Positions 1 to 64,000 of a stretch of 64,000 nucleotides of DNA are shown one piece after another (within the stretch, counting starts at the first letter, position 1; each line of letters begins with the position of its first letter). Made by a program: the position numbers and the translations under genes. Under the pieces are notes generated by a model, which saw only the letters and a list, made by a program, of their open reading frames with translations, did no database searches and was not told the origin of the DNA. The stretch covers positions 1 to 64,000 of the forward strand of contig NZ_JAMHFY010000011.1 in assembly GCF_023897015.1 (NCBI RefSeq), in the 5' to 3' direction. Origin of the DNA: Desulfosporosinus nitroreducens. Its GTDB lineage: Bacteria; Bacillota; Desulfitobacteriia; Desulfitobacteriales; Desulfitobacteriaceae.

Positions 1-67
1 GAAGTTAAGACCTCCAGGGCCAAGGATACTTGGAGCATAGCTCCTGGGAAAGTAGGTCATCGCCAGG
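1..67 (+). rRNA. 5S ribosomal RNA, 3' part (gene starts before the window)
   Basis: The first 67 bases match the 3' half of a bacterial 5S rRNA: GAAGTTAAG near the start, two short hairpin arms, then AAAGTAGGTCATCGCCAGG at the 3' end. A strong terminator follows within 10 bases, as expected for the last gene of an rRNA operon. The 5' half and any 16S/23S genes lie outside the window. Confidence 0.88.
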
Positions 68-76
68 TAACAAGCG

Positions 77-108
77 AAAGAACTATCTCTAACGAGGTAG
101 TTCTTTCT
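77..108 (+). terminator. rRNA operon terminator
   Basis: AAAGAACTA (77-85) pairs with TAGTTCTTT (98-106), and the stem continues inward through TCTC/GAGG around a 4-base loop. It lies right after the 5S 3' end. Confidence 0.8.
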
Positions 109-165
109 GTGTTTAGTGATACTGCATAATGAGGCATCAGAGTACGGGGTCCACCAGTTCGGGAT

Positions 166-277
166 CCACACTGCAAGAGAATGCGTTATATGTCGCAGTG
201 TGGCGAAAGCTCATTCGCCTTTCGTTCCAGGGCCAAGGTTACTTGGAGCATAGTTCCTGGGAAAGTAGAATCCACAC
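166..277 (+). pseudogene. Diverged 5S rRNA-like fragment with flanking inverted repeat
   Basis: Bases 226-268 repeat 43 bases of the 5S gene (13-55) with only two differences (A26/T239, C41/T254). The central 5S part containing GAAGTTAAG is absent, and the 3' end departs after AAAGTAG. The copy is closed by GTGTGG (198-203) facing CCACAC (272-277), which imitates 5S helix I. Just upstream CCACACTGC (166-174) and GCAGTGTGG (195-203) form a perfect 9-bp inverted repeat. It is probably a decayed 5S copy left by rRNA-operon recombination. Short ORFs across it have no coding character. Confidence 0.6.
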
Positions 278-425
278 GGCAGGAGAATTCGTCATGGGAC
301 GCCGTTGGATTTATTGTTGATAATCTTGGGAGGAATTTAGGAAAGAACGTGGAAGGTAGTAGGAGCGATCATTCTTTCATCATTTTTCTAATTAATGATA
401 AATTCCAGGCCATAATGAATATGGA

Positions 426-1034
426 TTAAACTTCTTTAAGCAAGATCTCACTTAACTCAATTCTAGGACGAGAGTTGGGGTTTTGGTCAGGATAACCTAC
501 GGGTAGTAAGGCCACAACATTATAATTCTCGCCTAATCCTAGAATCTGCTTTACTTTCTCTTGGTCGAACATCATAACCCAACAGGTGCCTAAACCGAGG
601 TCAACAGCACGTAATGTAATGTGATCGATAGCAATGGCTGCGTTTAAGCGAAGATAGGCTTCGGCGGTGGCTTGATCCATTGGGTTACACTTTGCATAAC
701 TTTCTGTATCCATCGTCTCGAGGGAGGTATCTGTGAAGGCACCCGCTTCCATGAGTTCTCGCATTCGAGTTCCTAAGACTCCAAAGGACTCTGTGGATAC
801 ACAGCATGCGATGACAACGGGCGCTTGACTGACAAATGGTAAAGGAGTAGCTTGGCTTAATTGTCTGCGAGCTTCATCACTTTTTATTACAACAAAGCGT
901 ACAGGTTGAATATTACTGCCAGAAGGAGCTAATCGCCCAGATTCGATAAGTTGAATAATCAAGGATTCTGGAATGGGTTCGGATTTAAATTTCCGAATGC
1001 TTCGTCTGGCTTTCATGGCATCTAGTAATTCCAT
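426..1034 (-). CDS. Nitroreductase family protein
   Basis: A 202-residue FMN-dependent nitroreductase-fold protein, probably a cytoplasmic NAD(P)H oxidoreductase of unknown substrate. The N-terminal MKARRSIRKF segment is the usual FMN-phosphate contact, followed by LAPSGSNIQPVRFVV, the second flavin-binding stretch. The C-terminal GLGTCWV and ALLPVGYPD motifs are typical of the family, and length is normal for the short single-domain type. I chose the ATG at 1034 because AAAGAAG lies 8 bases upstream; a GTG at 1043 is possible but would sit almost on that site. It stands alone, transcribed towards the 5S end. Confidence 0.85.
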   Translation of the reverse strand: MELLDAMKARRSIRKFKSEPIPESLIIQLIESGRLAPSGSNIQPVRFVVIKSDEARRQLSQATPLPFVSQAPVVIACCVSTESFGVLGTRMRELMEAGAFTDTSLETMDTESYAKCNPMDQATAEAYLRLNAAIAIDHITLRAVDLGLGTCWVMMFDQEKVKQILGLGENYNVVALLPVGYPDQNPNSRPRIELSEILLKEV

Positions 1035-1281
1035 AGAAAACACTTCTTTCTCAAATTATTATAAGTACTTATTATTAGGTTATTAATTGTAGTTTCCATC
1101 CTAGAATAGTATTAGGACTATAATCTCTTCTTATTCCTTTAAGCTAAGTCTAGCGACCGATGAACTTCATTGATGCAAATAATATATGGAACTTAGTATG
1201 ATTCACCGGGTCCTTGGAGCTAAAGATGTGTATTTTTGTTTCAAGCGCCTTTGTGCAAAAAAGAAAGGGTAGTTGATTAAA

Positions 1282-1917
1282 ATGGAAACAAATTACCGAG
1301 TTGCTTATGATAAATACTGGCAGGACCTAAAAAGAAAGGTACCGGAGGAAATCCCCACACAGCTTGCTGTGACCTACTCTGGAGAAACCCAACAATTCGT
1401 TGTGACGTTCTTTAACTCAGAGTATATTTTAGATTGCAAAACTGAGACGATCTACAGGAAAATAGATGGACATGTTCCAGATATTAATGCGGCAATAATA
1501 ATTTTGAATTACCTGGCCTATGCCAAAACAGCTCAAGAAACCGCTAAAGGATGGGTAAGTTTAAAGGAAATACCGAACGGTGGAATGCTATTTTATCCTG
1601 CCTTTCACAAAAATTCGATCCAAGGTCTTGTCAAGGTGTTCGGAGATCAGCCCAAACTATTATTGGCAGGTGCGACTGCTTTAGGTGGAAAACCTGCATC
1701 TTTTGGGGATGCGTCAGCTGTTTTCCAAGCTTTCCCCGAAGTCCCCTTGTGTGTGATTGTTTGGGAAGGGGACGAAGAAGTTCAAGCTAATGCCACCATC
1801 CTTTACGAGCCGTCCGTTGAACATCTATTGCACATCGAGAGCGTTATCGGCCTCGGCATGTATTTGGCGAGTCAATTAATACGGCGAGCAACTTCATCTT
1901 TAGCATTGCCATCTTAG
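1282..1917 (+). CDS. DUF3786 domain protein
   Basis: A 211-residue soluble protein resembling the DUF3786 family, found in anaerobes that use corrinoid and Wood-Ljungdahl chemistry. Function is unknown. The N-terminal AYDKYWQDLKRKVPEEI and central GGMLFYPAFHKNSIQGLVKVFG stretches are the recognisable parts; there is no signal peptide or membrane segment. AAAGGG (1264-1269) could serve a TTG at 1273 (3 bases away) or the ATG at 1282 (12 bases away); I prefer the ATG but cannot settle it. The far-downstream corrinoid methyltransferases are consistent with the family's usual hosts but prove nothing. Confidence 0.65.
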   Translation: METNYRVAYDKYWQDLKRKVPEEIPTQLAVTYSGETQQFVVTFFNSEYILDCKTETIYRKIDGHVPDINAAIIILNYLAYAKTAQETAKGWVSLKEIPNGGMLFYPAFHKNSIQGLVKVFGDQPKLLLAGATALGGKPASFGDASAVFQAFPEVPLCVIVWEGDEEVQANATILYEPSVEHLLHIESVIGLGMYLASQLIRRATSSLALPS

Positions 1918-2074
1918 ATGTGAACCGCAATAATATTTCGAGAGGATTATTAAATTCGGGCCTGTAGGGAAAATAGTAGTAGTCAATCGCCAATAAGTAT
2001 ATACTAGACTCAATGTCGTGGAGGTTGAAGCGAATACCTTAGACAATGATATTAAAATTATAGGGAGACTGAAA

Positions 2075-2452
2075 ATGAATTTTGAACAAATTTACTACGC
2101 CAATAGCCAACATAAGGGACATTTCTTAGCTCTTATAACGCAGAAAAAATCAAATGAGTCTGGCTATTACTCAGCCTATTACATACTTACTTCAACTAAG
2201 GAGATTTGGTCAGCAACAAAAAGACATACCACTTTAGAAGAAATCGACTTTGGCAAAATCTTGGAACAAGGTTTTGCGAGTAATCATAAAGCCCTTATTT
2301 TACTTGCTCAACATCTGTTCATGGGAAGTACTAGCTTTGACTTAGATCATGCTTTGGAAAGCTGGGATCAAATCAGTTACAGTGTAGCTTTGCAAGCAAT
2401 TAAACTGAGATGGACACTATCGCGAGAGAGTATGGAGGGGTTTTCAGAGTAG
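2075..2452 (+). CDS. Hypothetical protein
   Basis: A 125-residue protein I do not recognise. It is soluble, without cysteine clusters, signal peptide or nucleotide-binding motifs, and mixes acidic and basic residues as real proteins do. The frame is open from a GTG at 2018, but GGGAG at 2063-2067 sits 7 bases before the ATG at 2075, so I take that start (MNFEQIYYAN). A strong terminator follows directly, which supports an expressed single-gene unit. Confidence 0.55.
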   Translation: MNFEQIYYANSQHKGHFLALITQKKSNESGYYSAYYILTSTKEIWSATKRHTTLEEIDFGKILEQGFASNHKALILLAQHLFMGSTSFDLDHALESWDQISYSVALQAIKLRWTLSRESMEGFSE

Positions 2453-2476
2453 CGGCTGGAGGAACAATGTTACTGA

Positions 2477-2536
2477 AACAATAATAGGTGCCGTACTAAA
2501 ACTAATATTCTTCGTACGGCACCTGTTATTGTTTCT
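2477..2536 (+). terminator. Rho-independent terminator
   Basis: AACAATAATAGGTGCCGTAC (2477-2496) pairs with bases 2513-2532 at 19 of 20 positions, and TTTCTT follows. It ends the unknown gene before it. Confidence 0.85.
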
Positions 2537-2668
2537 TGACTTGCCCTAGGATATAGGCATCTCAAAAAGTAGATAATAGAAGATGAATGTTTACATTTTT
2601 GGGTTAGGAACTTAAACTGGAAATCAAAAGGCAAATATAATCAAGACTTTTTGAAAGGGCTGAGTAAA

Positions 2669-2848
2669 ATGAGTATTAAAGAAGATGTACTGAAAGCAAT
2701 GAGAGATGCAGGGGAGCCCATGAGTGCGGGAGAAGTTGAGAAATTAACAGGTCTGGACCGTAAAGAAATTGATAAAGCATTTAAGGAATTAAAAAAGGAA
2801 GACGCAATTGTTTCTCCTGTAAGATGTAAATGGCAACCTGCTAACTAA
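2669..2848 (+). CDS. Small winged-helix-like protein
   Basis: A 59-residue protein consisting of one helix-turn-helix-like unit: helix KEDVLKAMRDA, then MSAGEVEKLTGLDRKEIDKAFKELKKED, then a short strand/wing ending in CKWQPAN. This is the layout of minimal MarR/ArsR-like winged helices, probably DNA-binding, target unknown. AAAGGG at 2654-2659 lies 9 bases before the ATG at 2669; the in-frame TTG at 2651 would place that site inside the gene. It is monocistronic, followed by a perfect terminator. Confidence 0.7.
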   Translation: MSIKEDVLKAMRDAGEPMSAGEVEKLTGLDRKEIDKAFKELKKEDAIVSPVRCKWQPAN

Positions 2849-2888
2849 ACATCCTATCTTCTATTGTTTGATAAACGTGGATAAGAAT

Positions 2889-2935
2889 CCTCCTGTCGCA
2901 GATGCATTCGTATCTGCGACAGGAGTCAATATTTC
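2889..2935 (+). terminator. Rho-independent terminator
   Basis: CTCCTGTCGCAGAT (2890-2903) is perfectly complementary to ATCTGCGACAGGAG (2912-2925) around an 8-base loop, followed by a T-rich stretch. Confidence 0.8.
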
Positions 2936-3068
2936 TATGGAATTCTTTAGAAGATTAGCGACTATCTAGCGAGGAAACCTATGTAAAAGGTGATTATAAG
3001 GCATTTGAACATGGTTCTTTGCAGTAAGAATTAGTAGAGAATTATTCATTGAGCTTTGCTTTAGCCCA

Positions 3069-3545
3069 TTAAATACGTATAAAGAAATAAACAATCATTA
3101 AAATTTCAGCACATAATTTTAATACTGTCCCACCGAGGATGCCGACCAGAGTTCCAAACCCAACACGGATTGCTTGATTTATTTGTATACCACGCAATAA
3201 TTCAGCCACAACAGCACCAAGGAAGGGACCAATGATGATTCCCAATGGTCCGAAGAAAATCAAACCAAGAATTGTGCCAATGATTGCACCCCAAGCTGCC
3301 TGTTTACTGCCATTGAAGCGACGTGTGCCGGCAGCAGAAGCAACAAAATCCACGGAAAAGACTAAAACCAACACTAATGCTTGTAAGAGAAAGAAATTTG
3401 CATCTAGTGTTGAAAACTTTGTCATGAAGCCGTAAAGAAGCATGCCTCCGTAAATCAGGATGGCACCAGGTAAAATAGGCAGTATTGTCCCCAGCAGACC
3501 AGCGATAAAAAAGATGATCGATAGAATTAATGCTGTCATCTCCAA
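3069..3545 (-). CDS. DUF456 family membrane protein
   Basis: A 158-residue hydrophobic protein with about four to five predicted membrane segments, matching DUF456. Glycine-rich turns such as GLLGTILPILPGAILIYGG near the N-terminus and FFGPLGIIIGPFLGAVVAELL in the second half are characteristic of the family; function is unknown. The start is TTG at 3545: on the minus strand AAAGGAG lies 8 bases before it, while the next in-frame ATG two codons on would be 14 bases away. Isolated gene. Confidence 0.78.
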   Translation of the reverse strand: MEMTALILSIIFFIAGLLGTILPILPGAILIYGGMLLYGFMTKFSTLDANFFLLQALVLVLVFSVDFVASAAGTRRFNGSKQAAWGAIIGTILGLIFFGPLGIIIGPFLGAVVAELLRGIQINQAIRVGFGTLVGILGGTVLKLCAEILMIVYFFIRI

Positions 3546-3770
3546 ATTAAGCGCTCCTTTATAGTAAAGAAGTAAGATGAGACGGGTCTGCTAATTCATT
3601 TATTTACTATACTAAAAGTTGGAAAGGAGTATCTCATCCTCTAAGGATAGCTTAACACAATACATGCAGGATGGGCAATTCCTTATGTCCAAAAGTTATA
3701 AGGCTAGACAGATTTTAGGGCGGATAACCTGAATGATAAGTATTGGAGGCAAAAAGGGAGCGGTGTTATT

Positions 3771-4406
3771 ATGAATGGACCAGATAAGAACAAGCTATAT
3801 CCGAATGATAGAATAAAGACGGTTTGCTATATAAAGAATCTACCCAAAAGGGTAAATGTTGAGAATGGAGACTACACGTATTATAGCGATAACAAAAGCT
3901 CTCCCGAGGATTTTTATAGTAACATTGAACATCATTATGAGTTTCTGGGCGATAAGTTGATAATAGGGAAATTCTGTGCAATTGCAGAAGGCATCAGATT
4001 TATTATGAATGGTGCAAACCACAAAATGGATAGCATGACAACATATCCTTTTAATATCTTTGCTGGTGGTTGGGAAAAGGTAACTCCAACTGTAGAACAG
4101 TTACCCTTCAAGGGAGACACTGTGGTAGGTAACGATGTATGGATTGGACAGAATGTGACTATCATGCCGGGAACTAAAGTTGGTGATGGCGCGATTATTG
4201 CTGCTAACTCAACTGTGGTAAAAAGCATTGAGCCTTATACAATATATGGAGGCAATCCAGCCAAATTTATCAAGAAACGTTTTAGCGATAGAAATATTGA
4301 ATTATTGCTAGAACTCCAATGGTGGAACTGGGACGACAGTAAGATATTTGACAATCTTGAACTGTTAACTTCGGAGAAAGGGGTGGATCAATTAGGACTA
4401 ATTTAA
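3771..4406 (+). CDS. Vat-type (CatB/XAT family) xenobiotic O-acetyltransferase
   Basis: A 211-residue left-handed beta-helix acetyltransferase. These enzymes use acetyl-CoA to acetylate streptogramin A antibiotics (Vat) or chloramphenicol (CatB) in the cytoplasm. The order of motifs fits Vat: an N-terminal MNGPDKNKLYPND segment, IGKFCAIAEGIRFIMNGANHKMDSMTTYPFNIF with the expected catalytic His at residue 84, hexapeptide coils GDTVVGNDVWIGQNVTIMPGTKVGDGAIIAANS, and YGGNPAKFIKKRF. GGGAG precedes the ATG by about 10 bases. The next genes are an HflX GTPase and a macrolide-kinase remnant, so a role in ribosome-antibiotic resistance is likely. Substrate specificity is inferred, not shown. Confidence 0.82.
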   Translation: MNGPDKNKLYPNDRIKTVCYIKNLPKRVNVENGDYTYYSDNKSSPEDFYSNIEHHYEFLGDKLIIGKFCAIAEGIRFIMNGANHKMDSMTTYPFNIFAGGWEKVTPTVEQLPFKGDTVVGNDVWIGQNVTIMPGTKVGDGAIIAANSTVVKSIEPYTIYGGNPAKFIKKRFSDRNIELLLELQWWNWDDSKIFDNLELLTSEKGVDQLGLI

Positions 4407-4461
4407 ATCTTATGGACTTTTGGGATTGAAGTTTTAAATACCAAGTGCTACATATATATGA

Positions 4462-4467
4462 TATAAT
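4462..4467 (+). promoter_or_regulatory. Putative -10 of the hflX leader transcript
   Basis: A perfect TATAAT stands about 20 bases before the leader-peptide ribosome binding site. No good -35 is visible at 17 bases, so the promoter call is tentative. Confidence 0.4.
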
Positions 4468-4503
4468 ATGACTGAATTTGGATGGATGGAGGGTTGTCTT
4501 AAA

Positions 4504-4548
4504 ATGGGTATTTGTTATATTAGACTCCGATTTAAATACTTTATGTAA
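4504..4548 (+). CDS. 14-residue leader peptide upstream of hflX
   Basis: The frame encodes MGICYIRLRFKYFM and stops at TAA. GGAGGG (4488-4493) stands 10 bases before the ATG, a far better initiation site than such a short frame would have by chance. Hairpins and a terminator follow within 110 bases, before the HflX gene. Short peptides of this kind (often starting MGI) act as antibiotic sensors for macrolide/lincosamide resistance genes: a drug-stalled ribosome on the leader lets the downstream terminator be bypassed. That role is inferred from the layout. Confidence 0.6.
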   Translation: MGICYIRLRFKYFM

Positions 4549-4570
4549 CTAATTTAATAGTGCTTAAAGG

Positions 4571-4681
4571 CTCTACCGCTGTGTAGAGTAGTCGGGATTT
4601 GATATGCCTATTTTTAAGAGAACCTTATTAACGTATATGTATAAGGAAATTCGTTAAAGAGGGATAATCTACCCTTTTTTT
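4571..4681 (+). promoter_or_regulatory. Attenuator: alternative hairpins and intrinsic terminator in the hflX leader
   Basis: CTCTAC (4571-4576) pairs with GTAGAG (4583-4588). CCTTAT (4623-4628) pairs with ATAAGG (4641-4646), while TTAACG (4628-4633) can instead pair with CGTTAA (4652-4657). The second choice uses bases that start the terminator stem AAAGAGGG (4656-4663), which pairs with CCCTTTTT and runs into a T tract to 4681. Mutually exclusive stems between a leader peptide and a terminator are the hallmark of ribosome-mediated attenuation. Confidence 0.6.
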
Positions 4682-4917
4682 GTTGATTTTTATATCAATT
4701 AAATCTTCTTAAGAAATGAATCATTTTCTGGTGCCATTCTTTGAGAGACCTTGCGTTAGTCAGTAAGACGCTTGTTTTTGGTATTTTAAGAACAAGGGAT
4801 TTCTTTGTACTTGTCAGACCCTCATACCGCTAGGCCGCACCACACATGAATGGAAAAGTGTTGCTTGCGCTAGCCAGGTTTTCAAACTTTTTAGTAGGCA
4901 TCTTCCCGTTTACTCAT

Positions 4918-4947
4918 AACACAGGTAACCAGCCTGTGTTTTTTTTG
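4918..4947 (+). terminator. Second intrinsic terminator before hflX
   Basis: AACACAGG (4918-4925) pairs with CCTGTGTT (4933-4940), followed by an uninterrupted T run. Bases 4682-4917 and 4948-5159 hold no convincing gene. The latter contains two copies of GCCATCCATGG, but I can assign them no function. Confidence 0.7.
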
Positions 4948-5159
4948 TGCTATCAGAAGTATAAACTTGCGTTATATACTTTCTAAGCATAAGTGCAACT
5001 AGGGCTGCCGCCTTCGGTCCCTTCTCGCCATCCATGGCTACAGGGACACTTGGCCATCCATGGTCGACGCCTGCGACTGACAGAATGACTAATACGTGCG
5101 AAGTCAGTGTCTTCGGGCGCCAGCCAAGTTTTCTTTACATTTAAATGGGAGGAATATAT

Positions 5160-6422
5160 ATGGAACAAAAACAAAAACAGAAAGCAATACTAGTAGGGGT
5201 TAAACTTAACAATCAGCAGGACTTTACTGATTCGATGGAGGAATTGTTTAACTTAGCTAATGCTTGTGATCTAGAGGTAGTTGGTGAAAAGATCCAAAAA
5301 TTGAATGGCTTGAATATATCCTATTATTTAGGTACGGGGAAAATTCAAGAAGTATTAGCATTGCTTGCTGAGAAGAATGCTAATGTGGTGATTTTTAATG
5401 ATGAGTTATCTCCTTCTCAAATTCGCAATCTAGAGGGAATTTTAGAATGCAGGGTCATAGACCGGACGGTTCTGATTTTGGACATTTTTGCTCAGAGGGC
5501 TAAAACAAGGGAAGCCCAACTACAGGTAGAAGTAGCGAAACTGCAATATATGTTGCCCAGATTAATTGGTCAGGGAGAATCATTAGGTCGTCAGGGGGGA
5601 AGTTCTGGCCTTAAAAACAGAGGTTCAGGGGAGACAAAACTAGAGCTGGACCGTAGAAAGATTGAAGATAGAATCAGTGGATTAAACAAAGAATTAGAGA
5701 CACTTGTAGCCCAACGTCAAAACCAACGGAAAAAGCGTAAAAAGAAAGAGATTCCTGTGATTGCTTTAGTGGGGTATACAAATACAGGCAAGTCAACTCT
5801 TATGAATGCCATGATAGATTTATTCAATCCATCAACTGAGAAGCAGGTGTTTGAAAAGGATATGTTGTTTGCCACTTTAGAAACCTCCGTTAGAAGCATT
5901 AAGTTACCGGACAACAAATCCTTCTTATTAACGGACACAGTAGGCTTTATAAGTAAATTGCCTCACCATTTAATTAAAGCATTTCGATCAACGTTAGAAG
6001 AAGTTGCAGAAGCCGATCTTCTGATTCACGTCGTTGACTACTCGAATCATCAGTATAATCAACAAATTAAGGTTACGAGGGAGACATTAAAGGAGCTTGG
6101 AGCAGATAATATTCCTGTTATCTATGCTTACAACAAAACAGATTTGGTCAATGTTGAAATTCCAAAGGCAGCAGAGGATTGCGTATATATTTCTGCCAAG
6201 AGGAAAGAAGGAATTGTTGATTTAGTGAACCTAATTGGGCAAAAAGCTTTCACAGACTATGTCCACTGTAAGATGTTAATTCCGTATGACAAAGGAAATA
6301 TTGTATCCTATCTGAATGATAATGCAACGATAAAATCAACTCTTTATGAAGGTAGCGGAGTATTAATATCTTTAGAATGTAAGGAAGCAGATTATGAAAG
6401 ATATCAACAGTATGTAACCTAA
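5160..6422 (+). CDS. hflX: HflX-family ribosome-splitting GTPase, probably HflXr-like
   Basis: A 420-residue GTPase that binds the 50S subunit and splits stalled ribosomes; the HflXr variant of Listeria gives macrolide and lincosamide resistance. The N-terminal HflX domain ends in GQGESLGRQGGSSGLKNRGSGETKLELDRR, followed by a coiled coil of about 40 residues. The G domain carries GYTNTGKS (residues 205-212, with Thr where canonical HflX usually has Ala), DTVGFISKLPHHLIKAFRSTLEEV and NKTD; a short C-terminal domain follows. The start is the ATG at 5160 behind GGGAGGA; an in-frame ATG at 5145 lies before that site. The long leader and resistance-type neighbours favour the HflXr assignment over housekeeping HflX. 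Confidence 0.85.
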   Translation: MEQKQKQKAILVGVKLNNQQDFTDSMEELFNLANACDLEVVGEKIQKLNGLNISYYLGTGKIQEVLALLAEKNANVVIFNDELSPSQIRNLEGILECRVIDRTVLILDIFAQRAKTREAQLQVEVAKLQYMLPRLIGQGESLGRQGGSSGLKNRGSGETKLELDRRKIEDRISGLNKELETLVAQRQNQRKKRKKKEIPVIALVGYTNTGKSTLMNAMIDLFNPSTEKQVFEKDMLFATLETSVRSIKLPDNKSFLLTDTVGFISKLPHHLIKAFRSTLEEVAEADLLIHVVDYSNHQYNQQIKVTRETLKELGADNIPVIYAYNKTDLVNVEIPKAAEDCVYISAKRKEGIVDLVNLIGQKAFTDYVHCKMLIPYDKGNIVSYLNDNATIKSTLYEGSGVLISLECKEADYERYQQYVT

Positions 6423-6451
6423 AATAAAAATTTCCGCGTGATAAATGATGA

Positions 6452-7003
6452 TATCAACACGAAGATTCGAAACATCAGACGCTTGGAAAAGCACTGGCAT
6501 CGCTGCACAACATTCCAAATAAAAAGGCAATTGAAGCTGGATTGGTTGTTCATACTCCAGAAGAGGCAAAACAGTCGATGAAAGAGCGTATGAAGTCAGT
6601 GAAGGCAAAGTTTGGAGTGGGCGAGTCACTATGGAATCGATGGCAGGCATGGCTGAGTGATGAAGAAATGTGGCCTAAAGAAACCGGGCTTATTCATGGG
6701 GATGTACATGCAGGGCATATTTTGGTGGATGAAAATGCAAATGTGACTGGCTTGATTGATTGGACTGAAGCTAGAGTGACTGATATGTCGAATGACTTTG
6801 TTATCTATTATAAGATGTTTGGTGAAGAAGGGCTTGATTCGCTTATTAAGGCCTACAAAGAAGCGGGGGGATATTTTTGGCCGAAGATGAAATCGCACAT
6901 CATTGAATTAGTGTCTGCCTACCCAGTTGGAATTGCTGAATTTGCAATAATATCTGGTCTCGATGAATATGAGCAAATGGCAAAAGAAGCCTTAGAGATT
7001 TAA
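6452..7003 (+). pseudogene. Macrolide 2'-phosphotransferase (Mph family), N-terminally truncated
   Basis: The open frame encodes 183 residues matching the C-terminal three-fifths of Mph-type kinases, which phosphorylate the 2'-hydroxyl of macrolides. Visible are [15 protein letters not shown], then [39 protein letters not shown] (catalytic HGDVHAGH loop and metal-binding IDW), and [20 protein letters not shown]. About 110-130 N-terminal residues with the nucleotide-binding lysine are missing: the frame is closed by TGA at 6449, and hflX ends only 27 bases earlier. A few residues in another frame at 6438-6477 ([13 protein letters not shown]) may be a frameshifted extension. A TTG at 6542 could start a shorter product, but it would not be an active kinase. 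Confidence 0.78.
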
Positions 7004-7056
7004 TCTGCTAGAACCAACTAAATTAATTAAAACAAAATAATCACAGTTCTTAAAAG

Positions 7057-7095
7057 CATAGTCTTTTTTCAGAGATGAGAAAAGGACTATGGTTT
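7057..7095. terminator. Bidirectional-looking hairpin terminator
   Basis: GCATAGTC with a T tract pairs with GAAAAGGACTATG-type sequence (about 7057-7093), giving a hairpin flanked by T-rich runs on both strands. The remaining intergenic bases up to 7311 are A/T-rich. A possible 26-codon ORF lies at 7203-7283 (MLPSNLQRLTFQLPE...) behind GAGGAAGC; I could not connect it to any family. Confidence 0.55.
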
Positions 7096-7311
7096 ATTGC
7101 TGATAAAAATGATCATTAAAAAAACAATTGATAATTATAATAAGTTGTTATAAAGTTCATACTGAGGCGAAATTGAAGGTTCTTTAGAAAAGAGGAAGCA
7201 TAATGTTGCCGAGCAACTTACAGCGTTTAACTTTCCAACTGCCGGAAGCCCAGCTGGATTTATCCCTTGTTATAAAGTATTAATGATGCAAAATTGGCGG
7301 GTGGATAATTA

Positions 7312-8475
7312 ATGCATATAAGCAGTAAAGAGTTGAAACCAGATATAATAATTATTGGTGCCGGTATTATTGGATTAAGCATTGCCTATCATATTCTGGA
7401 GGCGGATCCCAAACGGTCAATAACCATATTGGAAAAGCAAAAAATGCTCGGAATGGGGTCCACTGGCATAGGAACCGGAAGCATACGTCACCAATTCAGC
7501 AGTCCTCTGCTCCGACGCTTGAGCCTTCTCAGTAGGGATTTCTTCCTTAATTTTCAGTCAACTTTTGATACCCCAATTGAGTATCTGGAAAAAGGAGGAT
7601 TAATGCTGGCTGATAATGAGGTGTTGTGGAATCAATTGCAATTAACAGTTGAAGCAGCTGAGACTGATGGCATTCCTATGAAGTTGCTGGAACAGGAAGA
7701 ATTGCTAAGGAATTTCTCATACCTTAACAGAGACCGCTTTCAGGGCGGTACATTTTGCCCATGGGATGCCTATGCAGACCCGTATGCGGTTTTGGCAGCA
7801 GTTTACGCGGCAGTACGTCAAAAAGGCGCTAATGTTCATTTTGGACGGGAAGCAACGAAAATAATCCTCGATGGAGAGCGGATTAAAGGCGTCGAAACCA
7901 AGCAAGGGACTATTTGGAGCCCGCTTATAGTGAATGCCGTCGGTCCCCATGCAGCCCAGTTAGCGGCAACGGCAGGGATTATGCTTCCTGTGCAACCCTT
8001 TCGCCGTCAGGTTTACGTCTGCACTAACCCGATAGATGTGCCTCCGAAGACTCCCCTAATTACGGATCTGGCTACTGGTTTCTATTTACATCAGGAAGTC
8101 AGCGCTAAGACGGTATTATTAGGGGGAACCGATCAATACACTTGGCCTGGGTTTGAAGAAGGGGTTGATAAGTCTGTGGCTGAAGATTTCTTTACGGCAG
8201 CCATGGAGGCAATCCCTTCGGCGATCGATATAAAATGGCTGCGCACCTATACGGGGATTTGCGAACAAACGCCTGATTTTCTTCCGATTATTGGCGAAGC
8301 ACCAGGATTAAACGGGTTTATTTTAGCTAATGGGTTCAGCGGACATGGCTTTATGCATGCTCCTGCCGCTGGACTCATCGCAGCAGATCTAATTTTGAAG
8401 GGCAGAACTGAGCGGATCGATCTTAATTCATTTCAACCGGACCGATTCGCCAGATTTTCTCTTCCGGAATCCTAG
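7312..8475 (+). CDS. DAO-family FAD-dependent oxidoreductase
   Basis: A 387-residue flavoprotein of the D-amino-acid oxidase / sarcosine oxidase beta type, expected to oxidise an amine or N-methyl amino acid in the cytoplasm. The dinucleotide-binding motif IIIIGAGIIGLSIAYHILE sits at residues 12-30 and ends in the acidic ILEK. GSIRHQF is a typical flavin-contact segment, and the C-terminal GEAPGLNGFILANGFSGHGFMHAPAAGLIAADLIL closes the FAD site. GGGTGG is about 8 bases before the ATG. The substrate is unknown; the betaine pathway 45 kb away makes an N-methylglycine substrate thinkable but unsupported. A terminator follows. Confidence 0.82.
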   Translation: MHISSKELKPDIIIIGAGIIGLSIAYHILEADPKRSITILEKQKMLGMGSTGIGTGSIRHQFSSPLLRRLSLLSRDFFLNFQSTFDTPIEYLEKGGLMLADNEVLWNQLQLTVEAAETDGIPMKLLEQEELLRNFSYLNRDRFQGGTFCPWDAYADPYAVLAAVYAAVRQKGANVHFGREATKIILDGERIKGVETKQGTIWSPLIVNAVGPHAAQLAATAGIMLPVQPFRRQVYVCTNPIDVPPKTPLITDLATGFYLHQEVSAKTVLLGGTDQYTWPGFEEGVDKSVAEDFFTAAMEAIPSAIDIKWLRTYTGICEQTPDFLPIIGEAPGLNGFILANGFSGHGFMHAPAAGLIAADLILKGRTERIDLNSFQPDRFARFSLPES

Positions 8476-8504
8476 GGAGTTCACAGGCCTGACTTGTTTT
8501 CTTG

Positions 8505-8550
8505 AAGCCCTCTCTTGTTAGAATTCTAGCAAAAGAGGGTTTCTTTGTTT
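8505..8550 (+). terminator. Rho-independent terminator
   Basis: CCCTCTCTTG (8508-8517) faces CAAAAGAGGG (8530-8539), followed by TTTCTTTGTTTT. It ends the oxidoreductase gene. Confidence 0.75.
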
Positions 8551-8662
8551 TAAATCAAAGGCGCTCGGCCATTTAAGGACAGCGATAAGTGCAACCATGA
8601 TGATCGCTTGCGCCTTGGAGGATTGGCGTTAGCTTCTCAAATGCTGGGTACATAGTTAATTG

Positions 8663-8691
8663 TTAAGAAGTTCTTAAGAATTAGATTAAGA
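8663..8691 (+). promoter_or_regulatory. Putative OmpR-family operator repeats
   Basis: TTAAGA occurs at 8663, 8674 and 8686, spaced 11 and 12 bases, on one face of the helix. The first two also form a 7+7 palindrome around G8670. OmpR/PhoB-type regulators bind such tandem repeats, and the next gene encodes one, so autoregulation is likely. Confidence 0.5.
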
Positions 8692-8782
8692 TTTTCGCAA
8701 GATTTAGCTGATATCATTACCTCAAGGAAATAATAGAGGGTGTGATATGATTGAATAAACCAATACGTAGGAGTGATACATC

Positions 8783-9469
8783 ATGAATATACTAGTTTGC
8801 GATGACGATAAAGAAATATTAGATGCTATAAAAATCTATTTAGAAAACGAAGGCTATAAAGTATTTAGAGCTTCTAACGGACTGGCAGCTCTGGAAGTCG
8901 TTGAAGAACATGAAATCCATCTGGTTATTATGGATATTATGATGCCTCAAATGGATGGACTAAGGGCAACGATGAAGATCAGAGAAGATAAAAATATTCC
9001 GGTTATTATGCTTTCTGCAAAGTCTGAGGATACTGACAAAATAATGGGCCTAAATATGGGGGCTGATGATTATATTACCAAGCCCTTTAATCCTTTGGAA
9101 TTAATTGCACGAGTGAGGTCTCAGCTAAGAAGATATATGACACTGGGAAGCATGGAGACAAAAAGTAATGTCTATAAGACTGGCGGACTCGTAATAGATG
9201 ATGAGTGTAAGGTTGTATCGGTTGATGGTGACGAAGTAAAGCTGACTCCCGTCCAGTATAAGATATTAAAGCTTTTGACGGCCAATGCGGGAAGGGTGTT
9301 TTCCATCGACGAAATATATGAGAAGGTATGGAAGGAAGTTGCCTTTTGTCCGGAAAACACTGTTGCAGTTCATATAAGAAAGATAAGAGAAGGTATAGAA
9401 ATAAATCCTAAAGAACCAAAATATTTGAAGGTGGTGTGGGGAATTGGATATAAAGTGGAGAAAATATAG
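8783..9469 (+). CDS. OmpR-family response regulator (VanR-like)
   Basis: A 228-residue two-domain regulator. The receiver domain carries acidic DDD near residues 7-9, the phosphoacceptor Asp51 in VIMDIMMPQMDG, and the KPF lysine motif (ITKPFNPLEL). The C-terminal winged helix (about 130-228) contains LTPVQYKILKLLTANAGRVFSIDEIYEKVW and ends GIGYKVEKI. AGGAG precedes the ATG. It overlaps the next gene by 26 bases, so the two are translated as a kinase/regulator pair. TTAAGA repeats upstream suggest self-control. Targets are not visible. Confidence 0.9.
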   Translation: MNILVCDDDKEILDAIKIYLENEGYKVFRASNGLAALEVVEEHEIHLVIMDIMMPQMDGLRATMKIREDKNIPVIMLSAKSEDTDKIMGLNMGADDYITKPFNPLELIARVRSQLRRYMTLGSMETKSNVYKTGGLVIDDECKVVSVDGDEVKLTPVQYKILKLLTANAGRVFSIDEIYEKVWKEVAFCPENTVAVHIRKIREGIEINPKEPKYLKVVWGIGYKVEKI

Positions 9470-11519
9470 CCATTCACTTGTAACAAAGGTTATTGTTTTT
9501 ATAATTACAGTACTGTGTTTCACTAGTGCCATAACAATATTTACGAATATTGCATTCTTGCATAGGGCCGACTTTGATATCATTTTTGAAAACAGCTATT
9601 ATCAGGGCAACGATTATCGAAGAGACAGCTCAGATATCGTTGAAAGTTTGAGGAAAGTACAGAGATATAAGAGTGAGCAATTTATTTTAACTGGCGGAAC
9701 TCTTGCTGAACAAGAGATTCAAAATGAAGAAAGCAATTTGTTTAGAGAGTTTGAATACAACTCAAGGAGTTATAACCCTAATTTAACGATTGAGGAGAAT
9801 TTTAGCACATTCAAAGAAGTCTATGCCGATAAAATTTTACAAGCAAAAGATAATTTAATCAAAGATGACCTTAATGATTATAATTTAGCGATGCAAAGAT
9901 TAGCTAATTATCAAGGTCTTCTCTATTATGTAAACAGTAGTGGAAATGAATTTACTAATAGCCCAGATAAAGCTAAGAACTATTTCAAATCCCATCCGGC
10001 CTATATGATTTTTGACGGCTCTGAACGAGAGATATTTCCGCGGGAAATCAACGATAGTAGGGATTATTACTGGTTTAGTGCGAGTATCGATCAAATAGGG
10101 TTACAAGACATTATGTATATTGCTTTTACGGAGGATTATTTAAATTCCAAAATTTTAGAATGGAAAGAAAATAAACTATTAATTACTAATGGTCTCTATC
10201 AAATAGCGGGTTTTTTACTAGGGTTTGCAGCAAGTTTTATATATCTAATATTAGTTACAGGTAGAAGACCAGACCAAGACCAAGAGATTCAACTAAACTC
10301 TATCAACAGAATCTATAATGATTTCAACATAGGCATGTGTATTGTGTTGATTGCATTATGGGTTGGGGCAATGGATCAATTGGATAATCTCAAGAGCTAT
10401 AAATTAATATTTCCAATCACTTTACTAATAGCTGCGCTTGTTTGCGTATTGGTTCTGTCCTTAGTAAAACATCTTAAAAACAGGACATTTATTAAGTACA
10501 CCTTAACCTATAGCATGTTTCATAAACTATTTAGATTCATCAACGATATCTACAATAGTGGAAGTATGGCAGTTAAAGTCGTCTTAATAGTAATAGGCTA
10601 TCCTGTAATAGTAGCCATAACATTCTTTATGTTTCCAATAACGCTTGGAGTAGCAACTTGGTTAGCCTTTAAGAAGGTAAAGGAATTTAATGCCATAAAA
10701 GATGGGGTAAAGCGGGTAAAAGATGGAGATATTCACTACACTATCAATGTAGCTGGAGAGGGAGAGCTTGCTAAACTTGCTGCGGATATAAACAGCATCA
10801 CTGACGGCTTATACAAAGCAGTTGAAAGTGAGACCAAAAGTGAACGGTTAAAAGCAGAATTAATCACTAATGTATCTCACGATATTAGAACTCCCTTAAC
10901 CTCTATTATCACGTATGTCGATTTATTGAAGCAAGAGAAGGATCAGACAAAGGTCAAAGAATATCTCGAAATAATTGATCAGAAGTCGCAACGGTTAAAA
11001 GTGTTAACAGAGGATTTGTTTGAAGCAGCCAAGGCCTCAAGTGGGACTATCCTGGTAAACTTCGAAAAAATCGATCTTTTATCGTTAATAACCCAGGGGT
11101 TAGGGGAACTTGATGATAAAATACAAGAGAGTAAGTTAGAATTCAAGCTTAGTCACCCTAACGATAAAGTATATATCAAAGCCGATGGAAAACTTTTGTG
11201 GAGAGCTATCGAGAATTTGTTATCCAATATATTTAAATATGCGCTGGAAGGGTCAAGAGTCTATATCGATATTATTGATACAGGCACTGGGGTAACACTG
11301 ATCATTAAAAATATCTCGGCCTATGAATTGAATATTTCTTCTGACGAGCTAATGGAGCGGTTTAAACGAGGGGATGAATCCAGAAGCAGTCAAGGAAGCG
11401 GGTTAGGATTATCGATTGCCAAAAGTCTGATAGAAGTTCAAAAAGGAAGTTTTAATATTGAAATTGATGGAGACTTATTTAAGGCCGTAATACAAATGAC
11501 CAAAGCAGAATTAGATTAG
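9444..11519 (+). CDS. Membrane sensor histidine kinase (VanS-like pair)
   Basis: A 691-residue kinase, unusually long for a VanS-type partner. One N-terminal membrane segment (about 14-34) is followed by an external region of roughly 210 residues, then about five more membrane segments between residues 250 and 415, a HAMP-like linker, and the kinase core. ELITNVSHDIRTPLTS holds the phospho-accepting His479; ENLLSNIFKYAL is the N box and GSGLGLSIAKSLI the G box. The start is TTG at 9444, inside the regulator gene, with GGTGTGGGGA just upstream. The polytopic middle suggests membrane or cell-wall stress sensing, but the signal is unknown. Confidence 0.87.
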   Translation: MDIKWRKYSHSLVTKVIVFIITVLCFTSAITIFTNIAFLHRADFDIIFENSYYQGNDYRRDSSDIVESLRKVQRYKSEQFILTGGTLAEQEIQNEESNLFREFEYNSRSYNPNLTIEENFSTFKEVYADKILQAKDNLIKDDLNDYNLAMQRLANYQGLLYYVNSSGNEFTNSPDKAKNYFKSHPAYMIFDGSEREIFPREINDSRDYYWFSASIDQIGLQDIMYIAFTEDYLNSKILEWKENKLLITNGLYQIAGFLLGFAASFIYLILVTGRRPDQDQEIQLNSINRIYNDFNIGMCIVLIALWVGAMDQLDNLKSYKLIFPITLLIAALVCVLVLSLVKHLKNRTFIKYTLTYSMFHKLFRFINDIYNSGSMAVKVVLIVIGYPVIVAITFFMFPITLGVATWLAFKKVKEFNAIKDGVKRVKDGDIHYTINVAGEGELAKLAADINSITDGLYKAVESETKSERLKAELITNVSHDIRTPLTSIITYVDLLKQEKDQTKVKEYLEIIDQKSQRLKVLTEDLFEAAKASSGTILVNFEKIDLLSLITQGLGELDDKIQESKLEFKLSHPNDKVYIKADGKLLWRAIENLLSNIFKYALEGSRVYIDIIDTGTGVTLIIKNISAYELNISSDELMERFKRGDESRSSQGSGLGLSIAKSLIEVQKGSFNIEIDGDLFKAVIQMTKAELD

Positions 11520-11603
11520 GGAATAGTAAACAAGGACTAGTCGTCTGTCTTCGGAAGAGAAATAAATGCTGCCAAAAGGCCTAAGATTGGGAGAGAATGT
11601 GCT

Positions 11604-11637
11604 AAAAGCTGCCGTAATTATTTACGGCAGCTTTTTA
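11604..11637 (+). terminator. Rho-independent terminator
   Basis: AAAGCTGCCGTAA pairs with TTACGGCAGCTTT around a 4-base loop, with a short T run. It closes the two-component operon. Confidence 0.85.
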
Positions 11638-11765
11638 GTATTATTTCGGTTTTAAATCGGAAATCGAATTTAGGTTAAATGTAAAATCTCCATTTACACA
11701 AATAATTTACATTCCCTAATTTTCATTCCTACAAGAATGTGAATGAAGTCATTCCCTGAGAAATT

Positions 11766-12149
11766 CTATGATTTGTTTCCGTTTAGAGGTATACTACAAC
11801 CGGAATCGTATAATTCAAGCTTATAATCGATTGTTTTAAGGTTTTCCTTTAAATCATCCATTTGTTTTAAAACCTCTTTACGATGATCAATAAACATTTG
11901 TCTTCGGATTTCCAAGGTATCATCTCCTTGCAAACACCATTCGATATACTGCTTGATTTGTTTAATCGGCATTCCCGTATTTTTCAAACAACAAATGAGT
12001 TTCAGCCACTCAAGATCACTGTCTGAGAATTCCCTGTTTCCAGCTTTACTGCGATCTATAAATGGCAAGAGACCTTCTTTATCATAATATCTTATCGTGT
12101 GAGCAGTTAGGTCAAACTTTTCAGCAACTTGGCTAATCGAGTATCCCAA
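11766..12149 (-). CDS. MerR-family transcriptional regulator
   Basis: A 127-residue one-component regulator. Residues 3-70 are the MerR winged helix: YSISQVAEKFDLTAHTIRYYDKEGLLPF, then NREFSDSDLEWLKLICCLKNTGMPIKQIKQYI. A dimerisation coiled coil follows, and a short tail with a single Cys gives little room for a metal site. The start is TTG at 12149, with AAAGGAG 9 bases upstream. It diverges from an MFS exporter, and between them lies a promoter with the 19-base spacer that MerR proteins untwist, so it probably controls that exporter. Confidence 0.88.
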   Translation of the reverse strand: MGYSISQVAEKFDLTAHTIRYYDKEGLLPFIDRSKAGNREFSDSDLEWLKLICCLKNTGMPIKQIKQYIEWCLQGDDTLEIRRQMFIDHRKEVLKQMDDLKENLKTIDYKLELYDSGCSIPLNGNKS

Positions 12150-12224
12150 ATGTAACTTCTCCTTTATTTAGTTATTTTTTAACTGTTTGTCACCTTTATA
12201 AAGGATAATTAGTTTTATGGAAAC

Positions 12225-12255
12225 TTGACTTAGAGCTAACTCAAAGTGCTAACAT
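12225..12255 (+). promoter_or_regulatory. MerR-type promoter/operator with 19-bp spacer
   Basis: TTGACT (12225-12230) and TAACAT (12250-12255) are separated by exactly 19 bases, two more than a normal sigma-A promoter. The spacer holds the imperfect dyad TTAGAGCTAACTCAAAG, close to the CTTGACTTAGAGTTAACTC pattern of many MerR regulators. It reads towards the MFS gene. Confidence 0.75.
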
Positions 12256-12332
12256 CAGTATAGACTAGGTCAGATTGAATTTCAAGCAGTGAACATCATT
12301 AATCAATTAATAGTAAAGGGGTTTGAGATTTC

Positions 12333-13535
12333 TTGAAAGATAACATCGTTCAACAAAGCGATTCTAAATTAAGTAATTTTTTGGTGCTGGTAATGGCTGT
12401 AGCCAGCGGTATTACCGTGGCCAATTTGTATTATATACAACCATTACTGGTAGAAATAGCTAATGACTTTCAAGTCACTCAAGTTAGCGTTGGCTTTGTG
12501 GCTATGCTAACGCAAATTGGATATGCCCTCGGAATGCTGTGCATTTTGCCTTTGGCGGATATTAAAGAAAAAAGGTCTCTAATTGTCACGATGTTACTTT
12601 GTTCAGCTGGTTCATTGATGTTCATGTTTTTTTCTTTTAATATAACTGTGATTTCAATCGCATCTTTTGCTGTAGGTTTTACTTCTGTCGTGCCTCAACT
12701 GATCGTTCCCTTCGCAGCGCAGCTAGCTGATCCAAAAGAGAGGGGGAAGATCATTGGAACAGTAATGAGCGGTTTGTTTATTGGCATATTGGTATCTCGT
12801 ACCTTCAGTGGTCTTGTGGGAGAATATTGGGGATGGAGAATGGTCTATTTCATTGCATCGGCTTTGATGATTATCCTCGCAATTTCCTTAAGCAAATTGT
12901 TGCCTTTATGTCTTCCCACTTCAAGTATGAAATACAAAGAATTATTCACATCTATGATGAGCCTGACAAAAAGCCTTCCTGTATTAAGAGAGGCATCCCT
13001 GAACGGAGCGATGATGTTCGCAGCATTCAGTTCTTTTTGGACATCGCTTGTTTTCTTACTTGAGGGTTCGCCCTATCATATGGGAGCTGATGTTGCAGGG
13101 CTTTTTGGGTTGGTTGGGGTGACAGGGGCCATGGCCGCCCCGATAGTTGGCAGGATAGCAGACAAACGAAGTCCAAAATTTACACTTGGAATAGGCATGA
13201 TCGCGGTGATATTTGCTTATCTCTGTTTCCTTGCCTTTGGATTTAAAATATGGGGATTGATTATCGGTGTTGTTTTACTTGATTTAGGGGTTCAGTCATG
13301 TCAGATTTCTAATCAGGCCAGAGTGCACGCCCTAAACGATGAAGCGCGCAACAGATTAAATACGGTCTATATGGTTTCGTATTTTACCGGAGGAGCTCTT
13401 GGCTCTTATCTCGGTTCATACAGCTACGCCCATTTTGGATGGTATGGAGTTTGCGTTTTGGGACTCTTAACCCAACTGATAGCCGTTGTCATTTATATAA
13501 AATATAAAACAAAGGGATATATTGCAACTATGTAG
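12333..13535 (+). CDS. MFS transporter, drug-efflux type
   Basis: A 400-residue protein with 12 predicted membrane helices, of the proton-driven major facilitator superfamily. The loop after helix 2 reads GYALGMLCILPLADIKEKRSLI, a motif-A equivalent. YIQPLLVEIANDFQVTQVSVGFVAMLTQIGYALG is typical of the AraJ/YdeR group of exporters. The start is TTG at 12333, with AAAGGGG about 11 bases upstream. Its MerR partner and 19-bp promoter indicate induction by a small molecule; the substrate is unknown. Confidence 0.82.
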   Translation: MKDNIVQQSDSKLSNFLVLVMAVASGITVANLYYIQPLLVEIANDFQVTQVSVGFVAMLTQIGYALGMLCILPLADIKEKRSLIVTMLLCSAGSLMFMFFSFNITVISIASFAVGFTSVVPQLIVPFAAQLADPKERGKIIGTVMSGLFIGILVSRTFSGLVGEYWGWRMVYFIASALMIILAISLSKLLPLCLPTSSMKYKELFTSMMSLTKSLPVLREASLNGAMMFAAFSSFWTSLVFLLEGSPYHMGADVAGLFGLVGVTGAMAAPIVGRIADKRSPKFTLGIGMIAVIFAYLCFLAFGFKIWGLIIGVVLLDLGVQSCQISNQARVHALNDEARNRLNTVYMVSYFTGGALGSYLGSYSYAHFGWYGVCVLGLLTQLIAVVIYIKYKTKGYIATM

Positions 13536-13715
13536 CAGTAACAGCACAACTATGTAACAATAAACAGCGCATTAATTTGCGCTGACACACTGCACTTTTA
13601 TTTATGCGAAGCGCCTTATCCCTTGGGCCCAAAGGTATCTAAGACGCTTCGTGCGTCGGCGAAATATCAAACTGGAATTTCTGTATCTGTGTCTAAAGTC
13701 AAAATGAATATGAAC

Positions 13716-13760
13716 AAAGATAGGCCTCAGGCGGTATAAACTCCGCCGGGCCTATCTTTA
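13716..13760. terminator. Terminator between converging genes
   Basis: AAAGATAGGCC pairs with GGCCTATCTTT, with an inner GGCGG/CCGCC stem. The symmetry and T/A tracts suit termination of both converging genes. The rest of 13536-13859 shows a weak CAGCGC/GCGCTG hairpin and no gene. Confidence 0.75.
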
Positions 13761-13859
13761 ACGATCCTGCAATATTCATTTTTTTATGCCGATAAGAATA
13801 GGGTTCAAGACAGTGTATAGATTCCTGCCTCGATGTTCATACTTAATAGATCTATTTCA

Positions 13860-14966
13860 TTAAATTGTAATCAATTCATAGTCCTTGCTGCCCAGACCCA
13901 TTTTTACTGCATAGTCGATTGCAACTTTCCAGTCAGTGTTTGGGCTGACGTCGGTAAAATGGTCATGGTGTTCACGGGTACTTTTCTCAAGAAGACTGCC
14001 TGCCATGACAGGTTGGCTGTTTACCGCATCCACGCATGCAACATCCAGTGCAACCGGGTCAAAGGACGCAAACATACCAACATTCGGAACAATCGGTATA
14101 TCGTTCTCTGAATGACAGTCGCAGAAAGGAGAAACATCAATTACCAGACTGATGTGGAAGTGAGGGCGTCCCTGCAGTACGGCCCAGGTATATTCAGCTA
14201 TCTTTTTATTCAGGATTTCATTTGACTCGCCCCAAGCAGGTTGAACAGCGTCTGTTGGGCAAACGCCAATACAGCGGCCACAGCCAACACAGTTTATGTG
14301 ATTAATGGAAGCTTTACGTTCTGTGAGGCTAATCGCACTGTGTGCACAAATTTTTGTGCACATGCCACAGCCTACACATTGTTCGTGGGAAACTTGGGGC
14401 TTTCCGCTACTGTGCATTTCCATCTTACCAGCACGGGAACCGCAACCCATCCCTATATTTTTTAACGCTCCTCCAAAACCAGTTAACTCATGCCCCTTGA
14501 AATGATTCAAAGAAATAAACACATCAGCATCCATAATAGCTTGACCGATTTTTGCTTCTTTCACATATTCTCCACCCTCAACAGGCACTAACACCTCATC
14601 AGTACCTTTCAAGCCATCCGCAATCAGCACATGACAACCGGTGGAAAAGGGAGAAAAGCCATTGACATATGCAGAATCAAGATGGTCAAGGGCATTTTTT
14701 CTGCCACCTACATAGAGAGTATTGCAATCTGTGAGAAACGGTTTCCCGCCTAGCTCCTTCACAATATCCACAACTGTTTTGGCAAAATTAGGGCGGAGAT
14801 AGGATAAATTACCCGGTTCACCAAAATGAATCTTAATAGACGCATATTTTTTTTCAAAATCAATTTGGCTAATTTCTGCTGTTCTGATCAGGCGGGTTAA
14901 CTTCTGCTGCAAATTCTCGTTCATTGTCGTGTGCATGTCCGTAAAATAAACCTTTGATTTTTCCAA
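13860..14966 (-). CDS. DUF362 protein with two [4Fe-4S] ferredoxin motifs
   Basis: A 368-residue iron-sulfur protein. The N-terminal two-thirds is DUF362, with SLNHFKGHELTGFGGALKNIGMGCGSRAGK its most conserved segment. Two ferredoxin clusters follow: CVGCGMCTKICAHS and CVGCGRCIGVCPTD. DUF362 then resumes with FASFDPVALDVACVDAVN. Family members are thought to shuttle electrons, but no reaction is established. The start is the TTG at 14966: GGAGG lies 8 bases before it, and the TTG at 14981 would overlap that site. Confidence 0.83.
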   Translation of the reverse strand: MEKSKVYFTDMHTTMNENLQQKLTRLIRTAEISQIDFEKKYASIKIHFGEPGNLSYLRPNFAKTVVDIVKELGGKPFLTDCNTLYVGGRKNALDHLDSAYVNGFSPFSTGCHVLIADGLKGTDEVLVPVEGGEYVKEAKIGQAIMDADVFISLNHFKGHELTGFGGALKNIGMGCGSRAGKMEMHSSGKPQVSHEQCVGCGMCTKICAHSAISLTERKASINHINCVGCGRCIGVCPTDAVQPAWGESNEILNKKIAEYTWAVLQGRPHFHISLVIDVSPFCDCHSENDIPIVPNVGMFASFDPVALDVACVDAVNSQPVMAGSLLEKSTREHHDHFTDVSPNTDWKVAIDYAVKMGLGSKDYELITI

Positions 14967-15225
14967 CTCAATAACCTCCAAGATTTAAACTTTAATAAAC
15001 TGAGTTTCCATTCAAACGGCATATTTTCAAAGCCTTGGTTATGCCGAGATTATAATGGCCCTAAGAATAAATTTATTTTTCGTGATATACAGCAAAGTGT
15101 CGTTGCTCTTTTAAAACAGCATAAACCTTAGAGTGTACTTTAAGTCAAGGGGGACTTTGAATTATTGATGTTGAATTATTGACTCAAATGGAACAAAGGT
15201 TGATATCAAATAATAAGATGAAGAT

Positions 15226-15276
15226 GACCGCATATTAGGATGTACTATTGTATCTTAATATGCGGTTCTATTTTTA
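15226..15276 (+). terminator. Hairpin with T-rich tail, no adjacent gene
   Basis: ACCGCATATTAGGAT (from 15227) pairs with the ATCTTAATATGCGGT stretch ending at 15266, followed by TCTATTTTTAG. No intact plus-strand gene precedes it within 14967-15226, so it may be left from a lost gene. Confidence 0.6.
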
Positions 15277-15293
15277 GCAATCATTAAAATTGG

Positions 15294-15322
15294 TTGACAG
15301 CAATAAATTACGAATGTAACCT
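15294..15322 (+). promoter_or_regulatory. Putative promoter of the DUF4825 gene
   Basis: A perfect -35 TTGACA (15294-15299) is followed after 17 bases by a weak -10, TAACCT. The dyad TTACGAATGTAA overlaps the -10 and could be an operator. Confidence 0.4.
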
Positions 15323-15406
15323 AGAATTAGGTCGCATTTTAGGAAGTAAGAAGCTAGATGAACTGAGATTGAAGAGATGCGTACTCTATTTAAGGTTGGT
15401 GATTAA

Positions 15407-16039
15407 ATGAAGAAGACAGTTAGGCTATTACTACTGGGATTTGTTACGATTGGCGCACTATATATAGGTACGGGAGTAGGAAGTGGAACAGACAGCCCAC
15501 CTAATATAGCTAATAGCACTGAAGTGAATGGATCAAAAGAAGCTCGTCTCGTTGGTGTGCCAATGTACAATTTAGCGGAGATTTCAAACTATAGAACCCG
15601 ATATGTAGGAGATCCTAGTAAAGTTGGTTCAATTGCGCAACATCTCCCTGTTCCTGATAACCACTTCAGGCAACAGTATATCTCCATGGAAACTAGTCAA
15701 AAGCCTTATAGTCTAACGATATATTACGAAGTTGCTTCGCCGGAAATCAAATATGAAGGTCAGTGGCCGATCGTAACACCAGATTCTGATATAGAAACAA
15801 ATTCGAGAACTAATGCTTTAGTGGTATTTTGTATGATTGATAATCTTGATGAGCTAACCTTTGCCTATCGAACATCCGAATCTAACGGTGAACTAGACAC
15901 CTCTAAATATGATACCAGCTTTACGTTCCCCAGGGCTTCATTTGCAGAGAACTACGGTGACCTTTTTATACTGGGAGAGAATTTAAATTTACTTCAAGAT
16001 ATATTGACAGGAATGTCTGAATCTAATAAAGTGGCTTAA
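15407..16039 (+). CDS. DUF4825-like exported protein
   Basis: A 210-residue protein with an N-terminal membrane anchor or signal (residues 4-26: positive MKKTVR, then a hydrophobic run). The body resembles DUF4825: VPMYNLAEISNYRTRYVGDPSKVGSIAQHLPVPD, then SLTIYYEV and NALVVFCMIDNLDELTF. Such domains occur alone or attached to BlaR1-like sensors; function is unknown. The extracellular face of the membrane is the likely location. GGTTGGTG precedes the ATG. The next 100 bases hold a fragment of another gene, so this area has lost sequence. Confidence 0.6.
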   Translation: MKKTVRLLLLGFVTIGALYIGTGVGSGTDSPPNIANSTEVNGSKEARLVGVPMYNLAEISNYRTRYVGDPSKVGSIAQHLPVPDNHFRQQYISMETSQKPYSLTIYYEVASPEIKYEGQWPIVTPDSDIETNSRTNALVVFCMIDNLDELTFAYRTSESNGELDTSKYDTSFTFPRASFAENYGDLFILGENLNLLQDILTGMSESNKVA

Positions 16040-16063
16040 AATTTTCACCATGAACATTTTTTA

Positions 16064-16150
16064 ATGACTTTCAAAGTTAAGGATGGAGTTTGGCGAATTG
16101 ATCGATACATTACAGGGTGTCGTGTCTTCAACTTTAATCTTAACGATTAA
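16064..16150 (+). pseudogene. C-terminal remnant of an unidentified protein
   Basis: The 28 codons MTFKVKDGVWRIDRYITGCRVFNFNLND look like the end of an exported or lipoprotein domain (a terminal KDGVWRIDRY strand is common in DUF4829/NTF2-like proteins). The frame is closed by a stop immediately upstream, and there is no ribosome binding site. I read it as a remnant. Confidence 0.4.
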
Positions 16151-16174
16151 TGATATACTTATATAACTGTGTGT

Positions 16175-16219
16175 AGAGCAAGGAGCTCCCTTGGGTAAAG
16201 GGGTGGCTGCTTGCTCTTC
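16175..16219 (+). repeat. AGAGCAAG hairpin element, copy 1
   Basis: AGAGCAAG (16175-16182) pairs with CTTGCTCT (16210-16217); inner segments GAGCTCCCTT and AAAGGGGTGGCT extend the stem. A second copy lies at 22970-23011, again ahead of histidine-kinase sequence, so both probably belong to one duplicated locus. It could terminate or attenuate transcription of the kinase gene at 16393. Confidence 0.6.
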
Positions 16220-16392
16220 TGCATTCTTTTACTGCTAAAATCGAGGGCTGACGTTGAATGCCGTTAAAATCCAGAATTATTTGACAGGTATCGACACGTT
16301 TACCAAAGGAGATCAGTTGTCTAATGTTGAATGTCTAGATTAATTATTTAAAGTGAACAAGTGTACGGACTAATCAGAAAGGAAGTTGCAGG

Positions 16393-19161
16393 ATGAGGCT
16401 CAAGACGAAGTTATTCCTGGGATTCGCCTCCATTTTGGCCATAATGGCTGTATTCTTTGGGATCTCGATTTATTCCTTAGATCGAGCAAATAAGAGTGTG
16501 GAAAGCAATCAAAAGGAGCGTTACCAAAAAATCAAGCACTCAAAAATGGCTGAAACCGAACTCAACAATATTAGTAGGTATTTAAGAGATCTAGCTTTGT
16601 TGGAGATCGATAGTCATAGTTTCGCAGAGACTGTTCAATCGATCCGGGATTCCAGGGAGAAGGTCAAGACGGCCCTGAATGCCCTTGAGGCTTCGGCTAT
16701 CCGTGATGTTACAAAGAACTTGCTTAGCCAGATAAGAACCGAAAACCTTAATTACATTGAACTGCAAGAGGATTGCATAACTTTAGCTTCTTCTGACCAG
16801 AAGGAGGAGTTCGATAAGCTGATCAATGAAGGGGCGGAAGAACGGCGTCTGATATTCAAATACGTAGAAGAATTGAATAATCTTGAAGATGAGGCCATGA
16901 ATGACTTGATGCAATCGTCAGCTGCTGCCTATAACCGGGCAATTATGTTTTTTTTCATTTCTCTACTGGCAACATTGCTTGCCGGGGTAGGGATTACGCT
17001 TTGGATCACCCGCAGGGTTACAGAAGAGATACATAATGTCACTGAAGTTATGAGCAGTTTTTCGTCAATTCAGGAGCACATTGATTTGCCGCGCATTGGC
17101 ATCCATTCAAATGATGAGATCGGAGAAATTGCGGCATCCTTTAATGAGATGGCCCGTTCTTTAGAAGAGCACGCTATGCATGAAAAAGAATTTATTAAAG
17201 AAATTGAGGCGCAAAACTGGTTGAAGTCTGGAACGTCAGAAATTAACGCCTTATGCCAGGGGGTAGAGGACCTAAAAACTCTAGCCAATCTTTTGATCAC
17301 AAAGATAATCCCCATGGTCGAAGCAAGTTATGGCGTCTTTTATATCATGGAGGAATACGGGGAAAAGCAGTGCCTCATAAAGTATGCAGTCTATGCGCCT
17401 AGTCCGCTAGGATTTGTAGGGGAGCTTTTTCTCCTTGGGGAAGGTCTGGTGGGGCAGAGTGCTTTAGAAAACAGAACGATTATTATGGGCGGGGTCCCAG
17501 GAGATTATATTAAGATTTCCTCAGGTCTGGGACACACTTTACCCAAAGGCATTATTATACTTCCGGTGGCGTTTGAGGGGCAGGTAGTAGCTGTCATGGA
17601 ACTGGCATCTCTTCAACCGTACAGCCCCCTGCAACAGGAGTTGCTGGAACTTATCTCAAAGAATATTGGGATTACTATCAACCGTATTCAAGCTCACATG
17701 AAAATTGGAAGCCTCTTGAAGGAATCACAGGTCTTGACTGAAGAACTTCAGTCCCAATCAGAAGAACTTCAGTTGCAGCAGGAGGAACTCAAATCCTTTA
17801 ACGAGAATCTAGAGGAGCAGTATAAACAGTCTGAAAAGAGGGCAACGGAACTGGAAGCCTTGAAAGCGGCCCTTGAAGAAAAAGCTCGACAGCTTGAAGA
17901 AAGTTCAAATTATAAATCAGAGTTTCTCTCAAATATGTCGCATGAGTTGAGGACGCCGCTGAATAGCTTGCTGATCCTTTCTCAAATGCTGACCGAGAAC
18001 AAGGAAGGCAACTTGACGCCCAGTCAAGTTGAATATGTGAAAACTATCTTTTCTTCCGGAAATGAACTGTTGACCCTAATTAATGACATTTTAGACCTCT
18101 CTAAAATAGAAGCAGGCAAGATAACTATTGAGCCTGAGGTTTTGGAATTGGCTGATATGATGCGCTATGTCGAACAATATTTTCTGCCTGTGGCAAGCCA
18201 AAAGAATCTGGACTTTATAGTCGAAATGAGTGAAGACCTGCCCGACACTACTTTTATGGACGAACAAAGACTCTTACAAATCTTAAAGAATTTATTATCC
18301 AATGCGTTTAAATTTACAGACAGCGGAAGTGTCTCACTCCAAATTAGAAGAGCCGAAGATCAAGTGATTGCTAAGAACAATATATTGAAGGATGCTGAGT
18401 GGTTACTGGCCTTTTCCGTAACAGATACGGGCATTGGAATTCCGAAGTACAAGCAGACCATGATTTTTGAGGCATTCCAGCAGGCGAACGGGACAACGGC
18501 CAGGAAATACGGGGGCACGGGTTTGGGCTTAACCATTAGTCAGAAGATCGCCAGGTTGTTAGGCGGGTATATTGATATTGACAGTGTTGAGGGAAAGGGG
18601 AGTACGTTTACACTCTATCTGCCCGGCAATGACTTTAGAAAAGAGGTTTTCGATAAACCTTGTGCCGAAGCGGCTGCTGCCTGTTTAGATAATTTTCCGG
18701 TTCAAGGGGCAGAATCGGTTAGAACAGTATCGGAAGCTGTACGTAAGGTGGATGAATCTCAAAAAGTGGAGAACGGAAATGCGCGCTTGGAAGGTAAGAA
18801 GATCTTAGTTGTGGACGATGATATGCGAAATGTATTTGCCCTTACTACAGCCCTAGAAAATAAAAAAATTAAGGCATTTTTTGCGGAGAACGGCAGAGAG
18901 GGTATAGAGGTTTTACAGAAAAATCCGGATATTGACTTAGTACTTATGGACATTATGATGCCTGAGATGGATGGATATGAAGCGTTGCGCCGTATTCGTC
19001 AAATTCCTGAGTATGCCAACTTACCGATTATTGCCCTGACGGCCAAGGCTATGAAAAACGATAGAGAAAAATGCATCGAAGCGGGTGCGTCAGATTATAT
19101 TAGTAAGCCAGTTAACCTTGAACAGTTATTTTCATTAATCAAGATTTGGTTGTATAGATAG
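16393..19161 (+). CDS. Hybrid sensor histidine kinase / response regulator
   Basis: A 922-residue membrane kinase. Segments in order: membrane helix (about 8-28), external four-helix-like sensor, second helix (about 183-205), HAMP, a GAF-like domain (about 285-435), a long coiled coil (residues 440-505), HisKA with His517 in NMSHELRTPLNS, an ATPase with NAFKFT, DTGIGIP and GGTGLGLTISQK, and a C-terminal receiver with Asp853 in VLMDIMMPEMDG. The carried receiver suggests a phosphorelay or allosteric output rather than direct DNA binding. AAGGAAG precedes the ATG. It is joined to cheR with one base between, followed by another kinase. Confidence 0.9.
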   Translation: MRLKTKLFLGFASILAIMAVFFGISIYSLDRANKSVESNQKERYQKIKHSKMAETELNNISRYLRDLALLEIDSHSFAETVQSIRDSREKVKTALNALEASAIRDVTKNLLSQIRTENLNYIELQEDCITLASSDQKEEFDKLINEGAEERRLIFKYVEELNNLEDEAMNDLMQSSAAAYNRAIMFFFISLLATLLAGVGITLWITRRVTEEIHNVTEVMSSFSSIQEHIDLPRIGIHSNDEIGEIAASFNEMARSLEEHAMHEKEFIKEIEAQNWLKSGTSEINALCQGVEDLKTLANLLITKIIPMVEASYGVFYIMEEYGEKQCLIKYAVYAPSPLGFVGELFLLGEGLVGQSALENRTIIMGGVPGDYIKISSGLGHTLPKGIIILPVAFEGQVVAVMELASLQPYSPLQQELLELISKNIGITINRIQAHMKIGSLLKESQVLTEELQSQSEELQLQQEELKSFNENLEEQYKQSEKRATELEALKAALEEKARQLEESSNYKSEFLSNMSHELRTPLNSLLILSQMLTENKEGNLTPSQVEYVKTIFSSGNELLTLINDILDLSKIEAGKITIEPEVLELADMMRYVEQYFLPVASQKNLDFIVEMSEDLPDTTFMDEQRLLQILKNLLSNAFKFTDSGSVSLQIRRAEDQVIAKNNILKDAEWLLAFSVTDTGIGIPKYKQTMIFEAFQQANGTTARKYGGTGLGLTISQKIARLLGGYIDIDSVEGKGSTFTLYLPGNDFRKEVFDKPCAEAAAACLDNFPVQGAESVRTVSEAVRKVDESQKVENGNARLEGKKILVVDDDMRNVFALTTALENKKIKAFFAENGREGIEVLQKNPDIDLVLMDIMMPEMDGYEALRRIRQIPEYANLPIIALTAKAMKNDREKCIEAGASDYISKPVNLEQLFSLIKIWLYR

Positions 19162-19162
19162 G

Positions 19163-20032
19163 ATGAATAGGGTGAGTTCAAAGAAAAACGAGAAAACTGT
19201 TGAGACAGAAAGCCCAGATGAATTAGAAAAAATTGAAATACAGTTGCTTTTAGAGGGGATATTCCTTTACTGTGGTTTCGACTTTAGAAATTATGTGTCA
19301 GCTTCTATAAGACGAAGAATTTGGAACCGCATTCGGGCTGAAAGGTTAAAAAATGTGTCCAGCTTACAGGAAAAGGTTCTTCATGACCCCTGTGCAATGG
19401 CGCGGTTGCTCTCGGATTTCTCGATTCACGTATCAGAAATGTTCAGGGACCCATATTTTTTTAAGTCTTTCAGGAAGAACGTAATTCCGCTTCTTAAAGA
19501 GCTCCCCTTTGTCCGTATTTGGCATGCGGGTTGTTCCACAGGGGAAGAAGTTTATTCGATGGCTATCATACTATACGAGGAAGGTCTTTACCATAAAACA
19601 AAGATTTACGCCACGGATATGAATGAAGATTTGCTAAGAAAGGCTAAGGAAGGGGTTTACTCGTTAGATAAAATGCGGGCGTACAAAGACAATTACCTGC
19701 TAGCAGGAGGAATAAACGATTTTGAGGAGTATTATAAGGTCTGCCAGGACAAAGCTATTTTCTATTCCTTTCTAACCCGAAACGTGGTATTCGCCCAACA
19801 TAACCTGGCTACAGATCATTCCTTTAATGAATTTCATGTAATTATCTGCAGGAATGTCATGATTTATTTTGATAAAGTCCTGCAAAACCGTGTGCATAGA
19901 CTGTTTCATGAGAGCCTGAGTATGTCAGGTATCTTGGGGTTAGGCGGTAAGGAGGACATAGCTTTTAACAATTACTCTCATTGTTATGAAGCATTTAATG
20001 CGGAGCAAAAAATCTATCGTAAGGTAAAATAG
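19163..20032 (+). CDS. CheR-type protein-glutamate O-methyltransferase
   Basis: A 289-residue SAM-dependent methyltransferase of the chemoreceptor-methylating family. The N-terminal helical domain contains ISVRRR-like SASIRRRIWNRIR, and the catalytic domain SEMFRDPYFF, IWHAGCSTGEEVYSMA (SAM loop), IYATDMNEDLLRKAKEGVYS and VIICRNVMIYFD. It starts at ATG 19163, one base after the hybrid kinase stop; GTG at 19172 is an alternative. No cheB, cheA or cheW is nearby, so its target may be a sensor in this cluster or the chemoreceptor at 26 kb. That is inference. Confidence 0.88.
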   Translation: MNRVSSKKNEKTVETESPDELEKIEIQLLLEGIFLYCGFDFRNYVSASIRRRIWNRIRAERLKNVSSLQEKVLHDPCAMARLLSDFSIHVSEMFRDPYFFKSFRKNVIPLLKELPFVRIWHAGCSTGEEVYSMAIILYEEGLYHKTKIYATDMNEDLLRKAKEGVYSLDKMRAYKDNYLLAGGINDFEEYYKVCQDKAIFYSFLTRNVVFAQHNLATDHSFNEFHVIICRNVMIYFDKVLQNRVHRLFHESLSMSGILGLGGKEDIAFNNYSHCYEAFNAEQKIYRKVK

Positions 20033-20052
20033 CAAAGCAAAGCAAAGCAAAT
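20031..20052 (+). repeat. Short tandem repeat AGCAA x4
   Basis: Four head-to-tail AGCAA units lie directly behind the cheR stop codon. It could vary by slippage, but it is outside coding sequence. Confidence 0.6.
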
Positions 20053-20123
20053 AAAATAAAATCGGTTACGAATCCATTAAGAGAGATAAAAATAATCTGA
20101 GGGGTACCGAGGATGAGCAAAAA

Positions 20124-22082
20124 ATGAAAATCTTAATTGTTGATGACCGTCGAGAAAATTTATTGGCTTTGGAGGCTGTGCTCAAATCACCAGACTATCA
20201 GTTGGTTTTTGCCAGCTCCGGAGAAGAGGCCTTAAAATGCTTACTGAAAGATGATTTTGCAGTGATTCTGTTAGACGTACAGATGCCTGGAATGGATGGA
20301 TTTGAAACTGCCAAGCTCGTTAGGGCAAGAAAAAGGAACGAAGATACACCCATTATTTTCATTACAGCAATCTATCATTCCACGGAAAACATTGCGCAAG
20401 GATATTCTTTGGGTGCGATTGACTATTTGTTTAAACCATTTAACCCAGAAATGCTCAAATCTAAGATAGAGGCATTTGTAAAGATACATTTTCATAAGAA
20501 GGAAATTAAGCTTCAAAACGAATTGCTGAAGCAACATGCCCTTGAGCTTCAAACCATGAATGAAAACTTGGAACGAACTACTTTGGATTTGCGCAAGGCT
20601 GAAGCGCTGTCTCGCGTGATTGGAGAAACTTCCATAGATACTTTGATCACTATGGATACTTTGGGTCAAGTTATTAATTCAAATCCTGCGATAACGGGGA
20701 TGTTCGGTTATGAGCATGAGGAGTTACAGGGAAAGAATGTATCAAAGCTTTTTCATGGAGAAAGCTTTTCTTTCCTGAATATTATGAATTACCTTGATAA
20801 AAGTAAAATCAAGATACTAGACGCTACGGCCATGCATAAAAATGGGACAACTTTCCCAGTAGAGATTCAGATCGGAGTGGCCAGTATTGGAGAGCAGCAG
20901 GTTGTCGTCTGGTCTGTGAGGGATATTACTGAGCGGAAACAGTTAGAGAAAGAGCGGAAAGATCGCTATAAAACTCTGGAAAGGCTCGTTCTTGAGCGAA
21001 CAAGCGAACTCTTCCATACGAATAAAAAGCTCAAAGAAGAAATATTCGAACGTAACAAAATTGCCAAAGAGTTGAGAGAGACAGGCCTTATGCTTAACAA
21101 TATTCTTGAAAGCATAACGGATGTCTTCTTTACTCTAGATCACCAAGGGCAGTTCATCTATGTCAATAAAGAGGCAGAGAAATATTGGTTAAAGGGGCGG
21201 GAAGAGTTAATCGGTCGAAATATTTGGGAAGTTTTCCCTGAGTCGCTTGCTGAGTTCCACCCTTTTTTTAAAAGGGCCATGAACACGAGGGAAACCGAAC
21301 ATTTTGAGATTAAGGGACGCAATTCCGATACACCGTATGAAGTGCATGTTTATCCATCTGAGGAAGGCTTGTCCGTATATTACCATGATATTTCCGAACG
21401 CAGGATGTTTGAAAAGGAAATGGCTCGTTTAGACCGCTTAAACCTTGTGGGGCAAATGGCGGCGGGGATCGGTCACGAAGTTAGAAACCCGATGACTACC
21501 GTTCGGGGGTTCCTTCAGTTATTAGGGGACAAAGAAGAATTTAAACAGTCAAAGGGTTATTTTGATCTGATGATCGAAGAGCTTGACAGGGCAAACAACA
21601 TTATCACAGAATTCCTAAGCCTGGCTAAGACTAAGACCATAGATTTGAAGGTCTTGAATCTCAACAGTCTTTTAGAGAACCTGTTCCCGTTGATTCAGGC
21701 GGACGCGATGGTTAGCGACAAGAACATTATAATAGAACTTCAGGATATTGAAGTCTTGTCCCTGGACGAGAAGGAGATTCGCCAGCTAGTTTTGAACCTT
21801 GTCCGAAATGGAATGGAAGCGATGCCGGATGGCGGGACACTGACGATAAGAACGTTCATGGAAGGGGATGTGGTCGTTCTGGCGGTGCAGGATGAAGGGA
21901 CTGGCATTAAGGGTCAGAACCTTGAGAAGGTCGGGACTCCTTTTTTTACCACTAAAGAGAATGGTACAGGTTTAGGACTGGCTACCTGTTTCAGCATTAG
22001 TGCCAGGCACAACGCTAAAATAGATATTGATACGGGATTATCGGGAACGACATTTTTTGTACGGTTTAAGCCGAACTTATAA
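20124..22082 (+). CDS. REC-PAS-PAS histidine kinase
   Basis: A 652-residue soluble kinase with no membrane segment. Residues 1-120 form a receiver with Asp51 in ILLDVQMPGMDGFE. A linker helix is followed by PAS 1 (about 170-275, TITMDTLGQVINSNPAITGMFGY ... VVWSVRDITERKQ), a coiled coil, PAS 2 (about 320-430, ITDVFFTLDHQGQFIYVNKEAEKYW), then HisKA with His451 in AAGIGHEVRNPMTT and an ATPase ending GTGLGLATCFSI, the NtrB/KinA-like type. It probably receives phosphate from the hybrid kinase upstream and relays it to an unseen output. The ATG has only a weak GGATG site. Confidence 0.87.
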   Translation: MKILIVDDRRENLLALEAVLKSPDYQLVFASSGEEALKCLLKDDFAVILLDVQMPGMDGFETAKLVRARKRNEDTPIIFITAIYHSTENIAQGYSLGAIDYLFKPFNPEMLKSKIEAFVKIHFHKKEIKLQNELLKQHALELQTMNENLERTTLDLRKAEALSRVIGETSIDTLITMDTLGQVINSNPAITGMFGYEHEELQGKNVSKLFHGESFSFLNIMNYLDKSKIKILDATAMHKNGTTFPVEIQIGVASIGEQQVVVWSVRDITERKQLEKERKDRYKTLERLVLERTSELFHTNKKLKEEIFERNKIAKELRETGLMLNNILESITDVFFTLDHQGQFIYVNKEAEKYWLKGREELIGRNIWEVFPESLAEFHPFFKRAMNTRETEHFEIKGRNSDTPYEVHVYPSEEGLSVYYHDISERRMFEKEMARLDRLNLVGQMAAGIGHEVRNPMTTVRGFLQLLGDKEEFKQSKGYFDLMIEELDRANNIITEFLSLAKTKTIDLKVLNLNSLLENLFPLIQADAMVSDKNIIIELQDIEVLSLDEKEIRQLVLNLVRNGMEAMPDGGTLTIRTFMEGDVVVLAVQDEGTGIKGQNLEKVGTPFFTTKENGTGLGLATCFSISARHNAKIDIDTGLSGTTFFVRFKPNL

Positions 22083-22245
22083 ACTGAAATTTTTTCTATA
22101 ATACAATTTTTTCGTTTCATTTAAGTAAGAGTTTTAATACAGCGGTGAATAGTGTTGCAGGAAATTTAGAAAGTATGTGGAATGCTAGATGGGTGTTAAA
22201 TGGTAGTGCGATCAGGGTTTGGAAAAAATGAAGGGGAGCGATACT

Positions 22246-22953
22246 GTGACGATTAATGCTCTAATGATTAAACGAAAGGCCATTGAGCTAGGGGCAGACC
22301 TGGTCGGGATAGCAGATTTGACACGTGTTGAAGGGCTTCCTACCGTACCCCAGGGACTTTTAGAGCCCTACACTCATGCTGTCGTGATTGCTGTTGCCAT
22401 TTCTCCGGATATTTTTGAACAAATCGTGAATGAACCAACCCCCTTGTACCTGCATCATTATTTGGCTGCGAATATATTATTAGATGATATTAGCCTGCGT
22501 CTGCAAAGAGAGATTATCGGCAATGGCTTCCGCGCTCTTGCCATTCCTGCTTCACAAGTTGTCGATAAGGTTAACTGGATGGGCCATATATCACATAAAG
22601 CTATGGCTAAGGCTGCAGGCCTTGGATGGCAGGGGAAAAGCCTCTTGCTTGTAACTCCAGGATATGGTCCACGCGTGCGGTTAGCCACGTTACTGACCGA
22701 TGCACCATTTGAGCCAGATCCTATTCTAACTAATCGATGCGGCAAATGTAAAAATTGCCAAGAGGCCTGTCCCGCTTCCGCTATAAAAGGGGGCTCATGG
22801 GAAGATCATCCTCAAACGAGAGAGGAAGCTCTTCACTTTTCACGATGTGTGGAAAAGGTTAATGAAGATTTTGCAAAGCGGCCTGAAATCGGAAAGCCCA
22901 TATGCGGGGTTTGTATTAAGGTCTGTCCTTGGGGAAAGCCTAAGGGGAAATAA
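22246..22953 (+). CDS. QueG-like [4Fe-4S] protein (epoxyqueuosine-reductase-related)
   Basis: A 235-residue iron-sulfur protein with the QueG-type layout but too short for true QueG. Residues near the N-terminus ([24 protein letters not shown]) and [34 protein letters not shown] match the corrinoid-binding fold of that family. Two clusters follow: [16 protein letters not shown] and a [14 protein letters not shown] set. It lacks the HEAT-like C-terminus of QueG, so I do not call the tRNA reaction. I choose the GTG at 22246, 7 bases behind GGGGAG, over an upstream TTG. Confidence 0.75.
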
Positions 22954-22969
22954 GAAGGATGAGTCTGGC

Positions 22970-23011
22970 AGAGCAAGAAGCTCCCTTTAAAAGGGATAAG
23001 CTACTTGCTCT
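22970..23011 (+). repeat. AGAGCAAG hairpin element, copy 2
   Basis: AGAGCAAG (22970-22977) pairs with CTTGCTCT (23004-23011), with inner AGCT/AGCT and CCCTTT/AAAGGG stems. It has the same outer stem as copy 1 at 16175 and is followed by TCTTTG. Confidence 0.6.
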
Positions 23012-23045
23012 TCTTTGTATTACTCAAAGCATAGATATACTTTTA

Positions 23046-23192
23046 ATTGAGGCCTTTCAACAGGCAAATGGGACAACTGCCAGGAAATACGGGGGTACTG
23101 GCTTAGGTTTATCGATTAGCAGGAAACTTGCTAATCTGTTAAATTTTGAACAGATGTTTTCCCTAATCAAGATTGGTTATATAGATGATTAA
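23046..23192 (+). pseudogene. Remnant of a second hybrid histidine kinase
   Basis: The frame reads [32 protein letters not shown] and then jumps to [16 protein letters not shown]. The first part matches the ATPase G box and the second the last residues of the receiver domain of the kinase at 16393 ([43 protein letters not shown]). About 600 bases between those points are missing, along with everything before. An ATG at 22959 opens a 77-codon frame through the upstream hairpin, but that is not a credible gene. Confidence 0.8.
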
Positions 23193-23277
23193 TTTGCCGA
23201 AATCTCATAATTTTTTCATATAAAGAACAAAGACGGGTACATTATATGGAAATAATATCAAGAGGGTGAATAAGTAA

Positions 23278-24804
23278 ATGAATCAACATGGCTTTGCTAA
23301 ATTTCCTTTCGAAACTTCTCCCAAGTCCTTTTGGATCGCTTCTACACCAAAGACTGATTATCCAACTCTGAATGAAGACATGCAGGTAGATGTCGCTATA
23401 ATTGGTGGAGGAATGGTTGGGATTTCTTCAGCTTATTTGCTTAGTGAAGAGGGCTTGAAGGTAGCCGTTTTAGAAGCCGACCGTATCCTTCTGGGCACGA
23501 CTGCTCATACAACGGCCAAACTCACATCCCAACATGGGCTGATTTATGATCAGATAAAACGTCAAATGGGCCCGGAAAAAGCGAGACAGTATGCAGAAGC
23601 TAATGAGACTGCGATCAAGTTTGTTGCTCATCTTATAGAAGAAAAAAAGATTGAGTGTGACTTTAGTTGGCAGTCAGCCTATGTATATACCCAGTCGGAT
23701 GACTATATTCAAAAACTTCAAGACGAACAGGCTGTGGCTGCAGAATTAGGGATCAAAGCATTTTATCAGACGGAACTAGCGATCCCGATTCCGATTAAAG
23801 GGGCTCTTAGGTTTGATGATCAAGCCCAGTTCCATCCCCGTAAATATTTACTAACCCTTGCCAAGATGATTGAAGAAAAAGGCAACAAGATTTTCGAGCA
23901 ATCCAGAGTTGTAGATCTCCAAGGAGAAGGTCCTTATTCTGTATTTACGCATAATGGCAAGAAGGTTACCGCCCGATTTGTCATCATGGCATCACATTAT
24001 CCCTGTCATAACTTTCCCGGGCTCTATTTCACTAGATTGTATACGGAAAGGGCTTATGCCGTAGTGGCTAAAGCCAAGGAATCTTTCCCTGGCGGAATGT
24101 ATATTAATGCTGAAACTCCTACCCGATCACTTCGTTCTTTGCCTACAGAGGATGGAGAGAGGATCTTGATTGTTGGAGAAAAGCATAAAACTGGTCATGG
24201 ACAGAATTTAACTCAGCACTATCAAAATTTAATAGATTTTGCTGAGGAGCTTTTTACAGTAGAGGAATTTTCTTATCGCTGGTCAACTCAAGATTGTACG
24301 TCGATGGACGATATTCCGTATATAGGGCAGATGACGTCTGATCGGCCCAATCTATATATTGCAAGTGGATTCAGAAAATGGGGGATGACTAATAGCACAG
24401 TCTCAGGGATGATTTTGAGAGATTTAATCGTCAAAGGGGAATCTCCTTGGCAAGAAGTTTATCACCCGTCACGTTTTACATCCTCTTCAGCCGTTAATTT
24501 TATTGTTCAGAATGCGGATGTTGGGATTAATTTTATATCTGGAAAACTTAAGTCAATTGAGGATACCCCCTCTGTCGAACGTGGTGAGGCCAAAGTTACA
24601 GATGTCAAAGGGCATAGAGCGGGAGTTTATAAGGATTATCATAATGAATTTCATATTGTAGATACTACATGTACACATATGGGGTGTGAAGTGCAGTGGA
24701 ATGATGCAGAAAACTCCTGGGATTGCCCCTGCCATGGGTCACGCTTTACAGTAGATGGGAAGATCGTAGAAGGACCGGCGATGAAAGAGCTTGAGAAGCT
24801 ATAG
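23278..24804 (+). CDS. FAD-dependent oxidoreductase with C-terminal Rieske domain
   Basis: A 508-residue two-part enzyme. The DAO-like flavin domain has VDVAIIGGGMVGISSAYLLSEEGLKVAVLEADR (about residues 37-70) and SMDDIPYIGQMTSDRPNLYIASGFRKWGMTNST near the end of the FAD fold. The last 70 residues are a Rieske [2Fe-2S] domain: CTHMGCEV and CPCHGSRF supply the two Cys-X-His pairs. Fusions of this type resemble gamma-glutamylputrescine-oxidase relatives, but the electron donor and substrate are unknown. Its stop overlaps the end of the converging DUF2935 gene by 6 bases. Confidence 0.87.
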   Translation: MNQHGFAKFPFETSPKSFWIASTPKTDYPTLNEDMQVDVAIIGGGMVGISSAYLLSEEGLKVAVLEADRILLGTTAHTTAKLTSQHGLIYDQIKRQMGPEKARQYAEANETAIKFVAHLIEEKKIECDFSWQSAYVYTQSDDYIQKLQDEQAVAAELGIKAFYQTELAIPIPIKGALRFDDQAQFHPRKYLLTLAKMIEEKGNKIFEQSRVVDLQGEGPYSVFTHNGKKVTARFVIMASHYPCHNFPGLYFTRLYTERAYAVVAKAKESFPGGMYINAETPTRSLRSLPTEDGERILIVGEKHKTGHGQNLTQHYQNLIDFAEELFTVEEFSYRWSTQDCTSMDDIPYIGQMTSDRPNLYIASGFRKWGMTNSTVSGMILRDLIVKGESPWQEVYHPSRFTSSSAVNFIVQNADVGINFISGKLKSIEDTPSVERGEAKVTDVKGHRAGVYKDYHNEFHIVDTTCTHMGCEVQWNDAENSWDCPCHGSRFTVDGKIVEGPAMKELEKL

Positions 24805-25611
24805 TTTCTCCATAATCCTTGGTTTTCCTGGGTCACAGGAGGGGCTTTGGACGTCGGAAACCGAGGAGAGTTTTGTCAAATAATAGCACTCTTCCCGCAA
24901 CATATGATCGGGTATTAAGGGATCAATAATTCCTAAGGCAGTTTTGTTGAGGAGCATTTCTTGCAGTTGCATTAGAAATTGGTTGAATTGTAGAATTAGC
25001 CCGGATGCCTGGTGATTAAACTGTGCTAACTCAGGGAAATGTTGAACTGCCCTAGAGAAGCCAGCCATTTCAATAGCCTTTTGATAAGAAAGTTCAAAGT
25101 CCCTATTAAAACGCTGACCTTGCGCTCGTAATGCCTTTTCTACAGCGTCCAGTGAGATTGCGATTGAATCCGCATGTCCCACTGCATCAAGTAACCAAAT
25201 CAGATGGTAATGGGTAGGATGAAGCAGAGGGACTTCTTCCCCTTTTATCAAATATTCCAGGATCAACTGATACTCCTCTAACTCGTTAACCATATGGCTT
25301 ACCAATGAAGGGGGTAAATTTAAACCAATTTGACCTTCGAGATGTCGACGGATCAGGCGAAATTTGAACTCCTTTAATTGTTGAACCCGTTGCCAAATGA
25401 GTTTATGGATGCTATTTAACTCCTCCCTGCTTAAATCATGGCGAGTTCGCGCAAGTAAATTATCAAACTCTTTAATGAAGTAGTGAGCGCGACCTATTTC
25501 GTCTTTTTCGGAGGGACTTAGAGATTTGAAGAAAAAGCGAGAATGATCACCAAGAATCTGCAACCAGAAACGGTGCTCATATAAAGCACAGGTATTGAAT
25601 TCAGCGGTCAT
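24799..25611 (-). CDS. DUF2935 family protein
   Basis: A 270-residue, mostly helical protein of the DUF2935 family. Two similar halves each start with a short histidine-bearing helix (ALYEHRFWLQILGDHSRFFFKSLSPSE; HPTHYHLIWLLDAVGHADSIAISLDAVE), suggesting a ferritin-like four-helix bundle with metal-binding His/Glu. That is inference; no activity is established. The ATG is preceded by a perfect AAGGAGG, but this site is buried in a 15-bp hairpin ending exactly at the start codon. The gene converges on, and slightly overlaps, the Rieske oxidoreductase. Confidence 0.8.
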   Translation of the reverse strand: MTAEFNTCALYEHRFWLQILGDHSRFFFKSLSPSEKDEIGRAHYFIKEFDNLLARTRHDLSREELNSIHKLIWQRVQQLKEFKFRLIRRHLEGQIGLNLPPSLVSHMVNELEEYQLILEYLIKGEEVPLLHPTHYHLIWLLDAVGHADSIAISLDAVEKALRAQGQRFNRDFELSYQKAIEMAGFSRAVQHFPELAQFNHQASGLILQFNQFLMQLQEMLLNKTALGIIDPLIPDHMLREECYYLTKLSSVSDVQSPSCDPGKPRIMEKL

Positions 25612-25679
25612 GTAATAACCTCCTTCTTAGACTTCTAATCCTGTTAACTAGGATATTGCTCTTTGAAGGAGGTTATTAC
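25612..25679 (-). promoter_or_regulatory. RBS-sequestering hairpin ahead of the DUF2935 gene
   Basis: GTAATAACCTCCTTC (25612-25626) and GAAGGAGGTTATTAC (25665-25679) are perfect 15-base inverted repeats with a 38-base loop. In the minus-strand transcript the second arm is GAAGGAGGTTATTAC followed immediately by ATG, so the whole ribosome binding site is paired. The loop can fold a smaller ATCCT/AGGAT stem. Confidence 0.65.
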
Positions 25680-25746
25680 TATTAAGGCTAACCAGAGGGC
25701 TGTGTGATTTTGCACCTTTAAATTGTCGTTAACTTAAGAAGTAGGA

Positions 25747-25805
25747 AAAGCCAAAGAGACAGACCCTTAATTCACAGTGGATTAAGGGTCTGTCCCTTTG
25801 GCTTT
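25747..25805. repeat. Long palindromic element
   Basis: The 25-base arms 25747-25771 and 25781-25805 pair with one mismatch around a 9-base loop (core AGACAGACCCTTAAT). Both neighbouring genes start away from it, so it terminates neither. The rest of 25806-26055 holds no gene. Confidence 0.7.
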
Positions 25806-26055
25806 AATATAAAGATCAACGTAGTAATGCCTTTGGCATTCAATATAATGACCTAAGTCACTCGGTTAGTGCCTAAAATACAACTAAAATATACCCAACA
25901 AGAACTAAGTATTTCTCTATGAAAGGGTTTTGTTCGAGAGTCAACTGATGTGGTGTTAGTACGACAAAATGAATGAAGGTGATAACAATCTTGTACCTAA
26001 TAAGTCTTGAACAAATCACTATAAAATCCAATGAAGTTGATGGGAGTAATGTACT

Positions 26056-28053
26056 ATGAAAAGTATAAAGATTAAGATGGTTGTATATATAGGGGGTCTC
26101 TTACTTTTCGTTTGTGGAGGCCTGGGTCTGATATCCTACATCGATGGTGCTAAAGCGATGACGGCTCAGATTGAACAAACCCTGCCTGAGTTAGCAGGTG
26201 AAGGGGCAAGGGTTGTATCCGAAAGAATGAAGGCTGTGTTAGGAACACTTGAAGCTGTGGCCAACCAAGATCGGATAAAGGATTTGAACAATGCTTGGGA
26301 GGACAAAAGCAAAATTCTTCAAGATGAGACTAAAAGAAGCGGACACATATCTATGCTTATTGCTGGACTGGATGGATCGGCAGAATTGACAACCGGGAAA
26401 GAGGTTAATGTCAAAGACAGGGACTATTTTCAGAAGGCAATAGCAGGTAACAGAGCTATATCAGAACCATTAGTCAGCAAAGATGACGGCTCCATAATTA
26501 TTGTTTATGCAGTGCCGATAAAGCAAGAAGGTGTTATAGTCGGTGTTTTGGCTGCATTGAGGGATGGAGCTAATCTGAGCAAAATTACTAATGATATTAC
26601 GTTCGGCCAATCAGGAAAAGCTTTCATGATCAATGAAAAGGGTACTAAGATTGCTCATAGTAACGTAGAACTAGTTATGAACATGGACAATGACTTTGAA
26701 AATGTTAAACAGGATTCCTCACTTGAGTCTTTAGTAAAGCTGGAAAAACTAATGACCGAGGGCAAAACTGGCGTTGGTGAGTATGAGTATACTGGGATAG
26801 TAAAATATCTTGGATATGCACCTGTTGAAGGAACAAGCTGGTCATTAGCTGTGGCGGCCCCTAAAGATGAAGTTATGTCCGGGATACATACTATGGGCAG
26901 GTCGATTTTCATTGCCTCAACGATATTTTTATTGATTAGCTTAGGAGTGGGGTACTTTGTAGCCAGGTTAATTGCTAATCCTATTATGTCGGCTACTGAG
27001 CATATAAAGGTCATAGCTACAGGGGATTTCACTCACTCTGCTCCCAAGGAACTTATGGACAGAAAGGATGAGATAGGGGTACTCAGCAAAGCTATTGAGA
27101 CAATGCAACAATCTGTTAAAGAAGTGGTTAAAGGAGTTATCAACGAATCTCGAAATGTTGAAAACGCTGTAATAGCGACGGGTCAAGCTATGACTGAGTT
27201 GACCTCGCAGATCAATGAAGTGTCAGCAACAACAGAGGAACTGTCCGCTGGAATGGAGGAAACTGCAGCATCAGGTGAGGAAATGAGTGCATCAGTTACT
27301 GAAATCGAGAGGGCAGTGAGCTCAATCTCACTTAAAGCCCAGCAGGGGGCTATCTCTGCGGGCGAAATAAGCAAAAGAGCAAGCACACTAAACCAAGGTG
27401 CAGTCTCCTCCCAAAACAATGCACAGATAATCTATCTAAATACGCAAGAAAAAATGATTAAAGCGATTGAAGAATCTAAAGCGGTAGATCAGATCAATAT
27501 CTTATCGGATGCGATATTGCAAATTACATCCCAAACCAATCTTCTTGCCTTAAATGCGGCCATTGAGGCTGCAAGGGCTGGGGAAGCAGGTAAAGGTTTT
27601 GCAGTCGTTGCAGATGAGATAAGGAAATTGGCAGAGAACTCTAAGAATACTGTTAATGAGATACAGAACGTGACAAAGATAGTCGTTTCATCAGTTGGAA
27701 ACCTGTCAGAAAGCTCTTCGAGTGTTTTAGAGTTCATAGACAAGCAGGTTCTTAGAGACTATGAAAATATGCTTAAAATTAGTGAGCAATATAACAAGGA
27801 TGCGGAGTTTGTTGATAATCTTGTAACTGACTTCAGTGCAACCTCGGAGGAACTTACCGCTTCAATACAGGAGATGGCGAAAGTAATCGAAGAAATTGCT
27901 GTAGCCGCAAATCAAGGGGCTGAAGGGACAACGAATATTGCGCAGAAAAGCATAACAGTAGTCGAAAAGTCAGATGAGGTAATGAAACAGGCTGATTTAT
28001 CAAAGGCAAGCTCAGATAATCTTATTGAAATGGTATCAAGATTCAGAGTCTAG
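26056..28053 (+). CDS. Methyl-accepting chemotaxis protein (dCache type)
   Basis: A 665-residue chemoreceptor. Membrane helix 1 spans about 8-29, an extracellular dCache-like ligand domain about 35-275 ([32 protein letters not shown] is the usual segment), helix 2 about 283-305 and HAMP to about 360. The cytoplasmic signalling tip reads [42 protein letters not shown]. Glutamate/glutamine pairs flanking it are possible CheR sites. The ligand is unknown. GGGAG is about 10 bases before the ATG; a terminator hairpin follows. Confidence 0.92.
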
Positions 28054-28120
28054 AAGTAATTAGGATATAAGAATAAAGGTTTTATTCCGGTTCCATAAAT
28101 CCTATGATTTTCGGAAATAA

Positions 28121-28172
28121 GAGGGAGCAGTACTAGAGTTGTAATTAAACAACACTGGTACTGCTCTAATTT
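28121..28172 (+). terminator. Rho-independent terminator
   Basis: GGGAGCAGTACTAGAGTTGT-type sequence (from about 28123) folds onto ACAACACTGGTACTGCTC, with ATTTTTAC behind it. Confidence 0.7.
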
Positions 28173-28276
28173 TTACAAAAGTTATTTTACTAAGAATACA
28201 ATAATGAGGAATTATTAAATTGAGAACTGAGAATCCTATATTTAAAGGTGTGTTTAGAAAAAAGGTGATTTAAAGT

Positions 28277-28750
28277 ATGCAGTCTTTTAAAAAGAGTATA
28301 ATTTTAATGGGTTTAGTTTTTCTTGTAATATATATTGTTTATAGATTTTCCTACGCTTGGTTTTGTAATCCGTCCTCATGTGTGAAATGCCATGAAGTAG
28401 AACCGTATGTTGTATCCTGGGATGAATCTCCTCATAGCACTGTAGACTGTCGGGCATGTCATGAAGGTAGAGGGCCTTTTCATAGACTTGACTTCACGGT
28501 TCGCGGTATAAGAGACATTGGGATCCACTTTAAGGGAACTTACTCTTTCCCAATGAAGTCTGTCGTCTACGATTCTAATTGTATTAATTGTCATGTTGGT
28601 GATTTCAAACCAGAGTTAGAGGCTCCGACTATGCCTAAAGGGCATGCCAAACTTATTAAAAATGGAGTAGGATGCAACAATTGCCATAGAGATACGGGAC
28701 ATAAGAATGGACTTCTCGTTGATGTTAAGTTTGAGTCGCTGGAACCGTAA
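28277..28750 (+). CDS. Membrane-anchored tetraheme c-type cytochrome (NapC/NirT-like)
   Basis: A 157-residue protein with an N-terminal uncleaved anchor (residues 7-27) and four heme-attachment motifs: CVKCH, CRACH, CINCH and CNNCH. This number and the single anchor match small NapC/NirT/NrfH-type quinol-oxidising cytochromes, which pass electrons from menaquinol to enzymes outside the membrane. Extra histidines could be distal ligands. No partner reductase is adjacent; the next gene converges and regulates molybdate uptake. AGGTGAT precedes the ATG. Confidence 0.85.
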   Translation: MQSFKKSIILMGLVFLVIYIVYRFSYAWFCNPSSCVKCHEVEPYVVSWDESPHSTVDCRACHEGRGPFHRLDFTVRGIRDIGIHFKGTYSFPMKSVVYDSNCINCHVGDFKPELEAPTMPKGHAKLIKNGVGCNNCHRDTGHKNGLLVDVKFESLEP

Positions 28751-28786
28751 AACAGTTCTTAATGGTAGACAATCGAGAGATAATAA

Positions 28787-29734
28787 CTAGGTTTTTGCGA
28801 TGATCTCTCCCATAAGGGATATATCATACCCGCCAATTCCCATCACTTCATTGCGAAAGGAGGGGGATTTTAAGATGCTAATTAAGGCTTGAAAATGAGG
28901 GCGTTCCAGATCTTCTAGGCGTATTACTAAATCATAGCGTTCTTTATGCAGTGGGATGAAATCAAGATTAATGAATTGCATGGCCACTTTTTCAATCCCT
29001 AACCCAACGTCCGCTTCCCCACGTGCAACTTTACTGGCTATGGCCAGGTGAGTCATTTCTTCATCTGTATAGCCAAGAATATCTTTGCGATTAATTCCTG
29101 AAATTCTCAGTTGTTCATCTAACAACACTCTAGCACCGGACCCTCTTTCACGGTTTATAAAACGAATATCGGGTTTAGTTAAGTCACTCCAAGTGGTAAT
29201 ATTCTTGGGGTTTCCTTTGGCAACATAAAAACCTTCCATTCGATAAACCAAGTTTATGATGCAAGTCTGGTGACCTGGTAACAATCTGCGAACGTAGGGA
29301 ATATTATATTCGTTGGTATCGCTATCCCATAAGTGGGCAGTAACAACGTTGGCAAGGCCACGGTACAAGGCCATGAGTCCGTCAATGCTTCCGATATAGC
29401 GACGTAAGAAGTGAATCTGGGGAAACTGTTTTTCTAAATAGCGGGTTAAGATGTCCAAGACAATATCTTGACCGCAGATGACTAGGTCTTCGTCACGAGA
29501 GATACTTTGATTTAAACGTTCGCTCGATGCTGGGGGGTCTAATAGGGAGGGAAGGGAACTCATCCCTTTAGATTTTTGCTTATAGCTCTCGATATCAGCG
29601 CCTTCAACGCGGACCTTGCGGCCAATATGGTAAGCTGCCAGCTCGCCCCGCTTGATCAGCTCATAAACCGTGAACTTGGAAATCCTAAGGATTTTGGCAA
29701 CTTCTTCGGGCGTATACGAAATATCAGTGGACAT
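28787..29734 (-). CDS. HTH / periplasmic-binding-protein-like regulator, probably of molybdate uptake
   Basis: A 315-residue cytoplasmic regulator. Residues 5-55 are an excisionase-type helix-turn-helix (SYTPEEVAKILRISKFTVYELIKRGELAAYHIGRKVRVEGADI). The rest is a type-2 PBP-like ligand domain without signal peptide (WSDLTKPDIRFINRERGSGARVLLDEQL). Such fusions are found beside molybdate/tungstate transporters and are thought to sense the oxyanion. It diverges from modA, and an inverted repeat lies between the two starts. Whether it activates or represses cannot be read from sequence. Confidence 0.8.
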   Translation of the reverse strand: MSTDISYTPEEVAKILRISKFTVYELIKRGELAAYHIGRKVRVEGADIESYKQKSKGMSSLPSLLDPPASSERLNQSISRDEDLVICGQDIVLDILTRYLEKQFPQIHFLRRYIGSIDGLMALYRGLANVVTAHLWDSDTNEYNIPYVRRLLPGHQTCIINLVYRMEGFYVAKGNPKNITTWSDLTKPDIRFINRERGSGARVLLDEQLRISGINRKDILGYTDEEMTHLAIASKVARGEADVGLGIEKVAMQFINLDFIPLHKERYDLVIRLEDLERPHFQALISILKSPSFRNEVMGIGGYDISLMGEIIAKT

Positions 29735-29802
29735 ATCTAACGCACCTGTCTCTCATGAGTATTTTCCATAATGAATGCAATTAGTAATTTCTCACTTATG
29801 TC

Positions 29803-29832
29803 TTGCTATTGTATTATAACATATCGTATAAT
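29803..29832 (+). promoter_or_regulatory. Putative modA promoter
   Basis: TTGCTA (29803-29808) and a perfect TATAAT (29827-29832) are 18 bases apart and read towards modA. Confidence 0.5.
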
Positions 29833-29851
29833 GGCAGTGTAGTTCAGTGTT

Positions 29852-29920
29852 GTTAGTTTACGTTTGCTCGTGTTCGATGAAAGATACTTATTTTCCTAAC
29901 ACTAACAAATATAAACTAAC
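29852..29920. promoter_or_regulatory. Putative mod-regulator operator
   Basis: GTTAGTTTA (29852-29860) and TAAACTAAC (29912-29920) are perfect inverted repeats downstream of the predicted modA promoter, with CTAACACTAACA between them. The position would suit repression or looping by the divergently encoded regulator. Confidence 0.5.
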
Positions 29921-29960
29921 ATGATTAGAGATCACTAAGAAAGATTGAGGAGGAGTATAA

Positions 29961-30773
29961 GTGAAGAAAGTCTCATGGTTATTAGTATTAAGTTTTGGAT
30001 TTCTGCTAATTCTATCTTCTGTCGGTTGTAATACAGGAAGTAATAATCCCTCAGCAACAAACGTCCCAAAAGTTGAACCTGCAGAAATCATGGTATCTGC
30101 CGCAGCGAGTATGAAAGATTCGTTGACGGAAATCCAGAAAGCGTATGCTGAGAAAACAACCGGAGTAAAGCTTACCTTCGTCTTTGGAGCTTCAGGTACA
30201 CTCCAACAACAAATCGAACAAGGTGCTCCGGTTGACCTTTTCATTTCTGCTGGAAAAACCCAGATGGATGCCCTCGAACAAAAGAATTTGTTACTTAAAG
30301 AGAGTAAAGTCGATTTAGTAGGAAATGAATTAGTGCTTGTCACGGGGAAGGATAACAACAAGGTTACGTCCCTCGAAGATTTGACTAAACCAGATATTGA
30401 TAAGATCAGCATTGGTACACCTGAGTCCGTGCCCGCTGGAAAGTACGCACAAGAATCATTGACGAATCTCAAACTTTGGGATGCCTTAAAGCCGAAGTTT
30501 GTTTTGGCTAAGGATGTGACCCAGGTCCTGAATTACGTAGAAACAGGTAATGTAGAGGCAGGGCTTGTGTACAAATCCGATGCTCAAGGGTCAGCAAAGG
30601 TTAAGGTTGTATCAGTGGTCCCGGAGAGCAGTCATAAAGCCATTGTCTATCCTGTAGCGGTTATTTCGGCTACTAAAAACAAGCAAGTTACTGAGGATTT
30701 TCTAAAATACTTAGAGAGTTCTGAAGCCCAGCAAATATTTGTAAAATACGGTTTTAAGACATTAGCAAAATAA
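29961..30773 (+). CDS. modA: Molybdate ABC transporter substrate-binding lipoprotein
   Basis: A 270-residue extracellular lipoprotein that captures molybdate or tungstate. The signal peptide ends in the lipobox SSVGC (Cys about 23). The oxyanion-binding signature follows: VSAAASMKDSLTEIQKAYAEKTTGVKLTFVFGASGTLQQQIEQGAPVDLFISAGKTQMD. The C-terminal YPVAVISATKNKQVTEDFLKYLES is standard. The start is GTG, 5 bases behind AGGAGGAG. It leads modA-modB-modC. No signal discriminates Mo from W. Confidence 0.92.
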   Translation: MKKVSWLLVLSFGFLLILSSVGCNTGSNNPSATNVPKVEPAEIMVSAAASMKDSLTEIQKAYAEKTTGVKLTFVFGASGTLQQQIEQGAPVDLFISAGKTQMDALEQKNLLLKESKVDLVGNELVLVTGKDNNKVTSLEDLTKPDIDKISIGTPESVPAGKYAQESLTNLKLWDALKPKFVLAKDVTQVLNYVETGNVEAGLVYKSDAQGSAKVKVVSVVPESSHKAIVYPVAVISATKNKQVTEDFLKYLESSEAQQIFVKYGFKTLAK

Positions 30774-30797
30774 AAAATAAATTTCCGGGGGAGTCCG

Positions 30798-31484
30798 ATG
30801 GAATTTAGTTATGTTCCGATAGTTTTGTCTCTGAAAGTTGCCTTTGCCGCTGTTATTATTGTCACTTGTTCTTCTATACCAATAGCAGCCCTTATGGCCA
30901 AGCGTGAGTTCTTCGGTAAAGATGTTGTAGAGTCAATCATTACGTTGCCGTTGGTGCTTCCCCCCTCGGTTATCGGCTTCATGTTGCTTTATGTTTTTGG
31001 GAAAAACGGTCCCTTAGGGAAGTTGTTCGAACAATGGTTTCATACTCGAATCGTCTTTACCCTAGCGGGAGCAGTAATCGCAGCCGCTGTCGTAGCCTTT
31101 CCTTTGATGTACCAATCTGTAAAGGTGGCCATTGAGAATGTTGATCAAAATCTTGAGAAGGCAGCGCGTACATTAGGGGCTGGAGAACTTAGGGTGTTCT
31201 TCACCATAACCCTTCCGTTAGCTTTGAATGGTATTGTCGCAGGCTTAGTCTTAGCCTTCGCTCGGTCTCTGGGGGAATTTGGAGCTACCTTGATGATTGC
31301 AGGAAATATTCCGGGCAAGACGCAAACAATGCCGATTGCCATCTACTTTGCTAATGAAGCGGGCGACACAGGGCAAGCGAGCATATTGGTTATCATCATG
31401 ACTATTTTTAGTTTTCTGGTTATTTATGGACTGAACCGATGGGGAAAAGGATCACGACGAGACTCGCGAGGAGGTGGGGCATAA
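30798..31484 (+). CDS. modB: Molybdate ABC transporter permease
   Basis: A 228-residue inner-membrane permease with five to six helices. The cytoplasmic coupling segment NLEKAARTLGAGELRVFFTITLPLALNGIVAGLVLAFARSLGEFGATLMIAGNIPGKTQT, with its EAA-type loop and terminal FGATLMIAGNIPG, is diagnostic for ModB/CysT-type permeases. It follows modA by 24 bases, and its stop overlaps the modC start. Confidence 0.92.
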   Translation: MEFSYVPIVLSLKVAFAAVIIVTCSSIPIAALMAKREFFGKDVVESIITLPLVLPPSVIGFMLLYVFGKNGPLGKLFEQWFHTRIVFTLAGAVIAAAVVAFPLMYQSVKVAIENVDQNLEKAARTLGAGELRVFFTITLPLALNGIVAGLVLAFARSLGEFGATLMIAGNIPGKTQTMPIAIYFANEAGDTGQASILVIIMTIFSFLVIYGLNRWGKGSRRDSRGGGA

Positions 31485-32149
31485 TGCTAAAGGCGTTTTT
31501 TCAGAAAAAGTTACCAACCTTCGAGCTTGAAATCAATTTCTCCTTGAGCAATGGAATTCTTGCCCTTGTTGGTCCCTCTGGTGCAGGTAAGACGACGATC
31601 TTGCAATGTGTAGCAGGCCTCCAGACCCCTTCGTCGGGGGAGATTAATATCAATGACAAGATCGTCTTCTCTTCTGAGCAGGGTGTAAACATTCCAATTA
31701 GAAAGCGACGCATAGGCTACGTTTTCCAAGACTATGCTCTTTTTCCGCACATGACTGTGGAGAAAAATGTGATGTATGGAAAGCCCCAGAAAGGGAGTAT
31801 CCCCAACAAGGCGCTTACCGTTTCCAATGTATTAGAAATGCTAAAGATTGAACATCTGCGAAATCGCTATCCCAATCAGATTTCGGGTGGAGAAAAACAA
31901 AGAGTCGCTCTCGCCCGTGCCTTAATGACCGAGCCCGAACTTTTGTTGCTCGATGAACCGCTCTCCGCCCTTGATCAGGATACACGGAGTACACTTCAAC
32001 AAGAGTTGCTTAAGCTTCAAGTCCAATGGCAGATTCCTTTCATCTTAGTAACGCATGATCTTCAGGAAGCAGAAATGCTGGGAAATCAGATTATTAAGCT
32101 GGATCATGGTAAGCAAGAGGAGATTAGAAAGTTCGATGTAGCTCAATGA
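31484..32149 (+). CDS. modC: Molybdate ABC transporter ATPase, short form
   Basis: A 221-residue ABC ATPase powering the ModAB importer. It has GPSGAGKTT (Walker A), QDYALFPHMTVEKN (Q loop), ISGGEKQRVALARAL (signature), LLLLDEPLSALD (Walker B/D loop) and VTHD (switch His). It ends just after the core and lacks the C-terminal molybdate-binding TOBE domain of full-length ModC. I place the start at ATG 31484, overlapping the modB TAA by one base behind GGAGGTGGGG; the frame is open further upstream but inside modB. Confidence 0.88.
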   Translation: MLKAFFQKKLPTFELEINFSLSNGILALVGPSGAGKTTILQCVAGLQTPSSGEININDKIVFSSEQGVNIPIRKRRIGYVFQDYALFPHMTVEKNVMYGKPQKGSIPNKALTVSNVLEMLKIEHLRNRYPNQISGGEKQRVALARALMTEPELLLLDEPLSALDQDTRSTLQQELLKLQVQWQIPFILVTHDLQEAEMLGNQIIKLDHGKQEEIRKFDVAQ

Positions 32150-32191
32150 AGCAGACCCTCTGCATTTAAAACCAAGGAAAATTGAATAGTT

Positions 32192-32303
32192 AATCTCCGA
32201 GCCAGAATGACCTAAAGAGCAAATCCATGGTCACTGGACAGGGCCTTAGGTCCTCAGGGTGTTCCCGGAAACGGGTAGGCCTTCCATTTTGAAAAGGAGT
32301 AGC
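32192..32303 (+). ncRNA. Moco-type riboswitch, copy 1
   Basis: ATCTCCGAGCC opens the motif, closed by GAAAAGGAG. Inside are TCCTCAGGGTGTTCCCGGAAACGGG, with the CCG-GAAA-CGG tetraloop hairpin, and GCCTTCC, the conserved core of the molybdenum/tungsten-cofactor (Moco/Tuco) RNA. GCCAG (about 32200) pairs with CTGG (about 32233), and GGGCC with GGTCC. It precedes a terminator and modBCAD, so high cofactor should switch uptake off. Confidence 0.85.
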
Positions 32304-32331
32304 AAGTATTAGACTGGACGCCAGTTTATTT

Positions 32332-32357
32332 AGGGCTCTCTTTTTGGGAGTCCTATT
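32332..32357 (+). terminator. Terminator of the copy-1 riboswitch
   Basis: AGGGCTCTC (32332-32340) pairs, with two wobble pairs, with GGGAGTCCT (32346-32354), followed by ATTTATT. It is the likely expression platform of the riboswitch. Confidence 0.6.
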
Positions 32358-32396
32358 TATTATGCCATTGTACATGACGATAGAGAGGGGGTTATT

Positions 32397-32441
32397 GTGT
32401 TTATCGTGATTTATTGGGAATGGACTATACCCCGTTATTGA
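32397..32441 (+). CDS. Possible 14-codon leader ORF overlapping modB2
   Basis: GTG at 32397 stands 5 bases behind GAGAGGGGG, the best ribosome binding site in this leader, and opens a 14-codon frame (MFIVIYWEWTIPRY) stopping at 32441. It overlaps the modB2 start in another frame, so translation could be coupled. It may also be chance. Confidence 0.3.
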   Translation: MFIVIYWEWTIPRY

Positions 32442-33100
32442 TTTCACTAAGAGCAGCAATAATAGCAACTATTGTGACCTTTTTCTTGGGTATTGCAGCT
32501 GCATGCTTTGTTTCGGGATATAGGGGAAAATTCAAGGGATTGATTGACGGCGTGCTTACCTTGCCTCTGGTTTTGCCACCGACAGTTATAGGATTCTTGC
32601 TTCTTATACTTTTTGGCAAGAACGGACCTCTTGGGAAACTCTTAATGTCTATTGGAAAGACCGTGATATTTTCTTGGCCAGCAACCGTGATAGCGGCTTC
32701 AGTTGTCGCTTTCCCCTTAATGTATCGAACGGTCAGAAGTGCTTTTGAACAAATTGATCAAAATATTATTAATGCTGCTCGTACGCTGGGTGTCTCAGAG
32801 TGGAAAATATTTTGGAGGATAACGATTCCGCTTGCTTGGCCGGGAGTAGCTGCAGGTACGGTATTAGCTTTTGCCAGGGCCTTGGGCGATTTTGGCGCAA
32901 CGCTCATGATTGGTGGTAATATACCTGGGAAAACGCTGACAATCCCTGCTGCTATTTTCTTTGCAGCCGAAAGCGGAGAAATGAGAAAGGCTTTGATATG
33001 GGTGATACTTATTTTTATTGTTTCCTTGATCGTTATGACGTTAATGAATTATTGGACGGATTACCAGCGCAAGATGATCGCTACCGCTGGCAGAAAATAG
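32420..33100 (+). CDS. modB: Molybdate/tungstate ABC permease, second system
   Basis: A second ModB-type permease of about 226 residues, close in sequence to the first: LTLPLVLPPTVIGFLLLILFGKNGPLGKLL and NIINAARTLGVSEWKIFWRITIPLAWPGVAAGTVLAFARALGDFGATLMIGGNIPGKTLT. Start choice is uncertain: ATG at 32420 has GGGA touching it, and TTG at 32414 lies two codons earlier. Translation may depend on the short frame at 32397. It is first in modB-modC-modA-modD behind the riboswitch; the unusual B-C-A order differs from the first operon. Confidence 0.88.
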   Translation: MDYTPLLISLRAAIIATIVTFFLGIAAACFVSGYRGKFKGLIDGVLTLPLVLPPTVIGFLLLILFGKNGPLGKLLMSIGKTVIFSWPATVIAASVVAFPLMYRTVRSAFEQIDQNIINAARTLGVSEWKIFWRITIPLAWPGVAAGTVLAFARALGDFGATLMIGGNIPGKTLTIPAAIFFAAESGEMRKALIWVILIFIVSLIVMTLMNYWTDYQRKMIATAGRK

Positions 33101-33101
33101 T

Positions 33102-34163
33102 ATGGAAATATTGGTTGATATCCAAAAAAAACTTCCAGGGTTTGAACTTGATGTTAATTTTGAGGCAGGCATGGACATTCTTGGACTTCTAGGAGCTTCA
33201 GGTTCTGGAAAGAGTATGACCTTGCGCTGTATCGCAGGAATTGATACCCCGGATAGGGGCAGAATTGTTCTCAACGGCCGGACTTTGTTCGACTCTCAGA
33301 AAGGCATTAATCTCCCCTGCCGCAAAAGGAAGCTGGGCTATTTATTTCAAAACTACGCCCTTTTTCCTAATATGACTGTCGAAGAGAACATTGGTTTCGG
33401 AATTGGAGATAAAAAGAGAGAGGAAAGAATGGCAATCATCAAGGAAAAGGTGAAGATGATTAAGCTGGAAGGCTTGGAAAAAAGGTATCCCAACCAACTT
33501 TCCGGGGGACAACAGCAACGGGTTGCTCTGGCCAGAGCTTTGGCTATTGAGCCAGAGGCGTTACTCTTGGATGAACCATTTTCCGCACTTGACAACTATC
33601 TAAGAAGCCATATGGTCAAACAGCTGACTGAGACTTTAGCAGATTATCTTGGAGTAACCCTGTTCGTAACCCATAATATGGATGAGGTCTATAGCGTTTG
33701 CAATAAATTGGTAGTTCTTTCAATGGGGAAAATTGAAGCAAAAGGAGGGACAGAGGAAGTATTCAGGTCTCCGCCTACACTTGTATCAGCGCAATTAACA
33801 GGGTGCAAGAACTTTTCTTTGGCAAAATACATATCACCGTTTGAGGTAGAGGCATTGGATTGGGGAATAACTTTAAAAACCAAGAACGAAATTGTTAAAC
33901 ACATCGAATTTGTGGGTATTCGTGCCCATGCGATCGAACTGGCCTTAGATGAAAAACAAGACAATGTGTTTAGGTGTTGGCTTAATTTCACAAGTCAGAC
34001 TCCATCAAGGATAACAACCTATCTATCCATACAAGTCCCGGCTTTAGGAAAGGACGGTTATCACATACAATGGGAGATCACCAAACAAATGTGGTTTGAA
34101 TTGAAGGATAAACCACAGCCTTGGAACCTCCGATTTAATCCTGATGATCTAATAATTGTCTAA
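33102..34163 (+). CDS. modC: Molybdate/tungstate ABC ATPase with TOBE-like domain, second system
   Basis: A 353-residue full-length ModC. The ATPase core has GASGSGKSM (an atypical Met after Ser in Walker A), QNYALFPNMTVEEN, LSGGQQQRVALARAL, LLLDEPFSALD and VTHNMDE. Residues beyond about 230 form a regulatory extension, with EVEALDWGITLKTKNEIVKHIEFVGIRAHAIEL resembling a TOBE/molybdate-binding fold. It starts one base after modB2 with only a weak ribosome binding site, suggesting coupling. This system is riboswitch-controlled, unlike modABC upstream. Confidence 0.88.
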   Translation: MEILVDIQKKLPGFELDVNFEAGMDILGLLGASGSGKSMTLRCIAGIDTPDRGRIVLNGRTLFDSQKGINLPCRKRKLGYLFQNYALFPNMTVEENIGFGIGDKKREERMAIIKEKVKMIKLEGLEKRYPNQLSGGQQQRVALARALAIEPEALLLDEPFSALDNYLRSHMVKQLTETLADYLGVTLFVTHNMDEVYSVCNKLVVLSMGKIEAKGGTEEVFRSPPTLVSAQLTGCKNFSLAKYISPFEVEALDWGITLKTKNEIVKHIEFVGIRAHAIELALDEKQDNVFRCWLNFTSQTPSRITTYLSIQVPALGKDGYHIQWEITKQMWFELKDKPQPWNLRFNPDDLIIV

Positions 34164-34205
34164 TTTTAAATCACTGCTAAATCTAATGAGGAAGAGGGGA
34201 AATCC

Positions 34206-35057
34206 ATGAAACCACTTTATAAAATCTGGAAGTTAAGTAAAGCTAAAGTTGCCTTGAGATTTGTTGCGTGTTCGATCTTGTTTCTTGTTCTGTTTATCTC
34301 AGGATGTTCCAGCGTTGTCAATCAAGCCTCAAAACCGGAAGACAACGGAGTTGCCTATAATAAACCTATTGAACTTTTGATTTCCACTGCTCCTAGTTTA
34401 AAAGGCTCCTTTGAAGAAATTAAAGGACTGTATACAGCAAAGAATGCTCAAGTGAACTTGGTATTTAACTATGGGCCGTCAGGTTCGCTCCAAAATCAAA
34501 TCGAGCAAGGTGCTGCCACTGATATTTTTATTTCTCAAGGTAAGCCGCAAATGGATGCGCTAGAGCAAAAGGGGCTTATTAAGAAGGACTCTAGGGTAAA
34601 TTTGCTGGGTGATGAACTTGTCTTAATCGTTAATAAAAGCAACACTTCTATCAATAGCTTTGAAGATCTAACCAAGCCGGAGGTTAAGAAAATTGGAATT
34701 GGTGAAGCCGAATCAGTTCCGGCAGCTAAGACTACGAAAGAAACCCTAGAGACCCTTAAATTATGGGATGCTTTACAACCCAAGATGGTAATGGGTAAGG
34801 ATCTAATGCAAGTGATGACTTATGTGGAGACCGACAATACCGAAGCAGGTTTTGTTTGGGATACTATTGCGATTACTTCGAATAAAGTTAAAATCGTAGC
34901 TGCGGCACCAGCTGATTCTCATAAACCGGTTGTATTGCCAGCGGCAGTAGTAGCAGCCTCCAAAAATAGTGATGAAGCTTCGAAGTTCTTGGAGTATTTA
35001 CAGAGTGATGAGGCTATGAAAGTATTCGGAAAGAATGGATTTATCAAGGTAAAATAG
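34206..35057 (+). CDS. modA: Molybdate/tungstate-binding lipoprotein, second system
   Basis: A 283-residue ModA paralogue with lipobox FISGC (Cys about 37) after a long charged N-terminus. ISTAPSLKGSFEEIKGLYTAKNAQVNLVFNYGPSGSLQNQIEQGAATDIFISQGKPQMD parallels the first ModA, but with APSLKGS in place of AASMKDS and NYGPSG for FGASG at the oxyanion site. These changes could shift preference between molybdate and tungstate; that is speculation. AGGGG precedes the ATG. Confidence 0.9.
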   Translation: MKPLYKIWKLSKAKVALRFVACSILFLVLFISGCSSVVNQASKPEDNGVAYNKPIELLISTAPSLKGSFEEIKGLYTAKNAQVNLVFNYGPSGSLQNQIEQGAATDIFISQGKPQMDALEQKGLIKKDSRVNLLGDELVLIVNKSNTSINSFEDLTKPEVKKIGIGEAESVPAAKTTKETLETLKLWDALQPKMVMGKDLMQVMTYVETDNTEAGFVWDTIAITSNKVKIVAAAPADSHKPVVLPAAVVAASKNSDEASKFLEYLQSDEAMKVFGKNGFIKVK

Positions 35058-35084
35058 TTAATGAAAAAGATGGAGGTTGAGACT

Positions 35085-35930
35085 ATGTTTTATATCAGTG
35101 ATGAAACAATTGATCGATGGATTAAAGAGGATGTTCCGTATATTGATTTAACAACCCTGACCCTTGGCATAGGTGGATTCAAAGGGAAGATAAGTTTTGC
35201 TGCGAGAGAATATACGGTTTTATCAGGGGTAGAGGAAGTTTTAAGGATCTTTGCAAAGTTTGGAATTACGCCGATTCGATCGTTGCCGTCGGGTTCGGTT
35301 GTTAACAAAGGAGATATATTTATTGAAGCGGAAGGGTTAGCATCAAGTCTTCATATGGCTTGGAAAATGGCGATGAATATAATTGAATACAGCTCAGGTA
35401 TTGCAACAAGAACAAAAAGGATGGTGGATAAGGCTAAATTTCTTAATCCACAGATTACTGTTGTTGCTACAAGGAAATCCTTTCCGGGAACCAAGGAGCT
35501 TGCCATTAAGTCTATTATTGCGGGAGGGGCTTTTCCTCACCGATTAGGCTTATCTGAAACTATCTTAATCTTCAAACAACATGTTAATTTCCTTGGCGAT
35601 ATCCATAAGCTGGCCCTGGTAATGAAAGAAATCAAAGGAAATGCTTGTGAAAAGAAGGTTATCGTAGAGGTGGAAACGCTTGAAGATGCACGGCTTTTAA
35701 TCGAATCAGGTGTAGACGGATTACAATTTGATAAGATTCCTGCCAATGATTTAAGAATCATGGTTGATCAAATAAGACGACTTAACCCGAATATTACCCT
35801 TCTTGGAGCGGGTGGAATCAATGGAGACAATATCGAAGAATACGCTCGGACAGGCATCGATGCAATTGTGACCACTTCGATGTATTTTGGAAAACCTTCC
35901 GACATTGGCGTGACGATGGAAAAATATTAA
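35085..35930 (+). CDS. modD: ModD protein (quinolinate phosphoribosyltransferase-like)
   Basis: A 281-residue protein of the nicotinate/quinolinate phosphoribosyltransferase fold that accompanies mod operons. IDRWIKEDVPYIDLTTLTLGIGG at the N-terminus, TVVATRKSFPGTKELAIKSIIAGGAFPHRLGLSETILIFKQHVNFLG in the centre and EVETLEDARLLIESGVDGLQFDKI later are ModD hallmarks. Its role in molybdenum metabolism is not established. I choose ATG 35085, 8 bases behind GGAGG; the ATG at 35061 precedes that site. Last gene of the riboswitch operon. Confidence 0.86.
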   Translation: MFYISDETIDRWIKEDVPYIDLTTLTLGIGGFKGKISFAAREYTVLSGVEEVLRIFAKFGITPIRSLPSGSVVNKGDIFIEAEGLASSLHMAWKMAMNIIEYSSGIATRTKRMVDKAKFLNPQITVVATRKSFPGTKELAIKSIIAGGAFPHRLGLSETILIFKQHVNFLGDIHKLALVMKEIKGNACEKKVIVEVETLEDARLLIESGVDGLQFDKIPANDLRIMVDQIRRLNPNITLLGAGGINGDNIEEYARTGIDAIVTTSMYFGKPSDIGVTMEKY

Positions 35931-35973
35931 GCCTTGGAACGTGAACCATGATTCACAAAAAACTTTATTACCT

Positions 35974-36086
35974 TATCTCCGAGCCGGAATAAACCTAATG
36001 AGTAATCTATGGTAACCGGCTAGGGCTTTAAGCCCTCAGGGTGTACCCGGAAACGGATATGCCTTCACTATTGAAAAGGAGGTGGC
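35974..36086 (+). ncRNA. Moco-type riboswitch, copy 2
   Basis: The same conserved blocks as copy 1: ATCTCCGAGCC, CCCTCAGGGTGTACCCGG, the CCGGAAACGG hairpin, GCCTTC and GAAAAGGAGG. Stem bases change in pairs between the copies: GCCGG/CCGGC here against GCCAG/CTGG in copy 1, and GGGCTTTAAGCCC against GGGCCTTAGGTCC. A terminator and fmdE follow. Confidence 0.85.
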
Positions 36087-36113
36087 CAAGCCAGCTAGGC
36101 TTTTGTTTGGCAT

Positions 36114-36147
36114 GGCTCCACTTTCTATAGGTGGAGCTGTTTTTTAT
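36114..36147 (+). terminator. Terminator of the copy-2 riboswitch
   Basis: GGCTCCAC (from 36114) pairs with GTGGAGCT (36131-36138), followed by GTTTTTTAT. It is the probable off-switch before fmdE. Confidence 0.75.
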
Positions 36148-36253
36148 GCCAATTAAGAGGGGCGCGAAATATTTCAAATGTGGATAGGCATCGACATATT
36201 AATGAAGAGATTCATTATACGTAAAAAAGGACATTCTGAAAGGAGGAAAAAGA

Positions 36254-36799
36254 ATGCGTTCTTTGGATGAGGATCTCCAAGCAGCTGTTGCTTATCATGG
36301 TCACCTCTGTATGGGTATGGTACTGGGGGTGAGGATGGCTCGCCACGGCATGCAAATCTTGGGTATAGATGACCCCTTAAGTTTTCGTGACTCAATTGTG
36401 TATGTAGAAATGGATCGGTGCGCGACGGATGCCGTGAGTGTTGTAACGGGATGTACTCTTGGTCGAAGGAGATTAAAGGTCGTCGACTATGGGAAAATGG
36501 CAGCAACCTTCGTTAACTTGGCAACTAATGAAGCTATAAGGGTATCGCCAAAGATTGTAGCTTATCCCCAACCAGGTGAGGACCCTGTAGTTTTTATGCA
36601 GAGTTTTAAGGATGAAGAATTATTTCTGTGGAAGAAAGTGTTTATCAGTATCCCCCCGGAAGATTTGCCCGGAAAGCCCTTACATAATGTGGTATGTGAA
36701 AAATGTGGTGAGATAGTTTTAGATCGTCGGGAAGTAGCTGTAGATAGCAAGACGTTTTGCAAAGCATGTGTAAATAAACCTTATTACCAAGATATCTGA
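36254..36799 (+). CDS. fmdE: FmdE family protein with C-terminal zinc-finger
   Basis: A 181-residue FmdE-type protein, named for subunit E of formylmethanofuran dehydrogenase but widespread near molybdenum and tungsten genes. AVAYHGHLCMGMVLGVRMARHGMQILG carries the conserved His/Cys site, and CATDAVSVVTGCTLGRRRL a second cysteine pair. The C-terminus CEKCGEIVLDRREV...FCKACVNKPYY is a TraR-like zinc ribbon. GGAGG precedes the ATG. It is directly controlled by the copy-2 riboswitch, pointing to a Mo/W-cofactor task; the exact reaction is unknown. Confidence 0.82.
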   Translation: MRSLDEDLQAAVAYHGHLCMGMVLGVRMARHGMQILGIDDPLSFRDSIVYVEMDRCATDAVSVVTGCTLGRRRLKVVDYGKMAATFVNLATNEAIRVSPKIVAYPQPGEDPVVFMQSFKDEELFLWKKVFISIPPEDLPGKPLHNVVCEKCGEIVLDRREVAVDSKTFCKACVNKPYYQDI

Positions 36800-36815
36800 A
36801 AGGAGATAAATACTT

Positions 36816-37599
36816 ATGTGGGAGATTTATGACGAACTTATTGATGCAGTTCCCAAAGACTTGAAAAGTGAGCGATTGTTGTATTGGGCTTAATTGGATT
36901 TTGGTAAAATCAAAGGCCACAGGTATTGCTATGACTCCTTTGGAAGGGCATGGCTCAATCAATATGGCAGGCAATATTGTAGGTATGGGTGTTCAAGAAC
37001 TGGCGCAGTATATTAAATCGTGGAACAACTTCGAGGCGGCCTTAGCTCTTGCCGCAATAAATTCTGCACTGAATACTGAAGAAAGGGTCAAACAGCTGAC
37101 AGGTCGTTCTGTGAGTAGCCATCCACGATCCAACGCCTTTGAATATTACCGCCATCTATTCCTTAGTAAGAAGGTCGCAGTGATCGGACACTTTCCCGAT
37201 CTGGAGTCCTTGAGTGAGATATGTGAATTGTCTATCTTGGAACGGCGACCAGGTCATAAAGACTTTCCAGATCCAGCCTGCGAATACCTACTGCCACTTC
37301 AAGATTATGTCCTAATCACTGGGACTACGCTGATTAACAAGACCCTTCCACGCCTCTTGGAACTTTCCAAAAATAGCACTGTGATTCTAGTGGGGCCAAG
37401 CACGCCTTTAACTCCTCGGCTTTTCTCATTTGGTATTTCCACTTTAGCCGGTTCTGTGATTACTGATTCCAAGGTGTGGAATTTTGTTCGGCAGGGTGGA
37501 GGTGGAATGGCGATATTTCAGCATGGCTGTAGTATGGTCAAAATATCAAGCTCGGAAGAGAAGGATACTACAAATTCAAGGACTGCTGTCACGGTCTGA
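36816..37599 (+). pseudogene. DUF364 (heavy-metal-chelation-like) protein, frameshifted near the start
   Basis: AAGGAGAT sits 8 bases before the ATG at 36816, which starts MWEIYDELIDAVPKDLK, the usual DUF364 N-terminus. After AAAA (36864-36867) this frame soon stops (ERLLYWA*). Removing one A continues in the next frame as VSDCCIGLNWILVKSKATGIAMTPLEGHGSINMAGNIVGMGVQELAQYIKSWNNFEAALALAAINSALN and through to 37599, the full family length of about 260 residues. DUF364 proteins are Rossmann-like and occur beside metal importers. It could be a true mutation, a sequencing error in a homopolymer, or slippage; the rest of the frame is intact, which argues against old decay. Confidence 0.8.
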
Positions 37600-37686
37600 T
37601 CATTCTTTCAGACGAAGGAAGCTAAACCTTTACTAGCTCAAATTAAGCCCACTAAATAATAAGGCTTGAAGAGGAGAGTGTACTTA

Positions 37687-38490
37687 GTGGAAAAGTCTAT
37701 TACACTTAATCCCATCGGGATAGTAGAATCATCGATAACAAATCGTGATGACATGCCCACAAATGGAATCCAGGCAGGGATAAGGGTATTTCCACCATAT
37801 GTCGGAGCACTGGAGAGAATCGAAGAATACTCTCACTTATGGATTTTGACTTGGTTTCATCAAGCGCCTCGCGACGTCACTACCGCAGTACCATCTAAAG
37901 TCAATCCTTTGTCTCATAGATTCGGAGTGTTCGCTTTACGCTCACCGTCTCGCCCTAATCCGGTAGCTCTAACCTTGGTTAAGTTGGATCGGATTCAGGA
38001 GTATACGCTATATGTGGCTGATATGGATGCGATTGATGGGACGCTTGTTATTGATATTAAACCTTACTTCGAGCATGATACAGTATTTTCACCGCGAACA
38101 CCACAAATATCCCCTCTTAGTGTAAACGCTCTTCAGAAGACTTTGCTCAAACAAGCACTAACCCATCACGGCGAAACATGCCCGGATCTATTGCTTGCCG
38201 TTCGGATGGCGCTAATTGCGGATAAACTGCTGGGATATATAAAATCTCCAGATGTGCAGGTTCAAGTCTACGGTTCTACCTGCTTGGCCGATGCTATTCA
38301 AGGGCTTTGTAGGGCAAGACTTGCGAATCCTGCAAGATTCGAGTTTTGTTCATCTTTTATTAAACATAGTATCTGGATTAAAGGGAATCGGCGGTTATCT
38401 ATTTCAGGCGTTCGAGAGTTAGATCTAAAAGCGTTTTGGGGGTTGCCAGACTACCAGATTTTCGAGGTAGCTATGGAAGAAATAGAATAA
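37687..38490 (+). CDS. TrmO/TsaA-like domain fused to an FmdE-like domain
   Basis: A 267-residue two-domain protein. Residues about 1-135 match the TsaA/TrmO family, a SAM-dependent beta-barrel methyltransferase acting on t6A37 of tRNA in E. coli: LNPIGIVESSI, RIEEYSHLWILTWFH, HRFGVFALRSPSRPNPVALTLVKL and the acidic DMDAIDGTLVIDIKPYFE. The remainder is FmdE-like: LTHHGETCPDLLLAVRMALIADKLLG and STCLADAIQGLCRARL. GTG at 37687 lies about 10 bases behind GAGGAG; a TTG at 37666 is an alternative. Its place between FmdE and a metal-type importer suggests a role in Mo/W handling rather than tRNA modification. Confidence 0.8.
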   Translation: MEKSITLNPIGIVESSITNRDDMPTNGIQAGIRVFPPYVGALERIEEYSHLWILTWFHQAPRDVTTAVPSKVNPLSHRFGVFALRSPSRPNPVALTLVKLDRIQEYTLYVADMDAIDGTLVIDIKPYFEHDTVFSPRTPQISPLSVNALQKTLLKQALTHHGETCPDLLLAVRMALIADKLLGYIKSPDVQVQVYGSTCLADAIQGLCRARLANPARFEFCSSFIKHSIWIKGNRRLSISGVRELDLKAFWGLPDYQIFEVAMEEIE

Positions 38491-38507
38491 CAAAAGGAGG
38501 AATTTGG

Positions 38508-39539
38508 ATGAAAAGATATGTTTTGCTATCGATTCTAATATTGTCGTTAGTGTTAACGGGATGTAGTCAAGGGTCCAAGCCTGTAGTGGAAAATTCGCAG
38601 GTGCCCCAGAAAGAAAAATTGGTCATCACCGATATGCTGGGGCGTCAGGTGGAAATACCTGAAAATCTGCAGCGCATCGCTACATCAAAGTACATGGGGC
38701 ATTTGGTGTATGCCCTAGGGCAGCAAGATAAGATGGTACATCAGGGGCTGATGGGTGAGGCTGGCAAAGGAAAATCTAAGCTTGACCCCAAATATGCAGC
38801 GATGCCGGCGTTTAGAAATAATGGTTCGGTGGAGGAAGTACTTGCTTTAAAGACTCAACTGCTTTTTGTCTATGCTGATTTTGATCAAGCTTTAATCAAG
38901 CAGTTTAACGATGTGGGTATCAAAGTAATAGCATTAAAAGGAGAAACCCTGGATGAAAGCTATCAAGCGGTTAAGCTAATGGGTAAAGTCCTGGGTGCTG
39001 ATCAACAGGCTGAAGCGTATGTAAGCTATTGCCAAAATACTGTTAGTAATATCAAGGATTGTTTAAAAGATTTACCAGCCGACCAGAAACCCAAGGTGTT
39101 GATGGCTGGACCCAAGAGCATTTATACGGCTGCTACTAAAGATATGACGGCCAACAGCATGATGGAGATTGCGGGAGGCGTTAATGTAGCCAAAGATGCT
39201 GTGGGGCTTTGGGCGGAAATATCTCCCGAACAATTGGTGAAATGGAATCCCGATTATATTTTTCTGGGATCATCCAAAGGAATTTACGGTGTGAACGAGG
39301 TGTTGAATAATCCTGCTTTGGCTTCCTTGAACGCCATCAAAAACAAAAAAGTCTTTATATTTCCATCTAACCTTGGTTGGTGGGATTTCCCCGCTCCTCA
39401 AAGCGTCTTGGGAATCCAGTGGTTGGCTAACACAATGCATGGGGATAAATTTACGGACATTGATATTAAGAAGTTCACTGATGACTATTATAAGAATTAT
39501 ATGGGCAATACCTATACGGACTTGGGAGGGAAACTCTAG
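38508..39539 (+). CDS. FecB/BtuF/MolA-like substrate-binding lipoprotein
   Basis: A 343-residue class-III periplasmic-binding lipoprotein. The signal peptide ends in LVLTGC (Cys about 18). VITDMLGRQVEIPENLQRIATS is the standard N-terminal strand, and WAEISPEQLVKWNPDYIFLGSS plus NPALASLNAIKNKKVFIFPSNLGWWDFPAPQSVLGIQWLA close the second lobe. The ATG is behind AGGAGG; the frame is open further upstream but overlaps the fusion gene. Being in a Moco-riboswitch operon, it may bind molybdate/tungstate like Haemophilus MolA, or a metal chelate. The ligand is inferred. Confidence 0.85.
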   Translation: MKRYVLLSILILSLVLTGCSQGSKPVVENSQVPQKEKLVITDMLGRQVEIPENLQRIATSKYMGHLVYALGQQDKMVHQGLMGEAGKGKSKLDPKYAAMPAFRNNGSVEEVLALKTQLLFVYADFDQALIKQFNDVGIKVIALKGETLDESYQAVKLMGKVLGADQQAEAYVSYCQNTVSNIKDCLKDLPADQKPKVLMAGPKSIYTAATKDMTANSMMEIAGGVNVAKDAVGLWAEISPEQLVKWNPDYIFLGSSKGIYGVNEVLNNPALASLNAIKNKKVFIFPSNLGWWDFPAPQSVLGIQWLANTMHGDKFTDIDIKKFTDDYYKNYMGNTYTDLGGKL

Positions 39540-39597
39540 TTGTGATTTGGCAGGTATACTGAGTAGTGCCGGAACGCTTGACAAGGAGCAAATATTT

Positions 39598-40614
39598 ATG
39601 AAGAAAAAAGCTTTACTCCTAACACTGACTTTTCCGGTAATATGCATCTTAATTGCAATTTGTGCAGGGCGTTATGCTATTTCTCCATTGGAGATGGTGC
39701 AGATACTATTGACTAAGATAGGGTTAGGAGGGGGGATGGTTCCCCCCTCCCCCGAAGCGCAAAGTGTGTTTTGGCAAATCCGCTTGCCAAGGATCGTCCT
39801 AGCTTTCACGGTGGGAAGCGCCCTAGCAGTTTCTGGGGCAGTGTTTCAGGCGCTTTTCCGCAATCCCTTGGCCTCGCCAGATCTTCTGGGAGTTACAGCT
39901 GGAGCAAGTTTCGGGGCGGTGTTGGCTTTGATGTTTTTTCCTCCTTTAAGCCTCGCCATAAAATTTTCGTCCTTTCTTTTTGGGGTGGCAGCGGTATTAT
40001 GCGTACACGTACTAGCGGTTAAAAGCCGTGATCAGTCTACTGCAGTGTTGATCTTAGGCGGTATCATCGTCTCGGCAGTTTTCCAAGCGGGGGTTTCTGT
40101 TTTGAAATATTTAACAAATACTTACGATATGCTAGCGCAAATCGTCTTTTGGCTCATGGGAAGTTTTCAGACAGCAACCTGGGACTCAGTATGGAGCGTT
40201 TTCCTAGTCACCATGATTGGCACTGCTTTGATTGTTGCATTTAGTTGGCGTTTGAATATCATGTCCCAGGACGATGAACAGGCACTTTCCTTAGGTGTGG
40301 ACGTGGTTAAATGGCGGATTATTTACGTGGCCATTACCACCTTAATGGTAGGCATTTCCGTCTCTGCCTGTGGAGTCGTTGGGTGGATCGGTTTGGTCGT
40401 GCCTCACATCGCCCGATCTTTGGTCGGTTCGGAACATCGGCGTCTGATCTTTACTTCGGCTTTACTAGGAGCTTCGCTGATGCTTTTGATGGATACACTA
40501 GCCCGCTCTCTTTTTAGTTCGGAGATACCCATCAGCATTGTGACATCACTTTTGGGAGCACCATTCTTGGGATATCTGGTATTGCACCAAAGAAAGGAAT
40601 GGGTTGGAAAATGA
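39598..40614 (+). CDS. FecCD-type ABC permease (MolB-like candidate)
   Basis: A 338-residue permease with about ten membrane helices of the BtuC/FecCD family. LPRIVLAFTVGSALAVSGAVFQALFRNPLASPDLLGVTAGASFGAVLAL is the diagnostic segment, and GVVGWIGLVVPHIARSLVGSEHRRLIFTSALLGA the coupling helix. AAGGAG precedes the ATG at 39598. ATGA overlaps join it to the ATPase. With its neighbours it makes a complete type-II importer. Confidence 0.88.
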   Translation: MKKKALLLTLTFPVICILIAICAGRYAISPLEMVQILLTKIGLGGGMVPPSPEAQSVFWQIRLPRIVLAFTVGSALAVSGAVFQALFRNPLASPDLLGVTAGASFGAVLALMFFPPLSLAIKFSSFLFGVAAVLCVHVLAVKSRDQSTAVLILGGIIVSAVFQAGVSVLKYLTNTYDMLAQIVFWLMGSFQTATWDSVWSVFLVTMIGTALIVAFSWRLNIMSQDDEQALSLGVDVVKWRIIYVAITTLMVGISVSACGVVGWIGLVVPHIARSLVGSEHRRLIFTSALLGASLMLLMDTLARSLFSSEIPISIVTSLLGAPFLGYLVLHQRKEWVGK

Positions 40615-41417
40615 GTATTGAAGTCCGAAATTTAGAAGCTGGTTATGGCTTGAAGCCTATTTTGCGAGATGTCAGCATGCGTGTAGAGGAAGGCAAGATC
40701 TGCGCCCTATTGGGTAGAAATGGATCGGGAAAAACCACTTTGCTGCGCTGCCTAAATGCGTTAATCAAACCTATTCAAGGGCAGGTGTATCTTCGGGGAC
40801 AGGATATTGCGAGTTTGTCAAGGGTGGAGATTGCCCGTATGGTTAGTGTCGTGCCTCAGAGCACTAGTGCTCCTTTTAATTATCCTTGTCTAGAGGTGGT
40901 ATTGATGGGAGAGGCGGCGCGTTTGAATCCTTGGTCTGCGCCTGGGGAAGTCGCAAGGCAGCGGGCTAAAGGGGTTTTTAAACTAATTGGGATAGAGCAT
41001 CTGCTGGATCACGATTATAATGGGATTTCTGGTGGCGAACAGCAATTGGTGCTATTGGCAAGAGCACTTTTTCAGGATGCGCCTTATATGCTTTTAGATG
41101 AACCCAACTCACATCTGGATTTTTCTAATCAACATCATATGATGACTTTAATGCGACAATTAGCTAAACAGCATGGCATCACTATGCTTATCACTTTACA
41201 TGACCCTAATCTAGCTTTTTATTACTGCGATGAAATTGTTCTAATGCGACAGGGGCGTCTTGTTTGCCAAGGGCCAACGATTGAAGTTTTGACAGATATC
41301 AACCTTAGTGCAATATACGGAAATAACATTCAGACTGATCTTACTTCCCGGGGAATGCAAGTGGTAGTGCCTAAGGGGGTTGTCATGGGCGCGGTAGAAC
41401 AAACCTTGGTTTGTTAG
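40611..41417 (+). CDS. FecE/MolC-like ABC ATPase
   Basis: A 268-residue ATPase energising the FecBCD-type importer. Motifs: LLGRNGSGKTTLL (Walker A), VPQSTSAPFNYP (Q loop), ISGGEQQLVLLARAL (signature), YMLLDEPNSHLD (Walker B) and ITLHD (switch). The ATG at 40611 overlaps the permease stop as ATGA; an in-frame ATG at 40599 is possible. It ends the riboswitch-controlled operon. A cobalamin riboswitch begins about 110 bases downstream but reads onward, so it does not control this transporter. Confidence 0.88.
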   Translation: MSIEVRNLEAGYGLKPILRDVSMRVEEGKICALLGRNGSGKTTLLRCLNALIKPIQGQVYLRGQDIASLSRVEIARMVSVVPQSTSAPFNYPCLEVVLMGEAARLNPWSAPGEVARQRAKGVFKLIGIEHLLDHDYNGISGGEQQLVLLARALFQDAPYMLLDEPNSHLDFSNQHHMMTLMRQLAKQHGITMLITLHDPNLAFYYCDEIVLMRQGRLVCQGPTIEVLTDINLSAIYGNNIQTDLTSRGMQVVVPKGVVMGAVEQTLVC

Positions 41418-41524
41418 CGAGTCTTGGCAAGATGCGAGAAACCCTGATAACCCGAAAGGGTATGCTTGACCGAGTTGTGGTTTTGTGTTAAGTTTAATTT
41501 ATTAAATAAATGAGCAAGTGATTT

Positions 41525-41680
41525 TCTATAGCAGAGAAATCATAACAGGGAAGCCGGTGTAAATCCGGCGCGGTCCCGCCACTGTAACGGGGAGTTTCTG
41601 CCACACATCCACTGAGGAAACTTGGGAAGGAGGCAGTAAATGAGGATCCTGAGCCAGGAGACCTGATTGCTTGGATGCTT
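41525..41680 (+). ncRNA. Cobalamin riboswitch, copy 1
   Basis: CAGGGAAGCCGGTGTAAATCC, then GGCGCGGTCCCGCCACTGTAAC (B12-box region with GCCACTG), and the distal GAGCCAGGAGACCTG are the conserved blocks of the adenosylcobalamin aptamer in the right order. A terminator follows 40 bases later. No gene follows that terminator before the next leader element. Confidence 0.92.
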
Positions 41681-41716
41681 TACTCACGATGGATGGGTGG
41701 AGGGACTTGTTAATTT

Positions 41717-41742
41717 GGCCCTTCATTTTGAAGGGCTTTATC
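41717..41742 (+). terminator. Terminator after cobalamin riboswitch 1
   Basis: GCCCTTC (41718-41724) pairs with GAAGGGC (41730-41736), followed by TTTATCTATT. Confidence 0.8.
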
Positions 41743-41749
41743 TATTATT

Positions 41750-41935
41750 AAATGTACATAAAAGGTTTCCAGAGGGAAACTGACCTGCAGGGTCAATGTC
41801 TTGTTCAAGTGGGATCTGCTTACAAAAATGCGAATGCAACTTGAAAGCGGAGGAGAACGCGCCGTCCGAGACAACCGATACATTGCTGTCTTCAGGATTA
41901 GTGATGTGAGGTTGTCTCTTTATTTTTTTATAGGT
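41750..41935 (+). ncRNA. Structured leader of unassigned class, with terminator
   Basis: Consecutive stems are visible: GTTTCC/GGGAAAC, GACC/GGTC, TTCAAGT/ACTTGAA and GCG/CGC. They end in the terminator GAGACAACC (41868-41876) / GGTTGTCTC (41910-41918) with a T run. It has the size and layout of a riboswitch but none of the aptamer signatures I know, and no gene follows before the next riboswitch. Confidence 0.45.
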
Positions 41936-41984
41936 GTCGATGATCACTAGATATCATAAAACTAAATACTTAGGGAATTTAGGT

Positions 41985-42150
41985 ACCGAAGTTCGAGAAC
42001 CTCGGTTTAAAAGGGAAACAGGTGTAATTCCTGCATGGTCCCGCCGCTGTGATGGGGAAATGGCTCATTAGATGCCACTGGACGAGTCCGGGAAGGTATG
42101 AACCATTGATGATCCAGAGTCAGAAGACCTGCCTAAATGATGCAAGCCGA
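41985..42150 (+). ncRNA. Cobalamin riboswitch, copy 2
   Basis: AAAAGGGAAACAGGTGTAAT, then GCATGGTCCCGCCGCTGTGA (GCCGCTG in place of GCCACTG), CTGGACGAGTCCGGGAAGG and AGAGTCAGAAGACCTGCC reproduce the aptamer. It precedes its own terminator, an ABC-transporter remnant and the adenosyltransferase gene. Confidence 0.9.
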
Positions 42151-42208
42151 AACTCTACGAGCGATAGAGGAGGTATTATTAGTGATGAGCAAATGTTTAT
42201 CAGTATTT

Positions 42209-42244
42209 TAAGCCTCTTGACCAATCGGTTGAGAGGCTTTTTGC
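42209..42244 (+). terminator. Terminator after cobalamin riboswitch 2
   Basis: AAGCCTCT (42210-42217) pairs with AGAGGCTT (ending about 42239), followed by TTTTTG. Confidence 0.8.
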
Positions 42245-42399
42245 ATGGAGTGGCTTATTTTTGCGAGATGTATCAAATTGATAATGAATCAGAAATGGGC
42301 CAACTCATCGTAATATTGTGCGCCGTTCCAGCATTGAGATCATTTTGAAATCTAAAGAGGTTACAAAATATGTTGAAGGAGTGGTCTGATCATATATTC

Positions 42400-42995
42400 A
42401 TTTTTCCATAAGAAAACTTGTATTGCATCGGTTGTTTTTTCATTTTTACTGCTCTCTGTTTTAGTTATGTTTTCCCTATACGGTCAGAGAACTTGTAACC
42501 ATGGGTCGGGCTAGGCATATTGGGCTTTTCTCTGTGCCCTCGGGAAAGGATAAAAAAATAGCAGATGAGGCAATTGATGAAGTAGGCATCAGTTCCATTC
42601 GAGACAAGTTGTGTAATCATTTAAGCGGCGGACAATTGCAACTTGTCTTCATTGCCAGAGCTTTAGCCAGTGAACCTAAGGTGCTGGTTCTAGATGAACC
42701 AGAATCACACTTGGACTTTAGGAATCAATTTATGATCTTAAATCTTATTAGGAGATTGGTCAAAGAACGCTGCCTAGCTTGTATTATCAATACTCATTAC
42801 CCGGAACATGCTCTGCGTCTGTCTGATACTACGCTGCTCTTGGGTAAAAAATCTTATTTGTTCGGAAGGACTAGAGAAATTATTACGGAAAAAAGAATTG
42901 AAGAGTATTTCGGAATTAGTGCAAAGATTTTGCCAGTGCCCTATAAGGGTGAGGAGATCAAAGCCTTTGTTGTATTGGATACCTGTGTTCCATAG
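42400..42995 (+). pseudogene. Collapsed cobalamin-type ABC transporter (permease start joined to ATPase end)
   Basis: From about 42410 one frame reads FHKKTCIASVVFSFLLLSVLVMFSLYG, the first membrane helix of a BtuC/FecCD permease. At about 42477 the sequence switches to the middle of an ABC ATPase: YTVRELVTMGRARHIGLF, HLSGGQLQLVFIARAL (signature), VLVLDEPESHLDF and INTHYPEHAL, ending at 42995. Walker A and the rest of the permease are gone, so roughly 1.2-1.5 kb was deleted. An ATG at 42501 gives a 164-residue frame that cannot be a working ATPase. Its riboswitch remains intact upstream. Confidence 0.8.
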
Positions 42996-43057
42996 AGAAT
43001 CCTAAGAATGAAATAGATAAAGATACGGTTTGAAGTTAAGAGGAAGGAGATGTAAGC

Positions 43058-43588
43058 ATGCAACAAGGACTTATCCATATTTATACTGGTGCAGGGAAAG
43101 GAAAGACAACTGCCGCAGTGGGGTTGGGAATTAGGGCCTATGGACAGGGACTTAAGGTCCTGATGGTTCAATTTTTAAAAGGATGGGATACCGGGGAAAT
43201 GAAGGTCATCGCCACCTTAGAACCGTGCTTTCAACTCTTTCGATACAAGGAAAATGACAAATTCGTTTGGAATATGACTGATGAAGAAAAAAGCGGGCTG
43301 GAAAGAGAAATGCGGATTGGTCTGAACTATATTGTGGAAGCAATCATGAGCGAGGAATGGGACATGATCATCATGGATGAGATTATGGCTGCTGTGAATT
43401 ATGGATACCTACCACTTGAAGAAGTAGTCGAGATTGTAAAGAACAAACCACTAAAACTCGAACTGGTGTTGCCCGGGCGAGATGCCCCAGTAAAGCTGAT
43501 CGAGTTAGCTGATTATGTCTCGGAAATCACTGCCCGCAAACATCCCATGGCCAAGGGCATAATAGCGCGGGAGGGAATTGAGTATTAA
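43058..43588 (+). CDS. cobO: Cob(I)yrinic acid a,c-diamide adenosyltransferase
   Basis: A 176-residue CobO/BtuR/CobA-type enzyme that transfers the 5'-deoxyadenosyl group of ATP to reduced corrinoid, making adenosylcobalamin. IYTGAGKGKTTAAVGLGIRAYGQGLKVLMVQFLKG holds the P-loop, and WDMIIMDEIMAAVNYGYL and VLPGRDAP are further signatures. AAGGAG lies before the ATG. It stands behind cobalamin riboswitch 2, so it should be shut down when B12 is plentiful. It supports the corrinoid enzymes at 55-62 kb. Confidence 0.9.
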   Translation: MQQGLIHIYTGAGKGKTTAAVGLGIRAYGQGLKVLMVQFLKGWDTGEMKVIATLEPCFQLFRYKENDKFVWNMTDEEKSGLEREMRIGLNYIVEAIMSEEWDMIIMDEIMAAVNYGYLPLEEVVEIVKNKPLKLELVLPGRDAPVKLIELADYVSEITARKHPMAKGIIAREGIEY

Positions 43589-43606
43589 GATTAGCTGATA
43601 CTAACA

Positions 43607-43668
43607 AAAGCAATGGGGCTATAACAGAACTTGTTTTAAGTTTGTTACAGCCCCGTTGCTTTTTACTT
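43607..43668 (+). terminator. Rho-independent terminator
   Basis: AAAGCAATGGGGCTATAACA pairs with the TGTTACAGCCCCGTTGCTTT stretch, then TTTACTTC. It closes the cobO transcript. Confidence 0.8.
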
Positions 43669-43820
43669 CTTTGAAGTAGGGTGGGCTCTTGGTAAAGGTT
43701 GCCCCCTTCCCTTCTCCGATTGGCATTCGAAGCGGAAGTCTCAATGGCGGCGAAATCTATTTTTTGCCTTAAGCTTATAAATAAAATATTTATATTTTCT
43801 TTATAGCCTTTTCCTAATTC

Positions 43821-43853
43821 TTTATACTTTTATATGGAGAATAGATTTATAAT
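43821..43853 (+). promoter_or_regulatory. Putative KdpE-dependent promoter of kdpD
   Basis: TTTATACTTTTATA (43821-43834) resembles the T-rich KdpE site of E. coli (TTTATACTTTTTTTACA). TATAAT at 43848-43853 stands at -10 spacing from it, with no good -35, as expected for an activated promoter. Confidence 0.4.
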
Positions 43854-43926
43854 AAGGCTAAATTGTATTAAAAGTTGGGTTTGTTAGACAATAGAGATGT
43901 AGGTGGAATTTACGAGGGTGATGTTA

Positions 43927-46617
43927 ATGGCAAAGGGAAAACTTACAATCTTTTTAGGGGCAGCGTCAGGGGTTGGGAAAACTTATGCGATGTTAGAAGC
44001 GGCCTTAGGCAGATTGTCGGAAGGTATAGATGTGGTTGTGGGTCTTGTAGAAACTCATGGCAGAGCGGATACCGAGGGGATGCTCAAAGGTTTAACGGTC
44101 ATTCCCTGGAGATCTCAAGACCATAGGGGTAAGATTCTTCGAGAAATGGATTTGGATGCAGTCTTGAAACGACGTCCTCAACTTGTCTTGATTGACGAAC
44201 TTGCCCACTCTAACGCAGAAGGATCTCGGCACAAAAAACGTTACATGGATGTCAAAGAATTATTGTCAGCGGGAATCAACGTTTACACTACCTTGAATAT
44301 TCAGGACTTAGAGACGCTCAATGATATAGTAATCCAAATTACAGGGGTTACCGTACGGGAGACAGTTCCCGACCAAGTTTTAGAAACGGCGTCCCAGATT
44401 CAGCTGATTGACATCCCGCCCGAGGAGTTAATTCAAAGATTAAAAGATGGTAAGGTGCATGTTCCCGACCGAGAAACAGAGGGTTTCAAAAACTTCTTTC
44501 GTCCCGGCAATATCAACGCTCTGAGGGAGTTAGCCCTTCGCTATACAGCTCAACGAGTGGATCGCCAGCTAGAATCCTATAGACGAGTCCATGGAATCAA
44601 TGGACCATGGCCAACGGGAGAAAAGATTTTGGTTTGTATAAGTGCCAGCCCCTTCTCAGCTCAGGTGATTCGGATTGCAAAAAGAATGACAGAGAAGGTA
44701 CAAGGAGAATTATTTGCCGTGCATGTCGAAACTCTGCGACGGTTTCCAGGCAGTGAGGCTGAGAAAGATTCAATGGCTAAAAATCTTCGCTTGGCAGAGG
44801 AACTGGGAGCAGAGATTATTGGACTGACTGGAGACAGTGTCGCAGAATCAATCTTAGAGGCAGCTAGAAAACGCAATGTTTCCCAGATAATTATTGGGAA
44901 ACCTGAACATACGCGTTTTTGGGAGATAATTAATGGGTCGGTCGTGGACAAAGTGATTCGGCAAAGTCAGGGCATTAGTATTCATGTTATCCCTGGGCGC
45001 CAACAAGAGACAACAGGACCAGCTCAAGTTCAGGCAGTGAAAAATGGGGAAGAAGCAGGAACTAATACCCAACGGTGGGCTTCTCCAAAAATCTTTCCTT
45101 ATCTGGTCTCTAGCTTGATGGTGATGGTAATGACGTTAGTCTTTAACTTAGTAAGTCCGTTTTTAGGATTGGTTAATATTTCTTTGGCCTATATTCTCCC
45201 TATTCTAATTAGTGCGGCCCGCTGGGGAACTCTTCCCGCTATCGCAACTGGGTTAATGGGGACGATTGCCTTTGATCTTTTTTTTGTTCCTCCCATTTTT
45301 AAATTTACGGTTGCTGATCTCCGGTATTTAATCAGCTTTGCTATTTTTATGTTAGTGGGTTTTATTACCGGAACTCTATCAGATCGGTTGAAAAAACAAG
45401 TGAATTATTCACGGCAGCGCGAGAGCAGCATTTCAGCACTTTATTCTCTAAGTCGAGATATCGCAGCAGTCGATAACCTGGATGCTGTGTTAGATTGTAT
45501 TGTTAGTAATATCTCCAAAACGTTGGAGGGGCAAGTTATGTTGCTTTTACCTAATGAAAAGGCTCAATTGGTGCTGAGAAAAGACTCTGGACTTAAGAGT
45601 TTCTTAGATAACAGTGAACTTTCAGTTGCCACCTGGGTCTATGAAAGGGGACAAAAAGCGGGCATAGGAACGGAGACCTTAGGCACTGCTAAGGCCCTGT
45701 ATTTGCCACTGAGTACAGAACAGGGAACCCAAGGAGTTCTTGGGATTTATAGCAATGAACGTAAAGAACATTTTGACCCTGACCGAATCCGCTTATTAGA
45801 AGCCTTTACGGGATTAGCTGCCATGGCCATCAATCGAGTTAAATTAGCGGAACAAGCCAGAGAGTCCCTTTCCTTAGTAGAGTCTGAACGTTTACGCACA
45901 GCGCTATTTAATTCACTTTCTCATGATTTACGGACACCTCTCGCCTCCATTATTGGGGCCGTCACCGGACTTCTAGAAGATCGAAATGTCGTCTATAGCC
46001 CTGAGGTCCGCAAGGAGTTGCTGAAAACGATTCTGCATGGGGCAGAGCGAATGAATCGATTTATTAGTAACTTATTAGATATGGCACGGCTGGAGAGTGG
46101 TATGCTTCGATTAAATAAAGAATGGTGCGATCTTCAAGATATCATTGGAGTGGCGATTAATAGGCTTGGAGACGCCTTAACTCGACGGCCTTTAGACATT
46201 GATATCCAGGAAGGCTTACCTTTGGTGCAAGCAGATGGGATTTTGATAGAGCAAGTGTTGATCAACCTACTGGATAATGCACTTAAGTACTCCGAAGCCG
46301 CTAGCAAAATAATGATAGCGATTCGGCAACAAGGAAAGCAGTTAGAGATTGTGGTCGCTAATCGGGGCCATAGCATTCCTGAAGCGGATTTAAGCAAGGT
46401 CTTTGATAAGTTTTATCGACTTAGTTCCCCTCTGCAAGTGAGTGGAACGGGGCTCGGTTTGGCAATTTGTAAAGGACTTATTGAAGCTCATGGCGGTGAG
46501 ATTTGGGCCGAAAACAATAAACTGGGTGGTGTGACAATTACATTCACCTTACCTATAACCGACCAATTTCTCGGTGTTGTTCCTGAGATGAATAAAGGAG
46601 AGCAAGATGGAAAATAA
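43927..46617 (+). CDS. kdpD: Sensor histidine kinase KdpD
   Basis: A turgor/potassium sensor of 896 residues. Order: N-terminal KdpD domain with GAASGVGKT (residues 11-19) and LIDELAHSNAEGSRHKKRYMDV; a UspA-like domain (about 225-345); four membrane helices (about 385-485, DUF4118); a GAF-like domain; HisKA with His666 in FNSLSHDLRTPLAS; and an ATPase ending GTGLGLAICKGLIEAHGGEIWAEN. I choose ATG 43927, 6 bases behind GAGGGTG; GTG 43903 and ATG 43921 are alternatives. It overlaps kdpE by 11 bases. kdpFABC is absent, replaced by ktrBA. Confidence 0.92.
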   Translation: MAKGKLTIFLGAASGVGKTYAMLEAALGRLSEGIDVVVGLVETHGRADTEGMLKGLTVIPWRSQDHRGKILREMDLDAVLKRRPQLVLIDELAHSNAEGSRHKKRYMDVKELLSAGINVYTTLNIQDLETLNDIVIQITGVTVRETVPDQVLETASQIQLIDIPPEELIQRLKDGKVHVPDRETEGFKNFFRPGNINALRELALRYTAQRVDRQLESYRRVHGINGPWPTGEKILVCISASPFSAQVIRIAKRMTEKVQGELFAVHVETLRRFPGSEAEKDSMAKNLRLAEELGAEIIGLTGDSVAESILEAARKRNVSQIIIGKPEHTRFWEIINGSVVDKVIRQSQGISIHVIPGRQQETTGPAQVQAVKNGEEAGTNTQRWASPKIFPYLVSSLMVMVMTLVFNLVSPFLGLVNISLAYILPILISAARWGTLPAIATGLMGTIAFDLFFVPPIFKFTVADLRYLISFAIFMLVGFITGTLSDRLKKQVNYSRQRESSISALYSLSRDIAAVDNLDAVLDCIVSNISKTLEGQVMLLLPNEKAQLVLRKDSGLKSFLDNSELSVATWVYERGQKAGIGTETLGTAKALYLPLSTEQGTQGVLGIYSNERKEHFDPDRIRLLEAFTGLAAMAINRVKLAEQARESLSLVESERLRTALFNSLSHDLRTPLASIIGAVTGLLEDRNVVYSPEVRKELLKTILHGAERMNRFISNLLDMARLESGMLRLNKEWCDLQDIIGVAINRLGDALTRRPLDIDIQEGLPLVQADGILIEQVLINLLDNALKYSEAASKIMIAIRQQGKQLEIVVANRGHSIPEADLSKVFDKFYRLSSPLQVSGTGLGLAICKGLIEAHGGEIWAENNKLGGVTITFTLPITDQFLGVVPEMNKGEQDGK

Positions 46618-47290
46618 AGGTCAACGAATTTTGATTGTTGATGATGATACACAGATCCGGCGTTTTTTACGGGTGGCCTTAACCAGTCACGGATACGTTG
46701 TAAAAGACGCTAAGACGGGGAGAGAAGGTATTGAGACAGTCGCGATGTTCAGCCCGGACTTAGTAGTCCTTGATATAGGGCTGCCGGATATCGATGGACT
46801 AGACGTTGTGCGTCAGTTGCGAGAATGGACTAAAGTGCCAATTATCATTCTTTCGGTCAAAGAACAGGAGGGTGATAAAATTACGGCCTTAGACTTGGGT
46901 GCGGATGACTATGTGACGAAACCCTTTGGTATGGGGGAATTGTTAGCTCGAATTCGAGCGGCCATGCGTCACACTGTCAGGGTAGAGGAACAGCCGGTTT
47001 TGCATTTTGAAGACTTGACCCTTGATTTATTACATCGCCGGGTCACAAGGGATGATCACGAGATTAAGCTTACCTTAACGGAATATGAGATCGTAAAAAA
47101 TCTGGCGATTAACGCAGGAAAAGTTATGACCCATAGTTATTTACTTCGTACTGTATGGGGACCGTCTTATGAGAAAGAAGTACAGTACTTACGCGTATAT
47201 ATTGGTCAGATAAGGCGAAAACTGGAACGTGACCCATCCCGCCCACGGCATATTATTACCGAACCAGGGGTAGGATATCGTTTGTTGTAA
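46607..47290 (+). CDS. kdpE: Response regulator KdpE
   Basis: A 227-residue OmpR-family regulator paired with KdpD. The receiver has DDD near the N-terminus, LVVLDIGLPDIDGLDVV with the phosphoacceptor Asp, LSVKEQEGDKITALDLGADDYVTKPF, and a winged helix with LTLTEYEIVKNLAINAGKVMTHSYLLRTVWGPSYEKEVQYLRVYIGQIRRKLE, the KdpE-typical recognition region. AGGAG lies inside the end of kdpD. The immediate target is likely ktrBA downstream as well as the operon's own promoter. Confidence 0.92.
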   Translation: MENKGQRILIVDDDTQIRRFLRVALTSHGYVVKDAKTGREGIETVAMFSPDLVVLDIGLPDIDGLDVVRQLREWTKVPIIILSVKEQEGDKITALDLGADDYVTKPFGMGELLARIRAAMRHTVRVEEQPVLHFEDLTLDLLHRRVTRDDHEIKLTLTEYEIVKNLAINAGKVMTHSYLLRTVWGPSYEKEVQYLRVYIGQIRRKLERDPSRPRHIITEPGVGYRLL

Positions 47291-47317
47291 TGCTGACTTA
47301 GTTGGAGGGAAAAGGGA

Positions 47318-48652
47318 TTGAACGCATTAGGTAAAATCATGTCACCATCTCGAGTTTTAGTTTTGGGATTTGCTCTTCTTATTCTGTTTGGGGCGATATT
47401 ACTGACCTTACCTCAAGCAACTCAGGATGGATTGGGCTTATCTATATTGAATGCCGCCTTTACAGCAACCTCGGCAGTTTGTGTTACAGGGTTAGTAGTT
47501 GTGGATACAGCGACGACCTTTACGCTCTTTGGGCAATGGGTCATTCTTTTCTTGATTCAAGTGGGTGGACTTGGTTTTATGACCTTTGCCACCTTGTTCG
47601 CCATGATTTTAGGAAAAAAAATTACCCTTAAAGAACGATTGTTGTTGCAAGAGGCGCTAAATCAGGTTTCAGTCGAAGGGATCGTTCGATTAACTAAGTC
47701 TGTCCTGCTGATTTCCTTTGCTTTTGAAGCGATGGGTACCCTTATTCTAACCATACACTGGTATTCCGATTTTGGCTTTAGTAAAGCGCTTTATTATGGT
47801 TTCTTTCATTCTATTTCAGCGTTTAATAACGCGGGGTTCGATATCATGGGTAATTTTACTAGTCTTACTGCTTTCGTTGGAGATCCCGTCGTTAATATGA
47901 CCATCATGATTTTATTTATTTGCGGAGGATTGGGCTTTATTGTTATGGCGGATCTACTGGCACACCGGAAAAAGTTTAGACTTCATACGAAAATAGTCCT
48001 ACTGGTTTCCGGAGTCCTGATCCTATTAGGGACAGTGATTGTTTTGATCATGGAATTTGCAAATCCAGATACCTTAGGGCCACTCCCCTTAGGGACAAAG
48101 GTTATGGCGGCGTTATTCCAATCGGCTACTACTCGGACTGCAGGATTTAATACCATCAATATAGCGGGTATGTATGACACAACCTTACTCTCCATGATTG
48201 TGCTCATGTTTATTGGAGCTTCTCCCGGGGGAACGGGCGGAGGAATTAAAACAACAACGTTTATAGCGATCGCTTTATCTGTGTTGAGTACCTATCGCAG
48301 TGATCCTCAGGTAGTCTTCAAGGGGCGGACTTTACCCAGGGATGTGATTCAGAAAGCTTGGGCAGTTACGACTTCAGCCCTATTTTTGGTCTTCATAATA
48401 TTATCGATTCTCTCACACACGGAAAACTCAGATTTAATGACCGTATTTTTCGAAGTAACGTCTGCCTTTGGGACGGTAGGCCTTTCTCTAGGAATCACGC
48501 CCACGCTTTCCGAGGTTGGTAAAATGGCGATTATTTTAACGATGTTTATAGGGCGGTTGGGGCCGTTAACCTTGGCATTTGTACTTTCACAGAAAAAAAA
48601 TAAACAAGCAGCCCACATTAAATATCCGGATGAACGAATCATGATTGGATAG
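47318..48652 (+). CDS. ktrB: KtrB-type potassium-transporting subunit
   Basis: A 444-residue membrane channel-like subunit of the Trk/Ktr/HKT family that carries potassium, usually with sodium dependence. The four filter loops are visible, for example TSAVCVTGLVVVD, HSISAFNNAGFDIM, ATTRTAGFNTINI and TSAFGTVGLSLGI, each with the conserved Gly. GASPGGTGGGIKTTT forms the central gate-like loop. The start is TTG at 47318 behind GGAGGG. ktrA follows by 12 bases. Confidence 0.9.
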   Translation: MNALGKIMSPSRVLVLGFALLILFGAILLTLPQATQDGLGLSILNAAFTATSAVCVTGLVVVDTATTFTLFGQWVILFLIQVGGLGFMTFATLFAMILGKKITLKERLLLQEALNQVSVEGIVRLTKSVLLISFAFEAMGTLILTIHWYSDFGFSKALYYGFFHSISAFNNAGFDIMGNFTSLTAFVGDPVVNMTIMILFICGGLGFIVMADLLAHRKKFRLHTKIVLLVSGVLILLGTVIVLIMEFANPDTLGPLPLGTKVMAALFQSATTRTAGFNTINIAGMYDTTLLSMIVLMFIGASPGGTGGGIKTTTFIAIALSVLSTYRSDPQVVFKGRTLPRDVIQKAWAVTTSALFLVFIILSILSHTENSDLMTVFFEVTSAFGTVGLSLGITPTLSEVGKMAIILTMFIGRLGPLTLAFVLSQKKNKQAAHIKYPDERIMIG

Positions 48653-48664
48653 GAGGAGAAATTA

Positions 48665-49315
48665 GTGCGCAAACAATTTGTGGTTATTGGCTTAGGGCGA
48701 TTCGGAACGAGTGTCGCTAAGACCCTCACCGCATTAGGTCACGAAGTCCTTGCGTTAGATAAGAACGAACATGCGGTTCAGCTCATAATGAATGATGTGA
48801 CTCAAGCGGTGCAGGCCGATGCGCGTGAAGAGGAGACGCTCCGGACATTAGGGGTGCGGAATTTAGATGTAGCGATTGTCGCAATCGGGGATGATCTTGA
48901 AGCAAATATACTAATCACCCTGATGCTCAAAGAAATGGGAATACCCTATGTTGTCGCTAAGGCTCAATCGATTCAGCACGGAAAGGTGTTGGAGAAAATT
49001 GGCGCAGATAAAATTGTTTATCCAGAACAAGATATGGGGATTCGCCTGGCCAACAACCTAATTAGAACCAATGTCATGGATTTTATAGAATTGTCCTTGG
49101 ATTACAGCATCTTCGAAATAATTGCTCCATCTCAATTTGTCAATAAAACACTGGGAAAATTAAATTTAAGGGCAGTTTATAAGATTAATGTGATGGCTAT
49201 TAAGAAAGGTGCAGATCAGATTGTTATTGCCCCGGGAGCGAATGCAGTCGTTGATGAAGGAGATATTTTGGTAATTGTCTGCAACAAAAAAGCCCTTTCT
49301 AAGTTGCCAGACTAA
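48665..49315 (+). CDS. ktrA: KtrA-type regulatory subunit (RCK domains)
   Basis: A 216-residue cytoplasmic ring subunit that gates KtrB by nucleotide binding. The RCK_N Rossmann fold begins FVVIGLGRFGTSVAKTLTALGHEVLALDKNE, where the GxGxxG and terminal Asp bind ATP/ADP or NAD(H). RCK_C (about 135-216) ends with VVDEGDILVIVCNKKAL. The start is GTG behind AGGAGGAG. Followed by a strong terminator, completing kdpDE-ktrBA. Confidence 0.9.
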   Translation: MRKQFVVIGLGRFGTSVAKTLTALGHEVLALDKNEHAVQLIMNDVTQAVQADAREEETLRTLGVRNLDVAIVAIGDDLEANILITLMLKEMGIPYVVAKAQSIQHGKVLEKIGADKIVYPEQDMGIRLANNLIRTNVMDFIELSLDYSIFEIIAPSQFVNKTLGKLNLRAVYKINVMAIKKGADQIVIAPGANAVVDEGDILVIVCNKKALSKLPD

Positions 49316-49337
49316 ATATTTAAGCAGTTGATGAAAG

Positions 49338-49384
49338 TAATAGGGACTTAACGCTTTAATTAACGTTAAGTCCCTATTTATTTA
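49338..49384. terminator. Terminator between converging ktrA and the AraC-type regulator
   Basis: AATAGGGACTTAACG pairs perfectly with CGTTAAGTCCCTATT around a short A/T loop, with a T-rich tail. It may serve both converging genes. Confidence 0.85.
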
Positions 49385-49404
49385 TGCTAAGCTGATCCCT
49401 ATTG

Positions 49405-50454
49405 TTAAATCGTATGATTCGCTCGATACTCGGATGGGGTAATACCTTCATTTTTCTTGAAAATAGTAGAAAAATAACTGCTGGAATTAAAACCGTTAGC
49501 GGCGGCAATTTGGTCAATGGTTGCAGTTGAAAGGCGCAATTGTTGTTTGGCTTTTTTGAGCCGTACTTGGGCCAGATAGTCTGTTAAACTTCCGCCTGTT
49601 TTTTTATTGAAGATCCGACTTAGATATGCTGGGCTGACGTGGACATATGCTGCCACCATATTTAGTGAAATATTATTAGCATAGTTTAATTCTACATAGG
49701 CCATAGCTTTGCGCACTAAGAGCTGGCCTTGATCAAACTGTTGATTTAAGCCTAATAAACCGATACATTTTTCCAACATTGTTTCTCCCCAAGATTTCAG
49801 GTCTTCAAGGGACGAGACATGGCACAAATCTTGAGCAAGGTCATCTTCAAATGAAGTTACTTTGGCGGGATCAGCACCCACAGAAAGGACTGCTTGTGTT
49901 ACGATGACCATGATTCGTAAGGCGAACGAATTTAGAAGAGGGGCTAGTGGAATAGGGTTTGAAGTTGCAAGAAGTTCAAGAAGTAACGTCAATTGACGTT
50001 TGCTCTCCTTAAGATTTCTTGTCTTTAGTTGCTCTTCTAGGATTGTGAAATCCATGGCAGGGCAGGATTGGAACTTTTTGTGGGAAAGCCTCCCTAAAGC
50101 AAGTTTTACAGCCTCAATTAGTTGGGGTGGTTGAATTGGTTTGAGTAAATAATCTGTGGCTTGAGCTTTTATAGCCTGCTGAGAATAAGAGAATTTACCA
50201 TAGGCTGTTAAAATAATGACTTCTGTGGCAGGGTAAAGTGCCTTAATTTGTCGGGTTGCTTCTATACCATCAATTCCAGGCATTTTAATATCCATGATAA
50301 TCAGATCAGGGCGTGTGAGATGGACTTTTTCTAAGGCTTCTCGTCCGTTGCCAGCTTCTCCTAATATTGTGATAGGAAGGTCGGAGTTTTGTAAGGTTAA
50401 CCATAAAATCTTGCGCTCTAATTCCTCATCATCAACCAGTAATACTTTATACAT
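49405..50454 (-). CDS. AraC-type response regulator (YesN-like)
   Basis: A 349-residue regulator. Residues 1-120 form a receiver (YKVLLVDDEELERKILW; phosphoacceptor Asp55 in LIIMDIKMPGIDG; YLLKPIQP). A helical linker follows, then a C-terminal double AraC helix-turn-helix: YANNISLNMVAAYVHVSPAYLSRIFNKKTGGSLTDYLAQVRLKKAKQQL and IDQIAAANGFNSSSYFSTIFKKNEGITPSEYR. The start is ATG 50454, 7 bases behind GAGGATGG; 20 upstream codons are dropped. The LytS-like kinase at 52.3 kb is its probable partner, the two flanking ald. It may bind the TGTRGYAA repeats ahead of the betaine genes. Confidence 0.87.
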   Translation of the reverse strand: MYKVLLVDDEELERKILWLTLQNSDLPITILGEAGNGREALEKVHLTRPDLIIMDIKMPGIDGIEATRQIKALYPATEVIILTAYGKFSYSQQAIKAQATDYLLKPIQPPQLIEAVKLALGRLSHKKFQSCPAMDFTILEEQLKTRNLKESKRQLTLLLELLATSNPIPLAPLLNSFALRIMVIVTQAVLSVGADPAKVTSFEDDLAQDLCHVSSLEDLKSWGETMLEKCIGLLGLNQQFDQGQLLVRKAMAYVELNYANNISLNMVAAYVHVSPAYLSRIFNKKTGGSLTDYLAQVRLKKAKQQLRLSTATIDQIAAANGFNSSSYFSTIFKKNEGITPSEYRANHTI

Positions 50455-50979
50455 GCTATTACCATCCTCAAAATCAGTTAATAACGATATGAGTTGAAGG
50501 ATACTCATGCCCATTTACTTATGGAGTTTAGTATAAAATATTTATACCCAAGTGCAATATTCTGATAAGGCTTACTAGATTATAGGACAATATTATCAGA
50601 TGACTGAGCATAGATTTGAATGGCAAAATTTCTGAATTATGAGATAATTAAGTCAATTAGAGCGTGTTTTATTTATTATAACGTAACCCAGCTAGGAATG
50701 AAATGAAATTGCAAAAGCCAATCTGAATTTATGTTTTAGTTTATGCTGGTTTTGTGTAATAAATCGGCCGTTTGGCTAAGATCATCTTCACAAGAATTGG
50801 CCGCCCTTAAGGAACAAGAAAAGAAATGAACTAAATATTAATTTCAAAGACATAATTCTAAAGCGAGTTATCTGACAATATATTGAGTCTATTACACAAG
50901 ATTTTGTATGGTTTAAAGACTTGTATGTGTGAGATAATAATGCTATTAAAAATCCCCAACTGAGAGGAGAGTAATTTAG
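50455..50979. other. Intergenic region without recognisable gene
   Basis: These 525 A/T-rich bases separate the divergent regulator and ald starts. I see no gene, no strong hairpin and no convincing promoter; regulatory sites for either gene are expected here but are not identifiable by eye. Confidence 0.5.
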
Positions 50980-52113
50980 ATGATAATCGGAGTACCGAAA
51001 GAAATTAAGAATAACGAAAACCGAGTTGCGCTTACCCCCGCAGGCGTTGTGGCATTTTGTAAAGCCGGTCACCAAGTCGTTATTGAAAATAACGCTGGTG
51101 TAGGCAGTGGAATCAGTAATCAGGAATACATTGCCGCAGGAGCCGAAATTTTGGCTGCTCCGGAGGATGTTTATACGAGCGCAGAGATGATTATTAAAGT
51201 TAAAGAGCCTCTGCCATCAGAATATAATCTGTTTAAAGACGGTCAACTTTTATTTACCTACCTTCACCTGGCTCCCGAACCTGCATTGACTGCAGCGTTA
51301 CTCAAGAAAAATGTTGTAGGTATTGCTTATGAAACTGTTCAGCCTGCTGACGGCAGCCTGCCTTTGCTCATACCCATGAGTGAAGTCGCCGGACGTATGT
51401 CGGTTCAGATTGGTGCTCAGTTCTTGGAAAAGCAACATGGCGGAAAGGGGATTCTCTTAGGAGGGGTTCCCGGAGTTTCTCCTGCGAAAGTTACGATTGT
51501 CGGTGGTGGCATTGTTGGTATTAACGCGGCAAAAATGGCAATCGGTATGGGAGCAGAGGTTACTATTCTGGATGTAAGTACTGCTCGTCTTCGCTATCTG
51601 GATGATATCTTTGGCTCACGAATCAAAACATTAATGTCTAACAGTTTTAATATTATGCAGGCTACCGAGAAGGCTGATTTATTGGTTGGAGCAGTTCTGA
51701 TCCCAGGTGCAAAAGCTCCTAAGCTTGTTACTGAGGAAATGGTTAAAGCTATGAAACCAGGTTCAGTGATTGTGGACGTGGCAATTGACCAAGGCGGCAG
51801 CGTAGAAACAATCGATCATGTGACCACTCATGCAGAGCCAACCTATGAAAAGTTTGGTGTCATACACTATAGTGTAGCAAACATGCCTGGAGCAGTAGCT
51901 CGAACTTCTACCTTCGCCTTGACCAATGCTACTTTGCCATACGCGCTGAAGCTAGCTGGATTGGGCTATGCTGAAGCAATCAGAACCGATCTGGCACTGG
52001 CCCGCGGTGTCAACGTTATCCATGGTAAACTCACCTATAAAGCCGTTGCAGAGGCTCTCAATCAGGAGTACACACCGTTAGGGGAAGTAACTGAAGTACC
52101 TGCAAGTTTTTAA
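50980..52113 (+). CDS. ald: Alanine dehydrogenase
   Basis: A 377-residue NAD-dependent enzyme interconverting L-alanine and pyruvate plus ammonia. [23 protein letters not shown] at the N-terminus, [31 protein letters not shown] (substrate Lys/His region), and [31 protein letters not shown] (NAD-binding Rossmann motif) identify it. [26 protein letters not shown] is the conserved closing segment. GAGAGGAGAG precedes the ATG. Its position between a kinase and its probable regulator suggests it is part of that regulon or supplies amino-group metabolism during betaine or amino-acid use. Confidence 0.95.
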
Positions 52114-52137
52114 CAAACAAACTTTTCTTCAGACAGT

Positions 52138-52170
52138 AAAGGACAGGCGGCAAAGCCTGTCCTTTTTATG
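52138..52170 (+). terminator. Rho-independent terminator
   Basis: AAGGACAGGC pairs with GCCTGTCCTT around a 6-base loop, followed by TTTATGC. It ends ald. Confidence 0.9.
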
Positions 52171-52313
52171 CTCTCTTTAAGTTGGCCAGGACTTAAAAGG
52201 ACGTTTGAGGTTAGAGGAACCGCCTGATTCGAAAGAGGATGTTCGAGTCAGGAACACATAATCGTAATCGATGGCAAGGTGTTGTGATGATGGGATGAAA
52301 CCCATTTCGGAGT

Positions 52314-53534
52314 TTACACTTTATGATTTGGGATTAAGAGAATTACGGTAGTAAGCGCTTGTTTAGGAAACAGCCTGACACCGAATTCTTTGCCAAATTG
52401 AAGTTGCAAGCGCCTATGAACATTGCGCAGACCAATCCCTGCGACACACTGATGATCTTGGTTTAAGTCGATAGGAGCATAATGTTCAGGCATGCCCACT
52501 CCATCATCTATCACAGAGATTTCCACATGGTCACTCACCTTTTTACCCACAATCCAGAGGTGACCAATACCCTCTTTAGGTTCCAATCCGTGGATGCAGG
52601 CATTCTCCACCAACGGTTGCAAACTTAAGAAAGGGATTTGGATATCTTGGAGGTCGATTGGAATATCTATGGTTACTTCTAGCCGCTCTCCAAACCTGTT
52701 TTTTTGAATAAGAAGATAGCTTTCGACATAATGAAGTTCTTCCAGCAAGGAAACCAGTTCTTCAGGTTGATCTATATTATGTCTTAGTAAATTGGACAGG
52801 GCGAAAAGAGTATTTAATCCTTTGGTGTTTTCACCGAGAGTTACCAAACTGATGATAGTATTTAGAGTGTTGAATAAGAAGTGAGGTTTGATTTGGGCCT
52901 GCAGGTTTTTTAATTCTGCTTTATGCAATGTGTGTTCAAGCTCTACAATAATTCGGGCATCTTCGGCTGCCTTTAATTTCTCTTTACTTAACCCTTCTTG
53001 CATCTTAGCTCGATAGATTAGTTCGACTATATAACTTACCACAAATTGTATAAGTCCACCTGCAGCTTGGCATTTTTCCATGCTTATAACCTGGATTTCC
53101 TGAAAAGTTTGGGTCAAGGATTCAGGGTCCAGGCCTAAGTCCGCAGTAACATGAAGCATATCCTCAATCTCTGGAGCTTGTGGTTTTTCGAGGTGCATCT
53201 GACCGCATGTAATGGACCCGTAGAACTGATCCTCGACGATGATCGGCACCGACATTAGCATGACACCAGCATGGCATTTGCCCATACATGAATTGCCCTG
53301 CTCAACGGTATTGAACCCCAGGGTAGCATTGGAATTAATGCATCGCTTTAGACCAGCATCTTTGGAGCGGATACTGCGGCAAAAGCCATAAAAGTAATCA
53401 TGCTTTACCACAGGAAAACCAAGAGCATCATTAATATCAATAGTGATGTCTGTGGCCTTAGTGAAAGTTTCGATGATTCGAACCAGCTTATCTTCTTCGA
53501 TCAGTTGAAATAGGCTCTTTGGTGGATGGTCCAT
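52314..53534 (-). CDS. PocR-domain sensor histidine kinase (LytS/YesM-type)
   Basis: A 406-residue cytoplasmic kinase. Residues about 10-175 form a PocR ligand domain (FTKATDITIDINDALGFPVV; conserved cysteines at 52, 65, 83 and 87 with SCMGKCHAGVMLMSVPIIVEDQFYGSITCGQ), a fold thought to bind small organic molecules. A coiled coil leads to the His_kinase segment LKNLQAQIKPHFLFNTLNTIISL with His218, and an ATPase with VENACIHGLEP and DDGVGMP. No membrane helix, so the signal is intracellular. GAGGAGAGGA precedes the ATG. Likely partner: the AraC-type regulator at 49.4 kb. Confidence 0.87.
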   Translation of the reverse strand: MDHPPKSLFQLIEEDKLVRIIETFTKATDITIDINDALGFPVVKHDYFYGFCRSIRSKDAGLKRCINSNATLGFNTVEQGNSCMGKCHAGVMLMSVPIIVEDQFYGSITCGQMHLEKPQAPEIEDMLHVTADLGLDPESLTQTFQEIQVISMEKCQAAGGLIQFVVSYIVELIYRAKMQEGLSKEKLKAAEDARIIVELEHTLHKAELKNLQAQIKPHFLFNTLNTIISLVTLGENTKGLNTLFALSNLLRHNIDQPEELVSLLEELHYVESYLLIQKNRFGERLEVTIDIPIDLQDIQIPFLSLQPLVENACIHGLEPKEGIGHLWIVGKKVSDHVEISVIDDGVGMPEHYAPIDLNQDHQCVAGIGLRNVHRRLQLQFGKEFGVRLFPKQALTTVILLIPNHKV

Positions 53535-53816
53535 AAAATCCTCTCCTCACCTTACTATGTTGATACTCTCTTTCCAGAGTTAAGTGCCATTATCGGCGCC
53601 CAATTAACTAATATATACAGCTTAGAAATAAGTTCCTTTTATGATTATAGACTTTTCATTGATAATTGCCAGTGAATTCCGTTAATTGTAATTGGAACTT
53701 AATACTTTTTAACCATATTTAAATAATGGGTTATATTCGTCTAATTATTAAGGTTGAAATGACACCATTAAATAACTATTAATTAGAGTAGTTAGAATTT
53801 TCAAAAATGGCATAAA

Positions 53817-53844
53817 TGTAGCAAAACGAGCATTATTGTGGCAA
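53817..53844 (+). promoter_or_regulatory. Direct-repeat operator candidate before BCCT transporter 1
   Basis: TGTAGCAA (53817-53824) and TGTGGCAA (53837-53844) repeat with a 20-base period, two helical turns, as AraC-type proteins bind. A near-identical block, including AAAACGAGCAT between the repeats, lies before the methyltransferase operon at 55579. The remainder of 53535-53915 holds no gene. Confidence 0.55.
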
Positions 53845-53915
53845 CCTAGAATATTAAAAAGATGTTAAGATGAGAAGTAAGGGGGTTTATATTTCCCATT
53901 TTGGGAGGAGGAAGA

Positions 53916-55418
53916 ATGAGTAATAAAAAGAGTTTTATTGGCAAAACTGATCGTGCCATCTTCTCATTTTCTGCGGTCATTATGGTTCTGTTTGTTTTCT
54001 GGACCCTATGTCAGCCTAAAGAGGCTGGTGACACATTCAACGCAGTACAGCAATTCATTACGGAGAATTTTGGCTGGAGTTACTTAATTGGCGTGACTTT
54101 CTTTCTGTTTTTTGCTCTGTTTATTGCCTTAAGTAAATATGGGAATATTATCTTGGGCAAAGATAGTGAGAAGCCTGAATACAGTACTTTGAGCTGGTTT
54201 TCCATGCTCTTTGCGGCTGGTATGGGAATTGGACTTATCTTCTGGGGTGTAGCTGAACCGATGACGCACTATGCTTCTCCTCCCTTTGGTCAACCTTCTA
54301 CTATTGAATCAGCTCAGATTGCAATGCGTTATACTTTTTTTCATTGGGGTCTGCATCCTTGGAGCGTTTTTGCTGTTGTAGGCTTGTCAATGGCCTATTT
54401 CCAGTTCCGCAAAGGCTTACCAGCTTTAGTGAGCTCCACCCTTTATCCATTGCTTGGAGAAAAGGGAATTAAGGGATGGATTGGCAAGTTAGTTGATATC
54501 TTGGCCGTATTTGCAACAATATTTGGGATGGCTACATCTTTAGGCTTAGGTGCTATGCAGATCGGTACCGGGTTAAATTACGCCTATGGCCTTCCCACGG
54601 GTACCACGACAACTGTCGTTATCATCGCAGTAGTTACAGCATTATTTATAACATCTGCAGTAACTGGAATTGAACGGGGAATTAAATTTCTTAGCAATAT
54701 CAATATGCTGTTGCTTTCTATTATTTTAACTTTCATGCTAATCATCGGACCGACTCGATTTATTCTTAATGGCTTTGTCGAAACTATTGGCTCTTACGTT
54801 CAAAACATTATTCAAATGAGTCTTTGGGCTGATGCCTATAATACTAATCCTGGTTGGGTAAAGGGCTGGACTGTTTTCTACTGGGCATGGTGGGTTGCCT
54901 GGGGTCCGTTCGTTGGTGCATTTATTGCCCGAATTTCAAGGGGGCGGACGGTTAGAGAATTTATATTGGGTGTGGTCATTGCCCCTGCTTTGATGAGTTT
55001 TATCTGGATGGGAGTCATGGGGAACAGCGCGCTTTATATTGATATTTTTCAACATGGCGGTATTGCAACACAAGTAGCAAAAGACATGAGTACAGCCATT
55101 TTTGCCATGTTTCAGTATTACCCGCTGGCGGGTGTTCTAACAAACCTAACGACCTTAATCATAGCGATCTTCTTTATTACATCAGCGGACTCTGCTACCT
55201 ATGTCATGGCTATGTTCACTTCAGGAGGGGAATTAAACCCCAAAGCTGGACTGAAGATCTTCTGGGGTTTAGTTGTAGGTGCGGCAGCAATTGCTTTAAT
55301 GATAGCCGGGGGACTTGGTGCATTGCAGACGGCCTCCATCGTTTCAGCATTTCCTTTTATGTTTGTTATTTTTGCTATGGTTGTTTCGATTGTAAAGGCG
55401 TTCAAAAGTGAAATTTAA
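53916..55418 (+). CDS. BCCT-family betaine/carnitine/choline transporter
   Basis: A 500-residue secondary transporter with 12 predicted membrane helices. The BCCT Trp box reads GWTVFYWAWWVAWGPFVGAFIARISRGRTVREF, and GMGIGLIFWGVAEPMTHY is the other family signature. It imports quaternary ammonium compounds by ion coupling or exchange. ATG 53916 follows GGGAGGAGG. It lies directly ahead of the MtgA/B/C-like operon and shares an upstream repeat with it, so glycine betaine or a close analogue for catabolism is the likely cargo. It lacks a long C-terminal osmosensing tail. Confidence 0.92.
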   Translation: MSNKKSFIGKTDRAIFSFSAVIMVLFVFWTLCQPKEAGDTFNAVQQFITENFGWSYLIGVTFFLFFALFIALSKYGNIILGKDSEKPEYSTLSWFSMLFAAGMGIGLIFWGVAEPMTHYASPPFGQPSTIESAQIAMRYTFFHWGLHPWSVFAVVGLSMAYFQFRKGLPALVSSTLYPLLGEKGIKGWIGKLVDILAVFATIFGMATSLGLGAMQIGTGLNYAYGLPTGTTTTVVIIAVVTALFITSAVTGIERGIKFLSNINMLLLSIILTFMLIIGPTRFILNGFVETIGSYVQNIIQMSLWADAYNTNPGWVKGWTVFYWAWWVAWGPFVGAFIARISRGRTVREFILGVVIAPALMSFIWMGVMGNSALYIDIFQHGGIATQVAKDMSTAIFAMFQYYPLAGVLTNLTTLIIAIFFITSADSATYVMAMFTSGGELNPKAGLKIFWGLVVGAAAIALMIAGGLGALQTASIVSAFPFMFVIFAMVVSIVKAFKSEI

Positions 55419-55445
55419 ACAAGAAGTATCTGGCCATCGCTTAAG

Positions 55446-55477
55446 ACTCCATGCTAATCAGTGTGGGGTTTTTGCTT
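55446..55477 (+). terminator. Rho-independent terminator
   Basis: ACTCCA (55446-55451) pairs, with one wobble, with TGGGGT (55464-55469), followed by TTTTGCTTTTT. Confidence 0.6.
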
Positions 55478-55578
55478 TTTAACTTTAATAATATGTGTTA
55501 GTGTAACAATATTGATTGAAAATGTGAAAATAATATCAAAAAACATGAATAATCGGAATTTTCATTTTCAGCCTCAAA

Positions 55579-55606
55579 TGTAGTAAAACGAGCATAATTG
55601 TAGTGT
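55579..55606 (+). promoter_or_regulatory. Direct-repeat operator candidate before the methyltransferase operon
   Basis: TGTAGTAA (55579-55586) and TGTAGTGT (55599-55606) have the same 20-base period and the same AAAACGAGCAT insert as the site at 53817. About 200 bases of leader separate it from the ATG at 55804; I see no riboswitch signature in it. Confidence 0.55.
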
Positions 55607-55743
55607 TAATATCGAAGAACTATGGTGTTATGATGAATGCAGGGAAGATCAATCAAGAAATGTAACATGTCATATAGCATATAGGGGGTGATTTCTCAGG
55701 ATTGCGGAACCGCACTAGTAAAAGAGGAAAGTTCCCAATGTAA

Positions 55744-56724
<981 letters not shown>

Positions 56725-56781
56725 AAGGTCTTAAGGTTTTTTAAAGAAGATACTATTCAAACTATAAAGGGGTGTTTAACT

Positions 56782-58194
56782 ATGTTGCCAAAGTATAATG
56801 TGTTGACTGAAGAGCAGGTGCTGATAATCCATAATGAATCAATTAAGATTCTTGAAGAAATCGGTATGGATTTTGAATATGAACCGGCTTTGAAAGTCTT
56901 TAGGGACCAAGGACTAAAGGTAGAAGGAAACCGAGTGCATTTCACGAGAGAATTTATCGAAGGAAAAGTAAAGCTGGCACCTGCTGAATTTACTCTGCAT
57001 GCCCGCAATCCAGAGCACAACTTGGTCTGTGGCGGTGAAAATATAATCTATATGCCTGGTTACGGAGCTCCCTTTATCCAATTAGCTGATGGGACCCGTC
57101 GTAAAAGCACGATGCAGGACTACGAAAATATTGTTAAGCTAGCCGGAGCAAGCAAAAATTTGCATATGACAGGCGGGACGGTGGCTGAGCCTCAAGATAT
57201 TCCAGATGAAATTAGACACCTAAAAATGATTTACAGCTCCATCAAAAACTCGGATAAGTGTTTCATGGGAAGTGCTGAGGGACGGGAACGTGCACAGGAC
57301 TCTATCGAAATGGCTGCCTTACTTTTTGGAGGCAAAGATGTCATTAAAGAAAAACCAGTGCTAATTTCTCTAATTAACTCCCTGACGCCCTTGAAATTTG
57401 ACGAGAGAATGCTAGGAGCCCTGATGGCCTATGCAGAAGCGGGACAGGCTGTTGTTGTAGCTTCTCTGGTTATGGCTGGTTCTACTGGACCGGCAGCCTT
57501 GGTCGGTACTTTAGCACTGCAAAATGCTGAAGTCTTGGCAGGGATAGCTTTAGCCCAAAGTATTAATCCTGGAACACCGGTTGTATATGGCTCGACTTCC
57601 GCTCTCAGTGATATGCGTACAGGCAGTCTCTCTATCGGCAGTCCAGAAACAGCCTTGTTTATTTCAGCCAGTGCTCAAATTGCCCGCTTCTACGGTGTTC
57701 CCAGTCGGTCAGGCGGCGGTTTGAATGATTCCAAGATTGTGGATGCTCAAGCTGGTTATGAATCCATGATGACGCTGATGGCGGCTAGCGTAACAGGTAT
57801 CAACTTTGTTCTTCATACTGCGGGGATTTTACAATATTTCATGGCTATTTCCTATGAAAAATTTATGATGGACGATGAAATGGCAGGGATGCTCTTGCAC
57901 TATTTGAAAGGCTTCAACTTTGATGAGGACGGTTTAGCTTACGATGCGATTGCTAAAGTCGGACCGGGCGGACACTTCCTCACGCAGAAACATACCCGAA
58001 AAAACCATAAAAAAGAGTTTCGCACACCTCAGTTAAGTGACCGTGCCGCCTTTGATGCTTGGTCCAAGGAAAAATTGGACACAAACCAAAGGGCCCATAA
58101 ACAGTGGCAAGAGGTTTTGGCTAATTACGTACCACCCGCACTTGACGAGAACATTGATAAAAAATTGTTAGAGTTTATCGCTCAACGATCTTGA
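56782..58194 (+). CDS. mtgB: Non-pyrrolysine MttB-family methyltransferase (MtgB-like, probably glycine betaine)
   Basis: A 470-residue trimethylamine-methyltransferase-superfamily enzyme. It contains no in-frame TAG, so it is of the non-pyrrolysine type that demethylates betaines rather than trimethylamine; D. hafniense MtgB makes dimethylglycine from glycine betaine. Recognisable segments are YMPGYGAPFIQLADGTRRKSTMQDYENIVKLAGASKNLHMTGGTVAEPQDIP, INSLTPLKFDERMLGALMAYAEAGQAVVVASLVMAGSTGPA and KVGPGGHFLTQKHTRKNHKKEFRTPQLSDR. AAGGGG precedes the ATG. Proline-betaine or carnitine specificity (MtpB, MtcB) cannot be excluded; the two BCCT genes make a betaine substrate likely. Confidence 0.85.
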   Translation: MLPKYNVLTEEQVLIIHNESIKILEEIGMDFEYEPALKVFRDQGLKVEGNRVHFTREFIEGKVKLAPAEFTLHARNPEHNLVCGGENIIYMPGYGAPFIQLADGTRRKSTMQDYENIVKLAGASKNLHMTGGTVAEPQDIPDEIRHLKMIYSSIKNSDKCFMGSAEGRERAQDSIEMAALLFGGKDVIKEKPVLISLINSLTPLKFDERMLGALMAYAEAGQAVVVASLVMAGSTGPAALVGTLALQNAEVLAGIALAQSINPGTPVVYGSTSALSDMRTGSLSIGSPETALFISASAQIARFYGVPSRSGGGLNDSKIVDAQAGYESMMTLMAASVTGINFVLHTAGILQYFMAISYEKFMMDDEMAGMLLHYLKGFNFDEDGLAYDAIAKVGPGGHFLTQKHTRKNHKKEFRTPQLSDRAAFDAWSKEKLDTNQRAHKQWQEVLANYVPPALDENIDKKLLEFIAQRS

Positions 58195-58228
58195 ACTAAA
58201 TAAATGAGAAATAGGAGGAATAAATCAA

Positions 58229-58876
58229 ATGAATGAACTATTTTCAGAATTAAAGCAAGCCATTATCGATGGGGATGAAGATATAGTAGAGGAACTTTCC
58301 CAAAAGGTCATTGATGAATCAATTAACCCAGTTGACGCCGTGCAAGAAGGCCTGATCAAAGGAATTGAAGTTGTAGGGGAGTTATGGAAAGCAGGGGAAG
58401 TCTTTCTGCCGGATGTAATGATGTCTGCTGAGGCAATGAAAGTCGGGTTAGGTCTACTTGAGCCTGAAATAGCTAAATTAGGTATGAGCGAAGGGGAAAG
58501 TAAAGGCAAGATTGTCTTGGGAACAGTAGAAGGGGATATCCACGACATCGGTAAGAATATAACAGGAGCGATGTTCACGGCAGCAGGCTATAAGGTTTTT
58601 GATATTGGTACTGATATTAAAGCCGAAGATTTTGTTTTAAAGGCTCAAGAAGTTGGAGCGGACATAATTGGCGCGAGTGCCCTCTTGACAACAACGATGA
58701 GCGCGCAAAAGCAGATTATTGATTATTTGATAGAGCATAATCTTAAGGATCAGTTCAAAGTCTTCATTGGAGGAGGTCCTACCAGCCAGGCTTATGCAGA
58801 TGAGATCGGAGCCGACGGATGGGCTGAATCTGCCGACGAAGCGGTCGCGCTTGCAGACCGTATGCTGGCAAAATAA
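58229..58876 (+). CDS. mtgC: Methyltransferase corrinoid protein (MtgC-like)
   Basis: A 215-residue cobalamin carrier shuttling the methyl group between the MtgB- and MtgA-like enzymes. Residues 1-85 form the helical cap (ELWKAGEVFLPDVMMSAEAMKVGL). The B12-binding Rossmann domain follows with DIHDIG (residues 103-108; His105 is the lower cobalt ligand), GASALLTTTM and GGGPTSQAYADEIGADGWAESADEAV. AGGAGG lies before the ATG, 34 bases behind mtgB. A terminator hairpin follows at 58919. Confidence 0.9.
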   Translation: MNELFSELKQAIIDGDEDIVEELSQKVIDESINPVDAVQEGLIKGIEVVGELWKAGEVFLPDVMMSAEAMKVGLGLLEPEIAKLGMSEGESKGKIVLGTVEGDIHDIGKNITGAMFTAAGYKVFDIGTDIKAEDFVLKAQEVGADIIGASALLTTTMSAQKQIIDYLIEHNLKDQFKVFIGGGPTSQAYADEIGADGWAESADEAVALADRMLAK

Positions 58877-58917
58877 ATTTTAATTCAGAGAGCTCAATAG
58901 CAGAATGCCTAACGAAG

Positions 58918-58970
58918 TTAAATCCTAGGGACCTTAATAAAACACAATTCTTTAAAGTCCCTAGGATTAC
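58918..58970 (+). terminator. Rho-independent terminator
   Basis: AAATCCTAGGGAC pairs with GTCCCTAGGATT across an A/T-rich loop, with TACTTTCGG behind. It ends the mtgABC-like operon. Confidence 0.75.
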
Positions 58971-59086
58971 TTTCGGTTATAAACGGTGACAGAGTGATTC
59001 TATAGACTGGCGACTCCACGCACCAGGACTAGGATACAAAAACTAATCCATCAGACGTAAAGTTTACGAGAGGAGTAGTGCTATTC

Positions 59087-60580
59087 ATGACAAATAGTAG
59101 AAGCTCAAATAACCGTACTGTTATGTATATCTCTTCAGTCATCATCGTATTATTCGTAATATTCGGCATGTTCCTTCCTGAACAAATGGGTAAAGTCGCT
59201 AGTGCTTCGTTCGCATTTTTGACGACTGATTTCGGATGGCTATATCTGTTGGCGGTCGCCTTTTTTACGATTTTCATTTTCGGAATAGCGTTTAGTCGTT
59301 TTGGTAAAATCAAGCTGGGAAAAGACGACGACAAGCCTGAGTTCAGTAACTTTCAGTGGTTTTCTATGTTGTTCGGAGGAGGTATGGGTATCGGGCTTGT
59401 GTTCTGGTCAGTTGCCGAGCCAATGATGCATTACCTATCCCCGCCGATGGATACAGCGGGTACCCCTGAGGCTATGCGTACAGCCATGCGCATCATGTTT
59501 TTCCACTGGGGAATCCACCCTTGGGTGATTTTCGCCATTGGGGGTCTGGCTCTGGCATACTTCCAATTCCGCAAGGATCTGCCCTTCCTAGTCAGTTCAG
59601 CTTTCTATCCTTTGATTGGGGACCGGATTTACGGGCCTATCGGCAAAGCGATTGATATCTTGGCAGTGTTTGCCACCGTGTTTGGTGTAGCCACTAGCTT
59701 AGGTCTCGGCTCTAACCAGATAGCCACAGGGTTGCAATATATCTGGGGAATTCAGGCAACGCCCACGACCGTTTCAATAGTCATCGCATTAATGACGTTG
59801 CTCTTCACTCTGGCCACAATCTCCGGCCTGCACAAGGCTATGCAGATTGCTGCCGACATTAAGATATGGCTTTCGATTGGATTCATGGTATTTATCTTCT
59901 TGTTCGGGGGGACGGTTATTATCCTGAACAACTTTACAGATACTCTTGGAGCCTACTTGCAAAACTTTGTCGGACAGACCCTGTGGATGGGCAATATAGA
60001 CTGGATAAACGGCTGGACTGTGTTCTACTGGGCGTGGTGGATTGCCTGGGCTCCGTTCGTCGGACAATTCGTCGCTCGTGTCTCCAAGGGTCGTACCATC
60101 CGCCAATTTGTGTTGGCAGTGACCTTATTGCCTTCTGGATTCTCCATGATCTGGCTGTCGATTTACGGCGGTGCAGCCTTCAACCTGGATAAGCTCTCCA
60201 ATGGAGCCATTCAAGCTGCGGTTAAAACAGACTATACTACCGCCTTGTTCGCCATGTTGCAACAGTTACCTTTATATTCAATCACCGCTCCTCTGGCAAT
60301 TCTCCTCATCGTTGCCTGTTTTGTTGGAGCTGCGAATTCCGCAACCTATGTACTGGCTATGTTGACTTCCAACGGTGACATGGACCCTGGCAAGGGATTA
60401 CGCAGCTTCTGGGGTATCATACAGGGGTCTTTCACCATCATTCTGATCTTAGTCGGCGGCGGCACTGCAGCTTTATCGGTCTTGCAGACAGTTTCTATTG
60501 TCGCGGCCTTCCCCTTCATGTTGATCATGATAGCCATGTGCTTTAGCATTTACAAAGCACTTGGTCAGGAGAAGCTTTAA
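59087..60580 (+). CDS. BCCT-family transporter 2
   Basis: A second 497-residue BCCT carrier with 12 helices, showing GMGIGLVFWSVAEPMMHYLSPP and the Trp box GWTVFYWAWWIAWAPFVGQFVARVSKGRTIRQF. It diverges clearly from transporter 1, so the two may differ in substrate (for example betaine import versus exchange for the demethylated product). AGGAG lies 11 bases before ATG 59087; a GTG at 59078 would be only 2 bases from it. The TGTRGYAA repeats seen before transporter 1 are not found here. Confidence 0.92.
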   Translation: MTNSRSSNNRTVMYISSVIIVLFVIFGMFLPEQMGKVASASFAFLTTDFGWLYLLAVAFFTIFIFGIAFSRFGKIKLGKDDDKPEFSNFQWFSMLFGGGMGIGLVFWSVAEPMMHYLSPPMDTAGTPEAMRTAMRIMFFHWGIHPWVIFAIGGLALAYFQFRKDLPFLVSSAFYPLIGDRIYGPIGKAIDILAVFATVFGVATSLGLGSNQIATGLQYIWGIQATPTTVSIVIALMTLLFTLATISGLHKAMQIAADIKIWLSIGFMVFIFLFGGTVIILNNFTDTLGAYLQNFVGQTLWMGNIDWINGWTVFYWAWWIAWAPFVGQFVARVSKGRTIRQFVLAVTLLPSGFSMIWLSIYGGAAFNLDKLSNGAIQAAVKTDYTTALFAMLQQLPLYSITAPLAILLIVACFVGAANSATYVLAMLTSNGDMDPGKGLRSFWGIIQGSFTIILILVGGGTAALSVLQTVSIVAAFPFMLIMIAMCFSIYKALGQEKL

Positions 60581-60604
60581 GTCGGAAAGTCCTGATACAA
60601 ATCA

Positions 60605-60640
60605 AAGAACACCTGGGTTGTGGAGGCCTGGGTGTTCTTA
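60605..60640 (+). terminator. Hairpin after BCCT transporter 2
   Basis: AAGAACACC (60605-60613) pairs with GGTGTTCTT (60631-60639). The T run is short, so it is a weak terminator. Confidence 0.55.
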
Positions 60641-60691
60641 TGCGGTTAAGATTCTATGGATTGAGCAAGCTTGTTGTGGAGGATGATGCAG

Positions 60692-61351
60692 TTGAGAATT
60701 AAGCTGATTGGTTGCCAGTCAACTATGAATGAAATCCATGCGCAAGGACTTAACCAGGGAATGGATTGTGAATTTCTAGATTACAGTTACCACGCCCGAC
60801 CGGATATGTTACATGCTAAACTGCAGGAAATAATTAATCAGAGCCAGGACTATGATTTGATCATACTTACTTATGGACGTTGCTCTAATTCAATGCTTGG
60901 GTTGCTGTCACCGCGTATACCACTTTTATTTCCGGCGACACACGATTGTATTGGCCTAATGTTAGGATCAACTGCCAGGCATATGGAATTATTCAAGGAG
61001 AATTCTCTCACTTATTATTTTAGCCAGGGATGGTTGGACTATGGGCGAACTCCCTTAGCGGAATACTGCGAATATGAAGAGAAATATGGTGAAAAGAAAG
61101 CGCGTAAATTGATTAAAACTTTGTATGGCAGTTATCAAAAAGCAATCTTCATTAAGACTCCCGGGATAAAGGATCTTGAACGATACAGAAAAAAAGTTCA
61201 GGAGATTGCTGACTTTTTTGGGTGGGAAGTCGGAGAGATTGAGGGGGATACAGGTCTCCTCACCTCAATTGTCAAAGGAATAAAGGTCCCGGAATCCATC
61301 TATGTCGATGCGGGCCAAGTTATTACATTGGAAATATTAGCAGGAACATAA
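60692..61351 (+). CDS. DUF1638 domain protein
   Basis: A 219-residue protein of the DUF1638 family, frequent beside corrinoid-dependent methyltransferases in anaerobes. Function is unknown. RIKLIGCQSTMNEI at the start, YDLIILTYGRCSNSMLGLLSPRIPLLFPATHDCIGLMLGS in the centre with several conserved Cys/His, and YYFSQGWLDYGR are its markers; a metal or corrinoid-related role is a guess. GGAGG is 9 bases before the TTG at 60692; ATG codons at 60683/60686 almost touch that site. Confidence 0.75.
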   Translation: MRIKLIGCQSTMNEIHAQGLNQGMDCEFLDYSYHARPDMLHAKLQEIINQSQDYDLIILTYGRCSNSMLGLLSPRIPLLFPATHDCIGLMLGSTARHMELFKENSLTYYFSQGWLDYGRTPLAEYCEYEEKYGEKKARKLIKTLYGSYQKAIFIKTPGIKDLERYRKKVQEIADFFGWEVGEIEGDTGLLTSIVKGIKVPESIYVDAGQVITLEILAGT

Positions 61352-61352
61352 A

Positions 61353-61515
61353 ATGGAAATAAAGATCGAGCCAGATCGTGACTTTAGGACTCTTACCCGG
61401 AAAGAACGAATCAATCATATTAGGGGAGAAGCTTGAGGAGTGGGCAAGTGTTCCTATTGGGAAAGGCGCTTGGCGAAACCCTCCACTGGAGGCTTTCGTC
61501 ACCGAAGAAGAATAA
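61353..61515 (+). pseudogene. Two short overlapping reading frames, possible decayed gene
   Basis: One base after the DUF1638 stop an ATG (61353) opens MEIKIEPDRDFRTLTRKERINHIRGEA*. In the +1 frame GTG 61378 reads VTLGLLPGKNESIILGEKLEEWASVPIGKGAWRNPPLEAFVTEEE*. The second has clear protein-like composition. They could be two tiny genes or one broken small gene. I recognise neither. Confidence 0.35.
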
Positions 61516-61595
61516 GGAACACCCACTTGAAGACCAGAAGTGGGTGTCTCGGAATTGATAAAATTTATTTATCGAAAAAGAAGCTTATATGCAAA

Positions 61596-61632
61596 GAACT
61601 ACTCCTGCAAAACAAGAGTAGTTCTTTTAGTT
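61596..61632. terminator. Terminator hairpin
   Basis: AAGAACTACTC pairs with GAGTAGTTCTT, flanked by T/A runs on both sides, so it can act for the converging minus-strand operon too. A weaker ACACCCACTT/AAGTGGGTGT hairpin lies at 61519-61547. The outer stem resembles the 5S terminator at 77-108. Confidence 0.75.
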
Positions 61633-61663
61633 AATTATGATTTATTCAGGGGTATGCATTCTT

Positions 61664-62323
61664 TTATGAGTTGCCTCTTTTGGAGGTTAACAGTTTACTT
61701 AGATTTTCCTTTAAAAACTTGCGGAATTCAAATGCATCTTCAAATGTATAATCTGCTCCAATTTCCTTGGCAAAGGCATCAGTTATGGGTGCTCCACCTA
61801 CTATAATTTTTATCCCGTTGCGTAGTCCCTGAGCTTCCAGTTCATCAATCACATCTTTCATAACAGACATGGTTGTGGTTAATAAGGCCGAAATCATTAG
61901 AATATTAGGCTTTTCCTTGCGAACAGCACTGGCAAATTTCTTAGGAGTAACATTAACCCCAAGATCTATAATTTTGGCGCCGGTTGTCATAGCCATGGTT
62001 TTGACAATGCCGAGGCCAATATCATGTAAATCTCCTGCGACGGTACCCAAGACTATCTTACCAAGCCCTTTTTTGGCAGGGGCAGTCAAGATTGGTTCAA
62101 TAACGGATAGGCCCGCATGCATTGAATTGGTGGCCATTAAAACTTCCGGAACATTAACTTTTTCCGTGCGGTATTTTTCAGCGATGATGTTAATACCAGT
62201 AATTAGTCCCTTTTCAAGAATAGAATTGGCAGAATATCCTTGTGCTAAAGCTTGTTTGCAGAATTCTATCGTATCCTCAGATTCACCTTCAGCAATTGAA
62301 TAGATAATATCATCAAATATCAA
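61664..62323 (-). CDS. Second methyltransferase corrinoid protein
   Basis: A 219-residue B12-binding carrier of the MtgC/MtbC/MtaC kind. The cap domain is at 1-85; GDLHDIG carries the cobalt-ligand His100, followed by SALLTTTMSVMKDVIDEL and GGAPITDAFAKEIGADYTFEDAFEF. TTG at 62323 is 8 bases behind AGGAG. It lies 11 bases after the PocR-AraC regulator gene, in one operon with it, and has no methyltransferase of its own in view. It may serve a methyltransferase beyond the window or act as part of a sensing circuit. Confidence 0.85.
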   Translation of the reverse strand: MIFDDIIYSIAEGESEDTIEFCKQALAQGYSANSILEKGLITGINIIAEKYRTEKVNVPEVLMATNSMHAGLSVIEPILTAPAKKGLGKIVLGTVAGDLHDIGLGIVKTMAMTTGAKIIDLGVNVTPKKFASAVRKEKPNILMISALLTTTMSVMKDVIDELEAQGLRNGIKIIVGGAPITDAFAKEIGADYTFEDAFEFRKFLKENLSKLLTSKRGNS

Positions 62324-62334
62324 TTGAATCGCTC

Positions 62335-63609
62335 CTAAAATAAGCTATTTTTATAGATCAGTGGGGTGACGCCAATATATTTCCGAAATACTTCAGCGAA
62401 ATAACTTTGGCTTTTAAAGCCTATTGCTTTAGAAACTTGTTCAACACTGAACTCTGGTTTCTTCATCAGTTCTACTGCTTTTTCAACACGGACTCTAGTC
62501 AGGTAATCATTAAAAGTGCAATCTAATTCTAAGCGGAATAAACGAGATAGATGGGATGGGCTAATAAAGAGATGATCGGCAGTTGCTTTAAGTGTCAGTG
62601 GTTTATGGTAATTTTCCATAATGAAATTTCGGGCGTTATTAACTAAGCTGAGGTGCTTCTTGTCTGCGAGTTTAAAAATCCCATCCAGGAATTCACCTAT
62701 GACCTTATGGACTTTGAAGAAGAATTCTTCTATGCGTTCAATGCTGTTAATCTCATTATTAAAATCCTGAAGTTTAACCATAACCTGTTCAGCATCAGCT
62801 CCTCCTTCGACGGCCGCCCTCGATGACAGGGAGGCCAATTCAAGCACCCGTATTTTAATAGTAGCTTTATCCCCGGCGGTCTTAGTTAAGAGGTCAGTTA
62901 ATAAATTCTTCAAAGTACTTTCGGCCCTGGTTTTATCACCAAGCCGTATATAACTTAGGAAACGCCTTTCATTCTTTAAATAGGTTCCATAGTCTGTAAA
63001 CTCCGCAGCGTTTTTCTTCTTTCTGTTTTCCAGATCAGCTTTTATTTGAAGGCGTTCTAAATGATAAGCATTTTCCTCCTCCATAGTATGAATGTTTCGT
63101 TTCACCAAATGATTTACCACCACAAAAAGCATGTCTGCCGCAGCTTGGGACTGCTCAGGAGAGGATATGGGGAGTTCTTTTACTTTTTGTTGCAAAGTAT
63201 CAAAGTCCATATTTTTAGAATTGGATTTCTTTAATTGTTGAAGAAAAAATTCATCAGGTTTCCACAATAATACTTGTCCGCATATGATACTTCCTAGGAA
63301 TACACTATCTACTATAATCGGGACGGCCCATATAATAAGTCCGGCATGGCAACGGAAGAAATAGGGCTCATTCCATTTGGCTGATTCTAAAGTTGCTTCT
63401 TTATATGAATCTAAACATTTCTTTTCCCCTTTACTATGGCTTCGGATAAACTGACAAAAATCGCTTCTGCTTTTATTACCCAATATGGCAAGCGTTTCTC
63501 CTTTTCTATTTACGGCTTCAATGTGCAGCCCTGTAGCCTTAGAAAAACTGGCGAGGATTTCCTCTAAGTATTGAGGATCAAGAAAACTTTCAATATTTCT
63601 CTTAGGCAT
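62335..63609 (-). CDS. PocR-domain AraC-family transcriptional regulator
   Basis: A 424-residue one-component regulator. The N-terminal PocR domain (about 10-185) has the same cysteine pattern as the sensor kinase at 52.3 kb: Cys52, Cys65, Cys87 and Cys110 in DFCQFIRSH, EKKCLDS, FFRCHAGLIIWAVPII and GSIICGQ. A helical middle leads to a double AraC helix-turn-helix (LTLKATADHLFISPSHLSRLFRLELDCTFNDYLTRVRVEKAVELM; VEQVSKAIGFKSQSYFAEVFRKYIGVTP). GAGGAG precedes the ATG. It should sense a small organic ligand and control corrinoid/methyltransferase genes. Confidence 0.88.
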   Translation of the reverse strand: MPKRNIESFLDPQYLEEILASFSKATGLHIEAVNRKGETLAILGNKSRSDFCQFIRSHSKGEKKCLDSYKEATLESAKWNEPYFFRCHAGLIIWAVPIIVDSVFLGSIICGQVLLWKPDEFFLQQLKKSNSKNMDFDTLQQKVKELPISSPEQSQAAADMLFVVVNHLVKRNIHTMEEENAYHLERLQIKADLENRKKKNAAEFTDYGTYLKNERRFLSYIRLGDKTRAESTLKNLLTDLLTKTAGDKATIKIRVLELASLSSRAAVEGGADAEQVMVKLQDFNNEINSIERIEEFFFKVHKVIGEFLDGIFKLADKKHLSLVNNARNFIMENYHKPLTLKATADHLFISPSHLSRLFRLELDCTFNDYLTRVRVEKAVELMKKPEFSVEQVSKAIGFKSQSYFAEVFRKYIGVTPLIYKNSLF

Positions 63610-63827
63610 AGCAGTCTCCTCAATTTGTTGTTAATCACTAAAGGAATAGCTTAAAGGATAAATAAAAAATTAGAACTGTTATAATATTTCGACGCAAAGC
63701 ACATAAATCCTTTAGATTATGCAGATAGAAAATACTGCAAATCTGCGTGAGGTACGTGTAATTCTAATTATTACGATGGCATCTTCTTTGCTTTCTAAAA
63801 AATTTAACGCTTTTAGCTGATTAGAGT

Positions 63828-63866
63828 TTGAAGCCCGTAACAATTAAAAACTGTTACGGGCTGCGC
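63828..63866 (-). terminator. Rho-independent terminator of the partial gene at the window end
   Basis: AGCCCGTAACA pairs with TGTTACGGGCT around an A/T loop. It lies downstream of the minus-strand gene running off the window. The remaining bases from 63610 to 63827 are A/T-rich with no gene seen. Confidence 0.65.
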
Positions 63867-63917
63867 TTAATATTAAGACCCTATGCTAAATAGTTGATCT
63901 TAAATTATTTTTCTTAA

Positions 63918-64000
63918 TTAACGACTTTCTGGTGTGTGATGAGGTCTGCTAATCTCAATTAACTTAACAATTCCCCAAGCTATAATTGCATAAACAATCA
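63918..64000 (-). CDS. C-terminal end of a membrane protein (gene continues beyond the window)
   Basis: On the minus strand the last 26 codons read IVYAIIAWGIVKLIEISRPHHTPESR and stop at 63918. A hydrophobic helix followed by a short basic tail is typical of the end of a membrane protein, possibly a transporter or a small transporter-associated subunit. Too little is present to name it. A terminator hairpin follows. Confidence 0.45.
   Translation of the reverse strand, partial: IVYAIIAWGIVKLIEISRPHHTPESR

Follow-up and report, generated by a model that had tools for sequence, protein, structure and literature searches.

To our knowledge, the uptake of molybdenum and tungsten has been described almost entirely for ModABC, TupABC and WtpABC. 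FecBCD systems usually carry chelates. A BtuCD-type importer of molybdate has been proven in Haemophilus, where MolBC-A is found beside ModABC (PMC4031551). Molybdate transporters are known downstream genes of the Moco/Tuco riboswitch (PMC2408646), a class in which RNAs with the stem P3 are associated with Moco metabolism and RNAs without P3 with Tuco (Regulski et al. 2008, PMC2408646). FmdE is named for formylmethanofuran dehydrogenase operons; most of its genes adjoin metal-ion transporters, a fusion of FmdE with UPF0066 (TrmO) was listed in 2010, and the metal ligands in the structure 2glz are His15, His17, Cys19 and Cys55 (PMC2954224). For the DUF364 protein Dhaf4260 (PDB 3l5o), chelation of the transported heavy metal has been proposed; the source places the family near W, Mo, V and Fe transporters and, in its available part, reports no link to a Moco RNA (PMC2954201).

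Here we compare these systems with a locus in a 64,000-nucleotide stretch of Desulfosporosinus nitroreducens DNA (contig NZ_JAMHFY010000011.1, positions 1 to 64,000; hereafter the window). The first-pass annotation had read this locus as one Moco-class RNA, starting at 36000, ahead of six genes on the same strand; the RNA and the six genes were borne out (Table 1), with the aptamer beginning at 35965.

Table 1. Features of the Moco-controlled importer locus and of the neighbouring mod genes in the window.
Feature	Position	Strand	Evidence and remarks
Moco RNA (RF01055), first in window	32183-32316	+	66.2 bits; P3 hairpin; ahead of modBCA-modD
modB, modC, modA, modD	32414-35930	+	behind the first Moco RNA
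Moco RNA (RF01055), second in window	35965-36097	+	68.8 bits (gathering score 36), model positions 1-135; P3 hairpin AGGGC-TTTAA-GCCCT
Terminator-like hairpin with T run, putative expression platform	36112-36140	+	directly 3' of the aptamer
FmdE core domain with HGHxC metal motif and C-terminal dksA/traR-type zinc finger	36254-36799	+	PF02663 6e-31; PF01258 (zf-dskA_traR) 8.9e-7
DUF4213/DUF364 protein, frameshifted	36816-37599	+	Pfam 1.6e-36 and 4.9e-17 (PF04016); PDB 3l5o 4.8e-37
TrmO_N-FmdE fusion, 267 aa	37687-38490	+	TrmO_N PF01980 2e-29; FmdE (Pfam)
Class III substrate-binding lipoprotein (Peripla_BP_2), lipobox LTGC	38508-39539	+	Pfam
FecCD/BtuC-type permease	39598-40614	+	PF01032 7e-90
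ABC ATPase of importer	40599-41417	+	Pfam

The second Moco RNA matched RF01055 over its full length in both sequence and structure, and its P3 stem is present as the hairpin AGGGCTTTAAGCCCT. By the criterion of Regulski et al., this RNA would therefore belong to the Moco and not to the Tuco type, which makes the label "Mo/W" first given to the operon too broad. The region 36060-36160, which spans the putative expression platform, has a folding z-score of -3.05 and folds better than all 200 shuffles. The locus differs from the described riboswitch class in its first gene, as fmdE is not mentioned in the main text of PMC2408646, and we found no FecBCD importers as targets of this riboswitch in the literature searched.

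Five of the six genes have a ribosome-binding site ahead of them, the start of the ATPase gene overlaps the end of the permease gene, and our scan of the window found no strong terminator-like site on the + strand between the six genes. The DUF364 gene has its natural start at ATG 36816, behind AAAGGAGAT, and its frame meets a TAA at 36891 because of one extra A in the run 36864-36867, which reads AAAA in the window and AAA in the DNA alignment of D. lacus and BRH_c37. The frame is open only from GTG 36868; the DUF4213 and DUF364 domains are both matched in the product, which is broken near the N-terminus. This frameshift is either an assembly error, as a draft of 95 contigs allows, or a real mutation. 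The proposed six-gene operon thus stands as a one-strand set with a full importer, with the DUF364 frame broken. Just downstream of the operon lie cobalamin riboswitches, ahead of a separate remnant ATPase gene and an adenosyltransferase gene.

Next we examined whether the arrangement is conserved in 46 genomes of the same family as the source, 43 of which carry Moco RNAs (147 in total). FecCD genes were counted at E <= 1e-20, and a gene was paired with a Moco RNA when it lay at most 5 kb downstream on the same strand. We found that 20 of 121 FecCD genes follow a Moco RNA in this way (0.3 expected; 22 Moco sites in 13 of the 46 genomes), together with 7 of 31 DUF364 genes (0.08 expected) and 5 of 8 TrmO-FmdE fusions (0.02 expected; 6 of 8 within 8 kb), where the expectations come from randomly placed RNAs, ignore genome kinship and the general clustering of metal genes, and are a guide to size rather than a test. 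At 20 FecCD genes against 0.3, we rejected chance co-location of importer and Moco RNA. The co-occurrence that the first-pass annotation had wanted surveyed is therefore conserved in the family, and it extends to other genera. As relatives repeat the arrangement far above chance, the Moco RNA with its FecBCD importer probably represents a second, poorly known route for the uptake and handling of molybdenum (or tungsten) in anaerobes.

Acididesulfobacillus acetoxydans and Peptococcaceae CEB3 also have the full gene set behind a Moco RNA, in the order Moco-FecCD-SBP-TrmO/FmdE-(FmdE)-DUF364-ATPase-radical SAM-SBP, and a part of it lies behind a Moco/Tuco RNA in Pelotomaculum UBA4789 and Desulfotomaculum BL5. 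Four relatives (G010, G012, G023 and G033) have the order Moco-modBCAD-Moco-FecBCD with other binding proteins (SBPs), and G003 has the order Moco-Crp-FecCD-ATPase-DUF364-SBP-ModABC-ModD. In P. terephthalicicum, FmdE-DUF364-TrmO/FmdE is divergent from Moco-SBP-FecCD-ATPase; Clostridium ragsdalei has XdhC-FmdE-DUF364-SBP-TrmO-MoeA, with three Moco RNAs counted genome-wide rather than placed at the locus. P3 is present in those FecBCD-linked Moco RNAs of relatives that we inspected and is apparently absent from the RNAs ahead of the UBA4789 and BL5 importers, so that RNAs of the Moco type and of the Tuco type both seem to serve the importer module.

Closer to the window, the second Moco RNA is absent from D. 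lacus, whose fusion is 98% identical to that of the window. There, modD ends 33 bp before the co-directional fmdE in a joined unit behind the first Moco RNA, and Moco control of the module is thus kept whether one RNA is present or two. SRJS8 likewise lacks the second Moco RNA; its fmdE is degenerate and the importer genes are gone from the locus, indicating that the module can decay; the degenerate fmdE and the frameshifted DUF364 gene of the window further indicate that its soluble part can be lost. These orders support the earlier proposal of one Moco-controlled unit of importer and soluble proteins that is conserved in other genera.

We hypothesize, with moderate confidence, that the operon is a molybdenum-acquisition unit whose importer is repressed when Moco is plentiful and whose soluble proteins handle the metal or its ligand. 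Under this hypothesis, plentiful Moco would bind the RNA, the terminator downstream of the aptamer would form and the operon would be off, assuming that the ligand induces termination; when Moco is scarce, transcription would continue past the terminator and the operon would be on. The class II FecBCD/BtuCD-type importer would then import molybdenum, for which a complex is a likelier form than free molybdate, and FmdE, DUF364 and TrmO-FmdE may take over the metal or dismantle its ligand. That the cargo is molybdenum (or tungsten) we regard as probable.

The closest proven importer for such a cargo is MolABC (HI1470-1472) of Haemophilus influenzae, which likewise pairs a class III binding protein with a permease and ATPase of the class II BtuCD type and works alongside ModABC. 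The window importer has the same MolABC-type parts and, as first annotated, is distinct from the two ModABC systems upstream. By sequence, the best solved relatives of its lipoprotein are 4hn9 (3.4e-35), MolA (3psa, 3.9e-33) and 4ovk (1.1e-30), with BtuF a far weaker match (3.6e-7), and MolA is the first Foldseek match (3.4e-22) of the lipoprotein's AlphaFold2 model (mean pLDDT 85). In a tree, the lipoprotein groups with MolA and 4hn9 at 92/94, a weak position given its long branches. These matches and the MolBC-A precedent would fit an importer of free molybdate or tungstate that supplements ModABC at lower affinity or with high capacity, as in Haemophilus, with the soluble proteins as chaperones or sensors. 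We consider this possible, if on the unlikely side: in VIA-align, 4hn9 (Z 32.5) and 4ovk (30.1), neither with an assigned molybdenum role, equal or exceed MolA (30.0) in what amounts to a tie, the identity to MolA is below 30%, and the locus already has two ModABC systems just upstream. Furthermore, the modules of relatives include genes for TonB receptors, radical SAM enzymes and methyltransferases, and the available part of the source reports neither a Moco RNA nor such soluble proteins with MolABC. Membership of the window importer in MolABC is thus unproven on these sequence and model comparisons.

The binding proteins of Acididesulfobacillus, CEB3, C. ragsdalei and Sporomusa lie in a different part of the tree from that of the window. 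Moco linkage changes at least six times on this tree, on which ground a single Moco-linked SBP clade was rejected; as placed there, the soluble proteins are paired with deeply different SBP lineages. Such shifting linkage would favour a reading in which the importer carries a chelate of something other than molybdenum, such as an iron siderophore, a corrinoid or haem, with the Moco RNA reflecting a metabolic link or a recent shuffling of leaders. Most FecBCD systems serve siderophores, B12 or haem, similar FmdE-FecBCD pairs and clusters also occur away from Moco RNAs, and the cobalamin riboswitches are close by. We nevertheless find this reading improbable, because FecCD genes are strongly enriched behind Moco RNAs with several unrelated SBP lineages and because ModABC, ModD, MoeA and XdhC genes occur in the same clusters. 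Corrinoid import was also rejected as the default reading, as the cobalamin RNAs belong to the separate remnant operon.

We then turned to the soluble proteins. Bacterial TrmO carries a C-terminal tRNA-binding domain. The modelled fold of the window fusion resembles TrmO structures (7btu, 2nv4) in its N-terminal part and 2glz in its C-terminal part. The TrmO_N part, a SAM-binding barrel as in TrmO/YaeB tRNA methyltransferases, has 2nv4, a SAM complex, as its top fold match; the region that follows it is an FmdE domain by Pfam with a 2glz-like fold, which sets the fusion apart from TrmO/YaeB. The FmdE protein has the motif YHGHLC and a cysteine in DRC, following the FHGHxC and distal Cys ligand pattern of the family. 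At the same place the fusion has H161-x-E163-x-C165, with C199, D202 and Q205, residues that are invariant or nearly so in 43 homologues. Both proteins therefore resemble the FmdE family (2glz, 2gvi and 3d00; PMC2954224), for which the HGHxC motif, a zinc finger, metal-ion transporter neighbours and the TrmO fusion are on record; the window differs in the glutamate that replaces the second histidine of the fusion and in the Moco-controlled importer operon that houses both.

The soluble proteins could also be unrelated to the cargo and only co-regulated with the importer, FmdE and TrmO-FmdE serving in the assembly of Mo/W enzymes or in tRNA modification. The fusion scores 110.8, above the TrmO equivalog cut-off of 93.25, and the naming of FmdE points to an enzyme operon (PMC2954224). 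This alternative appears rather unlikely, as the genome has other TrmO-like genes (C8:95941 and C2:137422), the TrmO_N part is followed by an FmdE domain, a gene for a molybdenum enzyme is absent from the operon, and FecBCD is accompanied by FmdE, DUF364 and the fusion in different genera.

Returning to a molybdenum-acquisition unit, we lean slightly towards a chelate rather than an oxyanion, given a Mo/W cargo. The two adjoining ModABC systems take up molybdate, FecBCD systems favour chelates, and the relatives supply the other two grounds: a TonB receptor in Sporomusa and the radical SAM and methyltransferase genes that, with nitrogenase-like genes, their modules add. In Sporomusa and related MAGs the module reads SBP-radical SAM-unknown-FmdE-FecCD-TrmO/FmdE-ExbB-ExbD-(TonB)-ATPase-TonB receptor, so that ExbBD-TonB and the receptor lie inside it, and Pelosinus has a TonB receptor and an importer near modABC and modD. 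Our scan found no Moco RNA in the Sporomusa module loci, and the Sporomusa SBPs form a clade distant from the SBP of the window, so this argument reaches the window only through the shared soluble proteins. A wider model, which we offer tentatively and as rather doubtful, is that anaerobes may take up molybdenum or tungsten in the manner of a siderophore: a dedicated organic ligand would carry the metal through FecBCD importers under Moco/Tuco control and, in the diderm Sporomusa and Pelosinus, through a TonB receptor specific to this route. In this model, DUF364, FmdE and TrmO-FmdE would make or dismantle the ligand together with the radical SAM, methyltransferase and nitrogenase-like partners of relatives.

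The first-pass annotation had called the system undescribed, which overstates the case: papers of 2010 had pointed out the FmdE-UPF0066 fusion and the ties of DUF364 and FmdE to transporters of Mo, W and metals, and the components with their loose linkage are therefore not new. For FmdE or DUF364 with Moco RNAs, MolABC or molybdophores, our literature search returned nothing beyond the papers of 2008 and 2010 and work of a general kind, and in the literature searched we found no description of a FecBCD importer that shares a locus led by a Moco RNA with FmdE, DUF364 and the fusion. A Moco-sensing RNA ahead of FecBCD importers suggests that anaerobes have a second, common Mo/W route, and it warns that not every FecBCD importer should be named an iron or B12 transporter. 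DUF364 and FmdE, families of unassigned function, and the fusion with its SAM domain gain a testable setting.

A scan of one genome per species placed the fusion in Pelotomaculum, Desulfocucumis, Sporomusa, Pelosinus, Syntrophomonas and others, and 35 of the 39 fusion-bearing genomes have Moco RNAs somewhere. We found none in the scanned Syntrophomonas-type fusion loci, and the fusion is accordingly not tied to molybdenum everywhere; in several Syntrophomonas it lies beside acyl-CoA dehydrogenase-like and CoA-transferase-like genes, so named from their sequences.

At the junction between modD and fmdE, the loci of D. lacus and SRJS8 (L093 and L094) are without the second Moco RNA and platform (about 290 bp), while in other relatives a Moco RNA is present 3′ of modD but different genes come next. 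The genes found downstream of relatives' Moco RNAs include nitrogenase-like genes of NifH-like, NifE-like and NifD/K-like types, and FecBCD importers often share an operon with them.

Features in the window and in loci of relatives' genomes (L-numbers; coordinates after the colon are within the locus)
Feature	Location	Strand	Context
Nitrogenase-like genes	L134:841-1599; L095:3347-5823; L236:257-3264		downstream of Moco RNAs
~600-aa apparent radical SAM-SBP fusion proteins	L237:7148-8947; L239:7159-8970; L284:7181-9031; also L320, L319, L157		
HTH_17 + PBP_like one-component regulator	28787-29734	(-)	adjoins modABC
Two tandem cobalamin riboswitches, truncated ABC ATPase, cob(I)yrinic acid adenosyltransferase	41499-42995 and 43058-43588		

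The TrmO-FmdE fusion was also found in other settings. In the Sporomusa-type cluster (L253, L256, L264, L276, L250, L258, L272), TonB receptor, ExbBD and TonB genes surround FmdE, FecCD and the fusion, together with a 381-aa protein for which Pfam and NCBIfam give no match. In Syntrophomonas-type genomes (L254, L260, L263, L267, L268), the fusion adjoins acyl-CoA dehydrogenase-like and CoA-transferase-like genes, and no Moco RNA was found in the loci scanned (L254, L263, L268).

The ~600-aa proteins carry an AmmeMemoRadiSam-like radical SAM N-terminus (tested for L237 alone) and a C-terminal half that matches a local class III SBP profile and is undetected by Pfam; they appear to be cytoplasmic enzyme-SBP fusions.

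The one-component regulator is possibly a molybdate or tungstate sensor, and genes of similar start and length were found beside mod/FecBCD clusters in L237, L239, L243 and L273.

Finally, the region 3′ of the importer, where the cobalamin riboswitches stand 5′ of the truncated ATPase and the adenosyltransferase, is the remnant of a corrinoid importer operon; at the same place in D. lacus, the ATPase is likewise reduced to a 94-aa piece.
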